A program made the translations under genes and the position numbers. Below, piece after piece: positions 1-64,000 of a stretch of DNA of 64,000 nt; position 1 is the first letter of the stretch; each line of letters opens with the position of its first letter. Source of the DNA: Planctomycetaceae bacterium (GTDB lineage Bacteria > Planctomycetota > Planctomycetia > Pirellulales > Pirellulaceae); NCBI GenBank assembly GCA_002709225.1, contig PAQH01000127.1, positions 19,475-83,474 on the forward strand. Direction: 5' to 3'. Below the pieces are notes generated by a model. That model was not told where the DNA came from. It saw nothing but the letters and a program-made list of their open reading frames with translations, and searched no databases.

Positions 1-1
1 G

Positions 2-40
2 GCAGAGCAGTTGAGCAGAGCAGTTGAGCAGAGCAGTTGA
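2..40. repeat. Three perfect tandem copies of a 13-bp unit
   Basis: The unit GCAGAGCAGTTGA occurs three times head to tail without a mismatch at 2-14, 15-27 and 28-40. The array starts at the window edge, so it may continue upstream. It lies 34 bp before the start codon of the first gene, where the promoter or leader of that gene would be expected. The 13-bp length is not a multiple of three. No inverted symmetry is obvious in the unit. Confidence 0.9.
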
Positions 41-73
41 GCCCTGTGGGTCGCGAGGTGGAGATGAGAGGAA

Positions 74-1255
74 ATGAACCACTACCTAAGGATGTGGACG
101 ATCTGTGCACTCTTTCTGCTGGCCGTTGATTCGGCCAGTGCCACTGATGGCCCGGCGCGATTAAAGAAGACCATGTTGGGAGAGACACGTAACGTGCACC
201 AGTGCGGGAAGCTCTCTCTGGCGGGTCAGCCGCAACGAGGCGACCTGGCCCGCATCAAGGCCCGGGGTATCCAGCGAATTGTGACGTTAAGGCAAGCTAC
301 CGAGCTGGATTGGGATCAGGCGGCTGCCGTCAAAGAGGTCGGGTTGGAGTTGATCAAGGTGCCTTTTCGCGCGCCGCATACCTTGACGGACGACGTCTTT
401 GACAAGATTCGGAAACTGTTGCGAGAGACGGCCACGACACCCACTCTGCTGCATTGTGGGTCGGCCGATCGGGTGGGCGCGGTCTGGCTCGCGTTCCGCG
501 TGTTAGACCAGAAGGTACCGCTGCCCACCGCGTTGGTCGAGGCCCGTCAGATTGGCCTGGCGACGATGGCCTATGAACGCAGGGCTACAGCCTACGTAGT
601 GTCACGGACCGACGCGCCGAGTACGCCGCGGGAACAAAGCGTGCGCCCGGGCATCAACAAGGGCTTTCTGGACCCCAATCTTGATGTCCAGGCTTGGCTG
701 GCACGATTTGAGGTGGAAAGCCGCGAAGTCTACAAGCATCGGCAGGCGGTCCTGGCGGCGCTCAATTTAGAGCCCACGACACGTGTCGCCGATGTTGGCG
801 CCGGCACCGGTTTTTTTGCGGCGACCATGTCCGCTCAACTGCCAGCAGGTTGGGTCTATGCGGTCGACATCGCGCCTCGCTTTGTGGCGCACCTCAGTAC
901 GCTTGCGTCACGTGCGAAGCACCACAACCTGACGCCCATCTTGGGTGGGGAAAATACGATTCGATTGCCGCCCGCATCGATCGACTTGGCCTTCGTCTGT
1001 GACACCTACCATCATTTTGAATTCCCGGCAGCGACGCTCGCGTCGATTCATCGAGCGTTACGGCCACAAGGCACACTGGTGGTGATCGACTTCGAACGCA
1101 TCCCTGGGAAATCACGCCCCTTTGTGATCAATCACGTGCGGGCCGGGAAGTCAACATTTCGCGCCGAGATCGAAGCGGCTGGTTTCGTGCTTGCCGAAGA
1201 GGTTCAGGTGGCGGGTCTGAAGGAGAATTACTTCCTGCGGTTTATCCGGCGGTAA
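74..1255 (+). CDS. Exported phosphatase-like (DUF442-type) and SAM-methyltransferase fusion protein
   Basis: Residues 1-23 form a Sec-type signal peptide ending near SASA. Residues about 40-170 resemble the DUF442/beta-lactamase-hydrolase-like phosphatase group, with a Cys-based P-loop HCGSADRVG at 127-135; the loop is CX4R, one residue shorter than the usual CX5R of dual-specificity phosphatases. Residues about 205-393 are a class I SAM-dependent methyltransferase, with motif I DVGAGTG at 240-246 followed by an acidic AVDIAP strand. The fusion with a signal peptide implies an envelope location, which is odd for an enzyme that needs SAM. The substrate cannot be told. The start is preceded by GAGAGGAA. 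The domain calls are fairly sure; the combined role is unknown. Confidence 0.75.
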   Translation: MNHYLRMWTICALFLLAVDSASATDGPARLKKTMLGETRNVHQCGKLSLAGQPQRGDLARIKARGIQRIVTLRQATELDWDQAAAVKEVGLELIKVPFRAPHTLTDDVFDKIRKLLRETATTPTLLHCGSADRVGAVWLAFRVLDQKVPLPTALVEARQIGLATMAYERRATAYVVSRTDAPSTPREQSVRPGINKGFLDPNLDVQAWLARFEVESREVYKHRQAVLAALNLEPTTRVADVGAGTGFFAATMSAQLPAGWVYAVDIAPRFVAHLSTLASRAKHHNLTPILGGENTIRLPPASIDLAFVCDTYHHFEFPAATLASIHRALRPQGTLVVIDFERIPGKSRPFVINHVRAGKSTFRAEIEAAGFVLAEEVQVAGLKENYFLRFIRR

Positions 1256-1257
1256 TG

Positions 1258-1278
1258 CTGGTGGCACTCGTCCACCAG
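1258..1278 (+). terminator. Stem-loop just after the first gene
   Basis: CTGGTGG and CCACCAG form a perfect 7-bp stem with a 7-nt loop, three bases after the TAA stop of the preceding gene. Only a weak T-rich stretch follows, so it may end transcription or only stabilise the 3' end. A separate 12-bp palindrome AACGGGCCCGTT sits just beyond it at 1284-1295. Confidence 0.4.
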
Positions 1279-1333
1279 GTTTGAACGGGCCCGTTTAACA
1301 ACATTTCTTTGGGCAGCGACGAAAACAGGTGTT

Positions 1334-2290
1334 ATGACAGCTGGCAGAGCAGAGATGTCTTTCCTGGTGACAGGCGGGACCGGATTTGTCGGGACTTGGG
1401 TGTTGCGCAACCTGCTGGAGCGGGGTGTCCACGTCGCGGTTTACGATGTGCAGCCAAACCAAGACCGTTGGGACCGTGTGCTGGGAATGCCCGCGCAACG
1501 GGTCTCCTTTTTCCAAGGTGACCTGGTGGACCGCGAGCGGCTGGAACGCGTCTGCGACGCAGTGCGTCCAACACACCTGGTGCATCTGGGCGCGCTGTTG
1601 ACACCTGCCTGCCAGGCAGACCCCTGGTTGGCTTGCCAGGTGAATGTACTGGGGAGTGTAGGGGTGTTCGAATTGGCGCGTCGGCGCGATGAGATTCAAG
1701 GACTGGCATACGCCAGCTCGTTAGCGGTTTATGGTCCAGCCCCGGTCGATGCCGGCCCGGCGGACGTGATCGATACCCATGCACCGAGTTTTTACGGAGC
1801 GTACAAACGGTCGGTGGAACTCATCGCGGACCAATACTGGAAACAATATGGGGTGTCGTCGTTCGGCCTCAGGCCACATGTGGTCTATGGACCGGAACGG
1901 GAACAAGGGTTGACCGCGGGGCCCTCTCTAGCGGCCCGGGCGGTCGCCGAGGGGCGGTCGTATGAAATGAACTATACCGGCCAGGCGGGTTACGATTATG
2001 TGGAGGATGTAGCGGTAGCACTCGTACGTGGCGCGACCGAATCGCCGTCGGGGGCACACGTGGTCGATTTGCCAAGCCAGGTCGCAACACCGGAGGAAAT
2101 ACGCGACATTTTGGACAGCCTCGTCCCGGGTGCGGCCGGACGTGTTAGCATCAAGGGGGAACCGATCCCGTCCAATGAACCTCCCCAGCGTTGCCTCATT
2201 CAGAGGCTATTTCCTGGTTGGGAAGGTGTCAGTTTACACGATGGTTTCGAGCGCACGTTGAAATTTTACGGCTGGCAAAGGACGACCTGA
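1334..2290 (+). CDS. NAD-dependent epimerase/dehydratase (extended SDR family)
   Basis: This is a sugar-nucleotide-epimerase-like protein of the extended short-chain dehydrogenase family. The Rossmann dinucleotide-binding motif GGTGFVG is at 14-20, the catalytic serine region ASSLAVYG follows at about 127-134, and the catalytic pair Tyr154-xxx-Lys158 lies in FYGAYK. The length of 318 aa is normal for the family. No signal peptide is seen, so it should be cytoplasmic. A second ATG at codon 8 (1355) fits the usual start of the family closer to the first beta-strand; AGGTG upstream of 1334 supports the longer form. The substrate is not identifiable; UDP-glucose 4-epimerase and other NDP-sugar activities are equally possible. 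Confidence 0.85.
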   Translation: MTAGRAEMSFLVTGGTGFVGTWVLRNLLERGVHVAVYDVQPNQDRWDRVLGMPAQRVSFFQGDLVDRERLERVCDAVRPTHLVHLGALLTPACQADPWLACQVNVLGSVGVFELARRRDEIQGLAYASSLAVYGPAPVDAGPADVIDTHAPSFYGAYKRSVELIADQYWKQYGVSSFGLRPHVVYGPEREQGLTAGPSLAARAVAEGRSYEMNYTGQAGYDYVEDVAVALVRGATESPSGAHVVDLPSQVATPEEIRDILDSLVPGAAGRVSIKGEPIPSNEPPQRCLIQRLFPGWEGVSLHDGFERTLKFYGWQRTT

Positions 2291-2308
2291 GGGGCCTTGA
2301 GGGCGGGG

Positions 2309-2890
2309 ATGAGCGGTGACGTGCAGCCCGCTGACCCCCACTTTCGTGAGCTGGGAGGGGGATTGCTGGCGATGAATGAGCAGAGGCGGTGGCTGCGGGA
2401 GGATGACGAGCTGCTGGAGATGACGGCGTATCATGAGGCGGGGCATGCGCTAATGGCGTTTCATGTTGGCGCACGAGTCCGTTCGATGTCGCTCTCCCCG
2501 GATGCGGACGGCCGCAAGGAGCGGTATGCCGAAGTGGCTGTGGAATGGCCTCGTGAACGGTTTGCCACCCGTGAATACCAGGTTAAGGCGATCCAGGTTG
2601 CATTAGCCGGTCCAGCGGCGGAGATGCATCATCGGGGCGAGCCATTTCATCCGGGGTTTGTCAGCGAATGGGCCGCGGACTGGCAGGCTGCCTGGGAGGC
2701 CACCGAATGCTTGGCGCACGAGCCAGCGCAGCGCATCCGTTTGTTGGAACACTGGACGTCCTACGTCTACCAGTGGTTGGACCGCACCGAACATTGGGCA
2801 GCCTTGGCCGCGATCGTGGACCACCTGCTGGCCCACGAACACGTGGAAGGGTCGGAAATCGACGATCTTGTTGGCCCTTGGTTGGGGTGA
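2309..2890 (+). CDS. Stand-alone M41 (FtsH-type) metallopeptidase-like protein
   Basis: The zinc-binding motif HEAGH is at residues 42-46 counted from the ATG at 2309, and the sequence around it (TAYHEAGHALMAF) matches the protease domain of FtsH. A later VALAGPAAEMHHRG segment corresponds to the LGGRAAE helix of that domain. The AAA ATPase and membrane segments of FtsH are absent, so the protein is only a 194-aa peptidase-like unit. The ORF track extends to a TTG at 2297, but the ATG at 2309 has GAGGGCGGGG in front and is preferred. It follows the epimerase by 18 bp and may be cotranscribed. The target is unknown; a separate partner ATPase would be expected if it is active on folded proteins. 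Confidence 0.7.
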   Translation: MSGDVQPADPHFRELGGGLLAMNEQRRWLREDDELLEMTAYHEAGHALMAFHVGARVRSMSLSPDADGRKERYAEVAVEWPRERFATREYQVKAIQVALAGPAAEMHHRGEPFHPGFVSEWAADWQAAWEATECLAHEPAQRIRLLEHWTSYVYQWLDRTEHWAALAAIVDHLLAHEHVEGSEIDDLVGPWLG

Positions 2891-2990
2891 GCGGGGGTCG
2901 ATCCGCCGCATTGGCCAGAGCGGCCTATTTTACGACATAATGGGCGGGCGGCGGTTGCCTGGCCGCGTTTGCCACTAACAAGGTGATTTC

Positions 2991-5714
2991 ATGGTCGACG
3001 GCGTGAGTATGCGACGCGGGTTTCTCGTGCTATCTGTTGCCTGGTTGGCGCTGGCTCCCCTGCGTGCGGAGGAACCCCACTGGGCCTACCAACCGGTGCG
3101 GGTGTCGCCAGTTGGTCCGCTGCGCCAGGTAGGGTGGCCGCGGAGTGCCATCGACCAGTATGTTCTGGAGCGGCTTGAAGCGGTCCGCCGGCGTCCGGCG
3201 GAAGAGGCTCCCCGCGCGGTACTCTTGCGCCGCGTCACTCTGGATTTGACAGGTCTTCCGCCGTCTCCCATCGAGGTCGAGACGTTTGCCGAGGACACTT
3301 CCCCAGACGCCTACGAACGGGTACTGGATCGTTTGTTTCGTTCCCCTGCATACGCGGAGCGGATGGCGTCCTGGTGGCTTGATATGGCTCGTTATGCCGA
3401 CACGCACGGTTACGAAGGTGACGGCGCTCGCCAGATATGGCTTTACCGCGATTGGGTGATCAATGCGTTTTTGCAGGGAATGCCCTTCGACCGTTTTAGC
3501 ATTGACCAGTTGGCGGGAGACCTTTTGCCGCGGCCTACGGAATCCCAACGTGTGGCCACAGGCTTCCACCGCAATTCGCCATTTTGTTACGAAGGCGGAA
3601 CCGATCTGGAGCAATTTCGCGTGGAGGCGGTCGTCGATCGAGTCAATACGACCATGACCGTATGGATGGGAACTACCTTAGGGTGCGCTCAATGCCACGA
3701 CCATAAATACGACCCGTTTAGCCAACGGGAGTATTTCCAGCTCTACGCGTTTTTCAATAATTCAACCGAGGCGAGGGGCGCGAGTTATTCGGCTGTCAGC
3801 CCTTTGAAACAAAGAGGGGCGACGGGATTGCGCTCCCGAATTGCACTGCTGGAGGAGCGAGTTGGGAGGCACGATGTGGCAGAATTCCAGCGTGTCTGGG
3901 AAGCAGCCCAACAAGGGCGGGGCTGGCGTGTGTGGGATGTGCTTGCCGCCAAATCAAGTGGCGGATCTTCCATCGTCCGACTGCCTGACCATTCTCTCCT
4001 GGTCGGCGGAGACAATCCCGTGCATGACGATTATGAAATCGAGTATCACTGGCCCGGTGGTCGTTTTTCCGCGCTGGGCCTGGAAGTACTGCATCACGAG
4101 AGTTTGCCGCAAGGGGGACCGGGACGTTATCCGCGCAACGGCAATTTTGGCTTAAGTGCCGTGGAGATTGCCGTGGCGGGTCCGCAGCCGAACGCGCCCT
4201 GGCGCAATCAAGAGCTCGCCGCGGCGCGGGCCTCGTATGCAGAGCCTCAGGACCAAATTGAGAACGCGTTAGATGGGCAACCCGCCTGTTGGTGTACCAA
4301 TCAAAAAGAAGCGCAGGGTTGGTTCGTCCTGGCCAACCCGCGTGACTGGTCGGCGGGACATCGGATACGGATTCGTCTGCGACACGCCTCGAAATGGGAG
4401 CGACACGGGATCGGTCGTTTTCGCTTATGGTCGGCCGGGGCGTTCGCTGAGGACACATTCAGTAAGGGGTTTCCGCCCTTGGACGTGTTGGCGATTCTGG
4501 CAAAAGAGGAACACAGCAGAACACCAGAGGAAAACCAGCAAGTGCACGGATACCTTCGCGGCCACGACCCGGCGCTGGCGCGCCTGCGGGCGGAAATTGA
4601 ACGAGTCAAAGAGGAGCTGACACCAAGCGAGACGCTGGTTATGAAAGAACGCGAGGAGCCACGAACAACGCACCTGCTGCTGGCGGGAAGCCATTTGAGT
4701 CCTGGCGAGGCGGTCTCCCTGGGTGTGCCTGATGCGTGGCATGAATGGGACTCCAGTTGGCCACGAAATCGCCTTGGATTGGCGCAATGGCTGATGTCGG
4801 ATCGCAATCCACTGGTTGGCAGAGTCACCAGTAACCGCGTCTGGTCGATGTTTTTTGGACGGGGCATTGTCCGTACCAGCGAGGATTTTGGTGTTCAAGG
4901 AGCCCCGCCGACACACCCCAGGTTGCTGGATTATTTGGCGAACTACTTTGTCGGCTCCCGTTGGAACCTGCAAGCCTTGCAGCGGCAGATTGTGATGTCC
5001 GCCACGTATCGGCAAAGTTCCGACCTGCCGCTGGCGGCGCGCGGCGGCGACACCAGTGACCGTTGGTACGGGCGCGGGCCCGCATTTCGCCTTCCAGCCG
5101 AGAGTATTCGAGATGTGGCCCTCGCAGTCGGTGGTCTGTTAGACCGCCGGGTAGGTGGCCCCGGGGTGTATCCATACCAACCGCAGGGTGTGTACGAACA
5201 AATACACAGCTATACCACATCCTGGAAGACGAGTGAGCGGGGCCAGCAGTTTCGACGCGGCGTCTACACCTGGTGGAAACGAACGGCCCCCTACCCGTCC
5301 ATGATCGCTTTCGACGCACCACGCCGGAGCGTCTGCGTTGAGCGGCGCCCGCGCACCAATACTCCATTGCAGGCACTGGTGACGTTGAATGACCCTGTGT
5401 TTGTGCAGGCCGCCAGGGCACTGGCGCGGCGAATGCAGTTGGCCGACGACGGATCGTGCACCACGGGTTTGCGTGTGGGGTTTCGTTTATGCGTGGCGCG
5501 CACGCCGACGGAGGCGGAAAGTGCAGAGCTGCGGCTGTTGTACGACCGTATGGCGAAAACGTATCGAACCCAGCCGGCCGCAGCCGTGGCACTGGCGGAC
5601 GGACACGGTATCGCGGGGCAACAGACGCCCGGGGAAGCCGCGGCGGAATTCGCCGCCTGGGTTACAGTGGCGAACGTTCTGCTGAATTTGGATGAAACGT
5701 TGATGAAGTACTGA
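2991..5714 (+). CDS. DUF1549/DUF1553 exported protein of pair 1 (no PSCyt1 domain)
   Basis: A signal peptide is visible (RRGFLVLSVAWLALAPLRAEE); an in-frame ATG at 3009 is an alternative start, while AAGGTG favours 2991. The DUF1549 domain spans roughly residues 45-255 and contains the conserved LDLTGLPPSP and WWLDMARYADT segments and the motif CAQCHDHKYDP (first Cys near 232), a CxxCH that could bind haem. The middle (about 340-490) contains a beta-rich insert with LDGQPACWCTN and GWFVLANP that looks like a carbohydrate-binding jelly roll, though this is inference. DUF1553 occupies about 590-900 with NPLVGRVTSNRVWSMFFGRG and THPRLLDYLA. Unlike the genes at 11417 and 55439 it lacks the N-terminal cytochrome domain. 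The DUF1501 partner starts 74 bp downstream. Confidence 0.85.
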   Translation: MVDGVSMRRGFLVLSVAWLALAPLRAEEPHWAYQPVRVSPVGPLRQVGWPRSAIDQYVLERLEAVRRRPAEEAPRAVLLRRVTLDLTGLPPSPIEVETFAEDTSPDAYERVLDRLFRSPAYAERMASWWLDMARYADTHGYEGDGARQIWLYRDWVINAFLQGMPFDRFSIDQLAGDLLPRPTESQRVATGFHRNSPFCYEGGTDLEQFRVEAVVDRVNTTMTVWMGTTLGCAQCHDHKYDPFSQREYFQLYAFFNNSTEARGASYSAVSPLKQRGATGLRSRIALLEERVGRHDVAEFQRVWEAAQQGRGWRVWDVLAAKSSGGSSIVRLPDHSLLVGGDNPVHDDYEIEYHWPGGRFSALGLEVLHHESLPQGGPGRYPRNGNFGLSAVEIAVAGPQPNAPWRNQELAAARASYAEPQDQIENALDGQPACWCTNQKEAQGWFVLANPRDWSAGHRIRIRLRHASKWERHGIGRFRLWSAGAFAEDTFSKGFPPLDVLAILAKEEHSRTPEENQQVHGYLRGHDPALARLRAEIERVKEELTPSETLVMKEREEPRTTHLLLAGSHLSPGEAVSLGVPDAWHEWDSSWPRNRLGLAQWLMSDRNPLVGRVTSNRVWSMFFGRGIVRTSEDFGVQGAPPTHPRLLDYLANYFVGSRWNLQALQRQIVMSATYRQSSDLPLAARGGDTSDRWYGRGPAFRLPAESIRDVALAVGGLLDRRVGGPGVYPYQPQGVYEQIHSYTTSWKTSERGQQFRRGVYTWWKRTAPYPSMIAFDAPRRSVCVERRPRTNTPLQALVTLNDPVFVQAARALARRMQLADDGSCTTGLRVGFRLCVARTPTEAESAELRLLYDRMAKTYRTQPAAAVALADGHGIAGQQTPGEAAAEFAAWVTVANVLLNLDETLMKY

Positions 5715-5788
5715 AGCCGAGGGAGGCGCGAATCTGGGAATTACTCCAGGTTCGTGGCCACACGGAATTTCTGAGTTAGGGTTGAACA

Positions 5789-7216
5789 ATGGCTGGAAAA
5801 GAAACGTGGGACCAACACGTACTGTTCCACAATACACGCAGGCAGTTTCTCTCCCAGTGTGTTACCGGGATGGGGGCTCTGGCGATGTCAGCGTTGGCTG
5901 ACCGAGCACCAGCGCGCGGGGCGCCGGCCCAACCGCCTCCGCGGGCCAAACGGATGATCTATTTGCACATGGCGGGGGGCCCATCCCAGCTCGATTTGTT
6001 CGACCACAAACCGCTGCTGTCGCAGCGCCATGGCGAATTGTGTCCGGCCGAGTTTTTTGAAGGCAAACGATTCGCGTTTATCAAAAGTCGGCCGAAGTTG
6101 TTGGGCACACCGTTTCGGTTTGCGCGGTATGGGCAAAGTGGTGCTGCGTTGTGCGAACATGTGCCTCACCTGCGGCGTGTCGTGGATGATCTCTGCTTCG
6201 TGAAGTCAATGCACACGGACCAATTTAATCATGCGCCCGCACAACTGTTTATGCAGACCGGCTCGCCGATTCTAGGACGACCCAGCCTGGGCGCGTGGCT
6301 GTCTTATGGGTTGGCGAGCGAAAGTCAGGAACTACCGGCTTTTGTGGTGCTGGTGTCGGGCCAACGGGGGCCGAGCGGCGGTACCGCGTTATGGGGAAAC
6401 GGGTTTCTTCCCAGCGTCCACCAAGGTGTACGTTTGCGGTCACAGGGCGATCCCGTGTTGTTTCTCACCAATCCTCAAGGGGTGGGGCCCGCCGAACGCC
6501 GGCTGGCGTTGGATAGCCTGCGTGCGCTCAACCAATTACGTCTTCGTCAAACGGGACAGCCGGAGATTGCCACCCGCATTGCGCAGTACGAATTGGCCTA
6601 TCGTATGCAACGCAGCGTTCCGGAGTTGATGGCAGTGGATCGAGAGCCGGCGCATATCCACAAGTTGTACGGCACGCAACCTGGCAAGAAATCCTTCGCC
6701 AACAACTGTCTGTTGGCACGGCGGTTAATAGAACGAGGCGCGCGTTTCGTTCAACTCTATCATTGGGGATGGGATTCTCACGGCTCGAGTGCCGCGGAAA
6801 ACCTGCGTTACAGCTTTGTAGAGCGATGCCGGCAAACCGACCGTGCGACAACGGCGCTAATCGTTGATCTCAAACAGCGGGGGTTACTCGACGATACCCT
6901 GATAGTGTGGGGTGGGGAATTCGGTCGCACACCGATGGCTGAGGTCTTTACGAAGAAGTACATTGGCCGCGATCACCATCAGCATGCCTTTACGATGTGG
7001 ATGGCAGGCGGCGGGATCAAGCCGGGAGTGACCTATGGTGCTACCGACCCGCTGGGATATGCGGTGAGTGAAAAACCCGTCCATGTTCATGATCTACAGG
7101 CAACCATCCTGCACCTGATGGGCTTGGATCACGAATCATTGACGTATCGTTTTCAGGGACGGGATTTCCGCCTGACGGATGTGCACGGTCGTGTCGTTTC
7201 GGCGATTGTCGCGTAG
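5789..7216 (+). CDS. DUF1501 exported protein of pair 1
   Basis: DUF1501 proteins are uncharacterised and appear related to the alkaline-phosphatase/sulfatase fold. Family blocks seen here are MAGGPSQLDLFDHKP near the N-terminus, GGEFGRTP, GRDHH followed by MWMAGGGI, and the C-terminal HDLQATILHLMGLDHE. The conserved Asp, Glu and His residues of these blocks are plausible metal ligands. The N-terminus NTRRQFLSQC is a Tat-like signal followed by a hydrophobic, alanine-rich stretch, so folded export is likely. The protein ends with the tail FRLTDVHGRVV, shared only by the DUF1501 proteins that sit behind a DUF1553 gene. It is 74 bp downstream of its partner and probably cotranscribed. Confidence 0.88.
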   Translation: MAGKETWDQHVLFHNTRRQFLSQCVTGMGALAMSALADRAPARGAPAQPPPRAKRMIYLHMAGGPSQLDLFDHKPLLSQRHGELCPAEFFEGKRFAFIKSRPKLLGTPFRFARYGQSGAALCEHVPHLRRVVDDLCFVKSMHTDQFNHAPAQLFMQTGSPILGRPSLGAWLSYGLASESQELPAFVVLVSGQRGPSGGTALWGNGFLPSVHQGVRLRSQGDPVLFLTNPQGVGPAERRLALDSLRALNQLRLRQTGQPEIATRIAQYELAYRMQRSVPELMAVDREPAHIHKLYGTQPGKKSFANNCLLARRLIERGARFVQLYHWGWDSHGSSAAENLRYSFVERCRQTDRATTALIVDLKQRGLLDDTLIVWGGEFGRTPMAEVFTKKYIGRDHHQHAFTMWMAGGGIKPGVTYGATDPLGYAVSEKPVHVHDLQATILHLMGLDHESLTYRFQGRDFRLTDVHGRVVSAIVA

Positions 7217-7270
7217 GAGGCGTCTTCGGCCGGCGGACAGCGACGGGGATGTTGAACGTGAGGATCGCAG

Positions 7271-8038
7271 ATGACGTCGGATTGGTTGTTGGCGTTGGAA
7301 CAGACAGGAGCCATGGAGGTTGTCCGCGGCAGCCGCGCCAAAGTGGCCGAAGCGGTGCAACGCGGAGCGGATCTGCGCTTGTTTCTGGTGGCTCGCGGTT
7401 ATGAAGAGACCCTCTATTTCCAACAGACTTATGCGGGGAAGTCGGATGCGTTTGCGGGCTTGATGACCCATCATCACTCTCATGAACACCGGGGCCAAGC
7501 CCTGGTGGAGCCCTACTTTAGTTTCTTTAAGTACGACTCTCTGGGAGCGTTTTCCCACATTAAATGGCTTCCCGACAATCAGGTCCTGCAGGAGCCACAG
7601 CCTTATCAATACGGCGTTTATCGTTGGTACGTATGTGATCGGTGGAGGGTTATTTACGAACACGATAAGGATGGAAATGCCCTTGCGGGAGACCTGGAAG
7701 AGTTAAAGGATTTGATTCGGCGTGGCTGCAGCCTGAAGGTGGGGGTGGAGCAACTTTTCAATCTACCTGGTGCCGGCGAACAGGGCCCCGCGCACGTCTG
7801 CTTCCTGACCATCATGCAACCGCTGATTAAGGATGGTCATGTCGGTGCGAATTGCGATTTTGTGCTCAGCGGAACACCGCAGTGGCCGTGGTCGTGGGAA
7901 GATGAAATCTCGCTGGGAATGGTCTGGCCCTGGTCCTCAGGTGAAGTGATCGGCCATTGGGCGAAACCAGGTGCGTTACCCTTTACACGCGAAAAGGCGC
8001 AATGCGCCATGCGGTGGCTGGTTGCTGATCGCGGCTAA
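7271..8038 (+). CDS. Protein of unknown function (255 aa)
   Basis: I do not recognise this protein. It has no signal peptide or membrane segment and seems cytoplasmic and soluble. The region around residues 65-80 holds a histidine cluster (MTHHHSHEHRG) and the middle is rich in aromatic residues (FSFFKYD, YQYGVYRWYVCDRWRVIYEHD). The C-terminal third has several Trp residues (QWPWSWEDE, MVWPWSSGEVIGHW). GAGGATCGCAG before the ATG gives a ribosome-binding site. It follows the pair 1 DUF1501 gene by 54 bp on the same strand and could be the last gene of that operon. Codon use looks like that of its neighbours, so it is likely a genuine gene. Confidence 0.7.
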   Translation: MTSDWLLALEQTGAMEVVRGSRAKVAEAVQRGADLRLFLVARGYEETLYFQQTYAGKSDAFAGLMTHHHSHEHRGQALVEPYFSFFKYDSLGAFSHIKWLPDNQVLQEPQPYQYGVYRWYVCDRWRVIYEHDKDGNALAGDLEELKDLIRRGCSLKVGVEQLFNLPGAGEQGPAHVCFLTIMQPLIKDGHVGANCDFVLSGTPQWPWSWEDEISLGMVWPWSSGEVIGHWAKPGALPFTREKAQCAMRWLVADRG

Positions 8039-8107
8039 GTTAATGTGCGATGGGGGGATTGGTCGGGGCAAGCGTGCGCCTGCAGTGGAAACCAAGGAGG
8101 TTTGCGG

Positions 8108-9661
8108 TCAAAGAAGGCCCGCGATTGGCTGGCCTCGATAGACGCGATACGGGCGCCCCGTTTCATCCTGGAACTCGCGGTTCGGGCCAATGCCAAGGCA
8201 ATGGAACATGGTCGCCGCCAGATCTTCGGGAGTGTAGGCCTCCGTGGCAGGCGCCCCGGCGGCGTAGTCCGTCTGCCCCAGGACCCGACCGGGTTGGATG
8301 CCTCCACCTGCGAAAAAGCATGGGAAGACATGGCCCCAATGGTCTCGGCCTGGTGTGTAACGTTCGCCTGAGGCGTTCTTTCCCGTAGGGGAGATCGGTT
8401 GTACTTTCGGTGTGCGGCCCATTTCACCACACATCACGACCAACGTTTCGTCGAGGAGTCCACGTTCTTCAAGATCATCAAGAAAACCACTGAGGCAGTG
8501 GTCAAGGGAAGGTAACGCTTTGTGCTTTAGGTCGCGAAAGGCATTTTGGTGGGTATCCCAGCCGCGCAAGGTGACTTGGACCATCCGCACGCCGGTTTCC
8601 ACCAGGCGCCGCGCCACCAGAAAAGCCTGTCCCCACTCCTCTCGGCCGTAGCGATCTCGGGTAGCTGGCGACTCTTGTGCGAGGTCAAATGGATTCTGTT
8701 TTCCTGGGCGGCGTGATGCCAGGATAAACTCTAACGCTTGCTGGCGATACAAATCCCATTTGGCCAAGCGTCCCGACCGGTCCGCCGCGTCGATCTGTCT
8801 GCCGAGCGATTCCAGTGTTTCACGTAACCCGTTTCGTTTTCGCAATACATCGGACGCGATCGCGACATCGCCGGGGTTGGGAAGGTGAAAATCAGGCGTA
8901 CGGCAACTGCTGTTGTCCCACCAGGCCTTGGGACCAGGTCCGGGGCGTCGATCGGGGTCCAGATTGGGATCGTCGTGGCTGTAACAGTTTGGGCAAGACC
9001 CGCCTGCATCGGGCGCATGGCAGGGCGCAGCCAAATCGATCCCCACACGATCGTAACGAGACCCTAGCAAACCTCCCTCGCGACCTGGGTAATTCATTCG
9101 GTTGAGACGAGGTATTTCGATGACTGGTGGCAGACCACTGTCGCCTCGGGCACCTTTCGCGTACGCGATCATGGAGCCAATCGACGGCCAGGCGTGGCGG
9201 CCAATCTGATTACGTGTGATGGATGCGTTCGTCTCACCACGTGGAAGTTCGGTGGTGCCTGTGTGGAGAAGGTAATTACAGCCACCGTGGCAACTGTTGT
9301 AGTGCTGCCGCATGGTGCGGACGAGGGAGAAACGATCGGCTCGTGCGGCGAGTTTGGGAAGGTGTTCACAAAAGTGGATACCTGGAAGCTGCGTCTGGCA
9401 AATCGCGTATTCACCCCGAATCGTATCAGGGGCATCCGGCTTGGGGTCGAACGTTTCGTGTTGGGATGGCCCACCCGATTGGTAGACAAACACGACCGAT
9501 TTGGCGCTTGCGGCAAAGTCGCCGTCCGACTCGATGGCCTCGGCTTGCAAACGCAAGACGTCCGACAAACTGGTTCCGACCAGCGTCAGGCTTCCCAGTT
9601 TGAGCACTTCCCGGCGGCCGATCGGAAAGTGGTCGTGAGGGTTGCAGTAGGGCTTTTGCAT
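8108..9661 (-). CDS. Unpaired DUF1501 exported protein with Cys-rich insert
   Basis: Tat signal GRREVLKLGSLTLVG lies near residue 16. Family blocks are YQSGGPSQHETFDPKP, CGEMGRTP and GRDHWGHVFPCFFAGGGI. A Cys-rich insert near residues 220-270 (SCPNCYSHDDPNLDPDR, then WWDNSSC) is shared almost word for word with the gene at 26462 but with no other DUF1501 gene here, so those two are close paralogues. The protein ends with YRVYRGQPIAGLL and not the LTDVHG tail of paired members. No DUF1549/DUF1553 gene is adjacent: the neighbour on one side is convergent (7271) and on the other divergent (9843). It is therefore transcribed alone. Function is unknown. Confidence 0.87.
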   Translation of the reverse strand: MQKPYCNPHDHFPIGRREVLKLGSLTLVGTSLSDVLRLQAEAIESDGDFAASAKSVVFVYQSGGPSQHETFDPKPDAPDTIRGEYAICQTQLPGIHFCEHLPKLAARADRFSLVRTMRQHYNSCHGGCNYLLHTGTTELPRGETNASITRNQIGRHAWPSIGSMIAYAKGARGDSGLPPVIEIPRLNRMNYPGREGGLLGSRYDRVGIDLAAPCHAPDAGGSCPNCYSHDDPNLDPDRRPGPGPKAWWDNSSCRTPDFHLPNPGDVAIASDVLRKRNGLRETLESLGRQIDAADRSGRLAKWDLYRQQALEFILASRRPGKQNPFDLAQESPATRDRYGREEWGQAFLVARRLVETGVRMVQVTLRGWDTHQNAFRDLKHKALPSLDHCLSGFLDDLEERGLLDETLVVMCGEMGRTPKVQPISPTGKNASGERYTPGRDHWGHVFPCFFAGGGIQPGRVLGQTDYAAGAPATEAYTPEDLAATMFHCLGIGPNREFQDETGRPYRVYRGQPIAGLL

Positions 9662-9842
9662 CGTCTTCTCTCTGGTGTGGGAACCACCGGAATCTATCGT
9701 AAAGCCGCCGCCTTGTCCAAAGCGCTATCCCGGGGAACGTCAGCGAGAGTTCGTCTACCTACCAGCGTAGTCGCTTGGTAAAATGGCGATCGTTGTCGCG
9801 GGCGTCCGCCAAACCACTGATAGGAAGGCAGCGTAACCAACT

Positions 9843-11252
9843 ATGACCCGTCATTTCGCCACCCGCCGGGAATTCCTGCAGATCAGTACCGTAGGTCTCT
9901 CCGGGATGGCTTTTGCGGCCGGTCACGGGGGGCCTGCGGGGGCATCACAGGCGGCTGCGCGACCACGAGCCGAATCTACGATCCTACTATTTTTGTGCGG
10001 CGGTGCCTCCCATATCGATACCTGGGACCTGAAACCCAAAGCACCCGCCGAATATCGCGGTCCTTTTCAGCCGATTCAGACTTCGGCGCCAGGCGTCACG
10101 TTCTGCGAACATCTGCCACTCCTGGCGCAACAGGCGCAGCATTTGGCTGTGGTGAATTCGGTGGACGGGCAAGTCAACACCAATGATCATCACGCCGGAT
10201 ATTACCACAATTTGACCGGTCACCGACCCGATCAGTCGTTTGTAACCCTGGGCAACAACCGGACCCCAGTTCCGAGTGACTGGCCGTTTATGGGCAGTGT
10301 GGTGGGCTCCAAACGGAGTCCGCACCCGGTACTCCCCAACGCGATCACCTTACCCCATCAACCCAGCAAAGCGCCCTACACACGTCCCGGGCAGTTTGCC
10401 GGCCGTTTGGGGGTTGAACATAATCCGCTCTACGTGCAGGGAAGCCATTCCTCGCCGCTTGAATTTACGCTGCCCTCATTGACGTTGGCTGGTGACGTGA
10501 CTCCCGATCGCCTGGCAAGTCGAGAGCTGTTGCTAGGGGTGCTCGACCGCACGCGCCGAGGATTTGACAATGCGCCGCCCGTGTCGCGTTGGTCGACACA
10601 GCGGGAACGGGCCGCAGGCTTATTGATGGCGGCGTCGACAACGCGGGCCTTTGATGTGTCTCGCGAACCGTTAGCGCTCCGAGAACGGTACGGAGCGACG
10701 GTGAACGGCACCAGTCTCCTGGCGGCGCGGCGACTGGTTGAGGAGGGCGTTCCTTTTGTGACGGTCTTCTGGTACGAGGATGAGAACCTGCGCAATAAAT
10801 GCAAGAGCGCTGGTGGATGGGATACACACGGCAATAACTTCGACTGTTTGAAACAGAATCTGCTGCCCGAGTTGGATCGCGGGCTTTCGGCGCTGCTCGG
10901 CGACCTGCACGACCGTGGTCTCTTGGAACAGACCCTGGTAATGGTGACCAGTGAAATGGGACGCAAGCCCCGGATTGGCGACCCGCGTAGTGGGGGTGTT
11001 TCTGGTCAAGGACGGGATCACTGGACCCATTGTTTGACCGACCTGTTGGCGGGGGGGGGGATTCGGGGTGGCCGTACGTACGGAGCGACCGACCGACTTG
11101 GCGGTTATCCAGCGGATTTGCCGGTAACGCCCGCGGACATCACCCGCACGGTTTATCACGCGATGGGTATCGAGGATCTCACAGCTCAAGACAAGGACGG
11201 GCGAGTGTACAATTTGCTCCAGGAGTCGGAAGTCATCGAGGCGTTGTTTTGA
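9843..11252 (+). CDS. Unpaired DUF1501 exported protein with G10 tract
   Basis: The N-terminus has a textbook Tat motif TRREFLQ, then a hydrophobic stretch ending near AGA. Family blocks are LCGGASHIDTWDLKPKAP, TSEMGRKP and GRDHWTHCLTDLLAGGGI. With the genes at 60630 and 62196 it forms a subgroup carrying KPxAPxxxRGxFxPI and a SxHLPxLAQ-like segment (here CEHLPLLAQQ). The C-terminus (VYNLLQESEVIEALF) lacks the LTDVHG tail. A run of ten G encodes the conserved AGGG and is a slippage-prone site. A 164-bp gap separates it from pair 2 downstream; an inverted repeat lies just after its stop. Confidence 0.87.
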   Translation: MTRHFATRREFLQISTVGLSGMAFAAGHGGPAGASQAAARPRAESTILLFLCGGASHIDTWDLKPKAPAEYRGPFQPIQTSAPGVTFCEHLPLLAQQAQHLAVVNSVDGQVNTNDHHAGYYHNLTGHRPDQSFVTLGNNRTPVPSDWPFMGSVVGSKRSPHPVLPNAITLPHQPSKAPYTRPGQFAGRLGVEHNPLYVQGSHSSPLEFTLPSLTLAGDVTPDRLASRELLLGVLDRTRRGFDNAPPVSRWSTQRERAAGLLMAASTTRAFDVSREPLALRERYGATVNGTSLLAARRLVEEGVPFVTVFWYEDENLRNKCKSAGGWDTHGNNFDCLKQNLLPELDRGLSALLGDLHDRGLLEQTLVMVTSEMGRKPRIGDPRSGGVSGQGRDHWTHCLTDLLAGGGIRGGRTYGATDRLGGYPADLPVTPADITRTVYHAMGIEDLTAQDKDGRVYNLLQESEVIEALF

Positions 11253-11267
11253 AGCCATTTTGACTGT

Positions 11268-11284
11268 TCAACAAGAATTGTTGA
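11268..11284. other. Short AT-rich inverted repeat after the DUF1501 gene
   Basis: TCAACAA and TTGTTGA are perfect 7-bp arms around a 3-nt centre, 16 bp after the stop codon of the upstream DUF1501 gene and about 130 bp before the start of pair 2. No T-tract follows, so it is a poor intrinsic terminator. The symmetry would equally fit an operator for a dimeric regulator controlling pair 2. Confidence 0.4.
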
Positions 11285-11416
11285 GGCGCGTCCCACCGCG
11301 TTGGATGGTGCTCCAGGCGGTCCCGGCCTGCTGACCACTAGGGTCGCCGGGGCACAACCCGCCTGGCTGTCCACCTGACAACGGCGACACCACATCGAAA
11401 TCCGTAATGGTTTGCC

Positions 11417-14218
11417 ATGAGTTGGAACGATCTTACGCCGCACACGCAGGCCATTGGACGCGTAATTGCCCGCGTCCCGCTGCTAGGATTATGGGTGGCG
11501 TGGGGCTTAACGCCAGTTTCGGCGGACGAAGGCGACTTCTACCGAGACGTTCAGGCCGCGCTGGTCAAATCGTGCATCCTTTGTCATGGCCCGAGCAAAC
11601 AAGAGAGTGGCTATCGCGTCGACTTGTTGGATGTGCTCCTGCGAGGTGGCGAATCCGGCCAACCCGCGGTGATTCCGGGAAATCCAGAGGCAAGTTATCT
11701 CTGGCAGCGCATTGTGTCGCAGGATCCGGATCAGAAGATGCCGCCGCGAGGGTCGGGCTTGGACGCGTCGGAGAGGGCCCGTTTGCGAACCTGGATCGCC
11801 TCGGGTGCTGAGCTGCCCCAACGTGCGCAGCCCAGCAATCCACGGACCGATCATTGGGCATTCAATCGCATTGCGCAACCGGCGGTACCCGCGGTCATAC
11901 CGTTTCAAGGGCAGTTGAATCCGGTGGATGCGTTTATCGACCGGTCGCTGGCGGCGAGTGGGCTCATGCGTTCCGTTGAAGCGTCTCGCCGGCAGTTAAT
12001 CCGGCGCGTCTACCTTGTCACCCTGGGGCTGCCACCCGAGCCGGGGCAGGTCGCCGCTTTTGTAGATGACCGGAGGCCGGACGCCTACGCGCGGATGATC
12101 GATGGAGTCCTGGCGAGTCCGCGTTATGGCGAACGGTGGGCACAGCATTGGCTGGATTGTGTGCGTTATGCGGAAACGACTGGCTATGAAGTGAACGGGC
12201 CCAATGGGAAAATCTACCCTTATCGAGACTACCTGATTAATGCTTTGAACGAGGATCGGGCTTACGACCGCATGATCCTGGAACAAATTGCGGGTGACCA
12301 GTTCGGGATGGACGCGGCGACGGGTTTTCTCGTAGCCGGTCCACACGATACGAACCGCAGTCCAGATCCGCGGCTTACGGCGATGCAGTACCAGGATGGC
12401 CTGGACGAAATCATCAAGTCGACGAGCGCCGTCTTTCTCGGGATTACCTTAGGGTGCGCACGCTGCCATGACCACAAATACGACCCATTTGCGCAAGCCG
12501 ACTACTATGCGATGCAGGCGGTGTTCGCGGGAACGTCTTATGGCAGTCGTCGTCAGCAGGGCGCTGAGAACGAACGCATGGCGAAGTCCGCCAAACTGCT
12601 AAAGCCGCAGCTCGCCACGCTGCGGCAACAACTGGCGACACTACGTGAACGTTACGGATTGAAACCGCCGGTTGATTTTCATGCCTATGAGGAAACATTT
12701 GCACCCGTTGTCACCGCTGCCGTGCAACTTCGGATCCACGCTGCCAATGACCAAGGAATTGTCGAACTTGATGATGTCGAGGTCTGGACCACGCCAGGAC
12801 CGGCTGGTGAATCAACGAATGTGGCACACCGCGATCTGGGGGCGCGAGCCGTCTCATCCCCCACCGCCAAAGCGAATCAAGGGAAGACGGCGGACTTGTT
12901 GTTGGACGGTACACGACAATTGTTCCTCTTCTTTCGTTCGGTTGATAAAGAGAACGTGTGGATCACGATCTATTTTGACCGACCCTACCTGGTCGACCGG
13001 ATTGTCATCAAACCCCGCGGCGCCCATGTCCCGGTCGATTACCGCATCGATGTCGCGGTAGGCGACCAATGGCGCGAAGTGGTGGATTCGCGGGGACGGA
13101 TGCTGCACCCCCAAGACATGCGGCCCGCAAACCGTGTGCAGCTGACCGGTGTGGCTCGACAGGCTACGGCTCGCCTGGTGGCCACCAACGCAGAGACGCG
13201 GCGTATTGAGGCCGAATACAACCGGTTGCGGGACGGTCCGCAAATCTTCGCGGGTAGATTTGCGCCACCCCAGCAAACCCATCTTATGGTTCGGGGCGAC
13301 CCGCTGGTTAAGGGCCCGCCAGTGGCGCCAGCGGCGCCGGCATTATTTGCCGGTGGGGAATTGGACTTCGCTACACCGGAGGCGGAGCGTAGGCTACATC
13401 TCGCCCGTGTGATCGCGTCGCCGGCCAATCCGTTGACCGCCAGGGTAATGGTGAATCGGGTGTGGCAATACATCTTCGGGGCGGGAATCGTGGACACTCC
13501 GTCGGACTTTGGCATCAATGGAGGGCGACCGTCACACCCGGTCTTGCTGGATTGGCTCGCGATCCGTTTTATGGAGGAGCAATGGTCGATCAAACGACTA
13601 CAGCGCCGTTTGTTGTCTTCGGCAACATTTCGGCAGGCGAGTTTTTCGCGGCGCGAGGCGGCGCAGATTGATGCCGGTTGCCGTCTCCTGTGGCGATTTC
13701 CTCCTCGCCGGTTATCGGCGGAGGCGATTCGGGACTCACTGCTCCTCGTCAGTGGGCGGTTAAATCGGCGCATGGGTGGGCCGAGTTTCTCATTTTTTGA
13801 GCAGGCAACCAGCGTCTTCGAAAAGAAACAACCACGGGGCACCTTCGGACCGGAGGGATGGAGGCGGATGATCTATGGTGAGAAGTTGCGGCTGGAGTAT
13901 GTGGGTGTCTTCGGCGTATTCGATTGCCCGGACGCGAGCCAGATGGCTCCCAAGCGGACGGTCAGTACGAGCGCGGGACAGGCGTTGAGCCTGCTGAACA
14001 GCGTTTTTGTAGCGAGGCAGGCGGAGTCTCTCGGCGACATCGCGAGGCGGCAAGCAGCTGGTTTGCGAGAGCAAGTCACCGTAGCTGCGCGACGGGCCTT
14101 ATGCCGCCCACTCCACCGTGAGGAGATGAGCGTGCTACTCGAGGTCGCGGAACAGCAGGGGCTCGTGCAGGTCTGCCGGATCCTTTTGAACCTCAATGAA
14201 TTCGTGTTTGTTCAATAG
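11417..14218 (+). CDS. PSCyt1-DUF1549-DUF1553 exported cytochrome-like protein of pair 2
   Basis: A signal peptide precedes a planctomycete cytochrome C (PSCyt1) domain at about 38-135 with haem motif CILCH at 53-57 and a downstream KMPP whose Met could be the sixth ligand. DUF1549 follows at about 165-380, with LVTLGLPPEP, HWLDCVRYAETTGYE and a second CxxCH, CARCHDHKYDP (first Cys 347). The middle, about 430-600, looks like a discoidin (F5/8 type C) module (LVDRIVIKPRG, VDYRIDVAVGDQWREV), an inference from pattern. DUF1553 fills about 650-930 (NPLTARVMVNRVWQYIFGAG). Two CxxCH sites suggest electron transfer at the cell surface or periplasm. The DUF1501 partner starts 12 bp after the stop, a tight operon. 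Confidence 0.88.
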   Translation: MSWNDLTPHTQAIGRVIARVPLLGLWVAWGLTPVSADEGDFYRDVQAALVKSCILCHGPSKQESGYRVDLLDVLLRGGESGQPAVIPGNPEASYLWQRIVSQDPDQKMPPRGSGLDASERARLRTWIASGAELPQRAQPSNPRTDHWAFNRIAQPAVPAVIPFQGQLNPVDAFIDRSLAASGLMRSVEASRRQLIRRVYLVTLGLPPEPGQVAAFVDDRRPDAYARMIDGVLASPRYGERWAQHWLDCVRYAETTGYEVNGPNGKIYPYRDYLINALNEDRAYDRMILEQIAGDQFGMDAATGFLVAGPHDTNRSPDPRLTAMQYQDGLDEIIKSTSAVFLGITLGCARCHDHKYDPFAQADYYAMQAVFAGTSYGSRRQQGAENERMAKSAKLLKPQLATLRQQLATLRERYGLKPPVDFHAYEETFAPVVTAAVQLRIHAANDQGIVELDDVEVWTTPGPAGESTNVAHRDLGARAVSSPTAKANQGKTADLLLDGTRQLFLFFRSVDKENVWITIYFDRPYLVDRIVIKPRGAHVPVDYRIDVAVGDQWREVVDSRGRMLHPQDMRPANRVQLTGVARQATARLVATNAETRRIEAEYNRLRDGPQIFAGRFAPPQQTHLMVRGDPLVKGPPVAPAAPALFAGGELDFATPEAERRLHLARVIASPANPLTARVMVNRVWQYIFGAGIVDTPSDFGINGGRPSHPVLLDWLAIRFMEEQWSIKRLQRRLLSSATFRQASFSRREAAQIDAGCRLLWRFPPRRLSAEAIRDSLLLVSGRLNRRMGGPSFSFFEQATSVFEKKQPRGTFGPEGWRRMIYGEKLRLEYVGVFGVFDCPDASQMAPKRTVSTSAGQALSLLNSVFVARQAESLGDIARRQAAGLREQVTVAARRALCRPLHREEMSVLLEVAEQQGLVQVCRILLNLNEFVFVQ

Positions 14219-14230
14219 CGACGGGAAGGT

Positions 14231-15679
14231 ATGTCAATCCGAGACCATTTGCTTTGCCGCCGCAACTTTCTGGCTCACACCGGAAGTGGGCTTGGCGCCA
14301 TTGCGCTGGCGCAGTTACTGCGGCCACAGGCGGCCGGCGGCGACGGCAGCGTCGTATTTGATCCCGCTGACCCGTTCGCACCACGTCGCGCGCATGCCCG
14401 TGGTGTCGCGGAGAATGTGATCGTGGTTTTTTGCGCGGGCGCGGTGAGTCACATTGATTTCTGGGAGTACAAACCGGACCTGGTTCGATTCCATGGGAAA
14501 CCTCTGCCAGGAAACGAGCGGCTGATTTCATTCCAGGGTGAAAACGGTACGTTGCAGCGGCCGTTGTGGACGTTTCGACCACGCGGTGAGTGTGGCAAGA
14601 TGGTTTCCGACATCGTTCCCCATCTGGGCGGTTGCGTCGACGATATTTGTTTTCTTCACTCCGTTCACACGAAATCGAGCACGCACGGTCCGGGTGAGAA
14701 TCTGATGTCGACGGGTTTTAATCGCGAAGGTTACCCAGGCATCGGCGCCTGGGTTTCCTATGCATTGGGGACGGAAAATCAAGATTTGCCGGCCTTTGTG
14801 GCAATCGAAGACCCGCGCGGCACCCCACAGTCAGGGCCCAACAATTGGACAAACGGCTTTTTGCCCGCGGCATTCCAAGGCTCGGCCTTCAGTACGACGC
14901 GACCGGTTGAGCATCTGCAGCCACCACGAGGGACTTCGCCGGAGGCGAACAGTTCGGTATTGCGGGCGCTGAATCGGCTGAACGAACGCCACCGGCAGGC
15001 GTTCCGGGGTGACAGTGACCTGTCGGCAAGAATATCGAGTTACGAACTGGCAGCCCGGATGCAGTTGTCGGTGCCGGAAGTGATGGGTGTCAATGCCGAA
15101 CCGGCACACATCCAGAAACTGTACGGAGCCGACTCGAAAAATCGTGTGAAGGCGGATTTTGCTGCGAACTGCATCCTGGCACGGCGTCTTGTCGAGCGTG
15201 GCACGCGGTTTGTGCAACTCTTCAACGGTGCCTATGCTTCGGGCGGACGCCTCAACTGGGACACCCATAACAGCATGCCCGCCCTGGTTCCCGGGCACGC
15301 CGAGATTCTCGATCAGCCTGTGGCTGGGCTCTTGCGGGACCTGAAACAAAGGGGCCTGTTAGACAAGACGTTGGTGGTGTGTTGTACGGAGTTCGGCCGT
15401 ATGCCGATGTTCCAGTTGGGAAACGACGGGCGCGACCATAACCCGGAAGGTTTCACCGTCTGGTTTGCCGGTGGCGGCGTACGGGGCGGCATGTCCTATG
15501 GGGCCACCGATGCGTTCGGTTACAAGGCGGAACAACAGCCGCTCTCAATACACGATGTTCATGCGACGGTGCTGCACCTGCTGGGAATTGATCACGAGCG
15601 TTTGACGTACTACCACAATGGGCTGCAGCGGCGTCTGACTGACGTGCATGGTCATGTCGTTCACGATGTGATCGCCTGA
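14231..15679 (+). CDS. DUF1501 exported protein of pair 2
   Basis: The Tat-like N-terminus is CRRNFLAHTGSGLGAIALAQ. The first family block is diverged (CAGAVSHIDFWEYKPDL) compared with the MAGGPSHVDLFDPKP of other paired members; the later blocks CTEFGRMP, GRDHN and VWFAGGGV are present, with Met replacing Thr in the usual GRTP. The C-terminus has HDVHATVLHLLGIDHERLTYY and the tail RRLTDVHGHVVHDVIA typical of paired DUF1501. The start overlaps the end of an AAGG ribosome-binding sequence 12 bp after the stop of its PSCyt1/DUF1553 partner, so translational coupling is likely. Confidence 0.87.
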   Translation: MSIRDHLLCRRNFLAHTGSGLGAIALAQLLRPQAAGGDGSVVFDPADPFAPRRAHARGVAENVIVVFCAGAVSHIDFWEYKPDLVRFHGKPLPGNERLISFQGENGTLQRPLWTFRPRGECGKMVSDIVPHLGGCVDDICFLHSVHTKSSTHGPGENLMSTGFNREGYPGIGAWVSYALGTENQDLPAFVAIEDPRGTPQSGPNNWTNGFLPAAFQGSAFSTTRPVEHLQPPRGTSPEANSSVLRALNRLNERHRQAFRGDSDLSARISSYELAARMQLSVPEVMGVNAEPAHIQKLYGADSKNRVKADFAANCILARRLVERGTRFVQLFNGAYASGGRLNWDTHNSMPALVPGHAEILDQPVAGLLRDLKQRGLLDKTLVVCCTEFGRMPMFQLGNDGRDHNPEGFTVWFAGGGVRGGMSYGATDAFGYKAEQQPLSIHDVHATVLHLLGIDHERLTYYHNGLQRRLTDVHGHVVHDVIA

Positions 15680-15973
15680 CCGGGTGGCTGGCGATCAACG
15701 CCAACGGCGAGGCGCCGGTTTGTTGGTGGCTCGATTTACCCGCTGCCGCCAACGCGTCGTTGATCGGCCTGCACGATCGATGCGGCAGCAGCGTGCGGCG
15801 TCGCCCGAGGGTTGGTCGCTATGTGCCGCGGGCCCGCGTAAGACTGGCGGCGGGACGGAGCCACCAACCGTGTTGCGCCCGCACCGCTTGGCGCTGGCCG
15901 CGGGGGTTGGCATCTTAGGGGCCGAGGGCTATCGCCGGATATTTACGAAAGCGTACGAGCGAAGGGGATTCGA

Positions 15974-17095
15974 ATGAAGAGCGGTTATCGCGTAGTTAGC
16001 GGTTGTGTATGGGGGTGTTTGGTCGGCTTCTTCATGGGAACGGTTCGAGCGCAAGATGCGACGTACTTCAATCAATCGGTGTCCGCCAGCAATCCACTGC
16101 GCACCGAGCAGGCCCGGGAGCTAGACGAGTACATCAAAGCGTTGGCGGCCGATCGGACACTGCTGGCCGACGTGTTCCAGCCCGACTATTCATCGACCAA
16201 GTCGTTTGAACGTTCCGTCGAAGGATTGCGGCAGAGATTTTCGGAAAGTATCGGTTACCCCCCACCTGGCGCGCGGCCACGGCAGACGCCGACCTTCACT
16301 CAGATCGGTACGGATACCGTGGGCACTTATTACAGGGCGATGATTCCCATCCTGCCGGGCGTTCATTCCGAAGGCATCTATATCGTACCACAATCACTAC
16401 AGAAGACTGCGCCGCTGGTTATCTCCATGCATGGCGGCGGCGGATCCCCGGAGGTTGCCTTATTCAATGGTGGTGCCAACTACCATGACATGGTGCGCGG
16501 CGCCGTGAAACGTGGATATTGCGTCTACGCGCCACAGCATCTTTTTCGAGCGGAAGGATATCCGCGTGACGTCCGCAACCGCATGGATGCGAGATTGCGT
16601 TTGGTGGGGACGAGCATTACTGCGGTGGAGGTGGCAAAGATCACCTATGCTCTAGACGTTCTTGTCAAACGTCCCGAAGTGAATGCGGCCCGGATTGGGA
16701 TGGTTGGGCTGTCCTACGGTGGGTATTACGCACAGGTCGCGCCGGCCCTGGATCGTCGCATTAAAGTATCGGTGTCGAGTTGCTATTTTGGTGTGCAGGA
16801 GGGACGTTACGCCCAAGAGGAACTTTCGGTTCCAGGGGATTTTCGGTTTCAGAACCGCTTTACCTTGTTCCGCGATGCCGACCTGGTGGCACTGATCTGT
16901 CCCCGGGCACATCAGGTACAGGCAGGCGCGCGTGATAACGCCTCTCACCGTGAGATGGGTAAACAAATCGCACCCAGGGCCGCTTCCTTTTACCAGAAAC
17001 TGGGAGTGGCGGAGAGGTTCGAACATGTCATTTTCGAGGGAGGGCATGAATTTGATGATGCCTCCGCCTGGCGGTTTGTGCAGGATCACCTGTAG
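15974..17095 (+). CDS. Exported alpha/beta hydrolase (acetyl-esterase/peptidase S9-like)
   Basis: A signal peptide (VVSGCVWGCLVGFFMGTVRAQ) directs export. The alpha/beta-hydrolase fold is shown by the oxyanion-hole segment SMHGGGGSP, the nucleophile elbow GLSYGG with Ser247, and the late catalytic His358 in EGGHEFDD. At 373 aa it is the size of the acetyl-xylan-esterase-like or prolyl-oligopeptidase-like hydrolases frequent in planctomycetes. The acid of the triad lies probably between 290 and 340 but I cannot pick it with confidence. AAGGGGA before the ATG is a good ribosome-binding site. The 294-bp gap upstream suggests its own promoter. The substrate, ester or peptide, is open. Confidence 0.8.
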   Translation: MKSGYRVVSGCVWGCLVGFFMGTVRAQDATYFNQSVSASNPLRTEQARELDEYIKALAADRTLLADVFQPDYSSTKSFERSVEGLRQRFSESIGYPPPGARPRQTPTFTQIGTDTVGTYYRAMIPILPGVHSEGIYIVPQSLQKTAPLVISMHGGGGSPEVALFNGGANYHDMVRGAVKRGYCVYAPQHLFRAEGYPRDVRNRMDARLRLVGTSITAVEVAKITYALDVLVKRPEVNAARIGMVGLSYGGYYAQVAPALDRRIKVSVSSCYFGVQEGRYAQEELSVPGDFRFQNRFTLFRDADLVALICPRAHQVQAGARDNASHREMGKQIAPRAASFYQKLGVAERFEHVIFEGGHEFDDASAWRFVQDHL

Positions 17096-17407
17096 TCTTC
17101 CCGGTCGCGCCAGCACCACTCCGTCAGGCAGGTTCGCCGTAACGCTTCGAGAAAGGCACGATGATCTACTTCGCCAGCGGAAGTGCGATCCGGCAAGGAC
17201 AACCAGTCGCGGGCGAGAGCTTGGTTCCACGCGGTGCGGGATACCGTACGCTGGGACTACGCAGGGATGCGGAGTTGACAGCATACCAGCTAGGCACCGT
17301 ATCATGCGGTTAGACCCTGGCGCCAACTGGCACGCTGGGCACCCAGAACTTTTCGATCCGGACGCGTCCGCCGACAGGATGCCGCCGGTCGTAGCCGGAG
17401 TCGGCCG
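17096..17407. other. 312-bp intergenic region before the DTW gene
   Basis: No credible coding region is present. The later part holds a possible promoter (17275-17305, listed separately) and the ribosome-binding GGAG at 17397-17400. Nothing else is recognised in the first 180 bases. Confidence 0.5.
17275..17305 (+). promoter_or_regulatory. Possible sigma-70 promoter for the DTW-domain gene
   Basis: TTGACA at 17275-17280 matches the -35 consensus exactly, and TATCAT at 17300-17305 matches five of six bases of the -10 consensus. The spacer of 19 bp is longer than the ideal 17. Transcription would begin about 95 bp before the TTG start codon at 17408. Confidence 0.4.
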
Positions 17408-18562
17408 TTGAAAGGGAAGCCACGGCAACGCTGTTACGTCTGTTTTCGTCCGCGGGAACTCTGCTTTTGCGATTCAATACCGCGGATCGGAAATAGCACG
17501 CGCGTGCTGATACTGCAACATGTTGCCGAACGATTCCACCCCTTCAACACGGCGAGAATTGTGCGATCTGGGCTCCGCCGGTGCGAAGTCATGGTGGGAC
17601 ACAATCGCGACTTCGCGACGGCGTCCCTTCCCATTCAGCCCGATGCGGTGTTGTTGTACCCGAGTGATCGATCAATCCCAGCCGCGGAAATCCCGCGCAC
17701 TGCGCGGCCCAGTCAGTTAGTTGTGGTCGACGGAACGTGGCACCAGGCGAAGACGATCGTCCGTGACTGTCGTCAGGTGCGAGTACTTCCACGACTGGAA
17801 TTGACGCCTTCGCGACCCGGCAGATATCGGATCCGACGGGAACCGAATTCGCAGAGCCTCTCCACGGTGGAGGCAACCGTGCAAGCGTTGTCTTTGTTAG
17901 AACCGGAAACCCAAGGGCTCGCTCAATTATTGGATGCTTTCGAGGTAATGGTCACTGGGCAGATGACACGGCGCGGGGAGGTACAGGGAACACGGCAAAA
18001 GTTCCGCACAGGCGGTCCCAACGACGTGTACCCCCGCGCACTGTTGTGGCCCGCCTCACAACTCGTGGTCGCCTACGGCGAAACCACGCCCAAGTTGGGA
18101 GCTGGCGTTCTTAGCACGCCAAGGCCCGTGAACTGGGTTGCCCAACGCTTGGCGACGGGAGACCGCTTTGAGTGCCACCTGGAGTCAGCGGCGAGACTTT
18201 CCAGAACCGTGCGGGACCACATGCGGTTGGCAGACGTGGCCGTCACCATGTGCTCCTCAACACACGAATTCCGACGCGACTGGCGCCAGTTCCTCAAGCC
18301 CGACGATGTGTTGGTCGTGTACCATGCCCGCACCGCGCAGTTATTGCAGCACGCCTGTGGCGATCAGCCGCGGACACTGGTCCTCAAGTCGATCTGCGGT
18401 AAAACACCCGCGGGATCGGGTTCATTGGATGAGGTGCTCCGCGTGCATGGGCTACTACCGGCTTCGCGATGGGGCCCGACGCGGGCGCATCAAAGACTTG
18501 CCATGGCGGTGACGCTCGCCGAATTCTTCCGGAAACGCGCGAGTGCGGGGGATCGCGGCTAG
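17408..18562 (+). CDS. DTW-domain tRNA-uridine aminocarboxypropyltransferase-like protein with C-terminal exonuclease-like domain
   Basis: Residues 1-200 match the DTW family (TapT/TuaA), which transfers the acp group of SAM to uridines in tRNA. Zinc-type cysteines are at 9, 12, 19 and 21 (CYVCFRPRELCFC), and the signature D-x-T-W appears as DGTW at 108-111. A TTG start at 17408 is supported by GGAG seven bases upstream; no ATG precedes the cysteines. The C-terminal part (about 205-384) is extra compared with the usual family length. Its order of segments (LVVAYGETT, FLKPDDVLVVYHARTAQLL, SLDEVLRVHGLL, AHQRLAMAVTLAEFF) resembles a DEDD exonuclease in which most acidic catalytic residues are lost. 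That second assignment is inference. It is convergent with the kelch gene. Confidence 0.8.
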   Translation: MKGKPRQRCYVCFRPRELCFCDSIPRIGNSTRVLILQHVAERFHPFNTARIVRSGLRRCEVMVGHNRDFATASLPIQPDAVLLYPSDRSIPAAEIPRTARPSQLVVVDGTWHQAKTIVRDCRQVRVLPRLELTPSRPGRYRIRREPNSQSLSTVEATVQALSLLEPETQGLAQLLDAFEVMVTGQMTRRGEVQGTRQKFRTGGPNDVYPRALLWPASQLVVAYGETTPKLGAGVLSTPRPVNWVAQRLATGDRFECHLESAARLSRTVRDHMRLADVAVTMCSSTHEFRRDWRQFLKPDDVLVVYHARTAQLLQHACGDQPRTLVLKSICGKTPAGSGSLDEVLRVHGLLPASRWGPTRAHQRLAMAVTLAEFFRKRASAGDRG

Positions 18563-18623
18563 GAAGCAGGTTCCCGGGCAGCCGCGTTTCAGATCCAACG
18601 AGCACGTCTCATTTTCTGTAAAC

Positions 18624-18656
18624 GTTGGCAGCGGGAGCTCCACTCGTGCTGCCAAC
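18624..18656. terminator. Stem-loop between convergent genes
   Basis: GTTGGCAGC and GCTGCCAAC form a perfect 9-bp stem around a 15-nt loop, in the 103-bp space between the ends of the DTW gene and the kelch gene. Its place and symmetry suggest a bidirectional terminator, although neither side has a strong T-tract. Confidence 0.55.
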
Positions 18657-18665
18657 ATTACTCCA

Positions 18666-19853
18666 TTAAGGGCGGTCGTCGGCCTGCGCACGGACTGGAA
18701 GCTGAATGTGCCAGATCCATGAAGACCGCACCCGTGGGCGGATTTCGCCGCTGGCGATCACCAGTTTACCATTGAAGCGCACCGGTATTGTGGTGACGTG
18801 GTTCTGAGGTATGGCGGCGCCCGCGGTCCAACGGTTTGACGTGGTGTCGAACCAGTAGGACCGCTGGGGAAAGCCCGGGTGTCGATCTTTGAGGATGTCC
18901 GCCTGGTCGAACAGGGTGCCGTCAGCGCCACCCAAAACAAGAACACTTCTCGATCCGATGGCAATCGCCGTTCCAGCCATCACGCAACGTGGCGCGTCAG
19001 CGCGGCGTCGCCAGCTGCGCCGTGTTACATTGTATTCCCACACGTCGCGCAGAAATCGGACTCCAGTGAGGCCCTGCCGCCGCCCGCTGATCAGATAGAG
19101 ACAGTCATCGGCGGCATTTGTTTGGGGCACGGTGAGGTTGAATGACCGCGGCCCACCAGGGCATGGTTCGAGGCTCTGCCACCGGAGCGTCTCAGGAGAC
19201 GCCGTACCCGATAAATCGAGTGCCCAAAGATTGGCCATCGCCGAGTCGAGGGTCGCCCCGCGTTGGCCACCCGCCAGGTACAGCATGTCGCCAATCATCG
19301 CCGCCTGGCCATACGCACAGGGGCTGGGAAGCGGGGGGTAGTCGATTTCCAACACGCGTTTTTCGTGCGCATCCCAGTGTAGCGCAAATACACGGTCGAA
19401 TGTCTGGTCGGCGTGATTACCTCCCAGACAGATAACGCCCCTGTGGGTTGAGACCGCGGCGCCATACGCGATGGGGTGGGAAAGCCTCCCTCCGTCTTGC
19501 CACACAAAGTCGGCGCCTTTCGCAACGAGGACGTGAATCTTGCGCCGCCAGACCTTGGAAGATTCCCAAATCGGACGGGGGAAATTAGCGCCACCTGCGA
19601 CCAGCAAGGCCCCCCGGTGGACCCCCACAAAGGGGCCTGCCACACCCAACGCATCAGGCAGATCGGGAAGTCGCTGCCACGTGGGTGATGCCAGACGGTC
19701 GCCAGGATCCAGACTCGGTGATTGTTGGGCAGCGGCGGTTGACAGGCCGGCGAACGGAAGAATGCAAGCCCAGATGCCAAGGGCCCACTGGGTACCTGGA
19801 CTGCTATCATGTGGCGCGGGGCCGGCGGTGAATACGCGTGTTGTTGTCTGCAT
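18666..19853 (-). CDS. Exported kelch-repeat protein, cyclically permuted mutarotase/NanM-like
   Basis: The sequence shows kelch beta-propeller repeats and the segment GVAGPFVGVHRGALLVAGGANFP, typical of the N-acetylneuraminate-epimerase (NanM) and cyclically permuted mutarotase group. These proteins interconvert sugar anomers in the periplasm. The ORF track begins at 19970, but the ATG at 19853 is preferred because it places a hydrophobic export signal (WALGIWACILPFAGLSTAAAQ) near the start and has an AGG upstream. Further kelch blocks include YGQAAMIGDMLYLAGGQRG and SVLVLGGADG. No sialic acid genes are adjacent, so the sugar is unknown. It is divergent from the phosphatase gene. Confidence 0.78.
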   Translation of the reverse strand: MQTTTRVFTAGPAPHDSSPGTQWALGIWACILPFAGLSTAAAQQSPSLDPGDRLASPTWQRLPDLPDALGVAGPFVGVHRGALLVAGGANFPRPIWESSKVWRRKIHVLVAKGADFVWQDGGRLSHPIAYGAAVSTHRGVICLGGNHADQTFDRVFALHWDAHEKRVLEIDYPPLPSPCAYGQAAMIGDMLYLAGGQRGATLDSAMANLWALDLSGTASPETLRWQSLEPCPGGPRSFNLTVPQTNAADDCLYLISGRRQGLTGVRFLRDVWEYNVTRRSWRRRADAPRCVMAGTAIAIGSRSVLVLGGADGTLFDQADILKDRHPGFPQRSYWFDTTSNRWTAGAAIPQNHVTTIPVRFNGKLVIASGEIRPRVRSSWIWHIQLPVRAQADDRP

Positions 19854-20085
19854 GGAAACCTGTTCACGTGGTACGGGTACTATTCTAGTTATAGATTCAT
19901 TTACCGGGGGTTGCGTACAGGTCTTGGTGCGCGGATGGCAAAAGTTTCGCTGCCGTAGACTCCCAGCCAAGCGGTTGCGAAAATCTCCGCTGGCGTTGCT
20001 GTATCGATGTTCAGAATATCAGTAACCCGTGATAAAAAGGGGCGCTAGGGGCAGCCAACTCGGCGTCGGTTGTACGGGTACCGCC

Positions 20086-20103
20086 GGAGGCCAGGCGGCC
20101 TCC
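20086..20103. promoter_or_regulatory. GC-rich stem-loop in the leader of the phosphatase gene
   Basis: GGAGGCC and GGCCTCC form a perfect 7-bp stem with a 4-nt loop about 40 bp before the ATG at 20145. It lies in the divergent region between the kelch and phosphatase genes. It could act in the mRNA leader; no riboswitch class is recognised. Confidence 0.35.
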
Positions 20104-20144
20104 ACCCGGGAGTCAATAGCAGAAACTGGGAGGAAGGTGGAGTG

Positions 20145-21632
20145 ATGATGGCCCAACGGATGAGAAGCGGCCGGCGCGTTCGTTTCCCACGCGTAAGTTT
20201 CCCGCGCGTAATAGGTACCCTGATCGTTCCATTGACCCTGTGCGTTCCGTGGTGCCGATTCACGAGTGCCGAGGATATCAGTTTCCGCGAATGGGTGTCG
20301 CGGTGTCAACGTGCGCCGGCAAACCGGGTGCTCAGTGGACGTTTCCCGCGCCCAGCGGAATTGCCTCTGCCTGATCTGCAGCCGCTCCATAAACTGCTGG
20401 ACCAGGTACTCGTGAACTACCGCCGCGGCGCCCTGGCGAAAACCGACCGCTGGGTCGGAGCGGCACCCCAGCCAAAGGAGTTTTTTGACACGCAACGCAG
20501 CTACTTCACGCGCCCACCAATACCTTTTCAACCCTTTGCGCAAAAACTTGTGGTCGCGGCTGGAGCGGAGTTTATCTTTCACGGCGATTTTCACGGTGAT
20601 GTGCGGTCCTTCGTGGGGATGCTCCAGTGGCTCAATACGAACGGCCGGATGGATGGTTTTCGCCTCAAAAGCCGCCGCTGTTTCCTTGTGTTTCTCGGAG
20701 ATTACACCGATCGGGGCGCGTATGGCGTAGAAGTTCTCTATACGCTGTTTCGTTTGGCGGTAGAAAATCCGGGGCAGGTATTGATGGCGCGCGGAAATCA
20801 TGAGGACTTTCTCTTGACCGCCAATTATGGCTTCCTTCATGAACTGCGGACGAAATACGGGCCGTCCACCAATCCGCTACGGATTTGGCGGATGTTTGAT
20901 TTTCTGCCGGTAGTAATTTACCTGGGAGTCGGCAACGACTACTTACAATGCAATCATGGTGGCATGGAGCCTGGTTACGATGCTCATGATCTTTTGAACG
21001 CCGAGGGAAAGGAACGTTATCAACTGCTGGGCGAAATCAGACGCCGACAATTTCAACAAGCGCATCCACAGTGGGTGTCTCCGCTGGACGCCAGGACCCG
21101 GCAACTGTTAACTCGACGAATGAAGGATTTTCGTCCGCAAAACCCCACCACGCCGAACTCGCTCGGCTTCATGTGGAGTGATTACGCACTCTACAAAGAC
21201 GCCGCGCCGCTTGGATACAACACCAATCGGATGGCCTTTGTATTCGGAAAGTCGCCAACCGCTTATCTGTTGCGAACAGCCAGTCGCGGGGAGGCGCAGT
21301 TACACGCGGTATTCCGCGCGCACCAGCACTCCAGCGCTCCGAACCCCATGATGAAGCGTTTGCTCGCATCCCGGGGAGCTTTTCGTCACTGGCAGTCAAC
21401 AGATACGGTTCGGCAAGCCAATGCGCAGGCTGATGCGCTCAAATCGCTGGTGGATACTCGGCCGGTACGCCCGATCACTCCGGGGTCGGTCTGGACGTGG
21501 AACGTGGCGCCTGACAGCGTCTACGGTCGCGGGAACCGATATACATTCGATACGATCGGTATTCTCACAACAGCGCCCCAATTTACCCAATGGAAGGTCG
21601 AGGTCGTCAACATACCCATTAACGTTCGGTGA
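20145..21632 (+). CDS. Exported PPP-family metallophosphoesterase (Ser/Thr phosphatase-like)
   Basis: The metal-binding motifs of the PPP family are in order: GDFHGD at about 147, GDYTDRG at about 185 and GNHED at 217, followed by CNHGG and FRAHQHSS, which supply later His ligands. This places it closer to eukaryote-type PP1/PP2A-like and ApaH-like phosphatases than to generic metallophosphoesterases. The ORF track starts at a TTG at 20070; the ATG at 20145 is better, with GGAGGAAGGTGGAG just upstream and a following export signal (VIGTLIVPLTLCVPWCRFTSAE). Export makes a classical cytoplasmic signalling role unlikely. The substrate is unknown. At 496 aa it is longer than the 250-300 aa core; the extra length is N- and C-terminal. 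Confidence 0.82.
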   Translation: MMAQRMRSGRRVRFPRVSFPRVIGTLIVPLTLCVPWCRFTSAEDISFREWVSRCQRAPANRVLSGRFPRPAELPLPDLQPLHKLLDQVLVNYRRGALAKTDRWVGAAPQPKEFFDTQRSYFTRPPIPFQPFAQKLVVAAGAEFIFHGDFHGDVRSFVGMLQWLNTNGRMDGFRLKSRRCFLVFLGDYTDRGAYGVEVLYTLFRLAVENPGQVLMARGNHEDFLLTANYGFLHELRTKYGPSTNPLRIWRMFDFLPVVIYLGVGNDYLQCNHGGMEPGYDAHDLLNAEGKERYQLLGEIRRRQFQQAHPQWVSPLDARTRQLLTRRMKDFRPQNPTTPNSLGFMWSDYALYKDAAPLGYNTNRMAFVFGKSPTAYLLRTASRGEAQLHAVFRAHQHSSAPNPMMKRLLASRGAFRHWQSTDTVRQANAQADALKSLVDTRPVRPITPGSVWTWNVAPDSVYGRGNRYTFDTIGILTTAPQFTQWKVEVVNIPINVR

Positions 21633-21795
21633 TTAGTGCGGGCCCCGTTGGTATCGGTGCCAGTTGAAGAGTGACACGCTGCGTGGCGACACACACGCCG
21701 TCCAATTAGGCTGGCTGAATCGTCCTGCCCCTTCCTCAAGTTGCCCGAAAGTCTGGGAGACCTGAGATGTTCCGTCTGCTGTCGCGTTTTGGGTC

Positions 21796-22395
21796 TTGTT
21801 CTTGTTGGCGATCACCCAGGTGTCCGCTGCCGGTGCGCAGCAGATGCCAAGTCGCAATCGTGGCATCGTTGTTTTGGCGGATTCGCCTGCGGTGCACAAA
21901 CAGCTCAAATTGGCCGAACGCCAGGAGCCGGCTCTGAAAAATGGGGGCACCAAGGCACGGCGACAACGCCAGCCGGCCACGAAAAGTTCGAGTGCGTCCG
22001 CTCGACGTGAGAAACGATCCGAGACGACCACATCCTTGCGCAACGTCTTGGCGATGCCCCTGAACAAAGAACAACAGCAACGCTTATTCGAGATCGAAAT
22101 CCAGTGGACATCGAGGGCCTGGATGCTACTTCGTCAGGAACTCCGGCCGGTCCTCGAACTGTCGCCAGAGACGCGTGTCGCGATCCGTGACCTGGCCTTT
22201 AAGTCACGAGATGAGACGGAACTGTTGCCGGCGCAGCTGAAGCCCGAGAACAGAAAGGAAACTCAGCAGAAGATCCGTCGCATGCTGCGCGAGGCGCGGG
22301 CCGCCGCGGTCAAACTCTTGACTCCTACCCAGCGGGAGCAATGGGAGTCCGCAAAAGGGGATGTTTTTCAACTTTCCGCGAAGAAGCAACAGTAA
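21796..22395 (+). CDS. Small secreted helical protein with disrupted start
   Basis: The mature part is highly charged, probably helical and has no family I can name; LTPTQREQWESAKG near the end resembles the LTxxQ segments of Spy/CpxP-like periplasmic proteins, a weak match. In the given frame the first start is a TTG at 21796 with no ribosome-binding site. An ATG at 21767 with GGGAG seven to eight bases upstream lies in another frame; adding one T to the TTTT run at 21787-21790 would join it to this frame and create a perfect signal peptide (MFRLLSRFWVLFLLAITQ, cut near SAAGA). The start is therefore either frameshifted or misread in the assembly. Confidence 0.6.
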   Translation: MFLLAITQVSAAGAQQMPSRNRGIVVLADSPAVHKQLKLAERQEPALKNGGTKARRQRQPATKSSSASARREKRSETTTSLRNVLAMPLNKEQQQRLFEIEIQWTSRAWMLLRQELRPVLELSPETRVAIRDLAFKSRDETELLPAQLKPENRKETQQKIRRMLREARAAAVKLLTPTQREQWESAKGDVFQLSAKKQQ

Positions 22396-22526
22396 CCCGA
22401 CACGGTCGGCGCCCGCACACCGCCCCGTTCGCACGATTCACAGCGCCGGCTAGGCGTAACGGCGCCGCATGGAGTATGATCGGTCCGCCGTTGAACAGGC
22501 CCCTTCCCCCCCCGTGGTGAACCGCC

Positions 22527-23453
22527 GTGTTGTCTCACAGCCTTGACGCGTCAGGTCGTGTTCTTCTGATCGCCAGTTGTTGCCTGGTTCCGCTACTCGC
22601 GACACAGCGCGTCTCCCTCACCGAATCAACGGTGCCCGCGGTGGTGGCACAAGTAGGTGCCAACAGCCCCTTCAACAACCGGCGTTTCGGAGGCGGAGGA
22701 GCGGGTTTCCGTCCACGTCCCCTGCCCAATCGGGACGCCTTTCCCCAGTGGAAGAATGCCGTCGGATTTGAACAAGACACCTTTACGTTTGTGCGGATCC
22801 AATACGACTCGTATGGTCCCTTTGGCTGGTGGGATCGGTGGGACAATGACTTCCCCGACGGTGACTGGAATTTTTCCTATCGGCTGCAGCAGATGACGTC
22901 ACTTAAAGTCAATCCCAACGGGAAGGTGTTACGGTTTTCCGACCCGGAGCTGTTTCGTTATCCCTTTGTCTATCTGGCGGGTGTGCAGACGATGCGTTTG
23001 AGCGAAATAGAACGGCAGGCTCTGCGGAGGTACCTCCTCAATGGGGGCTTCATGATGGTCGACGATTTTTGGTCAGCCCGAGCCTGGGCGAACTTGTTGG
23101 CAGAAATGCGGCAGGTATTTCCGGATCGCGAGCCCACCGAGCTGGAGGTAACCCATCCGATCTTTCATCAAGTCTACGACCTGGATGAGCTTCCCCAGGT
23201 CGTTGACATAAAAACTTGGAGTGATGGCTATACCTTCGAACATGCCCACGGCGCTGCGGAAGGCGACCACGCTCCGCATTTTTGGGCTTATCATGACGAT
23301 CGGGGTCGAGTCGTGGCGCTCCTCTGCCACAACAACGATATTGGCGATGGCTGGGAACGCGAGGGCGAAAATGAGGCCTATTTTCGGGAGTTCTCGGAAA
23401 AACAGTCGTACCCTCTCGGGATCAACGTCGTGACCTACGCGCTGACTCACTGA
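22527..23453 (+). CDS. DUF4159-domain exported protein
   Basis: The block FTFVRIQYDSYGPFGWWDRWDNDFP, followed by SYRLQQMTSLKVNP and YPFVYLAGVQTMRLSEIE, then YLLNGGFMMVDDFW, is the signature of DUF4159, a domain of unknown function with a class I glutamine-amidotransferase-like fold (family knowledge). A signal peptide (VLLIASCCLVPLLA) precedes a short Gly/Arg-rich linker. GTG is the most likely start. A run of eight C lies just upstream (22506-22513). The FG-GAP gene begins 69 bp after its stop (overlapping by the longer GTG start in the ORF track), so the two are probably one operon. Confidence 0.8.
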   Translation: MLSHSLDASGRVLLIASCCLVPLLATQRVSLTESTVPAVVAQVGANSPFNNRRFGGGGAGFRPRPLPNRDAFPQWKNAVGFEQDTFTFVRIQYDSYGPFGWWDRWDNDFPDGDWNFSYRLQQMTSLKVNPNGKVLRFSDPELFRYPFVYLAGVQTMRLSEIERQALRRYLLNGGFMMVDDFWSARAWANLLAEMRQVFPDREPTELEVTHPIFHQVYDLDELPQVVDIKTWSDGYTFEHAHGAAEGDHAPHFWAYHDDRGRVVALLCHNNDIGDGWEREGENEAYFREFSEKQSYPLGINVVTYALTH

Positions 23454-23521
23454 AAGTGCGTTGGAGTCGGTCCGCACGGTACTGCAAGTGCGTTTTCGCC
23501 GCCCATGCAAGGGAGACGCGG

Positions 23522-26374
23522 ATGAATGTAGTCGGCAAAGTGAAGTGTCTTGGGTGTACGCCCAAACCCTGGGGAGTCGCGTTAGCATTGTCGGTTGTCC
23601 TGCTACCTGCCTTGCCAGCGATTCGAGAATCGCGAGGGCAGCAGACATGGGTCGACAACCGCTTTGAAGAGTTCTCGAAAGGAACGCTCGATGCGAGTGG
23701 ACAAAACATCTATATCAGTCGCGATGGCGCGATCCGCACGATCAATCAGTTTGACCTTAATGCCGACGGCCATCTCGACCTGATTTTCAATTGCACGCAC
23801 GACACGTATCAGATGGTGCCGGCGACGGTTGGTTGGCTCGACGATGCCGCCAAGTCCACCGAGCAACCTCTTGCCGTCGAAGGATCGCGACAAGTGGCCC
23901 TGGGGGATTTGAACGGGGATGGGTACACGGACGCGGTTTTTTGCCCCAATCAGATTGGCGTCCACCACCAGCGGCGCCATCTTTCGATCGCTTGGGGCGG
24001 CGCCGATGGGTGGGATGCGCGACGGATCAATGGCGCATTGCCGATGCACGGCGCGGTCGACGTGGCCATCGCGGATTTGAACGCTGACGAATTTCCGGAC
24101 ATCGCGGTTTTGGGGGCGGAACGTTGGCGCGTCGACCAACCAGTAGGCAACATCGTACGGATTTTCTGGGGCAGTGCCGATGGCTATGCGCTCGTTGAGA
24201 GACTCGACCTGGCGGTTGAGGGCGGAACGGACCTGGCCGCGGCCGATTTCGATGCAAATGGGACGCGGGAACTGGCGGTTTTGAGCGCGCGGGGCCAGGT
24301 GACGCTGTTCAGGGCTGGAGTTGCTACCAGCCCAACAAAACCGCCAGTGGCATTGCGCATCGTGTTACCCGGCGACGATGTCACTTGTTTGACCGCGGCG
24401 GATTGGGATGGCAGTGGACAGGCAGGCCTCCTCGTCGGAACGTCACGCCGTGAACTTTACCAGGTGGGATTTCGGGACGGGCTGTCTGCTGCGGATGTTC
24501 GTACCCTATTGGCCGGGCGGGCGTCGCAAATCTCTGTCGGTGATCTGGATCAGGATGGTAGTCCGGACATGGTGTTGACCCAATTTTCCGGCGCGCGGGC
24601 CGCGGGTGGGGAACAGGCGGGGGCGGATAGCCACGCCAGCGATCGGATCCGCGTCTTGTGGGGGCAACGGGGCGAATTCTCTCAGCAGCGTGCCACGGCC
24701 CTCCCCCTGCGTTACGTGTCCGCGACGGCCATTGGCGATCTGAACGGCGACCACCAGCTCGATTTGGCGGTGGCCGTCCACCAGTCCGACGGGGCATTTA
24801 GGGGAACTTCCTGTTTTTACCTGGGAGATGGGCGGCGCGGGTTTCGTCGTGTGGCCGCTGGGTTTTCCACCGCAGGGACGAGTAGTGTCGCGGTGGCACC
24901 TCGCGAAGAGACACAGCCGGCCCGAGCCGTGTTCTGCAATAGTATTGGAGGTCGCGCTGATGAGGGGGTGCCCCTGCTGGTCTACTGGGGACATCGTGAT
25001 GGTTTTCGCGCTGACGATGTATGGAAGATTCCGTTTCACAGCGGCTATGAGGCCAGTGCTGCGGATCTCAATGCGGATGGGTTTGTCGATTTGATCGCGC
25101 TTAACTCCGGCCATGCGGGCGACGCGGCGCATGCCGATCCCACATTGGGTGCCAATATCTTTTGGGGTTCCGCGAAGGGGTTTGATTTGCAAGGGCGACG
25201 CACTGTCTTGCATGAGCACTTCCTGGGCACGAGTGGTGTTGCGGATCTCAATCGAGATGGGTACCTCGACCTCGTGCTGGAACCTTTTGCCGCGGAGCCA
25301 GGGGCACCGGACATGTTGTTTGTGTATTACGGATCGGCGGACGGGTTTCACCGTGAACAGCGCGTCGCTTTTCCTTCTGACGGTTATTCGCAAGAACACC
25401 TGATCGCGGACCTCAACGCTGACGGTTGGCTCGACATCGCGGTGACCACTCGAAAGTTTCACTGTGTGCGGATCTTCTGGAACAGCCCCGACGGGTTTGA
25501 TCCGCAGCGCGAGCATCGTCTTAAGATTCCGGGCCCGGTTGGGGTCGACGCGGCAGATTTCAACGCCGATGGTCATCTTGATCTGCTGGTAGGGAGTTAC
25601 GACGACCCTTTGGCAGGCTACCGAGACATGGGCAATGTTATTTTCTGGGGAGGCGTGGACGGCTACCAGACGTGGAACGCCCAGTGGCTTCCTGGTTTTT
25701 CTCCGCTGGGCCGCTCGATTGCCGATCTTGATGGAGATGGGCACCTGGATATTTTCTCACCACAACATAGTGGCGAACTGACCCGAGAAGATCTGGCGTG
25801 CCACATCTATTGGGGTAGCGACTCCGGTTTCGCCACCCGCCGCAGAACCACGCTGTATAGCGATTCCGTCAACGATTCAATGATTGGTGATTTTAACGGC
25901 GATGGTCAACTCGACCTGGCGGTCAACGCGCACACGCGGCACGGAAACCACCGCACGGAGTCCCGGGTGTTCTATAACGATGGCCGCCGTTTTCAGGACC
26001 CCCGCGTCCAAAAACTGCCCACCAATGGGCCCCATCTGATGTGGGCCGCCGATGTGGGGCATATCGCCGACCGCTCGTACCGTCAGTGGTACCAATCCAA
26101 CGTATTCGAATTGCGGTCGGCCGCGCACACGGGGAGGCTACGGTGGTCGGCGACAATTCCGCCACAAGGCAGTCTGGACTGGCATGTCCGTACAGCGGCC
26201 ACACGCGCGGAACTGCAACGCTCCCCATGGCACAGGATACCGCCGGCGCAGGAGAGCGGGCATTTCAAACTGGGGGGAATGGACCGGTATCTGCAGTATC
26301 GTGTGACATTACGCGCGGCCAACGGGTGCAGTTATCCGATCGTGCGACGGGTGGAAATCCAGGTCCGCCCATAG
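23522..26374 (+). CDS. Exported FG-GAP/VCBS repeat beta-propeller protein
   Basis: The ORF track starts at GTG 23456, but the ATG at 23522, preceded by GGGAG and followed by a signal peptide (VALALSVVLLPALPA), is preferred. The rest is built of FG-GAP/VCBS repeats, each with a calcium-binding-like DLNxDGxxD loop: FDLNADGHLDL, GDLNGDGYTDAV, ADLNADEFPDI, GDLDQDGSPDMV, GDLNGDHQLDLA, ADLNADGFVDLI, ADLNRDGYLDLV, ADLNADGWLDIA, ADFNADGHLDLL, ADLDGDGHLDIF and GDFNGDGQLDLA. WGSADG motifs separate them. Such integrin-like propellers bind ligands at the cell surface. The last 130 residues are not repeats. It likely forms an operon with the DUF4159 gene. Confidence 0.88.
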   Translation: MNVVGKVKCLGCTPKPWGVALALSVVLLPALPAIRESRGQQTWVDNRFEEFSKGTLDASGQNIYISRDGAIRTINQFDLNADGHLDLIFNCTHDTYQMVPATVGWLDDAAKSTEQPLAVEGSRQVALGDLNGDGYTDAVFCPNQIGVHHQRRHLSIAWGGADGWDARRINGALPMHGAVDVAIADLNADEFPDIAVLGAERWRVDQPVGNIVRIFWGSADGYALVERLDLAVEGGTDLAAADFDANGTRELAVLSARGQVTLFRAGVATSPTKPPVALRIVLPGDDVTCLTAADWDGSGQAGLLVGTSRRELYQVGFRDGLSAADVRTLLAGRASQISVGDLDQDGSPDMVLTQFSGARAAGGEQAGADSHASDRIRVLWGQRGEFSQQRATALPLRYVSATAIGDLNGDHQLDLAVAVHQSDGAFRGTSCFYLGDGRRGFRRVAAGFSTAGTSSVAVAPREETQPARAVFCNSIGGRADEGVPLLVYWGHRDGFRADDVWKIPFHSGYEASAADLNADGFVDLIALNSGHAGDAAHADPTLGANIFWGSAKGFDLQGRRTVLHEHFLGTSGVADLNRDGYLDLVLEPFAAEPGAPDMLFVYYGSADGFHREQRVAFPSDGYSQEHLIADLNADGWLDIAVTTRKFHCVRIFWNSPDGFDPQREHRLKIPGPVGVDAADFNADGHLDLLVGSYDDPLAGYRDMGNVIFWGGVDGYQTWNAQWLPGFSPLGRSIADLDGDGHLDIFSPQHSGELTREDLACHIYWGSDSGFATRRRTTLYSDSVNDSMIGDFNGDGQLDLAVNAHTRHGNHRTESRVFYNDGRRFQDPRVQKLPTNGPHLMWAADVGHIADRSYRQWYQSNVFELRSAAHTGRLRWSATIPPQGSLDWHVRTAATRAELQRSPWHRIPPAQESGHFKLGGMDRYLQYRVTLRAANGCSYPIVRRVEIQVRP

Positions 26375-26461
26375 GATTCGGGTCGCTCGAGGGGGGGCGG
26401 CAGTGGTATGATGAAGGTTCGGCTGGGTTCTCTTGGAAACTGGATACGCAGGAAGGCCGCC

Positions 26462-28027
26462 ATGCATCGGTACGGGTGTCGACCGCAGGATCATCCACGT
26501 ATTGGTCGACGAGAATTGCTGGAAGTCGGTGGCATAACTCTGGTGGGAACGGGGCTGTCAGACCTGCTCCGCTTGGAGGCGGCGAGCGGTATAGCACGGA
26601 GCGCCAACCAGGCAACCGCCAAATCGGTGGTCTTTATTTTCCAGTCGGGAGGTCCGTCACAGCACGAAACGGTTGATCCCAAGCCAGAAAGTGTCGCTAC
26701 CATTCGGGGAGAATATGGCACCACGGCGACCCGGATTCCGGGGATCCAGTTTTGCGAATACCTGCCGAAGTTAGCCTCTCTGGCGGATCGATTCTCGATC
26801 GTCCGCACTATGCATCATGTGGCCGGCAGAGAGTTCCGCAATGAACACAGCAGTTGTCATTACTTATTGCACACCGGGACGACAGCGTTGCCGCCTGGTG
26901 ATACCAACGCGTCGATTTCCAATCCACGAGAAGGCCGGATCAGCTGGCCTTCTATCGGTTCGATGATTGCTTATGCGGCGCCGACATCGACGGACGTACC
27001 GCTGCCGGCGATGGTTGAACTGCCACGCGGCAATCTGATGCGGTATCCAGGACGCGATCCCGGACTGTTGGGACCGCGTTACGGCCGCCTGGGAGTTGAT
27101 TTGGCCGCGCCCTGTCACGCCAAGGACGCCGCAGGATCCTGTCCGAATTGTTTCAGTCATGACGATCCCAATCTCGACCCGGAACGCGCGCCGGGCAAAG
27201 GTCCCAAGGCGTGGTGGGACAATAGTAGCTGTCGGCAGCCGGATTTCCATTTGCCCAATCTGGGCAATACAGGGACGGTCTCGATTCCGCAGTTGGAGGA
27301 CAGGCGGGCTTTGTTGGGACGCCTCGATGCGTTGCAGAAAGGCCTCGAACGGGCGGACCGAAGTGGTGCCGTGGCGGCCTGGGACGCCTACCGTCATCAG
27401 GCCATGCGTTACGTACTGGCAGCGAGACCTGGGCGCGGCAACCCATTTGACCTGACGCAGGAGTCGGATCGCACTCGCGACCGCTACGGGCGGGAAGAGT
27501 GGGGGCAGGGATTCTTGGTGGCCCGCAGACTCGTGGAAGCCGGCGTTCGCATGGTACAGATCAATTTGCGCGGCTGGGATACACACCAGAACGCGTTTCG
27601 CGACCTGAAGAGCAAGTTGCTGCCCTCGATCGATCATTGTCTGAGCGGATTTCTAACCGACCTCCAAGAGCGGGGGTTATTGGACGAAACTCTGGTGGTG
27701 ATGTGTGGAGAAATGGGCCGAACGCCGAAGATTTCTCCCATCAGTCCCAACGGCAAAAATGCCTCCGGCGAGCCTTTTACACCGGGGCGCCACCATTGGG
27801 GTGATATATTCCCCTGCTGGTTTGCGGGTGGCGGGATACAGCCGGGGCGCGTCGTGGGGCGCAGTGATTCGCAAGGTGGAGTTCCGGTGACGGAAGCCTA
27901 TACACCCGAGGACTTGGCGGCCACCATCTTCCATTGTCTTGGTATAGGACCTGATCGCGAATTTCGCGACGCCGGAGATCGACCCTACCGCGTCTACCGC
28001 GGGCGGCCGATCGGCGCCCTCTTGTAG
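26462..28027 (+). CDS. Unpaired DUF1501 exported protein, paralogue of the 8108-9661 gene
   Basis: CAGGAAGG before the ATG at 26462 favours this start over the ORF-track start at 26408. A Tat-like signal GRRELLEVGGITLVG is at about residue 15. Blocks FQSGGPSQHETVDPKP, CGEMGRTP and FAGGGI are present, but the usual GRDHW reads GRHHW, so the Asp of that block is missing. The Cys-rich insert SCPNCFSHDDPNLDPER and WWDNSSC is shared with the 8108-9661 gene. It ends with YRVYRGRPIGALL and not the tail of paired members. No DUF1553 gene is near; an FG-GAP gene precedes it by 87 bp. Confidence 0.86.
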   Translation: MHRYGCRPQDHPRIGRRELLEVGGITLVGTGLSDLLRLEAASGIARSANQATAKSVVFIFQSGGPSQHETVDPKPESVATIRGEYGTTATRIPGIQFCEYLPKLASLADRFSIVRTMHHVAGREFRNEHSSCHYLLHTGTTALPPGDTNASISNPREGRISWPSIGSMIAYAAPTSTDVPLPAMVELPRGNLMRYPGRDPGLLGPRYGRLGVDLAAPCHAKDAAGSCPNCFSHDDPNLDPERAPGKGPKAWWDNSSCRQPDFHLPNLGNTGTVSIPQLEDRRALLGRLDALQKGLERADRSGAVAAWDAYRHQAMRYVLAARPGRGNPFDLTQESDRTRDRYGREEWGQGFLVARRLVEAGVRMVQINLRGWDTHQNAFRDLKSKLLPSIDHCLSGFLTDLQERGLLDETLVVMCGEMGRTPKISPISPNGKNASGEPFTPGRHHWGDIFPCWFAGGGIQPGRVVGRSDSQGGVPVTEAYTPEDLAATIFHCLGIGPDREFRDAGDRPYRVYRGRPIGALL

Positions 28028-28128
28028 GACGTGCGGCAAGGGCGTGGGATCCGGACTTTTTGTAACCGTACCCCCTGCCCGGCCGGCGCGATACCCAGGT
28101 GTAGTAAGAAGGCGTGGGAGCTACCGCG

Positions 28129-31005
28129 GTGAGTTCGATTCCAACCATACGGTTTAACGGGACATTGCGGCCGTCCCAAACGGATATCGTCAATATTGCC
28201 AGGACACAGTTGCAAGACGAACAGCGGCGGCTGCATATCGTAGCGCCACCCGGATCGGGAAAAACCGTGGTCGGCCTCTATCTGTGGGCGGAGGTCATCC
28301 GCCAACCGGCGGTCGTGTTGTCCCCCACGTCGGCCATTCAGATGCAATGGGCGGCACGCACCGACCTTTTTCGTATGGGGGATGGCAGCGCGGTGGAACC
28401 CTTTGTCAGCACCGACCCGAAACGTCCTCAGATGTTGACTTCGCTCACTTACCAATCGGTCACATTGCCACAACGAGGAAACTTACAGACGGACAACGCC
28501 GCGCGGGAACGCTGGATCGGAGATCTGATCAAAAAGAAGGAGGTGGCCGATTTTACCGAAGCGAACACTTGGATCGACGACTTGCAAGACAACAATCCGG
28601 CCTACTACCACGAGCGGCTGGGCATCTATCGGAAGCAGGCACGCGATGCCCAGGCCCAGAGAGGTGATTCTCTGGAAACGCTGCACCGCTCGTCCCGGGA
28701 GACGTTGGAGTTGCTCAAGGCGAAAAATGTGGGCCTGGTGATCTTCGACGAATGCCATCATCTGCTCAGCCACTGGGGCCGGGTGTTGGTCGACGTCGCC
28801 GAATACCTCGACAATCCGATACTGGTTGGTTTGACAGCAACACCGCCCGATGTGGAGGGCCGGCAAACGGCCGATGTGCGTCGCTATATCGACTTCTTTG
28901 GTCCGGTTGATTACCAGGTTCCTGTTCCTGCGGTTGTGAAAGATGGTTTCCTGGCCCCTTATCAGGACCTTGTCTATTTCGTCTATCCGACGCGAGAGGA
29001 GATGGAGTGGCTGGAAGGCGTCTGGCACGCGATGAACGAAATGGTGTGGCAACTGAGTGAACCACTACCCCCAGTGGAAGAGATGGCCCTCGGCGACGGG
29101 GACGCGTCGCCTGCTCCCCCCGTGCCTCCGCTGCCGCAATGGATCCAAGAAACACTGCGCGAACTGCGAATGGGGACGATTACCTGTCAAAACTGGGAGG
29201 AATTTGAGTCGCGCTTTGACGTTTTCAGCTACCAGGCGAGGCGCCTGTTGCAATTCATGCAAGTGCCCATACCGGAAAATGTTCCCCAGGAAAATCTGCT
29301 CACAAGCAAGAGCGACCAGGAGTTGCGGTCGAAAAAAGAATTGCCCCTGGCGAAGTTGGAGTTGCTCGTACCGGTGCTCGAGCGATACATCCGTCACGGC
29401 CTGCGCCGTAGTGGTGCTCCCGGCGATCATGTGAGGGCCGAGAAGGCGACTGGAATGCTGCGTACGTTTGGAGTTCAGGTAACGATGGATCGAACACAGG
29501 CCTGCGCGTCGCCGGTGACGCGCGTGGTGGCATATTCCAACAGTAAGTGCGCAGCGCTGCTCCCCATTCTTTCCCGCGAACTCGACGTGCTGGGCGAACG
29601 GATTCGCGCGGTAGTGATTACCGACTATGAGACGACGTCTGCGGTGACCGCCGACATTGAACACCTACTCGACAAGGAGACGGGTGGGGCCGTGGCCGCC
29701 TTTCGCACCATTCTTTCGGATCCAAAGACCGACCAACTCGACCCGATCCTGGTGACGGGGTCCACGGTGCTGGTGGATGATGACCTCTGCCAGCGTTTCC
29801 TGGACGCAGCCCGCGCGTGGCTCCAGGAAGAGGATGTCGAGGTGGAACTGGAGGCGGAGCTACAAGGTGACTTCTTTTCGATCAAAGGCAAGGGGACGCA
29901 ATGGGGAACCCGTGTCTACGTGCAAATGGTCACAGAACTTTTTCAAACTGGCGTGACCCGGTGTCTCGTCGGTACGCGTGGGTTGCTCGGCGAAGGTTGG
30001 GATGCCAGTCGGACCAACACGCTGATTGACTTGACGACCGCGACAACCACGATGACCGTTAACCAGTTGCGTGGCAGATCGATTCGCATCGATGCGGAGT
30101 GGCCGGACAAGGTGGCCGACAATTGGGATGTGGTCTGTCTGGCAAGTGGAGAAAAGGGAGCTGGTGATTTTGAGCGTTTCGTGTTGAAACACCTCGCTAC
30201 GTACGGCGTCTGTGAAGATGGCGCGATTGAGAAAGGAGTTGGGCATGTCCATCCTTCAGCGAGTCTCGGCATGGAGATGTTTCGCAAAGATCCTTCTCTC
30301 TTAAACGTCATCAACAGCGAGATGTTGAAGCGGGTTGGCAATCGTGACGGCGCGAGGACATTGTGGGCGGTAGGCGAACCGTACGAGGCCACACCAACGG
30401 AAGTCACCGAACTCCAGTTTCGCAAACAACGCAAGAAGATTTGCGCCTTCCCGCCGTACAGCGTGAAAGGTAGACACCCGTTAACGATGGCGGAGGTGGT
30501 CGGAAAAATGGCGCGGGCAATCATCCTCTCACTCGCCGAGTTGAAGATTGTTCCGGTGTTTGGCAACGCCCGGATTGACGTGGCTGAACGGCACGGTGAT
30601 TTTCTGCGCGTCATGCTAGCCGATAAAACTGAGGACGCGGCACGTGTCTTCAACGACTCAGTCCGCGAGTTGTTGAGTCCCCTGGAAGGTGCCCGTTACG
30701 TCATCCCACGTTACATGGACGAAGAACTACAAACTTTTTGGTCGGACTTTTTGCCGGCTATTGTGGCCCGTTACTTTGTGCGCTATCAGCGTCAGCTGGC
30801 TATGTGGCATGCGGTGCCCAAAGTCTTCGCCCAGCACAAGAAACGGGTTGAGGTGTTCCAGAAACACTGGAATCGGCACGTCAGCCCGGGAGACGCGGTG
30901 TTCGTGAGACGCGGCGAGGGCAAAACGTTGTTGGAGCAGGTGCGCGCCGCCGGCCTCGAGCCGGACGCAACTGTCGCCGAAAAAGAGGTGTTCGTGAAGA
31001 TCTGA
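28129..31005 (+). CDS. Stand-alone SF2 DEAD/DEAH-type helicase
   Basis: Superfamily 2 motifs are clear: Walker A APPGSGKT at 39-46, Walker B FDECHH at about 206, TAT in GLTATPP, and in the second RecA domain GTRGLLGEGWDASRTN with QLRGRSIR at about 646 (motif VI). An insertion of some 200 residues with polar and coiled character lies between the two RecA domains. The last 270 residues are unassigned. It resembles the helicase subunits seen in restriction or defence systems and in Ski2/RecQ-like repair, but no nuclease or methylase gene is adjacent. The GTG at 28129 has GGGAG eight bases upstream; the ORF track begins at GTG 28114. It is probably cytoplasmic and ATP-dependent. Confidence 0.82.
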   Translation: MSSIPTIRFNGTLRPSQTDIVNIARTQLQDEQRRLHIVAPPGSGKTVVGLYLWAEVIRQPAVVLSPTSAIQMQWAARTDLFRMGDGSAVEPFVSTDPKRPQMLTSLTYQSVTLPQRGNLQTDNAARERWIGDLIKKKEVADFTEANTWIDDLQDNNPAYYHERLGIYRKQARDAQAQRGDSLETLHRSSRETLELLKAKNVGLVIFDECHHLLSHWGRVLVDVAEYLDNPILVGLTATPPDVEGRQTADVRRYIDFFGPVDYQVPVPAVVKDGFLAPYQDLVYFVYPTREEMEWLEGVWHAMNEMVWQLSEPLPPVEEMALGDGDASPAPPVPPLPQWIQETLRELRMGTITCQNWEEFESRFDVFSYQARRLLQFMQVPIPENVPQENLLTSKSDQELRSKKELPLAKLELLVPVLERYIRHGLRRSGAPGDHVRAEKATGMLRTFGVQVTMDRTQACASPVTRVVAYSNSKCAALLPILSRELDVLGERIRAVVITDYETTSAVTADIEHLLDKETGGAVAAFRTILSDPKTDQLDPILVTGSTVLVDDDLCQRFLDAARAWLQEEDVEVELEAELQGDFFSIKGKGTQWGTRVYVQMVTELFQTGVTRCLVGTRGLLGEGWDASRTNTLIDLTTATTTMTVNQLRGRSIRIDAEWPDKVADNWDVVCLASGEKGAGDFERFVLKHLATYGVCEDGAIEKGVGHVHPSASLGMEMFRKDPSLLNVINSEMLKRVGNRDGARTLWAVGEPYEATPTEVTELQFRKQRKKICAFPPYSVKGRHPLTMAEVVGKMARAIILSLAELKIVPVFGNARIDVAERHGDFLRVMLADKTEDAARVFNDSVRELLSPLEGARYVIPRYMDEELQTFWSDFLPAIVARYFVRYQRQLAMWHAVPKVFAQHKKRVEVFQKHWNRHVSPGDAVFVRRGEGKTLLEQVRAAGLEPDATVAEKEVFVKI

Positions 31006-31039
31006 CAAAATACAAGCCAGGGATCCGCAGTGGCTCCCC

Positions 31040-33892
31040 CTACTTGCAGCCCTTGTCGTTCGCGGCGTGGTGTTTTGTCAGGACGTCCACCACATGTGGG
31101 CGGCCCGCCGCCACTCGTGTCGCGTCCAGCTGTACTTTGAAAAGGTCCTGCAGGAAGGGCAGGATACCGGCCAATTCGCGTGTCCAGGGGAGGCTGGCCA
31201 GCTCCCGCGGCGTCTGCCCGACACCATTCTTCAGTTGGTAGTCGGCGCCTTTGGCCAGCAACAACTGGACAATCTTCCCACGCCCCAGGAAGGCGGCTGT
31301 GTGCAGTGAAGAGGTACTGTCGCGATTCAACTTATTGAGGTCCGCGCCGTGTTCAATCAGTAATGCGGCGGCGTCATGCTGGCCCGCCAGGGCGGCCAGG
31401 CTGAGCAAGGTGAGTCCATGTTCCCCCATCGTGTTGGCGTCGGCGCCTGCTACTAGTTGCTCGCGGAGTGCGGACAAATTGCCCGTCAAGACGGCCGCGC
31501 GGAGCGGCGCCTTTAGCGCCGCCACTTCCTTTCCGGTCGGTGCGCCGCGCGACCGCAACAGGTCGGCGACTTGGGGTCGCCCTTTTTCGATGGCGTCCAG
31601 ATCAAGTTCGATCTGCAGCAGCGTGTTAATGAAACCCATGAATTCCTCGAGTTCCTGACTCCACGAGGCGGCCGCATTGTCTAGTGGAGTTTGCCCTTTA
31701 TCATTCGTCATGTCGAGGCGCGCACCCTGCGCCAGCAGTAACTTCGTCAAGTCAAGCCTTCCGGTAAACGCGGCGCTATGCAGTGGTGTGGTCTGGTCGC
31801 CGTTGGTCGCGTGCACGTCGGCACCCCGGGCGATCAGCATTTTTGCGATTTCTGTTTGGCCGCTCAACGCCGCCAGATTCAGGAGCGTCATCTGTTTGTC
31901 GTCTCGGGTATTCGCGTCGCCTCCATCATCGAGATATTGTGATAACGCCGCGTTGTCGCCCCGCGTTACCCAGCGGGCGGTACGTTTCGCCATTTCGATG
32001 GCCAAGCCTGTGCCATGCGCCGCGTTCCGTTCACGGAGAAAGTTGGTCACCTGCGCTCGACCATTCTTGACCTCTTCGAAATCAAAGGGGAGTTGCAGGA
32101 TGCCACTGATAAATTGGACAAGGCCCTGGATCTCAGGATTCCAAGGGACAAATGCGTTGTCCAGGGGAGTCCTGCCTTCACCGTTTCGCGCGTTGAGGTC
32201 AGCTCCAGCTGCCACCAGAAGTTTTGCCACTTCGACCTGGCCCAACAACGCCGCCAGATGGAGTGGCGAATCTCTCTTGTTGTTGAGGGCGTTCGCGTCA
32301 GCGCCCTCCCCGATGAGGTAATCAACCAACGTGTCTTCTCCGACTAACGCCGCGGCTGCCAGGAGCGTGTCGCCCTGTTCGTTGCGGGCGTTGACATCGC
32401 CCCCCGAGGATAGGTGTTTTCGTACGGTCTCGAGCTCGCCCCGCCGGGCGGCACCCCAGACGGATTCATCCCGTTTTTGTCCCGGCCGGTTGCCCCCAAT
32501 CACGAAAGGAGGTTCAGGACGTTTCGCCCAGAGCGGCATCCCCTCCGCCATCTCGGCGAGCAGGTCGCGGCGTCGTTGACGCACGAATCCGCGGGTACGC
32601 TCGAGAGATCGGATCGACCGTTTCTGCGAACGGGTGAGGTGTGGCTGCAGCCGGGATTCAATTCGATCGATCTGGTTGAGGAGCTCCTGTTCCCGCCAAC
32701 ACTCTGCCAGCAACATGCTGAGCGTCTTGGCGTACCGTCGTCTTCCCTCAGCGAGTTGGTAGAGTTTGTGCGCAACCAGGCCCTTGGTTTTTACCGACAC
32801 CGGAGCCCGGGGATCGGGGTCGAGTTTGTTCACTTTCTCAAACATGCAGTCGGCACCCCATGGCAGGAAATGGAATTTGTCGGTGTCCGAATTGAGGTAG
32901 ATGAAATAGTTGTTGTTGTTGGCAGAATAACCATCCCAAAAACCAAGCAGGCCTTCCATGGCCCAAAAGCGGTAGAACGAATCGAGGTCGACGTGAGCAC
33001 CGATGGCTTCTTCGGTGACTTCGCCCTCGCCGGTGAGAACGTTGATGAGTGCCGCGATCTTCTCGCGTCCCGGCTCGTCCGGCCCGAACTTGTTCTCGAA
33101 ACTGGCAGCCCAACCGGGGTGAAAGTCCACCACAGTGCCCTCGTAGAGAGTCCCCTCGGCATTACCGTAGGCGCGGGCGATGAAGGCTTCGCGGACAGGT
33201 TCGACGTGGGAATAGACCCCCAGCAGTTTCCCGTTTACGGTCACTCTGGCATGGGCGCAGCGGGGAGCGGGAATACCCGCTTTGCGAAACAGCGTGTATC
33301 CCAAGTGCTGACTGATATGGCCAGTGTCCTGCTGGTTGTTGTTGAAAGTTAAGTTCGTGAGGCCGTCGATCGACCCAGGCGAATCCTGATAGTTCAACTT
33401 GATTTTCAGCGAGGGTCGGTGTGTGTTCTGGGAACCAATAAAACCCTTCTTGCGTAGCCCTACGTTAGAAAACCGGACGCCATCGATCGTGACATTTGCC
33501 GCGACGTACGTATAAGGCGCGTCAATGTGCCCCTCGCGACGTTTGGCCTGAAGGGCCTCTGCAATATTGCGCGATTGATGTCGGATCGTGTCCCAGTCTT
33601 TTTGCAGAACCTCGATTTTCACGTCCAGAACGCGGTCGTCGGGAAACAACGTATCGCGGGTTAGCTGGGCGGGTGGCGCCACCTCGGTGGTGTTGGCCGT
33701 CGGCTCACCGGGTGGCGTTACCACCGTCGCGGACGGGCTTGGCACCGCGGGAGGGGCAGTGGCCGGCGCTGGCGGATTGGCAAGCTGGGGGGGTGAAATG
33801 GCGACGGGGGAATCCCCGCATCCGCAGCTCGCCGCAGCGCTTGCGCAGACCAACAGTGCCGCCAACCGCAATTTGTGTCGCACTCTAAACAT
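31040..33892 (-). CDS. CotH-kinase-domain lipoprotein with ankyrin repeats
   Basis: The N-terminus looks like a lipoprotein signal (lipobox-like AASC at 20-23), then a Pro/Ala/Thr-rich linker to about 78. Residues about 80-440 are a CotH-type atypical protein kinase: NVGLRKKGFIGSQN, KIKLNYQD, GVYSHVEPVREAFI, and an LPWGADCMFEK block in place of the usual PWDxD, so one Asp is missing. Residues about 480-950 carry three sets of ankyrin repeats (for example DTLLAAAALVGEDTLVDYL, DSPLHLAALLGQVEVAKLL), each closed by an unusual insertion after TPLDNA. CotH kinases modify spore-coat proteins in Bacillus; the planctomycete role is unknown. It is transcribed divergently from the small lipoprotein gene. 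Confidence 0.85.
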   Translation of the reverse strand: MFRVRHKLRLAALLVCASAAASCGCGDSPVAISPPQLANPPAPATAPPAVPSPSATVVTPPGEPTANTTEVAPPAQLTRDTLFPDDRVLDVKIEVLQKDWDTIRHQSRNIAEALQAKRREGHIDAPYTYVAANVTIDGVRFSNVGLRKKGFIGSQNTHRPSLKIKLNYQDSPGSIDGLTNLTFNNNQQDTGHISQHLGYTLFRKAGIPAPRCAHARVTVNGKLLGVYSHVEPVREAFIARAYGNAEGTLYEGTVVDFHPGWAASFENKFGPDEPGREKIAALINVLTGEGEVTEEAIGAHVDLDSFYRFWAMEGLLGFWDGYSANNNNYFIYLNSDTDKFHFLPWGADCMFEKVNKLDPDPRAPVSVKTKGLVAHKLYQLAEGRRRYAKTLSMLLAECWREQELLNQIDRIESRLQPHLTRSQKRSIRSLERTRGFVRQRRRDLLAEMAEGMPLWAKRPEPPFVIGGNRPGQKRDESVWGAARRGELETVRKHLSSGGDVNARNEQGDTLLAAAALVGEDTLVDYLIGEGADANALNNKRDSPLHLAALLGQVEVAKLLVAAGADLNARNGEGRTPLDNAFVPWNPEIQGLVQFISGILQLPFDFEEVKNGRAQVTNFLRERNAAHGTGLAIEMAKRTARWVTRGDNAALSQYLDDGGDANTRDDKQMTLLNLAALSGQTEIAKMLIARGADVHATNGDQTTPLHSAAFTGRLDLTKLLLAQGARLDMTNDKGQTPLDNAAASWSQELEEFMGFINTLLQIELDLDAIEKGRPQVADLLRSRGAPTGKEVAALKAPLRAAVLTGNLSALREQLVAGADANTMGEHGLTLLSLAALAGQHDAAALLIEHGADLNKLNRDSTSSLHTAAFLGRGKIVQLLLAKGADYQLKNGVGQTPRELASLPWTRELAGILPFLQDLFKVQLDATRVAAGRPHVVDVLTKHHAANDKGCK

Positions 33893-34007
33893 GGTTCAGA
33901 ACCCTCGACGCATAGGTAAAAACACGAGCAAATGCGTGTCTACGCGTTTGCTTAAGACGAGCCTAACAGTTGTGCACCATCAAGGGTATGGTAATACCTG
34001 CCACATA

Positions 34008-34034
34008 TCGCTGTTGGCTGATGGGCAACAGCGA
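34008..34034. promoter_or_regulatory. Inverted repeat in the divergent region of two lipoprotein genes
   Basis: TCGCTGTTG and CAACAGCGA are perfect 9-bp arms around a 9-nt centre. The element is 50 bp before the small lipoprotein gene and 115 bp before the CotH/ankyrin gene, in their shared 192-bp upstream region. A terminator is not expected there, so an operator for a regulator of one or both genes, or a leader hairpin, is more likely. Confidence 0.45.
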
Positions 34035-34084
34035 AACCGACAGGCTGTCTTTTCCTCCGTCAATGTGTCATCGATAGGAACACC

Positions 34085-34507
34085 ATGGACCGGTCACCAA
34101 CCGTGCACCTCGCAGGCACTCTTACTGTTTCCCTTCTCCTGGCAACTGGATGTGACCACACGTCATCCCCTGCGGGGGATCCTGGCGTGAACACCGCGAC
34201 TCCCACGCCTCCTCGCGTAACTCAGGTTGCGACTGGGAAAATCGTACTGCTCAGCGCCGCTGAGGTGCGGCGGCGAGCAGCGGTCTTCATCAACCGAGAA
34301 CTTCGGGAACGCACGGCACGTGGTCCGGCCGGGGACGTGGCCTGGCGGCGCGTCAGTGGCGCGGGCTGGCACTCCGTGATCTATAATTACCGCAGCCAGC
34401 GGATCGAACTCCGCATGGGCGGGTCGGGTGGCTGGGAAGCCCACGTCACGATGGGGCCTCAAGGCGAAAGTCCGCAGGTGGAGCATGCGGAATTCGCCTG
34501 GGACTAG
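34085..34507 (+). CDS. Small hypothetical lipoprotein
   Basis: The protein begins with a lipoprotein signal: positive Arg, hydrophobic TLTVSLLL and lipobox ATGC, with the modified Cys near 23. The remaining 115 residues are soluble and rich in charged residues (EVRRRAAVFINRELRERT) and end with VEHAEFAWD. I recognise no family. It is convergent with the DUF3472 gene, 45 bp away, and divergent from the CotH/ankyrin gene. Length and codon use look genuine. Confidence 0.6.
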   Translation: MDRSPTVHLAGTLTVSLLLATGCDHTSSPAGDPGVNTATPTPPRVTQVATGKIVLLSAAEVRRRAAVFINRELRERTARGPAGDVAWRRVSGAGWHSVIYNYRSQRIELRMGGSGGWEAHVTMGPQGESPQVEHAEFAWD

Positions 34508-34552
34508 GCGCCGTAGCCGTCTAACAAAGCTCGTCGCCCATCTGCGACAACG

Positions 34553-35710
34553 TCAATTCGCGGGCAATCGGATCTTGATCACCACCGTCCGCGTGGGCCT
34601 GTCGAAGAGATCGACAGCCGTTAGTTCGACGTGGTAGATACGGCGTCTCCGGCCCCAATCGGGCAACTTTAGGTGCGCCGATCTCGCGTGAGGTTCGGTG
34701 ATCGCCAGGTCGGCCAACGCGTGGTTTCCCCGCGGGCTACCGAGAAGCCGCAACCGGTAAGCAAATGGTGGCGTGGTGGTAGGGTCGACCTGCCACATTA
34801 CGTGGAGTCGGTTGTCAGGAGTAAGTTCAGCGCTGGCGCACGTCCATGCAAGTTCGGGGTATTGCGGAGTTGTTGTTTCGCGCGCAATCTTGAACCGAGC
34901 CGGGTTCGTGGTCGTCGGTTTAGTCTGGACGCCACCCGCGGTCATAAAGTAATAGTTGCCACCCGCATCCCGCTCGATGCCGCCGTCAAAATTGCGCCGA
35001 TAACGGTACGAACGTTTGCCGGGCTCAAGGTCCCAAGCGTTGACGGAATACCGGGTTTGCCCAAAGGGGTGCCAGGTGCCGTCCAGCTTCCGTTTCCAGC
35101 CGGCTCGCAGATGAGAGGTCCTAGCATGTTTTCCCGTATTGGACCAGTCTTCAATAAACGCGTCGGTGCCCCCTGCGAAACGTGCCAGCGGAGTCGCTAC
35201 GTCCATTGTGACCAGGTGCGTCCACTGTCGCGTGTCGCCGTTTCGAATCCAGAAGCCGTAATACGTGTGTTGGCCAACAGGCCAGTTCCGCGCCACCAGG
35301 GTGTACCAGACGTCGGTATCCCAGCCCAATTCAAAATTCCATGACTTGAGGCCCGTCCCCTCCCCGCCGAAGCCGACGGTTTCCGTGCCGCCGCCGCGAT
35401 ACACCGCGCGAATCGGTGCGCTGTGATCTTTATGATCCCAAATCGAGAAGAGGTAGAGGTGCGCCCTGGGGTGAACCTGAATTCCCGCGTATCCCGCACC
35501 GCGTCCACGCCAGCCGAGAGCCTCGTAATAGGTGTACATGGCCGCACCCGTTTTGGGGACACGTACCTCGTTGATGATGATGTCGCCCGGAAAGTGGTCA
35601 TCGAAAACCATGTGGGATGAGGGAGCGGAGTCCTGGCCCAGTCCGGTGAGGCAGGGAATGGTCATGGCGGCGAAGAAAACAGAGCGCAGGGAAGGCCTGA
35701 TGTGGCGCAT
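34553..35710 (-). CDS. DUF3472-domain exported protein
   Basis: A signal peptide (SVFFAAMTIPCLTGLGQ) precedes a domain rich in aromatic residues: FSIWDHKDHSAPIRAV, FGGEGTGLKSWNFELGW, WYTLVARNWPVGQHTYYGFWI and FAGGTDAFIEDW. These match my memory of DUF3472, an uncharacterised exported family that may bind carbohydrate. The C-terminal 100 residues look like a fibronectin-like or similar beta domain (AELTPDNRLHVMWQVDPTTTPPFAYRLRLLG). Start at ATG 35710, with a TATAAT on the minus strand about 50 bp upstream. It is not clearly an operon with the genes upstream, as 226 bp separate them. Confidence 0.7.
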   Translation of the reverse strand: MRHIRPSLRSVFFAAMTIPCLTGLGQDSAPSSHMVFDDHFPGDIIINEVRVPKTGAAMYTYYEALGWRGRGAGYAGIQVHPRAHLYLFSIWDHKDHSAPIRAVYRGGGTETVGFGGEGTGLKSWNFELGWDTDVWYTLVARNWPVGQHTYYGFWIRNGDTRQWTHLVTMDVATPLARFAGGTDAFIEDWSNTGKHARTSHLRAGWKRKLDGTWHPFGQTRYSVNAWDLEPGKRSYRYRRNFDGGIERDAGGNYYFMTAGGVQTKPTTTNPARFKIARETTTPQYPELAWTCASAELTPDNRLHVMWQVDPTTTPPFAYRLRLLGSPRGNHALADLAITEPHARSAHLKLPDWGRRRRIYHVELTAVDLFDRPTRTVVIKIRLPAN

Positions 35711-35760
35711 GGGGTGCTCCAGAGATGCGCGGCAGTATGGTGACGGGACGACCTGGCATG

Positions 35761-35766
35761 ATTATA
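35761..35766 (-). promoter_or_regulatory. Perfect TATAAT -10 element upstream of the DUF3472 gene
   Basis: On the minus strand TATAAT lies about 50 bp before the ATG at 35710. No good -35 hexamer is found at 16-19 bp, so the call rests on the -10 box and on its position only. Confidence 0.3.
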
Positions 35767-35936
35767 GACCAGATCGGCTCACCATCGGCCCGTAGAGGAC
35801 AAGAGGCCGGCCGATTTACGGTGGCCTCGTGGGGGTGTCGAGTCGGCACCTGGTGGCATCGGTAAAATTCGACGGAGCGCCGTCCGTGACCCAGCCCGGA
35901 ACAACCGGCGCCCCTCAGCGACACCCACGAAAACGA

Positions 35937-38294
35937 CTAACCCGCAGTGCCGGGTAGTCTGGCGCCGCGCACACGTGGTCCATTCAAAGCCGTACCGATC
36001 CACGTATAACGCACCGCACAGTGATAAATGATCAGCAGCAATACCGTCGGGCAGCCTGCCACGGTGAGAAATTTGGCGAACACGGGAATTTGCCAGGTGT
36101 AGACCCACCATTGGCACAGGACGACCAAGGGGACATGCGTCAGGTAGAGCCAGTAGGACGCGTCCGAAAGGTAGCGGACGAGTGGGTTCGCTCGACGAAA
36201 ATATTTGCGGAAAAAACCGAGCATGCCAAACGAAATCGACCAGGTGTAAAGGACCTGGAGGAAAATGTCCAATGGGGCCGGCACATCCACCTGGGTCATG
36301 CCGTACGGCAGAATCACAAGTAGCCCAATAGCCAGGTGGAGCCACCACCAGTTCCCCAGCCGACCTTCCTGGTCGTCGCTACAGAAATAGAGGGCGCCGA
36401 ACGCGAAAAAAACGGAGAAATATCCCAGCACATGTGGCGCGGGGAGGATGCCTGTGGAGGTGTCGGGGCCGAACCAGGGTAATTGCAGGACCATCACCCA
36501 TTGAAACAACATCGTGACAGGCAACAGCCACAGGTAGCGGGCCGGACCGGAAATCAACCACGCGGGAGGTGGTCTCACATTCCATTTTTCGGACGCCCTG
36601 ACGACAGCGGCAAAAAGGGCCACCAGCCAACACAAAAACCACAGGAACCAGAGATGCTGGAACACGGGAACATAGAAGAGCACGAACCCGCTGAGACCGT
36701 AGGTCCCGACCAGCCCATCGAAATCGATCAGACCGCGTCCCAGGTAGGGCCGTGATTTGGGAACTTCGTCGCCGGCGGCGGGTTGTGAGGTAGGCTCTTG
36801 TTGTTTGGCCTCCAGACGGAACGAGGCGACCGTCGTACCAACCAACGCCGCGAGGCTAGCGATATTCATCATGGGCACCAGCACCAGGGTCCCCACCACC
36901 AGCGGTAACGCGATACGGCGATACCGTTGCCGCAACATGGCGCGCAGGCCCCGACGTTGCCAAAGCATACACGTGAAAAACCCACTCAGTAAAAAAAACA
37001 GTGGCATGCGAAACCCGTGTACTGCGGAAAAGAACCAGCGAAATCCATCATGTTGCTGCGGGTCTTGAATAAACCAGGCCCCCACGCCAAACGGCATGGC
37101 ACTATGCAACCCAATCCCCAGCAGCATGGCGACGCCACGCAACGCGTCAAGATCATACCATCGCGGGTCAGAAGTCGTGCCGTCTGTGGTCTTCGCGATG
37201 GCCCCACCGTGCGCTGCCACAATCCGCGTTGCGGGGTCAAACCCCGAGTCACGACAAGTGGCGGCGAGTGTTCGCAATTGCCCAAGCCGCACGCAATAAA
37301 TTCCGAGCAGAGTCACGCAGGCCAGCAAACAAGGAAGCGTAATAGGGGGCAGGAATGTACCTAGGAACAAAACAGAGAACCACCTGCCCAACTGCTTGGC
37401 CTGCGCCGCGCGTTCAGGAAAACGACGGCCGAACGCGGACGCATACGAACGCGAAAGATTTCCGGTGACAGAAAAGTTCCCTACCAGCGCCACGCAAGGA
37501 ACAGCGAAAAAACAGACCTGCCAGAACGCAATCTGACGATGACCCACCGGCAGCTGGTAAAGTGCCCACGTCAGGCATCCCCAGGTAAAGACATGAAAGA
37601 GGATCACTAGCCCGGTAGTGAGGAGGACCACCACGGCCGCGATGCCCACAGCGATCCGCGATGTCCCGGGTCCGTCTCGACCGCCTAACTTCGCGACCAC
37701 GTCGGCGCGGCCACGCTGCAGGATCGCGCGATCGGTTTCCAATCCGAGCTGGCGCATCCGGCGTCTCCCCCGCACCCACGACAGTCTCGCGGTGTCGAGT
37801 GGTATTTCTCCACTCGGCGTGATCAGACGCGGGTCGGCTCCCCGTTCGAGCAATAACGCCGTGGCTCCCGCCTGACCCATCAACGCCGCGTCGTGGAGTG
37901 GTGTCGATCCGTCCCGGTTGCGTGAATTGGGATCGACGCCGTGGTCAAACAATTGCACCATCGCTGCGGTATTGCCATTGGCGGCCGCCCATGAGAGCGC
38001 GGTGCGGCCATGGATTGGATGGTGGCGTGATAGGTCAATACCCCTGTTTAGGTATTCCTCAATCGCACCTTCGTGGTTCTGTTGAATCGCCTGCCAAATG
38101 GTCTCCGGAAAGCGATGATGCTCGGCCATGGTATCCGCCGCCGGCGCGAATTTCCGGATCGCGTCTTCCAGCGGGGCCTCCTGCGCGGTGACGGGATTGC
38201 CATCACACCACAACAGCAGACCGCAGATAACGCCACAAACAACCGCGTGCGGACTCGTCGGCGATTGCAGACACTGCTGAGTGAGACCGGGCAT
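35937..38294 (-). CDS. Acyltransferase-3 membrane protein with N-terminal ankyrin repeats
   Basis: The ORF track starts at 38417, inside the end of the LRR gene; the ATG at 38294 is preferred because an export-like signal (AVVCGVICGLLLW) follows it, though no clear ribosome-binding site is seen. Ankyrin repeats are at about 60-190 (GRTALSWAAANGNTAAMVQL, GSTPLHDAALMGQAGATALL), ending in IPLDTARLSW. Several membrane helices follow, then an acyltransferase-3 domain (LDALRGVAMLLGIGLHSAMPF, FFLLSGFF, about ten helices). Such enzymes O-acylate cell-surface glycans; OpgC is the nearest well-known relative. The ankyrin part is probably exported. It lies downstream of the LRR gene on the same strand. 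Confidence 0.83.
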   Translation of the reverse strand: MPGLTQQCLQSPTSPHAVVCGVICGLLLWCDGNPVTAQEAPLEDAIRKFAPAADTMAEHHRFPETIWQAIQQNHEGAIEEYLNRGIDLSRHHPIHGRTALSWAAANGNTAAMVQLFDHGVDPNSRNRDGSTPLHDAALMGQAGATALLLERGADPRLITPSGEIPLDTARLSWVRGRRRMRQLGLETDRAILQRGRADVVAKLGGRDGPGTSRIAVGIAAVVVLLTTGLVILFHVFTWGCLTWALYQLPVGHRQIAFWQVCFFAVPCVALVGNFSVTGNLSRSYASAFGRRFPERAAQAKQLGRWFSVLFLGTFLPPITLPCLLACVTLLGIYCVRLGQLRTLAATCRDSGFDPATRIVAAHGGAIAKTTDGTTSDPRWYDLDALRGVAMLLGIGLHSAMPFGVGAWFIQDPQQHDGFRWFFSAVHGFRMPLFFLLSGFFTCMLWQRRGLRAMLRQRYRRIALPLVVGTLVLVPMMNIASLAALVGTTVASFRLEAKQQEPTSQPAAGDEVPKSRPYLGRGLIDFDGLVGTYGLSGFVLFYVPVFQHLWFLWFLCWLVALFAAVVRASEKWNVRPPPAWLISGPARYLWLLPVTMLFQWVMVLQLPWFGPDTSTGILPAPHVLGYFSVFFAFGALYFCSDDQEGRLGNWWWLHLAIGLLVILPYGMTQVDVPAPLDIFLQVLYTWSISFGMLGFFRKYFRRANPLVRYLSDASYWLYLTHVPLVVLCQWWVYTWQIPVFAKFLTVAGCPTVLLLIIYHCAVRYTWIGTALNGPRVRGARLPGTAG

Positions 38295-38398
38295 AGATGT
38301 TTTAGGCGGTGAACGAAGCGGTTCGCTGGTGGAATCGCGTGGGGTAACGGGAGTTATTTGGAAGGTGTGAGAACTTTTGCCTGTAGGAGTCCGGATGG

Positions 38399-39679
38399 TT
38401 AGTGGTGAATCACACATCCGGCCAGCGCCTTGCGCAACTTCGCAACCCCTTCCTTCGTCGTCTCGGTGTCGGTCAGCACCAGTACCTTTAGACGCGGCAG
38501 GTTTTCCAAGTGCTTCAATCCCTGGTCACTGATTAGAGTACTGTTGAGGTAAAGTAGCTCCAGGCTGCGGACATCCGCCAGTTGAGCGACGGCCGCGTTC
38601 GTCAGAGGATTAGCACTTAGATAGAGGAGTTGTAGTCGTGGAAAACGGGCGATCCGCGCAATGCCTGCATCCGAGATGCGGGTTCGGTTGAGATAGAGAT
38701 GTTCGAGTTTTTGCAGTGGCTTCAGGTGCCGTAACCCCTGGTCGGTGATCTCCAATCCCCCCAGTCCAAGTGACCTCAGGTTGGATAGTCTCCGCAAGTG
38801 TGCAAGCCCGGAGTCAGTAACCCGGCTGTGGGCCAGCACCAGAACTTCCAGATTGACCATTTTCGCGAGATACGCCACGCCCGCGTTCGTGACCGCGGTA
38901 CCTTCGATACTGAGACGTTGCAAACCGGTCAACGTTTGCAGGCTCGCCAGCCCTAAATCCGTAATCGCCGTACCTTCGAGGGTCAGACGTTCAAGTTCCA
39001 GCAAACCTGAGAGGTTCTCCATACCGTCATTGGTCACCGCAGTCCCACTTAAGAACAGGCGTTTCAACGCGCGGAGCTCGCGGAGATGAATCATGCCTGC
39101 GTCGGTGGTTTGCGTCCCGCCGAGCCCCAGGTACTCGAGACGTCTTAGCTGTGCTATAGACGCGACGCCCACGTCGCCCACGGTGGTATTCTTCAACGAG
39201 AGTTGCCGGAGTTGCGGCCACCGCCGCAACTCGGACACTCCTTGGTCGGTGAGCCGCCAATCGGTAAGATTGAGAGCGTCGGCGGGCGCCAACGCGGACA
39301 GCATGTGTTTCAGACCAAGGTCGGTGCGCGCTCGCGACGGTAAGTCGATGTGGCTCAAGTTAAGTGCTCGCAGATGCATCAAACCGGCGTCGGTGACACG
39401 GGTTTCTGTGAGATACAACTTCTGCAGCTGAGTAACTCTCTTGAGGTGCGCGAGTTCCTTATCGCCAACGCTCGCTCCAAGGGTCAGGGTGGTCAAACGA
39501 GGCAGTCCCGCAAGTGCCGGCAGATGCGTGTTGGCGCCTGCGGTGTTCGTTAGATTGATGCCAACAATAGCACCGCGGGAATTGCGGACAATGGTTGCAC
39601 CGGTGCCTTCCCACTGCGCGCTCGGATCCGTGCAGCCGCAAAAGACCAGGGAAATGCAAACCAGCAACTTGTGCCTCAT
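38399..39679 (-). CDS. Leucine-rich-repeat lipoprotein
   Basis: From the ATG at 39679 the sequence starts MRHKLLVCISLVFCGC, a signal that could be a lipoprotein type with Cys acylation; the ORF track adds 14 residues from a GTG at 39721. The rest is about 14 LRR units of roughly 24 residues with the pattern LxxLxxLxLxxTxVTDxGLxxL (for example LSGTAVTNDGMENLSGLLEL, LAHSRVTDSGLAHLRRLSNL). Such VTD/ITD-type LRRs are common in planctomycetes and serve in binding. Stop codon lies within the possible upstream start of the ankyrin/acyltransferase gene, so the two probably form an operon. Confidence 0.85.
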   Translation of the reverse strand: MRHKLLVCISLVFCGCTDPSAQWEGTGATIVRNSRGAIVGINLTNTAGANTHLPALAGLPRLTTLTLGASVGDKELAHLKRVTQLQKLYLTETRVTDAGLMHLRALNLSHIDLPSRARTDLGLKHMLSALAPADALNLTDWRLTDQGVSELRRWPQLRQLSLKNTTVGDVGVASIAQLRRLEYLGLGGTQTTDAGMIHLRELRALKRLFLSGTAVTNDGMENLSGLLELERLTLEGTAITDLGLASLQTLTGLQRLSIEGTAVTNAGVAYLAKMVNLEVLVLAHSRVTDSGLAHLRRLSNLRSLGLGGLEITDQGLRHLKPLQKLEHLYLNRTRISDAGIARIARFPRLQLLYLSANPLTNAAVAQLADVRSLELLYLNSTLISDQGLKHLENLPRLKVLVLTDTETTKEGVAKLRKALAGCVIHH

Positions 39680-39909
39680 AGGAAGCGACTCGTAGCTAAG
39701 ATTGGACAGGGTAAAACGCACGTCCCATGCCGACGCGCCGTCTCAGCCGTTGATCATATTATGCCCGATTGACATTGTCCGGTAGGCCAGCAGTCGGTGG
39801 ATCTACGTGCCGCCGGCCGGGCCCCAGTACGCTAGATATATGTTCCCCATATCTTAGTCTAGGATGAAGGCCTTGCCCTAACCGATTACTCCTACCGTCG
39901 AGTCCGATT

Positions 39910-41955
39910 ATGAACAGTCGAACAGGTCTCAGCGTTGGCATTCTTGTGCTGTGTTTCCACTGCGCTGCGGTTGGTACCAAGGTCTGCGGCCAGGAGACGT
40001 GGTTGGCGGTGGGAGCAGCCAAACAGGATATTACTCCGACCCATCCGGTGTTGCTGGCGGGCTATGGCGGCCGACCTGGGGAACATCAGGGGGTCGATCA
40101 GCCACTTTGGGCACGCGCCTTGGCCATTGGCGAACGTGAGCCGATCGTGCTGGTGGCGGTTGATAATTGCGCGGTGCCTGGTCATGTCGTGCGTCGCGTG
40201 GCCGAGCAGACGCGGCGCCGCTACGGTGTTGGAGGAGCGCATTTTGTGGTTTGCAGCACCCATACGCATAATGCACCACAAATCCAGGGGTACGCGCCGA
40301 TCGTCTGGCAGGGGCACACGTCTCCAGCACAGGTCGCGCGTATGGAACGTTATACCCAGCGCCTGGAGAAGATCTTGTTACAGGTCGCTGGCACCGCCCT
40401 CGCGAACCGCGAGGATGCGCGTTTGGCTTGGGGGCTGGGCCAAGCGCGTTTTGGAGGAAATCGCCGCACGCTCGTCAACGGAACCTGGAGCGGGTTTGGG
40501 TTTCAGCGCGATGGCCCGGTGGACCATAGCGTACCGGTCATGACAGCTCACAACCGGGGTGGGAAGGTGATTGCGATCTGGGTGAACTACGCGTGCCATT
40601 GCACGGCGGTCGGATCGCGCAATTATGTAGGTGGGGATTGGGCCGGTTGCGCCAATGCCGACATCGAACGCAGATTTCCGGATGCGGTCGCCCTGACAAC
40701 CATTGGTTGCGGCGCCGACGTTGGTCCTCAGCCCAGCGGTTCCATGGAAATCGCCCGCCGCCATGGCGTAGAAATCGGACGCGTGGTGGAAGGTATTCTT
40801 GATGGCCCGATGGAAACACTGAGCAGCGCGCCAGATGTAGATCGGCTCACCCTCCGTTTGCCACTGGCCACGATCCCGGCACGATCTCAATTCGCCGGCC
40901 TCGCCACGCAGACGGACTATTACGGGCAACATGCTCGGTTGATGCTCAAGCGCTTGGATGCACGAGGCGCCCTGGAAGACCACGTGCGTTACCCGATGAC
41001 TGTCTGGCGATTTGGCAAGCAGCTGGGAATTGTCTTTCTGGCTGGTGAGGTGGTGGTGGATTACGCGGTGCGTTTAAAGACCGAGTTGGACGGCGCCCGC
41101 CTTTGGATCAATGCCTGGGCGAATGCGGTTCCCAGTTACATTCCCTCTCGGCGTGTATTGCGTGAGGGTGGTTATGAAGCGGAGTTTTCACAGATCTACT
41201 ATGGGTTACCGGCTCCCTATGCACCCGAGATCGAGGACCTCATTGTCAACGGGGTGGAAACACTAGTGGGACCGGCGTTCAAGACGGGTCGGGGCAGGTT
41301 GACCAGGGACCTCTTCCGGTTTCCCACGGGACGTAGCTGGTTTGCCGAAAGGGTCGGGGGCTGGGTGGCCAGCTTATCTGCTGCGGATGTGGAAAAGTTG
41401 GCGGCAGTTGAGAAGTTGGCCACTGCGACGCAAAGTGGATTTGAGAAGATGACCACACCCGCGCCTCAGGTTTCAGCGTGGTACAACTACTCGGGTACGC
41501 AAGAGACACGCCCCTTCCTGCGGCAGACCGCCAAGGGGGCGAGCCTGGCCTGGCGGACCCCCCCACTCGAGGTGAGGCCCGGGCAACGCCGCGTGGTGAT
41601 GATGTTTCTAGGTGGGGTCGGATGGATCAGTGAGCCTGAAACGGAGGGGTTCGAGTTGTCCCTGAACAAAACGTCCACCTTGAAGTTCGACATCACGCGC
41701 ATAGCCGCGGAGTGGGTATCCCGTGATGACCAGATGCGGTTACGCTACTTCCCAACCTGGAACTCTGATCTCGATTCAGCCGGATTGTTTTACCTGGAGG
41801 TAGCCCCCGCGCTCCTCGAAGATGATCAGCCTGTGACTTTGCGGGTGACTTCCCTGGGCGAGGGCTCAAAACGCTGGTTTGCGCTCGACACCATCAAAGA
41901 GGTCGTGGCGGTCGAAGAGATCCTTGTCGGGGCCCTCAAATCGCTGAGCAAATAA
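39910..41955 (+). CDS. Neutral/alkaline ceramidase-like exported protein
   Basis: After a signal peptide (GLSVGILVLCFHCAAVGTKVCGQ) the sequence WLAVGAAKQDITPTHPVLLAGYG and the His motif STHTHNAP match the N-terminal domain of neutral ceramidases. In true ceramidases the catalytic serine is in a GDVSPN context; here the equivalent is GCGADVGPQPSG, with Gly in the place of Ser, so ordinary ceramidase chemistry is doubtful. The zinc-ligand histidines are retained, as in many planctomycete paralogues. The final 250 residues form an unassigned beta-rich domain. The gene is divergent from the LRR gene and convergent with pair 3. A role in hydrolysis of another exported amide or ester is possible. 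Confidence 0.78.
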   Translation: MNSRTGLSVGILVLCFHCAAVGTKVCGQETWLAVGAAKQDITPTHPVLLAGYGGRPGEHQGVDQPLWARALAIGEREPIVLVAVDNCAVPGHVVRRVAEQTRRRYGVGGAHFVVCSTHTHNAPQIQGYAPIVWQGHTSPAQVARMERYTQRLEKILLQVAGTALANREDARLAWGLGQARFGGNRRTLVNGTWSGFGFQRDGPVDHSVPVMTAHNRGGKVIAIWVNYACHCTAVGSRNYVGGDWAGCANADIERRFPDAVALTTIGCGADVGPQPSGSMEIARRHGVEIGRVVEGILDGPMETLSSAPDVDRLTLRLPLATIPARSQFAGLATQTDYYGQHARLMLKRLDARGALEDHVRYPMTVWRFGKQLGIVFLAGEVVVDYAVRLKTELDGARLWINAWANAVPSYIPSRRVLREGGYEAEFSQIYYGLPAPYAPEIEDLIVNGVETLVGPAFKTGRGRLTRDLFRFPTGRSWFAERVGGWVASLSAADVEKLAAVEKLATATQSGFEKMTTPAPQVSAWYNYSGTQETRPFLRQTAKGASLAWRTPPLEVRPGQRRVVMMFLGGVGWISEPETEGFELSLNKTSTLKFDITRIAAEWVSRDDQMRLRYFPTWNSDLDSAGLFYLEVAPALLEDDQPVTLRVTSLGEGSKRWFALDTIKEVVAVEEILVGALKSLSK

Positions 41956-42024
41956 CTTACCACCACAGCCGGCGGTTCGGACGCGGCGGGTCCTTCAGAA
42001 ACATCCACCTCGGAAGACCGCCGG

Positions 42025-43464
42025 TCACGAGAGTAATTCGGGGACCACATTTCCCGAGACGTCGGTCAAGCGAAAATCTCGCCCGGCAAAACGGTAAGTT
42101 AACCGTTCGTGGTCCAGCCCCATCAAATGCAACAACGTGGCATGAAGGTCGTGGACATGGACCTGATCCTCGGCAGCATGCCAACCAAATTCATCGGTGC
42201 TTCCATGGACAACTCCCCCCTTTACACCTCCCCCGGCGAGCCAAGTGGTGAAGCCAAAGGGGTGGTGGCCGCGGCCGGTTTCCCCCTCTGAAGTGGGCGT
42301 CCTTCCGAATTCACCACTCCAGACCACCAGGGTGTCTTCAAGCAGCCCGCGCTGCTTGAGGTCGGTCAATAGCCCTGCAATGGGCTTGTCGGTTGCGGCG
42401 CACGTGTCGACGAGACCCGGTTCAACATTCGTGTGGTGGTCCCACAATTGGCAGGCGGACGCGACGGAACTCTTGGTATGGAAAAGCAGCACCATACGTA
42501 CACCTTGTTCAACCAATTGGCGTGCCATGAGACATTGACGGCCAAAGATTTCGGTGAGCGGGTCGTCCAAGCCATAAATACGCGAGATGAACGACGTTTG
42601 ATGTTGCAAGTCGAATACAGCAGGTGCTCTTTGTTGCATTCGAAAAGCAAGTTCGAAGGCCGCGATCCGGGCTTCAAGTGCCGATTCGTTTTGATTCCGT
42701 TCTTTGTGCAGGTCGTTTAACTCGCGCAGCAGATCCAACTGGTGACGTTGACTTGCCAGGTCAAACCGGGAATTGCCCATATTGCGGATCGGATTTTCGA
42801 GATCCTGCACAAAGGTGCCTTGGAAGCTCGCCGGCAGGAATGAATGTCCCCAGAGAGGCGCACCTTGAGCAGGCTGGTTGGGGCTGATGGCGACGAATCC
42901 CGGCAGATTTTGGTTCTCGGTACCCAGTCCGTGCAGTAACCACGACCCCACGCTTGGCCGTGCAAACGCCTGCTCCCCCGTACACATCTGTAGGCAGGCG
43001 CCGTCGTGGTTAATATTATCAGCGTGCATGGAATTGATAACCGCCATGTCATCGACATGCCTGGCAATTTCGGGGAAAAGTTCGCTTACTGGCGTCCCGC
43101 TATCACCATGCCTGGTAAAGCGAAACGGTGAACGCCGCAGTTTCTCGGTCCGTTTACGCGCCGAGATCGGATGGACGAAGGTTTGGTTTTGACCGTCGCG
43201 TTGCGTGAGCAGTGGTTTCGGATCGAACAAATCGACGTGGGAAGGGCCGCCCGGCATAAACAAAAAAATCACCCGTTTGGCCCGAGCAGGGTGGTGTCCG
43301 GATTTCGCCGCCAAAGGATTAGTGCCGGACCCGTCAGCAAGCCCAACCGAGTCCAACATGCTCGCCAAGGCGAGGGTACCAAGTCCCCCCGCCATCCGGC
43401 CCAGGGCGGCGCGGCGCGTGTGGCGTAGGATCCCTTGGGGCGGCCGCTGCGTGTGCTCATTCAT
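42025..43464 (-). CDS. DUF1501 exported protein of pair 3
   Basis: A Tat-like N-terminus HTRRAALGRMAGGLGTLALAS is followed by MPGGPSHVDLFDPKP, SGEFGRTP, GRGHHPFGFTTWLAGGGV and HDLHATLLHLMGLDHERLTYR. It ends with the paired-type tail FRLTDVSGNVVPELLS. The sequence NQPAQGAPLWGHSFLPASFQG is nearly the same in the pair 4 DUF1501 gene (58855), and the two are close paralogues. The gene begins 38 bp after the stop of its DUF1549/DUF1553 partner on the minus strand, so cotranscription is likely. Confidence 0.88.
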   Translation of the reverse strand: MNEHTQRPPQGILRHTRRAALGRMAGGLGTLALASMLDSVGLADGSGTNPLAAKSGHHPARAKRVIFLFMPGGPSHVDLFDPKPLLTQRDGQNQTFVHPISARKRTEKLRRSPFRFTRHGDSGTPVSELFPEIARHVDDMAVINSMHADNINHDGACLQMCTGEQAFARPSVGSWLLHGLGTENQNLPGFVAISPNQPAQGAPLWGHSFLPASFQGTFVQDLENPIRNMGNSRFDLASQRHQLDLLRELNDLHKERNQNESALEARIAAFELAFRMQQRAPAVFDLQHQTSFISRIYGLDDPLTEIFGRQCLMARQLVEQGVRMVLLFHTKSSVASACQLWDHHTNVEPGLVDTCAATDKPIAGLLTDLKQRGLLEDTLVVWSGEFGRTPTSEGETGRGHHPFGFTTWLAGGGVKGGVVHGSTDEFGWHAAEDQVHVHDLHATLLHLMGLDHERLTYRFAGRDFRLTDVSGNVVPELLS

Positions 43465-43502
43465 ACTGTGTGAACGTCGGTTTGGTGGCGGAAAAGGGGG
43501 CG

Positions 43503-46500
43503 TTAATTGAGATAGATAAGTTCATTGGTGCATAACAAAACCTGGCAATACTGTTGCCAGGCGCGATTCCAGGCTTGGGGCCCGTGGTTGGCAGTCAGGA
43601 CGCGCCGTATCAGTGAAATGCCCAGGCGTTGTTCCTGAAGCGTCGGTTTCCGCGAATACAATGCCAGGTAAAGTTCGCCAATCCGCCGCGCCAGCTCGGC
43701 ATCGGAGCTCGCACGATCTAATCCGCGACTGGCCGAGTTTGCCATTGGAGGCAGGAGCTGTAAGACGAAGGGATGGTTCATGAGATACAACGATTGAGAC
43801 GCTACCGTGGAAACGGTGCGTTGGTCGACGACATTATTGGGATCGGCCGCGTCGAAGAGGAATCGAAAACCGCTCTTGTCACTACGATTTGTCATCAGGT
43901 AGAGCGCCCGTCGATAACTGAGGGCGTCCGCGTCTGGCTCACGTTTCCGTGTGACCGGGCCACCCATCCGCAAATCGAGGGTCTGCGAGACTGAAAGCAA
44001 CGTGTCACGAATCGCTTCCGCCTGCAAACGCCGGACGGGCATTCGTCCCCATAATCGATTGGTGGGATCGCGCTCTGTCTGCTCCGGCGTTTTCGTGGTG
44101 GACTGCTGGTAGGTCGCTGAAAGGAGTAGTTCCCGGTGGATCTGTTTGAGTGACCAATTGTGGTCGATGAGTTGTTGCGCCAGGTAGTCGAGGAGATGCG
44201 GATGGGTGGGAGGCTCTCCGAGATAGCCAAAATTCCCCGGAGTCCGGACAAGCCCTGCGCCAAAGTGATGCAGCCAGAGACGGTTGACCATGACTCTGGC
44301 TGGAAGTGGGTTCTCGGGATGGGCGATCCATTCGGCCAATTGTCGGCGGCCACTTTCTGTTTTCAGAATGGGGGCTGTTTGACGCAGAGAAAGAAATCGG
44401 GGCACACCGCGGGGAACGACCGCCCCGAGATGCGCGTAATGACCTCGTTTGTGGATGCGGGCATCATGAAAACCATGATAGGATGTTCCTTTGGGGCCCC
44501 CCTCTCGGATACCCATGGCGACCGGATATTTGGGCGTGGGCTCGTTAACCAACGTATTTTCCGCGGCGCGCAAACGCTGAATCTCTGCCAACGCTGCTGG
44601 TGGCAAGAGGAGTTTGTCGTTGCGTTTGACAAATCGAAACGGGCCCGTTTGCGCCACCACGTCGATATAAAGCCGCATGAGCGGACTCGCCAGGACGGAC
44701 TCGGTGCGCTGCGACGGTTGTTTTTCGATTTGCTCTAAAAGCTTAGTGAGTTGCTCATCCAAATCCCGTAATGCGGTCGGAATGTCAGCGCCTGCCAAGG
44801 CCGCCGGTACACCCTGGCTCGCAAGCCAGCGCATGAAACGTTCCCGGGCGTCAACGCCACGAGGTGGCCTGGCGGGTGCCTCCTCAATGGGGGGGGGCTC
44901 GGTACCAGCCTGAGGCAGCGGGCCGTCGCCATCGACCGACTGGTAAACCAGGCGCCAGGCTCCCAAGTTCTTATCTGGCGCACGCAACTGCGCTAGCAAG
45001 GCACTGCTGAGATCCCACTCTTGCCCGTTTCCACGCAATTCCTGGATCCGCCAGGAAACCTCGGCAAGATCCGCAATTGCGTCATTTTGGGCAGATAGCC
45101 TTAACCGCAGCAAATCGCCTTTGGCAACCGGAAAAGGCAGCGGCGACGCGGCTCCGGCGACCGAGGTCAGTGATTCACGGACGCCCCGGGTTACGACCCC
45201 AGAAGAGAGCACGAAGGGAGTAGCGCCCGGCTGGTACTGGAACTCCCAATAAACGCCGTCGCCAATGGCTTGCAAGTCTGCAACTGCTCCCTCAATCTCA
45301 ATGCGCATGTCGCGCGGCGCCACCCATTCGACGCCCACGTCCACCCGTGCGCCCGGGTGGAGCGCGACACGACCCGCGGCCAGCCTCCCGAAAGCGGGCG
45401 TGGACCAGATATTGAGGTCGGGGCCACTCTCAGGATCGCCGCTGATGGCGACTCCGCTTTCACTGGCCAACGTCAGCGGTTGGAACAGGCCTGGGTTCAT
45501 CGTCGCCCACAAGGCGCTCTGTTCTCCCTGCATGATACGAAATCCGTACTCCCAGACGTTACCGGGCAGCGGATTCGCCGGACTGCGTATCGGTGCCCCC
45601 GGGCTGGGGCTGTGAAACTCGTCCGCGGCATTCCAATGCTCTTCTCCACAGGACACGCTCACATCGGTTTGCATCACGGCGAGCGGAAATGTCTCTCCGC
45701 CGCCGGATGCGCAGATCTCGACTGCGTCACCCGCGACAAGTCGGACATGGCGGTATTGTAGGGTGCGCCGCGTTTGGTGGCCGCGCAGTTCGCCCTGCTC
45801 GCGCACTTTGTCCTGAATAACAATATGGAAGAATGGGTTGCGTTTTGACTCGGCAGCGACTCGGTTGGTGAGCTCGATGGTGAAGTCGTAGAGGCCGTCG
45901 TGGGGAGCGCGAAACAGTAAGGAAATGATACCGTCGGTAGGTGCTCCATCGTCTGTAGTCAAATGGAGTTTATTGGCTTGGTAACGTTGCGAGCCAGCGT
46001 CCACCTCACCCTCAGCGTACAGGACGCGGCCGTAATAGGTGTTTGCGACCAGTGAAGGAACCTCAAAGGATTTGCCGCGGGAATTCAGGAGGACGTAGGG
46101 AGTCGTGGGGCCCGTATGCCACCGGCCAATTCCTTCTTGAGACCAGGCAGTCGATTCCATCAAATCGATCCCCTGCAGGACTGCGGGGCGTGCCGGCGAA
46201 AGGATCGTGGTGAGCCATTGCGCGAGCGCGTCGCCCCGCAGGGGCCGTTGCGTCGCTGAATCGCTCACCAAGGACTCCGGATCGGGTTGGGAAATTGAAT
46301 CCGGTCGAATGGCGTATTCGACAGCCGCATCGATCAGCGCGACACCTGCCCGTGTCAAATTGCCCCAATCGAGCGATTCCGACGCCAGGGGATTCCCCAG
46401 CCCCTGTTGGCCCAGGAAAAGTCCTATTCGAGCGGCCGGTGTTGTCGAACCGTCGAAGAGTTTACTATTCGGTTCGTAGAGAAAGAGGGTCGGGAAACGT

Positions 46501-48098
46501 CCGGCCGGATCGGCACTGGCGATGACACGGGCCGCGTCGCCAGGCTTGCCCCAACCCAGCGTATAGGCCTCCTCATACACGCGCACGCGTTTCGCCAGCC
46601 CCAGGGTCAGGGGGTGCCCGCTCGCGTGAATGGTGATACTGTGCTGCAACCGATCCAAGCCGAGATCGGCCACCAGAGGGACGCCAGTCAAACCATAATC
46701 TACGTGGATCGCATTTCCGGTCCAGCCAGCATAAGGGAACATGTAGGGTTCAAAGGACAGAATCGGGCGGGGCACATCTTTGAGGGATTTGCCCGACTCA
46801 AAACGCACACTATTGGCGGCAATCGACTCGGAGATCAGGACGAGGTCGTGCGTCAACGCCGCTCGATGTTGCTCCTCTCCCGTGGCGCGTGCAGGCGCAA
46901 ACAAAGTTACGCGATGGCCGCGCCCGCGGAGATGTTCTGCCAGTTGCGTATCACCAGGACGTAGTGTTGTTGCGTCCCCCACCATCAACAGAATTCGCCC
47001 GGGGTGGGGCGCTGGCTCATGGTTTTGGCGTGCGGCATATTCCGCGATGGTCAGGTCCCCGTCGTCAGCCGGTCTGATAAGGTAACCGTAGGCCGCCTCG
47101 AGATAGCGTGCTGTTTCGGGTACATAGGTATCCAAAAGTGATTGGTAAATTCGATCTCGGTAGCGGTCACGTTCTGCCTGCAGATCAGCGATCGCCTTTT
47201 TTCGCCGATTTTCGAGAAGATTGTATTGCTCAATGGCCTGTGCATCGACGAGCGGGATCTGTACCCAGGGAGCCGAGGTGCCCGGGGGCGCAATCTCGGA
47301 ACTGAAAAAGATTCCCGCCAACGCGTAATAATCGGCCTGACTAATCGGGTCAAATTTATGATCGTGGCAGCGCGCGCAGGCAACGGTCAGTCCGAGGAAG
47401 GCTCGCGTTGTCACGTTAATCATGTCGTCGACCATATCGGAATGCATCTTTTCACCATCGGAGTCGCCGGCGCCCCAGACACCGAATGCCAACATGCCTG
47501 TGGCAATGATGCCATCTCGGTGAATGCGGCCGCCCAGCGGCGCGGGCAACAGATCCCCGGCCACTTGGTTCATCATGAAACGGTTGTAGGGCAGGTCCTG
47601 GTTCAGGCTGCGGACTACCCAATCGCGATAGCGATACGTTTCGGTGATATCGTGCCGCGCGCCGATCGCTCGCAAGTCATTACTATCCGCGTAGCGGACG
47701 ACGTCCAGCCAATGTCGCCCCCAGCGTTCTCCGTACCGCGGAGAGGATAGATATCGATCCACCAGTCGGGCATACGCCTGTGGCCGTTTGTCGGTGATAA
47801 AGGCCCGGACTTCAGCCGGGCTCGGGGGCAACCCTTTCAGGTCATAGGAAAGTCGCCGAATTAACGCTTGCCGAGAAGCGGTCGAATTGGGCGTCTGTTC
47901 CGCTTTCTCCAGCCTTGCCAAAATATAGCGGTCGACAGCGGTTTGCATCCAAGAGGAATTCCGGACGCGAGGAAGGTCGCTTTGTGTCAGCGGTTGAAAC
48001 GCCCAATGCTGTGGCGGAGAGGGCGACGCGGCGCTACAGAACGTCGCGAACCACAACGCCAAGCCCACTGCGGCGTATTTACCTGAGGACCGTCTCAA
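43503..48098 (-). CDS. Large DUF1549/DUF1553 exported protein of pair 3 with a ThuA/GATase-like insert
   Basis: About 1,530 residues, far longer than the usual 700-1,100. The TTG at 48098 is preferred over the TTG at 48164 because AGGCGAG precedes it and the signal peptide LRRSSGKYAAVGLALWFATFCSAA follows. DUF1549 occupies about 55-270 with CARCHDHKFDP (first Cys near 241). There is no PSCyt1 domain. Residues about 370-600 hold a Rossmann-like ThuA/glutamine-amidotransferase-like module (RILLMVGDATTLRPGD, HDLVLISESIAANSV, LYEPNSKLFDGS). Beta-sandwich-like modules follow at about 660-1,080, and DUF1553 at about 1,265-1,530 (NPLPARVMVNRLWLHHFGAG). A G9 run lies at 44888-44896. The DUF1501 partner is next on the strand. 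Confidence 0.86.
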   Translation of the reverse strand: MRRSSGKYAAVGLALWFATFCSAASPSPPQHWAFQPLTQSDLPRVRNSSWMQTAVDRYILARLEKAEQTPNSTASRQALIRRLSYDLKGLPPSPAEVRAFITDKRPQAYARLVDRYLSSPRYGERWGRHWLDVVRYADSNDLRAIGARHDITETYRYRDWVVRSLNQDLPYNRFMMNQVAGDLLPAPLGGRIHRDGIIATGMLAFGVWGAGDSDGEKMHSDMVDDMINVTTRAFLGLTVACARCHDHKFDPISQADYYALAGIFFSSEIAPPGTSAPWVQIPLVDAQAIEQYNLLENRRKKAIADLQAERDRYRDRIYQSLLDTYVPETARYLEAAYGYLIRPADDGDLTIAEYAARQNHEPAPHPGRILLMVGDATTLRPGDTQLAEHLRGRGHRVTLFAPARATGEEQHRAALTHDLVLISESIAANSVRFESGKSLKDVPRPILSFEPYMFPYAGWTGNAIHVDYGLTGVPLVADLGLDRLQHSITIHASGHPLTLGLAKRVRVYEEAYTLGWGKPGDAARVIASADPAGRFPTLFLYEPNSKLFDGSTTPAARIGLFLGQQGLGNPLASESLDWGNLTRAGVALIDAAVEYAIRPDSISQPDPESLVSDSATQRPLRGDALAQWLTTILSPARPAVLQGIDLMESTAWSQEGIGRWHTGPTTPYVLLNSRGKSFEVPSLVANTYYGRVLYAEGEVDAGSQRYQANKLHLTTDDGAPTDGIISLLFRAPHDGLYDFTIELTNRVAAESKRNPFFHIVIQDKVREQGELRGHQTRRTLQYRHVRLVAGDAVEICASGGGETFPLAVMQTDVSVSCGEEHWNAADEFHSPSPGAPIRSPANPLPGNVWEYGFRIMQGEQSALWATMNPGLFQPLTLASESGVAISGDPESGPDLNIWSTPAFGRLAAGRVALHPGARVDVGVEWVAPRDMRIEIEGAVADLQAIGDGVYWEFQYQPGATPFVLSSGVVTRGVRESLTSVAGAASPLPFPVAKGDLLRLRLSAQNDAIADLAEVSWRIQELRGNGQEWDLSSALLAQLRAPDKNLGAWRLVYQSVDGDGPLPQAGTEPPPIEEAPARPPRGVDARERFMRWLASQGVPAALAGADIPTALRDLDEQLTKLLEQIEKQPSQRTESVLASPLMRLYIDVVAQTGPFRFVKRNDKLLLPPAALAEIQRLRAAENTLVNEPTPKYPVAMGIREGGPKGTSYHGFHDARIHKRGHYAHLGAVVPRGVPRFLSLRQTAPILKTESGRRQLAEWIAHPENPLPARVMVNRLWLHHFGAGLVRTPGNFGYLGEPPTHPHLLDYLAQQLIDHNWSLKQIHRELLLSATYQQSTTKTPEQTERDPTNRLWGRMPVRRLQAEAIRDTLLSVSQTLDLRMGGPVTRKREPDADALSYRRALYLMTNRSDKSGFRFLFDAADPNNVVDQRTVSTVASQSLYLMNHPFVLQLLPPMANSASRGLDRASSDAELARRIGELYLALYSRKPTLQEQRLGISLIRRVLTANHGPQAWNRAWQQYCQVLLCTNELIYLN

Positions 48099-48265
48099 TG
48101 CATCTCGCCTACGAAAGAGAAACCGAGAAGACGCCGCCAACGCACGCCGGGAGCGGCACCCCAAGAGGGTCTACTGCGGGGCCCATTTTACCTGCGGACC
48201 CCGGGTATGTCGATTGAAGCTCACGCCCTACGCAGGGCCCCCACCGGGTCGCCAGCAGCTGACCG

Positions 48266-49015
48266 TCAATTGCTACGGTTTGCATTGTCAATGAGATAAA
48301 TGGCACGTTCGGCGAACCTGGCGCCCAGCACCTGGTAACCTGTCGAAGAGTAATGCAGATCGTTTTTGATCGTTTTGCCCTTGCGATTGAGACCGTCATT
48401 GAGATCATCGGTCAACACCAGCGCAGCTCGAGGATGTTGCTTCACGACCGCCTGCTGCGCTTCACGGACAAGCGTCCAGTGTGGATAATGCGTATCGGTG
48501 AGATCAAAGTCGCTGAGGCGACCGATCACCACGTTCATATCCGTACGGCCCAGGTCTTTTTCGAGTTGTCCGATCAACCCGAGCAGACTGGCGGCATACA
48601 CGGTGCCATGTCTTTCCCGCGCGTCCCGTTCGCCTTGCATCCAAATAAACGTCACCGATTGGAAAACCTTGCCTTGGCTAGCCCGCCGCACCTTCTTCAT
48701 TAGACGGTCGTAAAGATCACCGGTCGCTTGCGGTGGCGTACCCTGGGCGGGTTTCCACGCTTTGTACCATCTCCGAATTGGTTGCCCGCCTTGGGCATCT
48801 TTTACGACCGTGACGTCTTTGTGTCCAAACGCCTTGGCGACGGCCGGCGTGAACGACTCGGCGGGCCGCAATCCGGCCATATTGGATTGTCCGGAGAGGA
48901 TGAAGAGATGTGCGCCGTTTTTCTCCGCCGCGGCGAGACTAGCGCATGACAGGCAGAAGACAATCAGCGTCGGGCGTCGAAAACGGCCGCGCGACGCGAG
49001 GTGGATCGGTGACAT
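48266..49015 (-). CDS. Exported SGNH/SASA-type carbohydrate esterase
   Basis: The signature FILSGQSNMAG carries the nucleophile Ser of the SASA (sialate O-acetylesterase, DUF303, CE6-like) family. A second block WMQGERDARE and the final DLHYSSTGYQVLG, with the DxxH pair, complete the SGNH-type catalytic set. A signal peptide (RRPTLIVFCLSCASLAAAEK) sends it to the envelope. At 249 aa it is a single-domain enzyme. It should remove acetyl esters from glycans such as hemicellulose or sialic acid. It lies between pair 3 and the cupin/SMP-30 gene; the three are on the minus strand but gaps of 27-170 bp leave operon structure open. Confidence 0.82.
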   Translation of the reverse strand: MSPIHLASRGRFRRPTLIVFCLSCASLAAAEKNGAHLFILSGQSNMAGLRPAESFTPAVAKAFGHKDVTVVKDAQGGQPIRRWYKAWKPAQGTPPQATGDLYDRLMKKVRRASQGKVFQSVTFIWMQGERDARERHGTVYAASLLGLIGQLEKDLGRTDMNVVIGRLSDFDLTDTHYPHWTLVREAQQAVVKQHPRAALVLTDDLNDGLNRKGKTIKNDLHYSSTGYQVLGARFAERAIYLIDNANRSN

Positions 49016-49042
49016 GGGAATGGTGTTCTCCGACGCTGCGAG

Positions 49043-50953
49043 TTAATTGAGCCCGTGTGGCAAACGAAAGCCTTTCACGCGAGTCTGAATACTCCACACT
49101 GACGACTCTCCAACGATGTAGAGCGTGCTGCGAAAGAATGTACAGCTTACGGGGTACTGAGGACACCAGATGGTACCTACGTACACGCCCGTGCGATCGA
49201 AAATTTGAACGCCACTAAGGGTGCACACATAGATTCTCCCGTCTTCGTCAATCGCCATCCCATCGGCGCGCGAATCGTAGCGGCCGCTAGGCTCCACTGC
49301 ATCCAGGACATCGCCAGTCAGATGGAGCATTGCGAATCTACGCCGATTGGACAGCGATCCATCGGCACCAACGTCATACGCCCAGATATAGTTCTCCCCC
49401 GGACTTCGCCAAGTGTTGTTGACATAGAACGTCTTGCCATCGGGCGAAATCTCAACACCATTGGGCATGGCAAACTCGCCTGCCGGAATCACAACTTTCG
49501 CGGATCCGTCCGCGGCCACATAGTAGACCTGCGTGCCAGGCTGACTCTTCTCTTGTTCTGGGGTGAACTGGGGGTCGCTAACATATATGCCACCGGTGGC
49601 GTCCATCACCATGTCATTCGGGCCATCGATCGGCCGCTCAGCGACTCGGTCCAAGATGGTACGCAGAACCTGTCCTGACATTCGATCGATTTCCACTACC
49701 CGATGGCCAAACATATCGCAGACCAGGAGGTTTCCAGACGGACTCGCGATAGTGCCGTTGGTCTGCATGCCTCGAGTAATGACCGACCAGGTGCCGTCCG
49801 GTTCCATCCGAATCAAACGGCTCTTTTGCGGTGAACCGGTCCAATCCCCGTTGCGGTGGTCGCGGAAATGCATATCCGAGAAATAGAGAGCGCCCTTCAG
49901 CCAAGTGGGTCCTTCCGCAAAAGTGAAGCCTTCGGCCCGTTTAACCGGCACCGTGCCGGGTGCGATGACTTGTTCATAAAGCGCAGATTGGGCCTTGGCA
50001 CGCTCGAGGTAGTCTGGGCGTACGGGCCAGAACACATCCAACGCGTCCGCGCCATATTCGCTCAGTTCGGCAGAATGGGCCATGCCGCCCGGTTGCAATA
50101 CGACGTCGCGACGTTTTCCACTCATGGCGTACCGAAGATCCATGATGCCCTCAACCAGAGCTCCGCGGAGCGCAATCATGAGTTGGTCTTCCGGATGAAT
50201 ATGGAGGGGAAACGCACTGAGCGGATCCATTCGGACGAAACTGAGCATCATATTTCGGCCCCAGATCAAACGGGCATGCGCACTACTACGGCGCCAGCTT
50301 TTGCTACGATCGGGAGGCGTGATGGCGGTCCACTGCACACGTTTGAGATGGTGTACGACGCCTGGTTTCACGGACGCGTCTGTGACGCCTTGATCCGGGA
50401 AACTGACGTCGGCGTCGCTGGCGAGCGTCACTCCCGCCAACGCCAGGTGATCGCGGCGCACCGGTGAAAATATTTCCAGCAGCGTTGAGCCTTGTGGTCC
50501 CGCCTTCAGCACGCGCCGCATTCCGGCCGTCAAGTAGATAAATTCATCGGCATGCAATGTGAGCACGCCGTCTTTACCCGTAAACGTAACCGAGCCCCGT
50601 TCTACGACGGTGATCACTTCTCCAAGGACATTATGATCGTGGTAATCCGCATTGGGAGCCAGTTCAATTTGTTCCAGGAGTGCGCCCTTTCCCCAGGCGA
50701 GTCGCGCCGTAACCCCCTCTGCAAACGAAATCGCAGGGAGATCGCTGGAGACATACACCTGGCCCGGCTGTTGTTCAAGGCGGACCTTCGTCTCTGGGAT
50801 CCGTCTTTTACGCGTAGTGAGATTGAACTGTCTAACGACAGCGGCATTCCGCAGTTTCCAGACCTCGGTCTTCTCCTCCGCGACAATCTGTTGCGGCTGT
50901 GTGATGCCGAAGGTGACTAAGGCCACCAGCAATCGCGTGTTGTGAAGATTCAT
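49043..50953 (-). CDS. Exported cupin-cupin/SMP-30 (gluconolactonase-like) fusion protein
   Basis: A signal peptide (LLVALVTFGITQPQQIVAEE) precedes two cupin-like regions at about 85-170 and 240-300, shown by the barrel patterns NADYHDHNVLGEVITVVERG with EFIYLTAGMRRVL, and FPLHIHPEDQLMIALRGAL with VLQPGGMAHSAEL. Residues about 345-636 form a SMP-30/gluconolactonase propeller: EGPTWLKGALYFSDMHF, TNGTIASPSGNLLVCD, PNDMVMDATGGIYVSDP, MPNGVEISPDGKTFYVNN and RADGMAIDEDGRIYVC. The Glu, Asn and Asp residues of these repeats are the expected divalent-metal ligands. Lactonase activity on an exported sugar lactone is plausible. The fusion with two cupins is unusual. Confidence 0.82.
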   Translation of the reverse strand: MNLHNTRLLVALVTFGITQPQQIVAEEKTEVWKLRNAAVVRQFNLTTRKRRIPETKVRLEQQPGQVYVSSDLPAISFAEGVTARLAWGKGALLEQIELAPNADYHDHNVLGEVITVVERGSVTFTGKDGVLTLHADEFIYLTAGMRRVLKAGPQGSTLLEIFSPVRRDHLALAGVTLASDADVSFPDQGVTDASVKPGVVHHLKRVQWTAITPPDRSKSWRRSSAHARLIWGRNMMLSFVRMDPLSAFPLHIHPEDQLMIALRGALVEGIMDLRYAMSGKRRDVVLQPGGMAHSAELSEYGADALDVFWPVRPDYLERAKAQSALYEQVIAPGTVPVKRAEGFTFAEGPTWLKGALYFSDMHFRDHRNGDWTGSPQKSRLIRMEPDGTWSVITRGMQTNGTIASPSGNLLVCDMFGHRVVEIDRMSGQVLRTILDRVAERPIDGPNDMVMDATGGIYVSDPQFTPEQEKSQPGTQVYYVAADGSAKVVIPAGEFAMPNGVEISPDGKTFYVNNTWRSPGENYIWAYDVGADGSLSNRRRFAMLHLTGDVLDAVEPSGRYDSRADGMAIDEDGRIYVCTLSGVQIFDRTGVYVGTIWCPQYPVSCTFFRSTLYIVGESSVWSIQTRVKGFRLPHGLN

Positions 50954-51124
50954 GGATGCGCTCCGCGGTACGCGGTGGATGGGAAAGGAAAACCTGGCCG
51001 GCGAGCTACCGCGAGTGCCGCACGGTGGCGAGCCGCGGGTAAGCCGCTGCCCCGTTGTACCTCATGGATCGTAGGCAAGCCAGTTTTCACGCCGTGTGCA
51101 ATCTGCACGCTGAGTGGAACCGAG

Positions 51125-51895
51125 CTAGTATCGCATGCAAAAGTCATTGGCTCCTGAGCGGTCGCAGCCCCGCATTAAGAACAATGTCCGCAGTGCCATG
51201 TCCAACCGGCCGGGCCTTCGCTGCGGATCGTTATGTTCGTGCTGGTAGACGGAACTGGTGGGCATGTAACGTAATGTCATGCCACGTCGCGCATGGTTGG
51301 AACGGTTCGCTTCAGAGCCATGGAACAGATAGACGTCGTGCAGCGAGATTTGCCCAGCTTTCAATTCAATGTCCACTGCTTGTGAGGCGTCAAACTGGTC
51401 TGCGGTGAGCTCCCGATTAAGCGCCAGGCCAGGCGCGTCGTTGACGGCGTGGTGAGCCACGCGTCGCTCCTTGTGCGACCCGGGAATGACTTGTAAACAG
51501 CCGTTGTGCGTTGTCGAATCGTCAATCGCAATCCAGACGGTACAGGTGGCTAGTGGGGTTATGGGCCAGTATTCTCCGTCCTGGTGCCAGGGAGTTGCCG
51601 AACCGACTTTGGGCGGTTTGGCGAAGAAGCTGCAATTCCAAAGCGCGATATCGGGTCCCAGCACCTGGCAGACAAGGTCCAGAATCGCGGGCTCACGGGC
51701 CACATTGAGAAACCAGAGGTCATACGCCAGCAGCGCGGCGCAGTAGTCGTTGAATTCCGGGTGCCGATTAACCAATCGACCGTGGGCCTGCCCGATGTCG
51801 GCGAGCAGCGCTGCGGAAACCCGGTAGTCCGGTATCACAAAGCCCTGTTCCTGGTATTGGTTTAGTTGGTCGTTAGTGAGCTGGATCGAAGTCAT
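51125..51895 (-). CDS. Phytanoyl-CoA dioxygenase (PhyH) family Fe(II)/2-oxoglutarate oxygenase
   Basis: The iron-binding facial triad is His104 and Asp106 in PWHQDGEYW and His191 in YLFHGSEANRS, with Arg203 in ARRGMTLRYM as the 2-oxoglutarate-binding residue. The fold-typical VWIAIDDSTTHNGCLQVIPGSHK lies between. At 256 aa it is a normal size for the family and has no signal peptide, so it is cytoplasmic. These enzymes hydroxylate small molecules; the substrate is unknown. It is about 170 bp upstream of the cupin/SMP-30 gene on the same strand; regulation together is possible but not shown. Confidence 0.85.
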   Translation of the reverse strand: MTSIQLTNDQLNQYQEQGFVIPDYRVSAALLADIGQAHGRLVNRHPEFNDYCAALLAYDLWFLNVAREPAILDLVCQVLGPDIALWNCSFFAKPPKVGSATPWHQDGEYWPITPLATCTVWIAIDDSTTHNGCLQVIPGSHKERRVAHHAVNDAPGLALNRELTADQFDASQAVDIELKAGQISLHDVYLFHGSEANRSNHARRGMTLRYMPTSSVYQHEHNDPQRRPGRLDMALRTLFLMRGCDRSGANDFCMRY

Positions 51896-52281
51896 GGCGG
51901 GTTTCGCTGTCGACAGACTGTTGGCTAGTCACGAGTGGAAACACTTTCGTCTGATAATGATAGGCGAGACGACGATTGTTCTACATCCCGAACCGCCCGC
52001 CGAGCTGCCCCGCTCAATGATTCTTGATGTTACGCGGAGTGTCGGCGGGACAGCTTACCGCGGCATTTCTCTGTTCCTAGATCTCCGAGAGGGCGCTGGG
52101 ATCTCCGAGAGGGTACTGGGATCTCCGAGAGGGTACTGGGATCTCCGAGAGGGCACTGGGATCTCCGCGAGGGCACTGGGATCTCCGAGCAGGGGCTGGA
52201 TCCAACTCCTTCACGGAGTAGGATGCACGTCGGGAAAGGGTGGCCAATGGCCGCCCCGGTAAGCATCTAGACCCAGGGACG
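51896..52281. other. 386-bp intergenic region containing the 20-bp tandem array
   Basis: The space between the divergent PhyH gene and the NHL-type gene includes the 20-bp repeat array (52081-52200). The ORF-track frames through it (51876-52262, 52030-52266, 52077-52388) just translate the repeat and are not believable genes. No promoter stands out. Confidence 0.5.
52081..52200. repeat. Six tandem copies of a 20-bp unit
   Basis: The unit ATCTCCGAGAGGGCACTGGG repeats six times with exact 20-bp period. Copies 1-5 differ from one another only at one to two positions (GGCGCT, GGTACT, GGCACT, CGCGAG); copy 6 is diverged. The array lies about 80 bp before the start of the NHL protein gene and has no unique spacers, so it is not CRISPR. 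Twenty base pairs is about two helical turns, so each unit would present the same face of DNA. Confidence 0.92.
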
Positions 52282-53385
52282 ATGACGATGGACGTGTTGG
52301 CTCGAAACCGCCGAAACTTTCTTACCTCCAGTACTGGGGCCCTGGTTGCGGCGGGTGTGGCGCCGGCCATCCATGGGGCTAGCGACAAGTCGGGTTCCCG
52401 TGTGAAAGTCCTGGGGCCGGAAGGACATCGATACGAATTACACCACGATCACTTCCAGCCCCCGGCCTCCATACCCTGGCAAGATACCCACGGGGTGGCG
52501 ATCGACGCGGAAGGCCTGGTGTACGTAAAGCATCGCACAAAAACCGAAAGACCTGTGGACGCGGTCGTGGTGTTCGACTCTCAAGGAAGAGTGGTGCGGT
52601 CGTTTGGGAAGGAGTACCACGGTGGGGGCCACGGAATCGATGTACGTGAGGAAGGGGGCCAGGAATTCCTCTATCTGTGCGACAACAAGGGGTACATCGC
52701 CAAAACGAACCTCAAAGGTGAAACGGTGTGGAAACAGACCGCTCCTCGCCTCGAGGTGTACGCGGGAGCCAGACCTTATCGGTCCACCCGGCCCGGTGAA
52801 TACGGCAAGGGTCATAAGTTCAGCCCCACCAATGTCGCTTTTGCGCCGGACGGAGGTTTCTATGTTGGTGACGGGTACGGGTCGCACTATATCATTCAGT
52901 ACGATGCCCAAGGCGTCGCGAAAAGTTATTTCGGTGGTCCCGGCAGCGCTCCCGGCAAATTTCAGACTCCTCATGGATTGTGGTGGGATGATCGCCCTGG
53001 GCGTACCCCGGCACTGGTTGTTTGCGATCGCGCCAACGCCCGCTTGCAATACCTTTCGCCCACGGGGGACTCTCTCGACGTCTTGGATGACGTGCTGTTT
53101 CCCGCGGATATCGATACCCGCGGTAAGGTGATGGTGGTCCCGGATCTTCATGCGCGGATCACGTTATTGGATCACACCAATCGTGTGCTTGCCCATCTCG
53201 GCGACGACGCTCAATGGCGCAAACAGGTACTGGCAGACGACTTGGCATTGCGTCGGCAACCTCAACGCTGGGAAAATGGGCGTTTCATTCATCCGCATGA
53301 TGCTTGTTTTGACCACCAGGGAAATCTATACGTTGCGGAATGGGTGGCGACCGGACGGATCAATTTTCTCCGACACGTCGGTTAA
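52282..53385 (+). CDS. Tat-exported NHL/six-bladed beta-propeller protein
   Basis: The N-terminus NRRNFLTSSTGALVAAG is a good Tat signal. Residues about 60-360 are NHL-like propeller repeats (HGVAIDAEGLVYVKHR, NVAFAPDGGFYVGDGYG, TPHGLWWDDRPGRTPALVVCDRAN, HPHDACFDHQGNLYVAEW). No catalytic residues are obvious. The ATG at 52282 is preferred to the GTG at 52240 in the ORF track because AGGGA lies just ahead and the Tat motif follows. It may be an extracellular lyase or a scaffold; a peptidyl-alpha-hydroxyglycine alpha-amidating lyase-like propeller is one possibility. It is followed closely by the SF1 helicase, which is probably a separate unit. Confidence 0.82.
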   Translation: MTMDVLARNRRNFLTSSTGALVAAGVAPAIHGASDKSGSRVKVLGPEGHRYELHHDHFQPPASIPWQDTHGVAIDAEGLVYVKHRTKTERPVDAVVVFDSQGRVVRSFGKEYHGGGHGIDVREEGGQEFLYLCDNKGYIAKTNLKGETVWKQTAPRLEVYAGARPYRSTRPGEYGKGHKFSPTNVAFAPDGGFYVGDGYGSHYIIQYDAQGVAKSYFGGPGSAPGKFQTPHGLWWDDRPGRTPALVVCDRANARLQYLSPTGDSLDVLDDVLFPADIDTRGKVMVVPDLHARITLLDHTNRVLAHLGDDAQWRKQVLADDLALRRQPQRWENGRFIHPHDACFDHQGNLYVAEWVATGRINFLRHVG

Positions 53386-53403
53386 ATGTCCGCGGCGTGA
53401 CCA

Positions 53404-55407
53404 GTGTCTTTCCGTTATGTCCGGTGGCCAGTAGGCTACGAGGCTGTTTTGCTGCGACTCCATGACGCGTACCCCCCCCCACTCGTTCCGGAAACGCATT
53501 TTGCCCGATTGGGCCGTTGGCTGGAAATGGAGAGCCAGGCGGAACGGGAACGTTTACAAGAACGTCGTCAGGTGCAATCTTCCCAACGGGCCGAACGGGG
53601 AGGTGAGACGTTGCTCGGAATGGTCATCCGGGACCACGCGGTGGGGCTTGGTGGCCGATACCTCCTCCTACTCCAGAAGCGACGCCAGGGCGAACGATTG
53701 CCGTGGAACCGTTTCAAGGTGGGGAGCCCCGTCGAACTTGTCCCCGAAGGTGACGGCCGGACTCTACCCGGTATCGTGAGTAGGAAACGCCCGGATCACC
53801 TACAAATTGCGGTTGACGACTGGCCGGACGGGAAACTGTTTCGCGTCGACCTGACACCGGATGAGGTGACACGCCGCCGGCAAGTTGCGGCCATGGATCT
53901 CGCTGCGCGGGCGACGGGGCGTTTGGCGCAGTTGCGCGATTTATTGCTCTACCGCCGTGACCCGAAGTTCCGTGACCTCATGGAAATGCCTGCCTCGGAA
54001 CGGCTAAATGAGTCACAACACGAAGCGCTTCAATGGGTGATGGCGGCGGACGATCTGGCAGTCATTCACGGCCCTCCCGGAACCGGAAAGACCACCACGC
54101 TGGTGGAGGTGATCCGGCAGAGTATCGCGGGTGGAGAAAAGGTGCTGGCCTGTGCCCCGAGTAACACGGCGGTCGACAATTTACTGGAGCGTCTCGCGCT
54201 GGCGGGTTTGAATGCCGTCCGACTGGGCCATCCCGCGAGGGTTTTGGAGGCTGTTCGCAATCACACTCTGGATGCTCTGGTGGAGGCCCATGAGTCGCAC
54301 CGGATCATCTCGGAAATGCTCTGGGAGGCGGACGACCTCGAGCGCCGATCAGGAAAGTTCTGGCGTGGTCGTGGTGAACGTGGCCGCAAATCCCGGCAGC
54401 GCAGTGGCGCTCGGGAGTTGCGACGGCATGCGCGTTTGATGGAAAAAAGGGCAATTGAGGATATTCTCAATGATGCCGACGTAATCTGCGCGACGGTTAG
54501 TTTTGATTTTGGCCTACTCGGTGATCGCGAATTTGACTTACTCGTGATTGACGAAGCATGCCAGAGCGTCGAGCCGGGATGCTGGGTGCCACTGAGGTTC
54601 GCGCAACGGGTCGTGTTGGCGGGTGACCACTGCCAACTGCCACCGACGATTCTCTCACAACCCGCGGCGCGAGATGGTTTCGCGGTGAGTCTGATGCAGC
54701 GTTTGGTCGAACATTACGGCGATCGTGTTACCCGCCGTTTGACGATCCAATACCGGATGAATCAAAGCATCATGGATTTCTCTTCAGCCTGTTTCTATGA
54801 GAATGCGTTGGTGGCACATCCGAGCGTTCGCCACCATACCCTAGCGGACCTGATTGATGGTGCGTCCCACAACCTGCAACTAGGGCCCGTTACGTTCTAC
54901 GACACGGCCGGAGCGGGCTGGGATGAGGAACAGGAGCCGGAAGGTTTAAGCCGTCTCAATCCGGCAGAAGGCAAGTTCGTGTTAGGGCAAGTAAGGGCAT
55001 TATGTGACGCCGGGATACGTCCTCAGGACATCGCGGTAATCGCACCCTACGCGGCCCAAGTTCGGTGGTTGCGCGATCAATCGCCCTGGGATGAACTTGA
55101 AATCGACACCGTCGATGGATTTCAGGGTCGCGAAAAGGAGGCAGTCGTGATCAGTACGGTGCGGTCCAACAAGGACAACGAGATCGGTTTCCTGGCGGAC
55201 GAACGGAGGATGAATGTTGCCATGACGCGGGCGAAACGCCGCATGATCGTAATCGGCGACAGCGCAACACTGGCGACGAACAAATTTTTCGCGAAGTTGC
55301 TAGACTGGTTTGAATCGGTGGAGGCCTATCGTTCGGTGTGGGACGTAATGTACAACGGGGATGAACCCAACCCGGATCAGACGGCCAGCTACGGCGAACG
55401 AGGGTGA
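53404..55407 (+). CDS. UPF1/IGHMBP2-like SF1 helicase
   Basis: SF1B motifs are in order: Walker A GPPGTGKT at 223-230, IDEACQ at about 382 (Walker B), AGDHCQLPPTI, then IQYRMNQSIMDF, VDGFQGREKEAVVIS and NVAMTRAKRRMIVIGD. These place it with UPF1/IGHMBP2-like helicases of bacteria, which translocate 5' to 3' on nucleic acid. A start at GTG 53404 gives an N-terminal beta-barrel region (VGSPVELVPEGDGRTLPGIVSRK) typical of the family. A run of nine C at 53472-53480 lies near the N-terminus (YPPPLVP). No partner nuclease is adjacent. It starts 18 bp after the propeller gene. Confidence 0.86.
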   Translation: MSFRYVRWPVGYEAVLLRLHDAYPPPLVPETHFARLGRWLEMESQAERERLQERRQVQSSQRAERGGETLLGMVIRDHAVGLGGRYLLLLQKRRQGERLPWNRFKVGSPVELVPEGDGRTLPGIVSRKRPDHLQIAVDDWPDGKLFRVDLTPDEVTRRRQVAAMDLAARATGRLAQLRDLLLYRRDPKFRDLMEMPASERLNESQHEALQWVMAADDLAVIHGPPGTGKTTTLVEVIRQSIAGGEKVLACAPSNTAVDNLLERLALAGLNAVRLGHPARVLEAVRNHTLDALVEAHESHRIISEMLWEADDLERRSGKFWRGRGERGRKSRQRSGARELRRHARLMEKRAIEDILNDADVICATVSFDFGLLGDREFDLLVIDEACQSVEPGCWVPLRFAQRVVLAGDHCQLPPTILSQPAARDGFAVSLMQRLVEHYGDRVTRRLTIQYRMNQSIMDFSSACFYENALVAHPSVRHHTLADLIDGASHNLQLGPVTFYDTAGAGWDEEQEPEGLSRLNPAEGKFVLGQVRALCDAGIRPQDIAVIAPYAAQVRWLRDQSPWDELEIDTVDGFQGREKEAVVISTVRSNKDNEIGFLADERRMNVAMTRAKRRMIVIGDSATLATNKFFAKLLDWFESVEAYRSVWDVMYNGDEPNPDQTASYGERG

Positions 55408-55438
55408 CCGGTCCCGCACACGCAAGTAAACTGGTGTC

Positions 55439-58400
55439 ATGGCAATCGAGGTCTCCAATTCGCGAGATTGGTCACTGGCAACCCTGGCAGTCCTGACGTT
55501 GTTCACCACGCCGATTCGGGGTGGCGAAAACGACGCGTTTTTCGAACGTCGCGTCCGCCCGCTGCTGGCGCGCCATTGTTACTCGTGTCACGGCGAACGG
55601 AAACAGGAGGGCGGACTGCGGCTGGATTCCGCCGCGGCTTTGGCACGAGGTAGCGACCGCGGGCAGGTAGTAAAACCCGGCCAGCCAGGTAAGAGCCTCC
55701 TCATGGACGCCGTCGAACGCCGTGGTGCGTTGAAAATGCCCCCGGCGCGCGCGTTGTCGAAAACCGAGATATCCATTCTGTCGCGCTGGATAACGCGAGG
55801 TGCGCCATGGCCCGCAAGCGACATCCACAAAACACGCCAGGGCCACCGCGCAGGTCCTCGCCCGCACAGGCTCTGGTCGTTCGAGCCTGTCGTGAAACCT
55901 TCGTTGCCCGCCGTGGACGATCATGCGTGGTGCGAGAATCCCGTCGACCGTTTTATTCGCAGTCGGCTGGCGGCGGTCGGGCTGACGCCCACATCTCGCC
56001 TTCCGCCAGCAGCGCTGTTGCGCCGGCTGACCCTCGATCTGAGCGGTTTACCACCGACCCTGGATGAACTCGCGCGTTTCACCCAGGATGGGGCGCCTGA
56101 TGCCTACGCGCGCGTCGTTGACCGTCTCCTGGCGTCGCCCGCCTACGGGGAACGCTGGGGGCGTCACTGGTTGGACATCGTACGGTATTGTGACTCACGA
56201 GACGCGCGCCATACAGGCCAGGCCTATGACGTAAACGAAGCCTGGCGCTACCGCGATTGGGTCGTCGACGCGTTTAACCGAGATCTTCCCTACGACGTGT
56301 TTGTGCGGCAACAGATCGCCGGTGACTGCCTTCCCGACTTGGGTTCCCAGCGGGAGGCGGCGCGTGGGCTGGCCGCCACGGGGATGCTCGTGATTGGCGA
56401 GTGGGGATCCGGTGACGCAGACGCGCGGAAGATGTACACCGACATTGTCGATGACCAGATACATGTGGTGACGCAAGCCTTCCTGGGCATTTCGCTAAGT
56501 TGTGCGAGGTGCCACGACCACAAATTCGACCCCTTTACGACACGCGACTATTACGCCATGGCTGGTATTTTCTTCAGTACGCAAGTCGCCACGCCGCGCA
56601 CCGACGCGCCCCTGATGCGAGTCCCGTTGCTGACGGTGAAGGAACGTGGCGTGCGCGCGCGGTTGCAAGCGGACGTCGCGGTCATCGAGAGGCAACTGGC
56701 GGCACTGGCAGAAAACCGACGGGCCACCCTGCGCAAACGGATTGTCAGGCATAGTTCTCGGTATTTACAAGCGACGTGGGAACTTGAGGAAAGGCGGTTG
56801 CAAGATTTTGGACGCTCGCTCAGCCCGACTGCTTTTACCACATGGTCGCATGCCAAAGGACTGGACCCCGTCGTGTTGGCGGCTTGGGATCGCGCCCTCG
56901 GCGAGCGAGTGGACCAAGGGACACTGCTGTCGGTGTGCCAAAGTGACACTCCGGTGGCGAACGTGTTTTGCTGGAAAACCCCGGCGGTGCAACCTCTCTT
57001 TTTGATCAACACCAATCGTGTGGAGGTCCGGGTTCCCGGTCGTATGGCGGCGCGTAGTGTGGCGGTGCATCCGACGCCGACCCAAGGAGTGGGTGTTGCC
57101 TGGCGCAGCCCCATCCGGGGAAAGATTCGTTTCAAGGCCCAAATTCAGGATGCACATGACGGCGGTAATGGCGTCGAATGGACACTCGAAAAGAGCCGGG
57201 GGATTGACGTGGCGACACTGCACGGCGGGGCCATCGCGCGCGGGGGCAAAGCGGTCTGCGGTGACGAGGCGCCCCCCATCGACGTGCGGGTCGGTGATCG
57301 CGTGCGTTTAATCATAACCGCCAAGGAGAACGACCATATTTGCGACCTGACGCAAGTCGACTGGGAGATCGAAGAGTTGGCGGAGCCCAGGCGGAGTTGG
57401 CGCCTCGCCAGCGATCTCGTCGACAATCCAGGGCAGGGAAACCCGCATGCGGATCGTCATGGCAATCCGGCCGTCTGGCAATTCCTCCACATGGCGCGCC
57501 GCCGCACAACACAGCGCCCGGTTTTCCGCGCACTGGAACCCTGGTTCGCCGCGGTCGCGACGTTAACACCGGCGAGGGTGGTAGCGGCCGCTGACTCCAT
57601 ACAAGCGCGTTTGCTGAATTCCGCGCCTGAGGATGAGGCGATCCGGACCTTGGCGACCTGGCTCGTGACACCTGGCGGGCTGCTCGGCAAAGAGGACCAG
57701 GTCGCGTTGACAGCCGCAGAGACGAGACAACGCGATACGCTGCAAGCGCAGCTCGCTACGCTCCAAAAACGTCTCCCGCCCGTCAACATGGCTTTGGCGG
57801 CCCGGGAAGGCGGGGTCCCCGATACGGCGCACGCGGGATTCCAGGATGTCCGCATTCACGTCCGTGGCGATTATTCCCGTCTTGGTGACCGCGTGGCCAG
57901 AGGGGTACCGGCGATTCTCGCCGGCGCGGACCCTTTCGTGATTCAACAGGGAAGCGGTCGTGTCGAGTTAGCCCACTGGATTACCAGGAAGAGCCATCCA
58001 CTCACCTCTCGGGTGTTGGTCAACCGGCTTTGGCTACATCATTTTGGCGCGGCGCTGGTGCGAACTCCGGGTGACTTTGGCAACCAGGGGACGCCCCCCA
58101 CTCATCCACGCTTGTTGGATTGGCTAGCAACCCGCTTTGTCGCGGCTGAATGGTCCATCAAGTCGCTGCAACGGCAGTTGGTAATGTCCGCGACGTACCA
58201 ACAAAGCGCGGGTAGCCTGAACCGTTTGCTCGACCGGAAGGCACGTGAGCTTGATCCCGACAACCTCTGGTGGGGTCGCGTCGAGAGTCGCCGCCTGGAA
58301 GTCGAGGCGATTCGCGACTCACTGCTGGTAGCAGCGGGCGTTCTCGATCGGCGTATGGGCGGGCCCTCCGCACCGCGGTACCCGGGGGGATACTCTCGCA

Positions 58401-58807
58401 CGGAACGCAAGACTGCGGTGTTTTCGAGCCGGCGACGGGCGCTCTACCTGATGACCATACGCGGTGAATCGAACGATGGACCGTTCGTCTTGGACGCCGC
58501 CGATCCCAACCGGATCGTCCATCAACGGAGCATATCGACCACTGCGCCCCAGGCCTTGTTGCTGCTGAACGACCCCTTCATCCGCGAACTCGCCGAGGCG
58601 TTGTCACGACGGATACGCGGAAGTGCCGAGCGGGACCCAAATGCGCGGATCCACAAGCTCTACAAACTGTTGTATGGTCGTGCGCCGCGTCAGCGGGAAC
58701 TCACCGCCGCACGCCTGTTTCTAGACGCGCGTGGCGCGGATCCTGGGCGCTGGGACGATTATTGCCACGCTCTGATGTGCACCAACGAATTGATCTACCG
58801 CAATTGA
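55439..58807 (+). CDS. PSCyt1-DUF1549-DUF1553 exported protein of pair 4
   Basis: After a signal-like N-terminus the PSCyt1 domain (about 30-125) shows CYSCH at 47-51 and a KMPP Met ligand candidate. DUF1549 (about 165-385) has LDLSGLPPTLDEL, HWLDIVRYCDSRD and CARCHDHKFDP (Cys355, Cys358, His359). The middle has a jelly-roll-like module (GKIRFKAQIQDAHDGGNGVEW) that also occurs in the pair 3 protein, followed by a conserved AHAGFQDVRIHVRGDYSRLG segment. DUF1553 is at about 840-1,110 (HPLTSRVLVNRLWLHHFGAAL). It resembles the pair 3 gene but keeps the cytochrome domain and lacks the ThuA-like insert. The DUF1501 partner begins 47 bp downstream. Confidence 0.88.
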   Translation: MAIEVSNSRDWSLATLAVLTLFTTPIRGGENDAFFERRVRPLLARHCYSCHGERKQEGGLRLDSAAALARGSDRGQVVKPGQPGKSLLMDAVERRGALKMPPARALSKTEISILSRWITRGAPWPASDIHKTRQGHRAGPRPHRLWSFEPVVKPSLPAVDDHAWCENPVDRFIRSRLAAVGLTPTSRLPPAALLRRLTLDLSGLPPTLDELARFTQDGAPDAYARVVDRLLASPAYGERWGRHWLDIVRYCDSRDARHTGQAYDVNEAWRYRDWVVDAFNRDLPYDVFVRQQIAGDCLPDLGSQREAARGLAATGMLVIGEWGSGDADARKMYTDIVDDQIHVVTQAFLGISLSCARCHDHKFDPFTTRDYYAMAGIFFSTQVATPRTDAPLMRVPLLTVKERGVRARLQADVAVIERQLAALAENRRATLRKRIVRHSSRYLQATWELEERRLQDFGRSLSPTAFTTWSHAKGLDPVVLAAWDRALGERVDQGTLLSVCQSDTPVANVFCWKTPAVQPLFLINTNRVEVRVPGRMAARSVAVHPTPTQGVGVAWRSPIRGKIRFKAQIQDAHDGGNGVEWTLEKSRGIDVATLHGGAIARGGKAVCGDEAPPIDVRVGDRVRLIITAKENDHICDLTQVDWEIEELAEPRRSWRLASDLVDNPGQGNPHADRHGNPAVWQFLHMARRRTTQRPVFRALEPWFAAVATLTPARVVAAADSIQARLLNSAPEDEAIRTLATWLVTPGGLLGKEDQVALTAAETRQRDTLQAQLATLQKRLPPVNMALAAREGGVPDTAHAGFQDVRIHVRGDYSRLGDRVARGVPAILAGADPFVIQQGSGRVELAHWITRKSHPLTSRVLVNRLWLHHFGAALVRTPGDFGNQGTPPTHPRLLDWLATRFVAAEWSIKSLQRQLVMSATYQQSAGSLNRLLDRKARELDPDNLWWGRVESRRLEVEAIRDSLLVAAGVLDRRMGGPSAPRYPGGYSRTERKTAVFSSRRRALYLMTIRGESNDGPFVLDAADPNRIVHQRSISTTAPQALLLLNDPFIRELAEALSRRIRGSAERDPNARIHKLYKLLYGRAPRQRELTAARLFLDARGADPGRWDDYCHALMCTNELIYRN

Positions 58808-58854
58808 TGTATGTCGCGATTTCGACGGGCTAAAGCCTCGTGGCGGGAGAAATT

Positions 58855-60246
58855 ATGAGGAACTCTTCACGGCGCAAGTTTCTGGTCCAGTGCGGAAACG
58901 GGGCCGGCGCATTGGGATTGGCATCGCTCCTGGCGAACACCACCGGTGTTTTCGCCGCGCGCGGGGCCGCGCCTCATCATCGAGTACGCGCCAAACGATT
59001 AATCTTTCTATTCATGGCTGGCGGTCCCTCGCATGTCGATTTGTTTGACCCCAAACCCAAGCTGGACCAGTACGACGGCCAACCCGCACCGTTCCGATTG
59101 CCCGACCTCGAGCGTACGGCACCGGGAAATGTGCAACGGTCTCCGTTTCGATTTTCCCGTCACGGTGATTCCGGGATCGCGGTGAGCGAGTTGTTCCCGC
59201 AGGTCGCACAGAGGGTCGATGACCTGTGTGTCATACGTTCGATGGTGGCGGACAATATCAACCATAATGGCGCGTGTTTGCAGATGAATACCGGCGAGCA
59301 AACGTTTTCTCGCCCGAGCCTGGGCTCGTGGTTGCTGTACGGTCTGGGAACGGAGACGCAGGACTTGCCGGGATTTGTGGTGGTTGCTCCTAACCAGCCC
59401 GCCCAGGGAACGCCGTTGTGGGATTCCAGTTTTTTGCCCGCGGCATATCAGGGTACTTGTGTCACGGATCTCGCGCAGCCCATCAAACATTTGAACGATC
59501 CGACGGGCCGCCGCCGCGACCAAAGGAAAACTTTGGACCTGATATTGAAACTGAACCAATTGCATCGTGAAACGTCGCCAGCTGGCGACGAACTGGATGC
59601 TCGGATCGCGTCGTTTGAGCTGGCTTTCCGCATGCAGTCCGCGGCGCCTGAGGCATTTGACCTGACTGCCGAAACCGCTGGCACCCACCGACTATACGGG
59701 ATCGACGATGTCGTCACCCGTACCTTTGGTGAACAATGTCTGTTGGCCCGCCGCCTAGTCGAGCGGGGTGTACGCGTGGTTCAACTGTATCACAATCGGT
59801 CTTCAACCCATTCCGGATGCCAGATCTGGGATCAACACGGCAACCTGAAGGAGGGACTGGAGGCAAATTGCGCGGCGAGCGACCAACCCATCGCCGCGTT
59901 GTTGACCGACTTGAAACAGCGCGGGCTACTGGACGAGACGTTGGTGATCTGGGGTGGCGAATTTGGGAGAACTCCCACGGCCGAGGGTACCAATGGTCGA
60001 GAACACCATCCATTCGGCTTTACAATGTGGCTTGCCGGTGGAGGCGTGAAGGGGGGCCAGGCATACGGTGCCACGGACGAATTCGGTTGGTATGCGGAAC
60101 AGGATCGAGTCCACGTGCACGATCTTCACGCGACAATCCTGCACCTGATGGGACTCGATCATGAACGTTTGACCTGGCGCCACGCGGGTCGCGACTTCCG
60201 TTTGACCGACGTGCACGGGAACGTCGTCAGAGACATACTGGCCTGA
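58855..60246 (+). CDS. DUF1501 exported protein of pair 4
   Basis: GGGAG before the ATG at 58855 makes it better than the GTG at 58840. The Tat-type start SSRRKFLVQCGNGAGALG precedes MAGGPSHVDLFDPKPKL, GGEFGRTP, GREHHPFGFTMWLAGGGV and HDLHATILHLMGLDHERLTW. The paired tail FRLTDVHGNVVRDILA ends the protein. It is the closest relative of the pair 3 DUF1501. The sequence NQPAQGTPLWDSSFLPAAYQG matches that gene. The upstream DUF1553 gene is 47 bp away and probably cotranscribed. Confidence 0.88.
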   Translation: MRNSSRRKFLVQCGNGAGALGLASLLANTTGVFAARGAAPHHRVRAKRLIFLFMAGGPSHVDLFDPKPKLDQYDGQPAPFRLPDLERTAPGNVQRSPFRFSRHGDSGIAVSELFPQVAQRVDDLCVIRSMVADNINHNGACLQMNTGEQTFSRPSLGSWLLYGLGTETQDLPGFVVVAPNQPAQGTPLWDSSFLPAAYQGTCVTDLAQPIKHLNDPTGRRRDQRKTLDLILKLNQLHRETSPAGDELDARIASFELAFRMQSAAPEAFDLTAETAGTHRLYGIDDVVTRTFGEQCLLARRLVERGVRVVQLYHNRSSTHSGCQIWDQHGNLKEGLEANCAASDQPIAALLTDLKQRGLLDETLVIWGGEFGRTPTAEGTNGREHHPFGFTMWLAGGGVKGGQAYGATDEFGWYAEQDRVHVHDLHATILHLMGLDHERLTWRHAGRDFRLTDVHGNVVRDILA

Positions 60247-60629
60247 ACATCACGCCCAGACCTGAGTTCTCAGTGAAGGTCAGATCGGGAGCGGCACCGC
60301 TGACCTCGGTTCACCGTGGCCAATGCCAGATGGGACGATGCGGTGCGTCCGCGAATCGACGAATCAAACTGCCAGCCACGCTGGTGATGGGTGGCAAAAA
60401 TCGCCGCTGGAATGCCGCCCAGCCAGCGGTCGGCCCGTTGCGTCACAGAGTCGCCCCACCTGGTGCGCCTCTTCAGGAAACACGGGTGTCTGGATGTAGT
60501 TGGCCTCGGTCTGGTCATCGGTACACGCGGGCGTAGCAATCGAACTTGTGTTGGCGGAGGTGTTATCGCCTATACTAGGAGGCGTGGCTTTCCCTCGCTC
60601 GTTTCACCCTTGCACTCCCCTACACGCAC
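60247..60629. other. 383-bp intergenic region between two DUF1501 genes
   Basis: Small ORFs on both strands (60270-60539 minus, 60273-60536 plus) show no recognisable protein and no ribosome-binding site. The right end holds a promoter-like element (60546-60576). Nothing else is seen. Confidence 0.45.
60546..60576 (+). promoter_or_regulatory. Possible promoter for the 60630 DUF1501 gene
   Basis: TATACT at 60571-60576 matches five of six bases of the -10 consensus, and TTGTGT at 60546-60551 is a partial -35; the spacer of 19 bp is long. It lies about 55 bp before the ATG. Confidence 0.3.
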
Positions 60630-62054
60630 ATGCAGATGCGGCACACCAAGTTGACCACGCGGCGCGACCTGGTGCAGGCCGGTTCCCTCGGCCTACTTGG
60701 CATCACCCTGCCGAAGCTCCTCGCCACGGCCGCCGCGCAGGGCTTGCGGCCAGGTGCGGCGCGATCGTGTATTGTTTTCTTCTTGGATGGAGGTCCGGCG
60801 CAGCAGGATATGTGGGACATGAAACCCACCGCGCCCGCCGAGGTGCGTGGCGCGTTTTCGCCCATTTCTACGCGTGTTCCCGGCCTTCAGGTCTGTGAGC
60901 ACATACCGTTAGTCGCGCAGCAGATGCATCATCTGGCGTTGGTTCGCTCCGTCACACACGACGTAATGGTGCACAGCGCTGCGACTTACTACATGCTTAC
61001 GGGTCGGCATCCGACCAACAATGGGTCATTGATTATCAAGGAACAACCTGGGAACTTCCCTCCCTACGGCTCGGTAGTCGCCCAGCGCAGGCCACTCGCC
61101 GACCTGCCGGAATTTGTCCATTTGCCCGATATTATGTGGGATGCTGGGCACGATCTTCCCGGACAGCGGGCCGGGTTTTTGGGTTCGAATTACGACCCGT
61201 TGGTAGCCGGCGATCCCAGCGTTCCGGCCTATCGCATTCCGGGGCTGGAACTTCCCAGTGACGTTTCACGATCACGATTCTCCCGCCGACACGATTTACT
61301 CTCGCTCTTGGATCGGACGGCGGATGGCAGGCTTCAGCTCGATGATTTCGCAGCGCTTGACGGACACAAGGAAAAGGCATTCGCCCTGTTGGCAACACAA
61401 CGCACACGCAAGGCCTTCGATTTGGTACAGGAACCCCGCAAAACACGAGAACGGTATGGACTGGGCCTGCCAGCCGGCCAAACGAGGAAAACCGGCGCGC
61501 GGAATTTTGGGGGACTTCCCCACCTGGGACAAAGTTTGTTGCTGACGCGGCGTCTGATCGAAGCGGGTGTTCGGCTAGTTACGGTATCGTCAGGTCGCCG
61601 CCGTGATTCGGCGTGGGATGGGCACCTCCGGCACTACCCAATCCTGAAGAAGTCGTTGCTCCCTTATTTCGACCGTGCGTTTTCCGCATTGTTGCAGGAT
61701 CTCAGTGAACGCGGTTTGTTCGATGAGACGTTACTGGTCGTAATGGGGGAATTTGGGCGGACACCAAAACTGGGCCAGATCACTGTGGGGACCGCCGATG
61801 CTGGTGGACGCGATCACTGGTCACACTGCTACACGGTCATGCTGGGGGGCGCCGGGATCCAGGGTGGCGCCCTCTACGGGAGTTCGGATGCTCACGCGGC
61901 CTATCCAGCCAGTGACCCAGTGTCGCCGGAAGACATCGCGGCGACGATTTATTACGCGCTGGGGTTGGATCCGAAGTCGAACATCGTTGACCCCTTGGGA
62001 CGGCCCCACGCTCTGACTTTGGGGAAACCGTTGACACGCCTTTTTTCCTCTTAG
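60630..62054 (+). CDS. Unpaired DUF1501 exported protein
   Basis: Tat motif LTTRRDLVQAGSLGLLG is followed by blocks LDGGPAQQDMWDMKP, MGEFGRTP and GRDHWSHCYTVMLGGAGI. The subgroup features KPTAPAEVRGAFSPIS and CEHIPLVAQQ group it with the genes at 9843 and 62196. The C-terminus (HALTLGKPLTRLF) lacks the LTDVHG tail. It is about 380 bp after pair 4 and 140 bp before the next DUF1501 gene, so a local tandem duplication is likely. No ribosome-binding site is clear upstream of the ATG; a second ATG at 60636 is possible. Confidence 0.86.
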   Translation: MQMRHTKLTTRRDLVQAGSLGLLGITLPKLLATAAAQGLRPGAARSCIVFFLDGGPAQQDMWDMKPTAPAEVRGAFSPISTRVPGLQVCEHIPLVAQQMHHLALVRSVTHDVMVHSAATYYMLTGRHPTNNGSLIIKEQPGNFPPYGSVVAQRRPLADLPEFVHLPDIMWDAGHDLPGQRAGFLGSNYDPLVAGDPSVPAYRIPGLELPSDVSRSRFSRRHDLLSLLDRTADGRLQLDDFAALDGHKEKAFALLATQRTRKAFDLVQEPRKTRERYGLGLPAGQTRKTGARNFGGLPHLGQSLLLTRRLIEAGVRLVTVSSGRRRDSAWDGHLRHYPILKKSLLPYFDRAFSALLQDLSERGLFDETLLVVMGEFGRTPKLGQITVGTADAGGRDHWSHCYTVMLGGAGIQGGALYGSSDAHAAYPASDPVSPEDIAATIYYALGLDPKSNIVDPLGRPHALTLGKPLTRLFSS

Positions 62055-62059
62055 TTCAC

Positions 62060-62089
62060 GCCCGTCGGGAAGAAACTCGACCGGCGGGC
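62060..62089 (+). terminator. Stem-loop between tandem DUF1501 genes
   Basis: GCCCGTCGG pairs with CCGGCGGGC through nine base pairs, one of them G-T, around a 12-nt loop, six bases after the TAG of the upstream DUF1501 gene. No T-run follows. Confidence 0.4.
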
Positions 62090-62195
62090 CCGTTGGCGCT
62101 GTATCCGCGTAGCCCCGCCAGGTTAGAATAGTTATGTTACGCATCAAGCGATGAGGAGTGACGGCACCCGCCACCAGGTCTCCAGGAGCAGACGA

Positions 62196-63677
62196 ATGCG
62201 CCCAAATAATGGCGTTTGGCGACACGTACCAGTCTCACGACGTACCGCGGTCCAAGCTGGTGCGTTGGGGCTTCTGGGCCTGGGTACGAACCATCTTGGC
62301 GCCCTGCGAGCCGCGGACAGTCAGGACACTGGCCCAGGAGCCGGGTCCGCGAAAACGGTTCTCTACATCTTTCTCTCGGGTGGGCTCGCCCAGCACGAGA
62401 GTTTCGATCTCAAACCCGCCGCACCCGACGGGATACGAGGCGAATTCCAGCCGATTCAGACAGCCACACCAGGGATTCACATCTCAGAGCACCTTCCCGG
62501 TCTGGCCCAGCGGAGCGAGCGGTGGGCGTTGGTGCGTTCCTTGACGCACCCGACGAATGGGCACACGTTAGGGCATTACTACATGCTCACTGGCCGTTCG
62601 ACGACCCCCACCGGTTTCAAAGGCGACCGCGTTCCCCGTCCTACGGATTGGCCGTCGATCATGTCGGTCGCCGGGGATGCCGTCACACCACCTCAGAACA
62701 ACCTCCCGCCCGCCATCGTGCTCCCGGAACGGCTGGTGCATTGGCAGGGTGGTACCATTCCCGGCAATTATGGCGGCCAAATGGGGGCGCAGCACGATCC
62801 CTATTTCATCGAAGCGTCACCCTACGGAAATCCTTTATGGCGCGGCGCGTACCCTGGCTATTCGCTTTCCGATTCCAGCCGTAATCCTCCCAAACACCCA
62901 GACGCGCGCGAATTTCAGGCGCCTAGCCTGACGCTGCCCGTCGGCCTCACGCGCGGGCGTTTAGACGTCCGCAGACGGTTATTACATGAATTAGATGGCC
63001 AGAGGCAAGCCTTGGCCGAGCACGCGGAAGCGGCTGCGTTTGACCGTCAACGGGGCTCCGCGATTGCGATGCTGACGGATCCCAAAATTCGCCATGCGTT
63101 TGATGTCACCCGAGCCGCACCGAAAGTACAAGAGCGCTATGGCGCCAATAGTTTTGGCTGGTCGTTGCTGATGGCGTATCGCCTGACCGAAGCCGGAGTT
63201 CCTTTAATTCAGGTAAACTTGGGAAATAACGAAACATGGGACACTCACGGTGACGCGTTCTCGCGTCTGAAAGAGAAACTCTTCCCACCCACGGACCGGG
63301 CATTGTGCGCGCTGCTTGACGACCTCGAGGCCAGCGGCTTGCTGGACACTACGATGATTGTCATGGCGGGCGAATTTGGCCGGACACCCAAATTATCCAC
63401 CCTGGATAAAGTTTTCTTCAAGCCTGGTCGCGACCATTGGGGCGCCGTTCAGAGTGCTTTTTTTGCCGGTGGTGGCATACGCGGTGGAACGGTGGTCGGC
63501 TCCTCAGACGCGATCGGAGCGTACCCCGACGCAGACCCGCAACGACCCGAAAACATGGCTGCCACGATGTATCACGCACTGGGAATTCCGCATACGGCCG
63601 CCTGGAAAGATGAGCTGGAACGTCCTCACCAGATCTATCACGCTGATCCGATTCACGCATTACTGGCAGGTGTGTAG
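62196..63677 (+). CDS. Unpaired DUF1501 exported protein
   Basis: AGGAG seven bases upstream makes the ATG at 62196 better than the ORF-track start at 62151. The N-terminus VSRRTAVQAGALGLLGLG is Tat-like. Family blocks are LSGGLAQHESFDLKP, AGEFGRTP and GRDHWGAVQSAFFAGGGI. A SEHLPGLAQ segment and KPAAPDGIRGEFQPI place it with the genes at 9843 and 60630. The C-terminus (HQIYHADPIHALLAGV) has no LTDVHG tail. It follows another unpaired DUF1501 gene. Confidence 0.86.
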   Translation: MRPNNGVWRHVPVSRRTAVQAGALGLLGLGTNHLGALRAADSQDTGPGAGSAKTVLYIFLSGGLAQHESFDLKPAAPDGIRGEFQPIQTATPGIHISEHLPGLAQRSERWALVRSLTHPTNGHTLGHYYMLTGRSTTPTGFKGDRVPRPTDWPSIMSVAGDAVTPPQNNLPPAIVLPERLVHWQGGTIPGNYGGQMGAQHDPYFIEASPYGNPLWRGAYPGYSLSDSSRNPPKHPDAREFQAPSLTLPVGLTRGRLDVRRRLLHELDGQRQALAEHAEAAAFDRQRGSAIAMLTDPKIRHAFDVTRAAPKVQERYGANSFGWSLLMAYRLTEAGVPLIQVNLGNNETWDTHGDAFSRLKEKLFPPTDRALCALLDDLEASGLLDTTMIVMAGEFGRTPKLSTLDKVFFKPGRDHWGAVQSAFFAGGGIRGGTVVGSSDAIGAYPDADPQRPENMAATMYHALGIPHTAAWKDELERPHQIYHADPIHALLAGV

Positions 63678-63848
63678 CGCGGCGCAGGACGGTTTCAGGG
63701 CAAGATTGGCCAAGGGCAGGCGATTTGGGGAACATGCGACACATAGGGGGCTTTAGCTGCGTGCTCCACTTCGCCCATTGGCAGGCGCCCTGGCGCCCGC
63801 ATTGGCGGAATGAATCTGTAAATCAAGGCAGGAACGCCACGATAACGG

Positions 63849-63877
63849 TTGACATCCGCTTACCCTCTCAATAATTT
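63849..63877 (+). promoter_or_regulatory. Likely promoter for the HU-like gene
   Basis: TTGACA at 63849-63854 matches the -35 consensus and TAATTT at 63872-63877 is a weak -10 at the ideal 17-bp spacing. It is about 45 bp before the ATG at 63919. The surrounding AT content supports a real promoter. Confidence 0.5.
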
Positions 63878-63918
63878 ATCGGTTTCCACTCCCCGCCCTT
63901 CAGTTGAAAGGAATCTCG

Positions 63919-64000
63919 ATGGCAGCCAAGACAGCGGCACAGAAGCCGATGACAAAAACGGAAATCCTCAATGCATTGGCTGAGGGAACTGGCTTGAGTA
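63919..64000 (+). CDS. HU-family DNA-binding protein (5' part only)
   Basis: The gene is cut by the window edge after 27 codons. AAAGGA precedes the ATG. The residues MTKTEILNALAEGTGLS match the start of HU/IHF-type nucleoid proteins (consensus near MTKAELIxxIAEKTGLS), and the short AAKTAAQKP extension before it is typical of planctomycete HU-like proteins. HU bends and compacts DNA as a dimer. Call is based on the N-terminus only. Confidence 0.75.
   Translation, partial: MAAKTAAQKPMTKTEILNALAEGTGLS

Follow-up and report, generated by a model that had tools for sequence, protein, structure and literature searches.

Fam20C-type secreted kinases are kinase-like enzymes acting outside the cytoplasm, and enzymes of the kinase fold almost always need a metal-binding Asp. 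A FAM20/CotH group has been recognised (PMC9758233). For the spore-coat kinase CotH of B. subtilis, the variants D228Q and D251A have both been described as catalytically inactive (PMC7821199). CotH of B. cereus (5jd9) was the sole convincing solved relative, as judged by sequence (E 7e-13), of the protein described here. This protein is encoded within the window, i.e., the whole stretch of 64,000 nucleotides from a Planctomycetaceae bacterium (contig PAQH01000127.1) that was analysed. The genome concerned is planctomycete-type, comprises 6.1 Mb in 167 contigs and is 83% complete. The CotH-ankyrin gene is real, and the G+C content of its ORF by codon position (0.65/0.45/0.69) is coding-like. 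Its features and the upstream neighbour are listed in Table 1.

Table 1. Features of the CotH-ankyrin gene and its upstream neighbour in the window.
Feature	Position	Strand	Basis
CotH-ankyrin gene, 950 aa	31040-33892	-	ORF, Pfam, codon-position G+C
Export signal, residues 1-23, with weak lipobox AAS-C23	33824..33892	-	read from sequence
Pro/Ala/Thr-rich linker, residues 24-79	33656..33823	-	sequence
CotH kinase-like domain, residues 80-450	32543..33655	-	PF08757, 5jd9, AlphaFold, Foldseek
Glu251 within TLYEGT	33140..33142	-	column counts
Catalytic-loop region, residues 313-332, E...WDGYxxNxNNYFIY, with D320 and N328	32897..32956	-	alignment counts
PWGAD, residues 344-348 (Gly346 at D251 position, Asp348 at +2)	32849..32863	-	alignment, counts
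Ankyrin set 1, residues 474-630	32003..32473	-	own HMM of sets, Pfam
Ankyrin set 2, residues 635-790	31523..31990	-	own HMM of sets, Pfam
Ankyrin set 3, residues 792-948	31049..31519	-	own HMM of sets, Pfam
Acyltransferase-3 (MdoC-like) membrane protein with ankyrin set, upstream neighbour	35937..38417	-	Pfam; NCBIfam MdoC below cut-off

Pfam matched residues 153-426 to the CotH family PF08757 with 118.9 bits against a cut-off of 23.8 (E 4.4e-34). An AlphaFold model of residues 73-474, built from 26 aligned sequences, reached a mean pLDDT of 90 and a pTM of 0.90. Its top Foldseek matches were 5jd9 (E 7e-19) and 5jda (E 1e-18), with TM-scores of 0.72 by query and 0.80 by target length, and CtkA, HipA and PI3/PI4 kinases ranked below these two. 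Among viral structures, a fold search with the whole protein returned ankyrin-type matches only. As judged from the model, the CotH kinase fold is retained, and the CotH-type kinase domain proposed in the initial annotation was thus borne out by the Pfam profile and by the model's best match, B. cereus CotH. The protein is a member of PF08757 by profile and fold; it is not a canonical CotH kinase, as the Asp equivalent to D251 is absent. The same annotation had regarded the setting as unusual for CotH. This did not hold, since CotH domains are common in the phylum (47 of 148 planctomycete genomes).

The window protein shares with CotH of B. cereus and B. subtilis the fold and the equivalents of D228 and of the Asn following it, and its P-W turn comes after the same strand as in B. 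cereus CotH. Unlike the spore-coat kinase, it has Gly at the D251 position and Asp at +2, carries an export signal and an ankyrin tail and is not a spore protein; identity over the fold alignment is about 17%. It can be likened to the Fam20C-type kinases by analogy only: these too are kinase-like and extracytoplasmic, but their metal-site residues differ from those of the window protein. PF08757 proteins of the Asp type from planctomycetes (e.g., L001 and L005, which are encoded in the window's own genome) match it in family, phylum and size of the kinase core; in contrast to it, they retain the Asp equivalent to D251, and their residue at column 251 is mostly Lys or Arg. Genes of this Asp type were also seen in tandem runs, with some four to five genes in 5-9 kb (G039:C176 and G011:C61). 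In six proteins among the closest planctomycete relatives (L006, L011, L013, L040, L042 and L043), the CotH domain is interrupted in its middle by an insert of about 175-190 aa, located just after the position of window residue ~292. This insert (YDDGFVAYLNG...) had no Pfam match and is absent from the window protein.

Alignment with 5jd9 placed Gly346 opposite the first Asp of PWDYD and D320 opposite the Asp of FDG. In the numbering of the B. cereus chain, the Asp residues of FDG and PWD are 224 and 247; since both numbers are four below those of B. subtilis D228 and D251, they were taken as the equivalents of the latter, on the basis of this numbering and offset and not of the B. subtilis sequence. 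The initial annotation had noted that an active-site Asp is missing from PWGAD. As Gly346 faces the D251 equivalent and the D251A variant is inactive, it had named the right residue. The loss is, however, not peculiar to one protein. PWGxD was found in the window domain and in all eight relatives of 40 to 60% identity (9/9), and in a main sample of 240 non-redundant CotH domains, part of which had been found via a PWG-containing pattern, Gly346 occurred in 110. A loss unique to the window protein was therefore rejected; the replacement runs through a whole class.

The residue pairs at positions 346 and 348 of the 240 domains were Gly-Asp (109), Asp-Asn (60), Asp-Asp (54) and Asp-Glu (8), with few odd ones. 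A conserved alternative Asp nearby, which according to the initial annotation would make the loss only apparent, was found in sequence terms: 109 of the 110 Gly346 domains have Asp at +2 and are here called the GxD class. Position 348 varied among the 125 domains with Asp346 (60 Asn, 54 Asp, 8 Glu and 3 others). Over-counting of PWG by the pattern search was considered and dismissed for this pairing. A control sample of 128 domains, collected mainly via the Pfam model (two rows, L157 and L159, came from the window-domain search), contained 13 Gly-Asp, 1 Gly-Asn and 112 Asp-first domains, i.e., the same pairing of Gly and Asp, with Gly-Asp in 13/128.

A quick maximum-likelihood tree, calculated with the catalytic and PWG columns removed, required two state changes and grouped 78 Gly-type rows together, all on the same side of a single branch (SH-aLRT 88). 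The single domain among the 240 with Gly346 and no Asp at +2 (L197) fell apart from the other Gly-type rows, inside the Asp type. L197 and its relative L295 (71% identity) read WGMN or HGMN instead of PWDxD, and both lack Asp at +2. Judged from these motifs, this lineage is the better candidate for a true loss and thus a candidate true pseudokinase.

Other active-site residues are also fixed in the Gly type, some of them (E313, WDGYxxNxNN and the acid at 251) as features of its own. D320, N328, E313, W319, G321, Y322, P344 and D348 are invariant in it, N325 and N327 nearly so, and D320 and N328 were kept in 100% of the Gly-Asp domains (D320 in 109/109). An acidic residue (Glu or Asp) occupies column 251 in 109 of the 110 domains of the Gly type, as against Lys or Arg in 116 of the 125 domains of the Asp type. 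At column 159, Lys was present in 85% of the Asp type and Arg in 89% of the GxD class. Glu251 is also present in six Asp-type domains, which weakens the case for a strict link between it and Gly346. The residue pattern is suggestive of a site that was rebuilt and not of one in decay. However, the couplings derive almost wholly from one clade, so that shared ancestry alone could explain them, and together with the six Asp-type domains this means that the pattern is not proof of rebuilding.

Two readings of the altered site have to be weighed here. The protein may well be an exported phosphotransferase of the CotH family that belongs to the GxD class as a separate group, is active with relocated metal ligands and is aimed by its ankyrin sets; from the sequence comparisons, we regard this as the likeliest of the readings considered, at about even odds. 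D348, perhaps with the class-specific residues E251, E313, N325 and N327, would rebuild the metal/ATP site and yield an active enzyme. The retained fold, the complete conservation of D320 and N328, the pairing of Gly346 with Asp348, the near-single clade, the acid at column 251, the ankyrin fusion in 62 of 81 close relatives from three phyla and the export-like signals in most of them speak for this reading. Against it, the D251A exchange kills B. subtilis CotH (PMC7821199), a shift by two residues need not preserve the metal geometry, Lys is replaced by Arg at column 159, and the stray Gly lineage (L197) has Glu at 251 too, though it lacks Asp348. These same observations, i.e., Gly where an Ala variant is dead, the exchange at column 159 and a stray Gly-Asn lineage showing that such losses occur, together with the nature of ankyrin repeats as binding modules, would fit a pseudokinase scaffold in which metal-dependent catalysis is lost and the domain and the ankyrin sets serve as an envelope binding platform only. 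We consider this scaffold unlikely, though worth keeping in mind: D320, N328 and D348 do not vary among 109 diverse proteins from three phyla, which is unexpected if only the surface matters. Thus, of the two options offered in the initial annotation, an altered kinase appears better supported than a mere scaffold. A large, conserved class without the metal Asp, with the catalytic Asp kept and a nearby Asp fixed, would provide a test of the limits within which a kinase site can be rebuilt.

The protein had also been described as a predicted surface lipoprotein. Export is supported by its N-terminal hydrophobic signal and by export-like signals in most relatives. C23 is preceded by A-A-S, which fits a loose lipobox pattern without Leu at -3. 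In a simple scan, a lipobox was present in 2 of the 62 ankyrin-fused relatives, and the majority of these carry a plain hydrophobic signal without one. Since the relatives mostly have such plain signals, export appears to be a general property of the family, in contrast to lipidation. Lipidation of the window protein is plausible from its own N-terminus, whereas lipid anchoring is not a family trait. Disorder of the linker was indicated by pLDDT values below 50 over residues 1-33 and 35-74.

Fusion of three ankyrin sets to the CotH domain was confirmed by Pfam and by our own HMM of the sets. Ankyrin families matched with E-values down to 1.8e-50, which, like the value for CotH, cannot be put down to chance, and five stretches (PF12796 and others) exceeded the Pfam cut-off. 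Each set is about 155 aa long, consists of ankyrin repeats followed by a helical tail, is modelled as helical hairpins and shares 38-41% identity with the other two. Matches in NCBIfam to Legionella ankyrin effectors and to MzaA lay far below cut-off and were set aside as ankyrin cross-matches. In the proposed phosphotransferase, the C-terminal sets would aim the kinase by binding to extracytoplasmic proteins that are its partners or substrates.

The same kind of set occurs on other proteins. The neighbouring gene 2 kb upstream encodes one N-terminal ankyrin set of the type found in the CotH gene, joined to an acyltransferase-3 domain that is weakly MdoC-like (NCBIfam, below cut-off). In Fuerstiella (L050), a related acyltransferase gene with an ankyrin set adjoins a CotH-ankyrin gene. 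Of 199 planctomycete genomes, 11 were found to encode this acyltransferase family, and most of these 11 had no close CotH-ankyrin relative; all members examined carried the ankyrin set, mostly inside the acyltransferase domain. The MdoC-like ankyrin acyltransferases (the neighbour, L050, L263, L264 and others) therefore resemble the CotH-ankyrin proteins in their ankyrin-set module and in a membrane or envelope setting, but they are a different enzyme and mostly hold the set within the catalytic domain. In addition, the same genome encodes a stand-alone 519-aa ORF (L283, G000:C7:50643-52004) with three ankyrin sets and a lipobox-like signal (FAGC). Given its presence on CotH, acyltransferase and stand-alone proteins, the set is a module that exported or membrane proteins have in common. 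No conserved operon was found around the CotH-ankyrin genes, whose flanking genes differ from genome to genome; the sole recurring neighbour was the ankyrin-acyltransferase, once (L050). It is possible that this neighbour is a partner of the CotH-ankyrin protein, and the shared module could bring two envelope-modifying enzymes to common partners.

The resemblance of the neighbouring acyltransferase to a periplasmic glucan modifier also bears on whether the protein transfers something other than phosphate to protein. An active enzyme on the kinase fold could, e.g., act on a glycan or lipid or transfer AMP. The charge changes from Lys to Glu at 251 and from Asp to Gly at 346 would suit an altered reaction, and lipid kinases are among the nearest non-CotH folds. 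Nevertheless, CotH is closest in fold and residues by a wide margin, and we consider a transfer of this kind improbable.

A scan for relatives covered 84,980 species genomes and yielded 501 stretches that encode them. The best 80 of these 501 loci came from Poribacteria, Verrucomicrobiota and Planctomycetota and contained 81 distinct Gly-type ORFs, of which 62 are fused to the same ankyrin set, present once, twice or three times (40/45 in Poribacteria, 5/14 in Verrucomicrobiota and 17/22 in Planctomycetota). The fusion thus recurs among close relatives in three phyla, and by sequence the GxD class is present in at least three bacterial phyla. No ankyrin set was seen on Asp-type CotH domains, many of which had been fetched as bare domains without flanks. 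In the class to which the window's genome belongs, matches at E 1e-40 or better were found in 2 of 99 genomes, the window's genome included, so that the distribution is patchy. These data also bear on a further alternative, in which the protein is a CotH kinase of the ordinary kind, the change to PWG is without consequence, and the ankyrin tail is unrelated and its fusion serves no specific role. Ankyrin repeats join many proteins, and 19 of the 81 close relatives lack the sets; yet one and the same composite module is found fused to CotH in three phyla, and among 110 members the pairing of Gly with Asp is nearly without exception. We therefore regard an ordinary kinase as very improbable.

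Returning to the active phosphotransferase, a broader picture is offered tentatively and is in our view rather doubtful: the usual DFG-type metal Asp would have moved by two residues in active GxD enzymes, along with changes of charge at other places in the active site, and in Planctomycetota, Verrucomicrobiota and Poribacteria these enzymes would take part in an extracytoplasmic complex for modification, assembled by ankyrin modules that other envelope enzymes share. That one ankyrin module recurs on extracytoplasmic enzymes of two kinds, kinase-like and acyltransferase, points to an as yet unstudied bacterial modification system. The bacteria concerned include abundant sponge symbionts.

Ankyrin genes in Poribacteria were already known (PMC3909097). 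In the open-access literature, searches combining CotH with ankyrin or with Poribacteria returned only articles on other subjects, as judged by titles and abstracts. One poribacterial genome contains two adjoining CotH-ankyrin genes (L089:3154-8151). At another locus, a pair (L053:177-1916 and 5789-7528) consists of CotH ORFs of equal length and with the same motif that lie in opposite orientation at the ends of a 7.7-kb contig; this pair is probably an assembly artefact.
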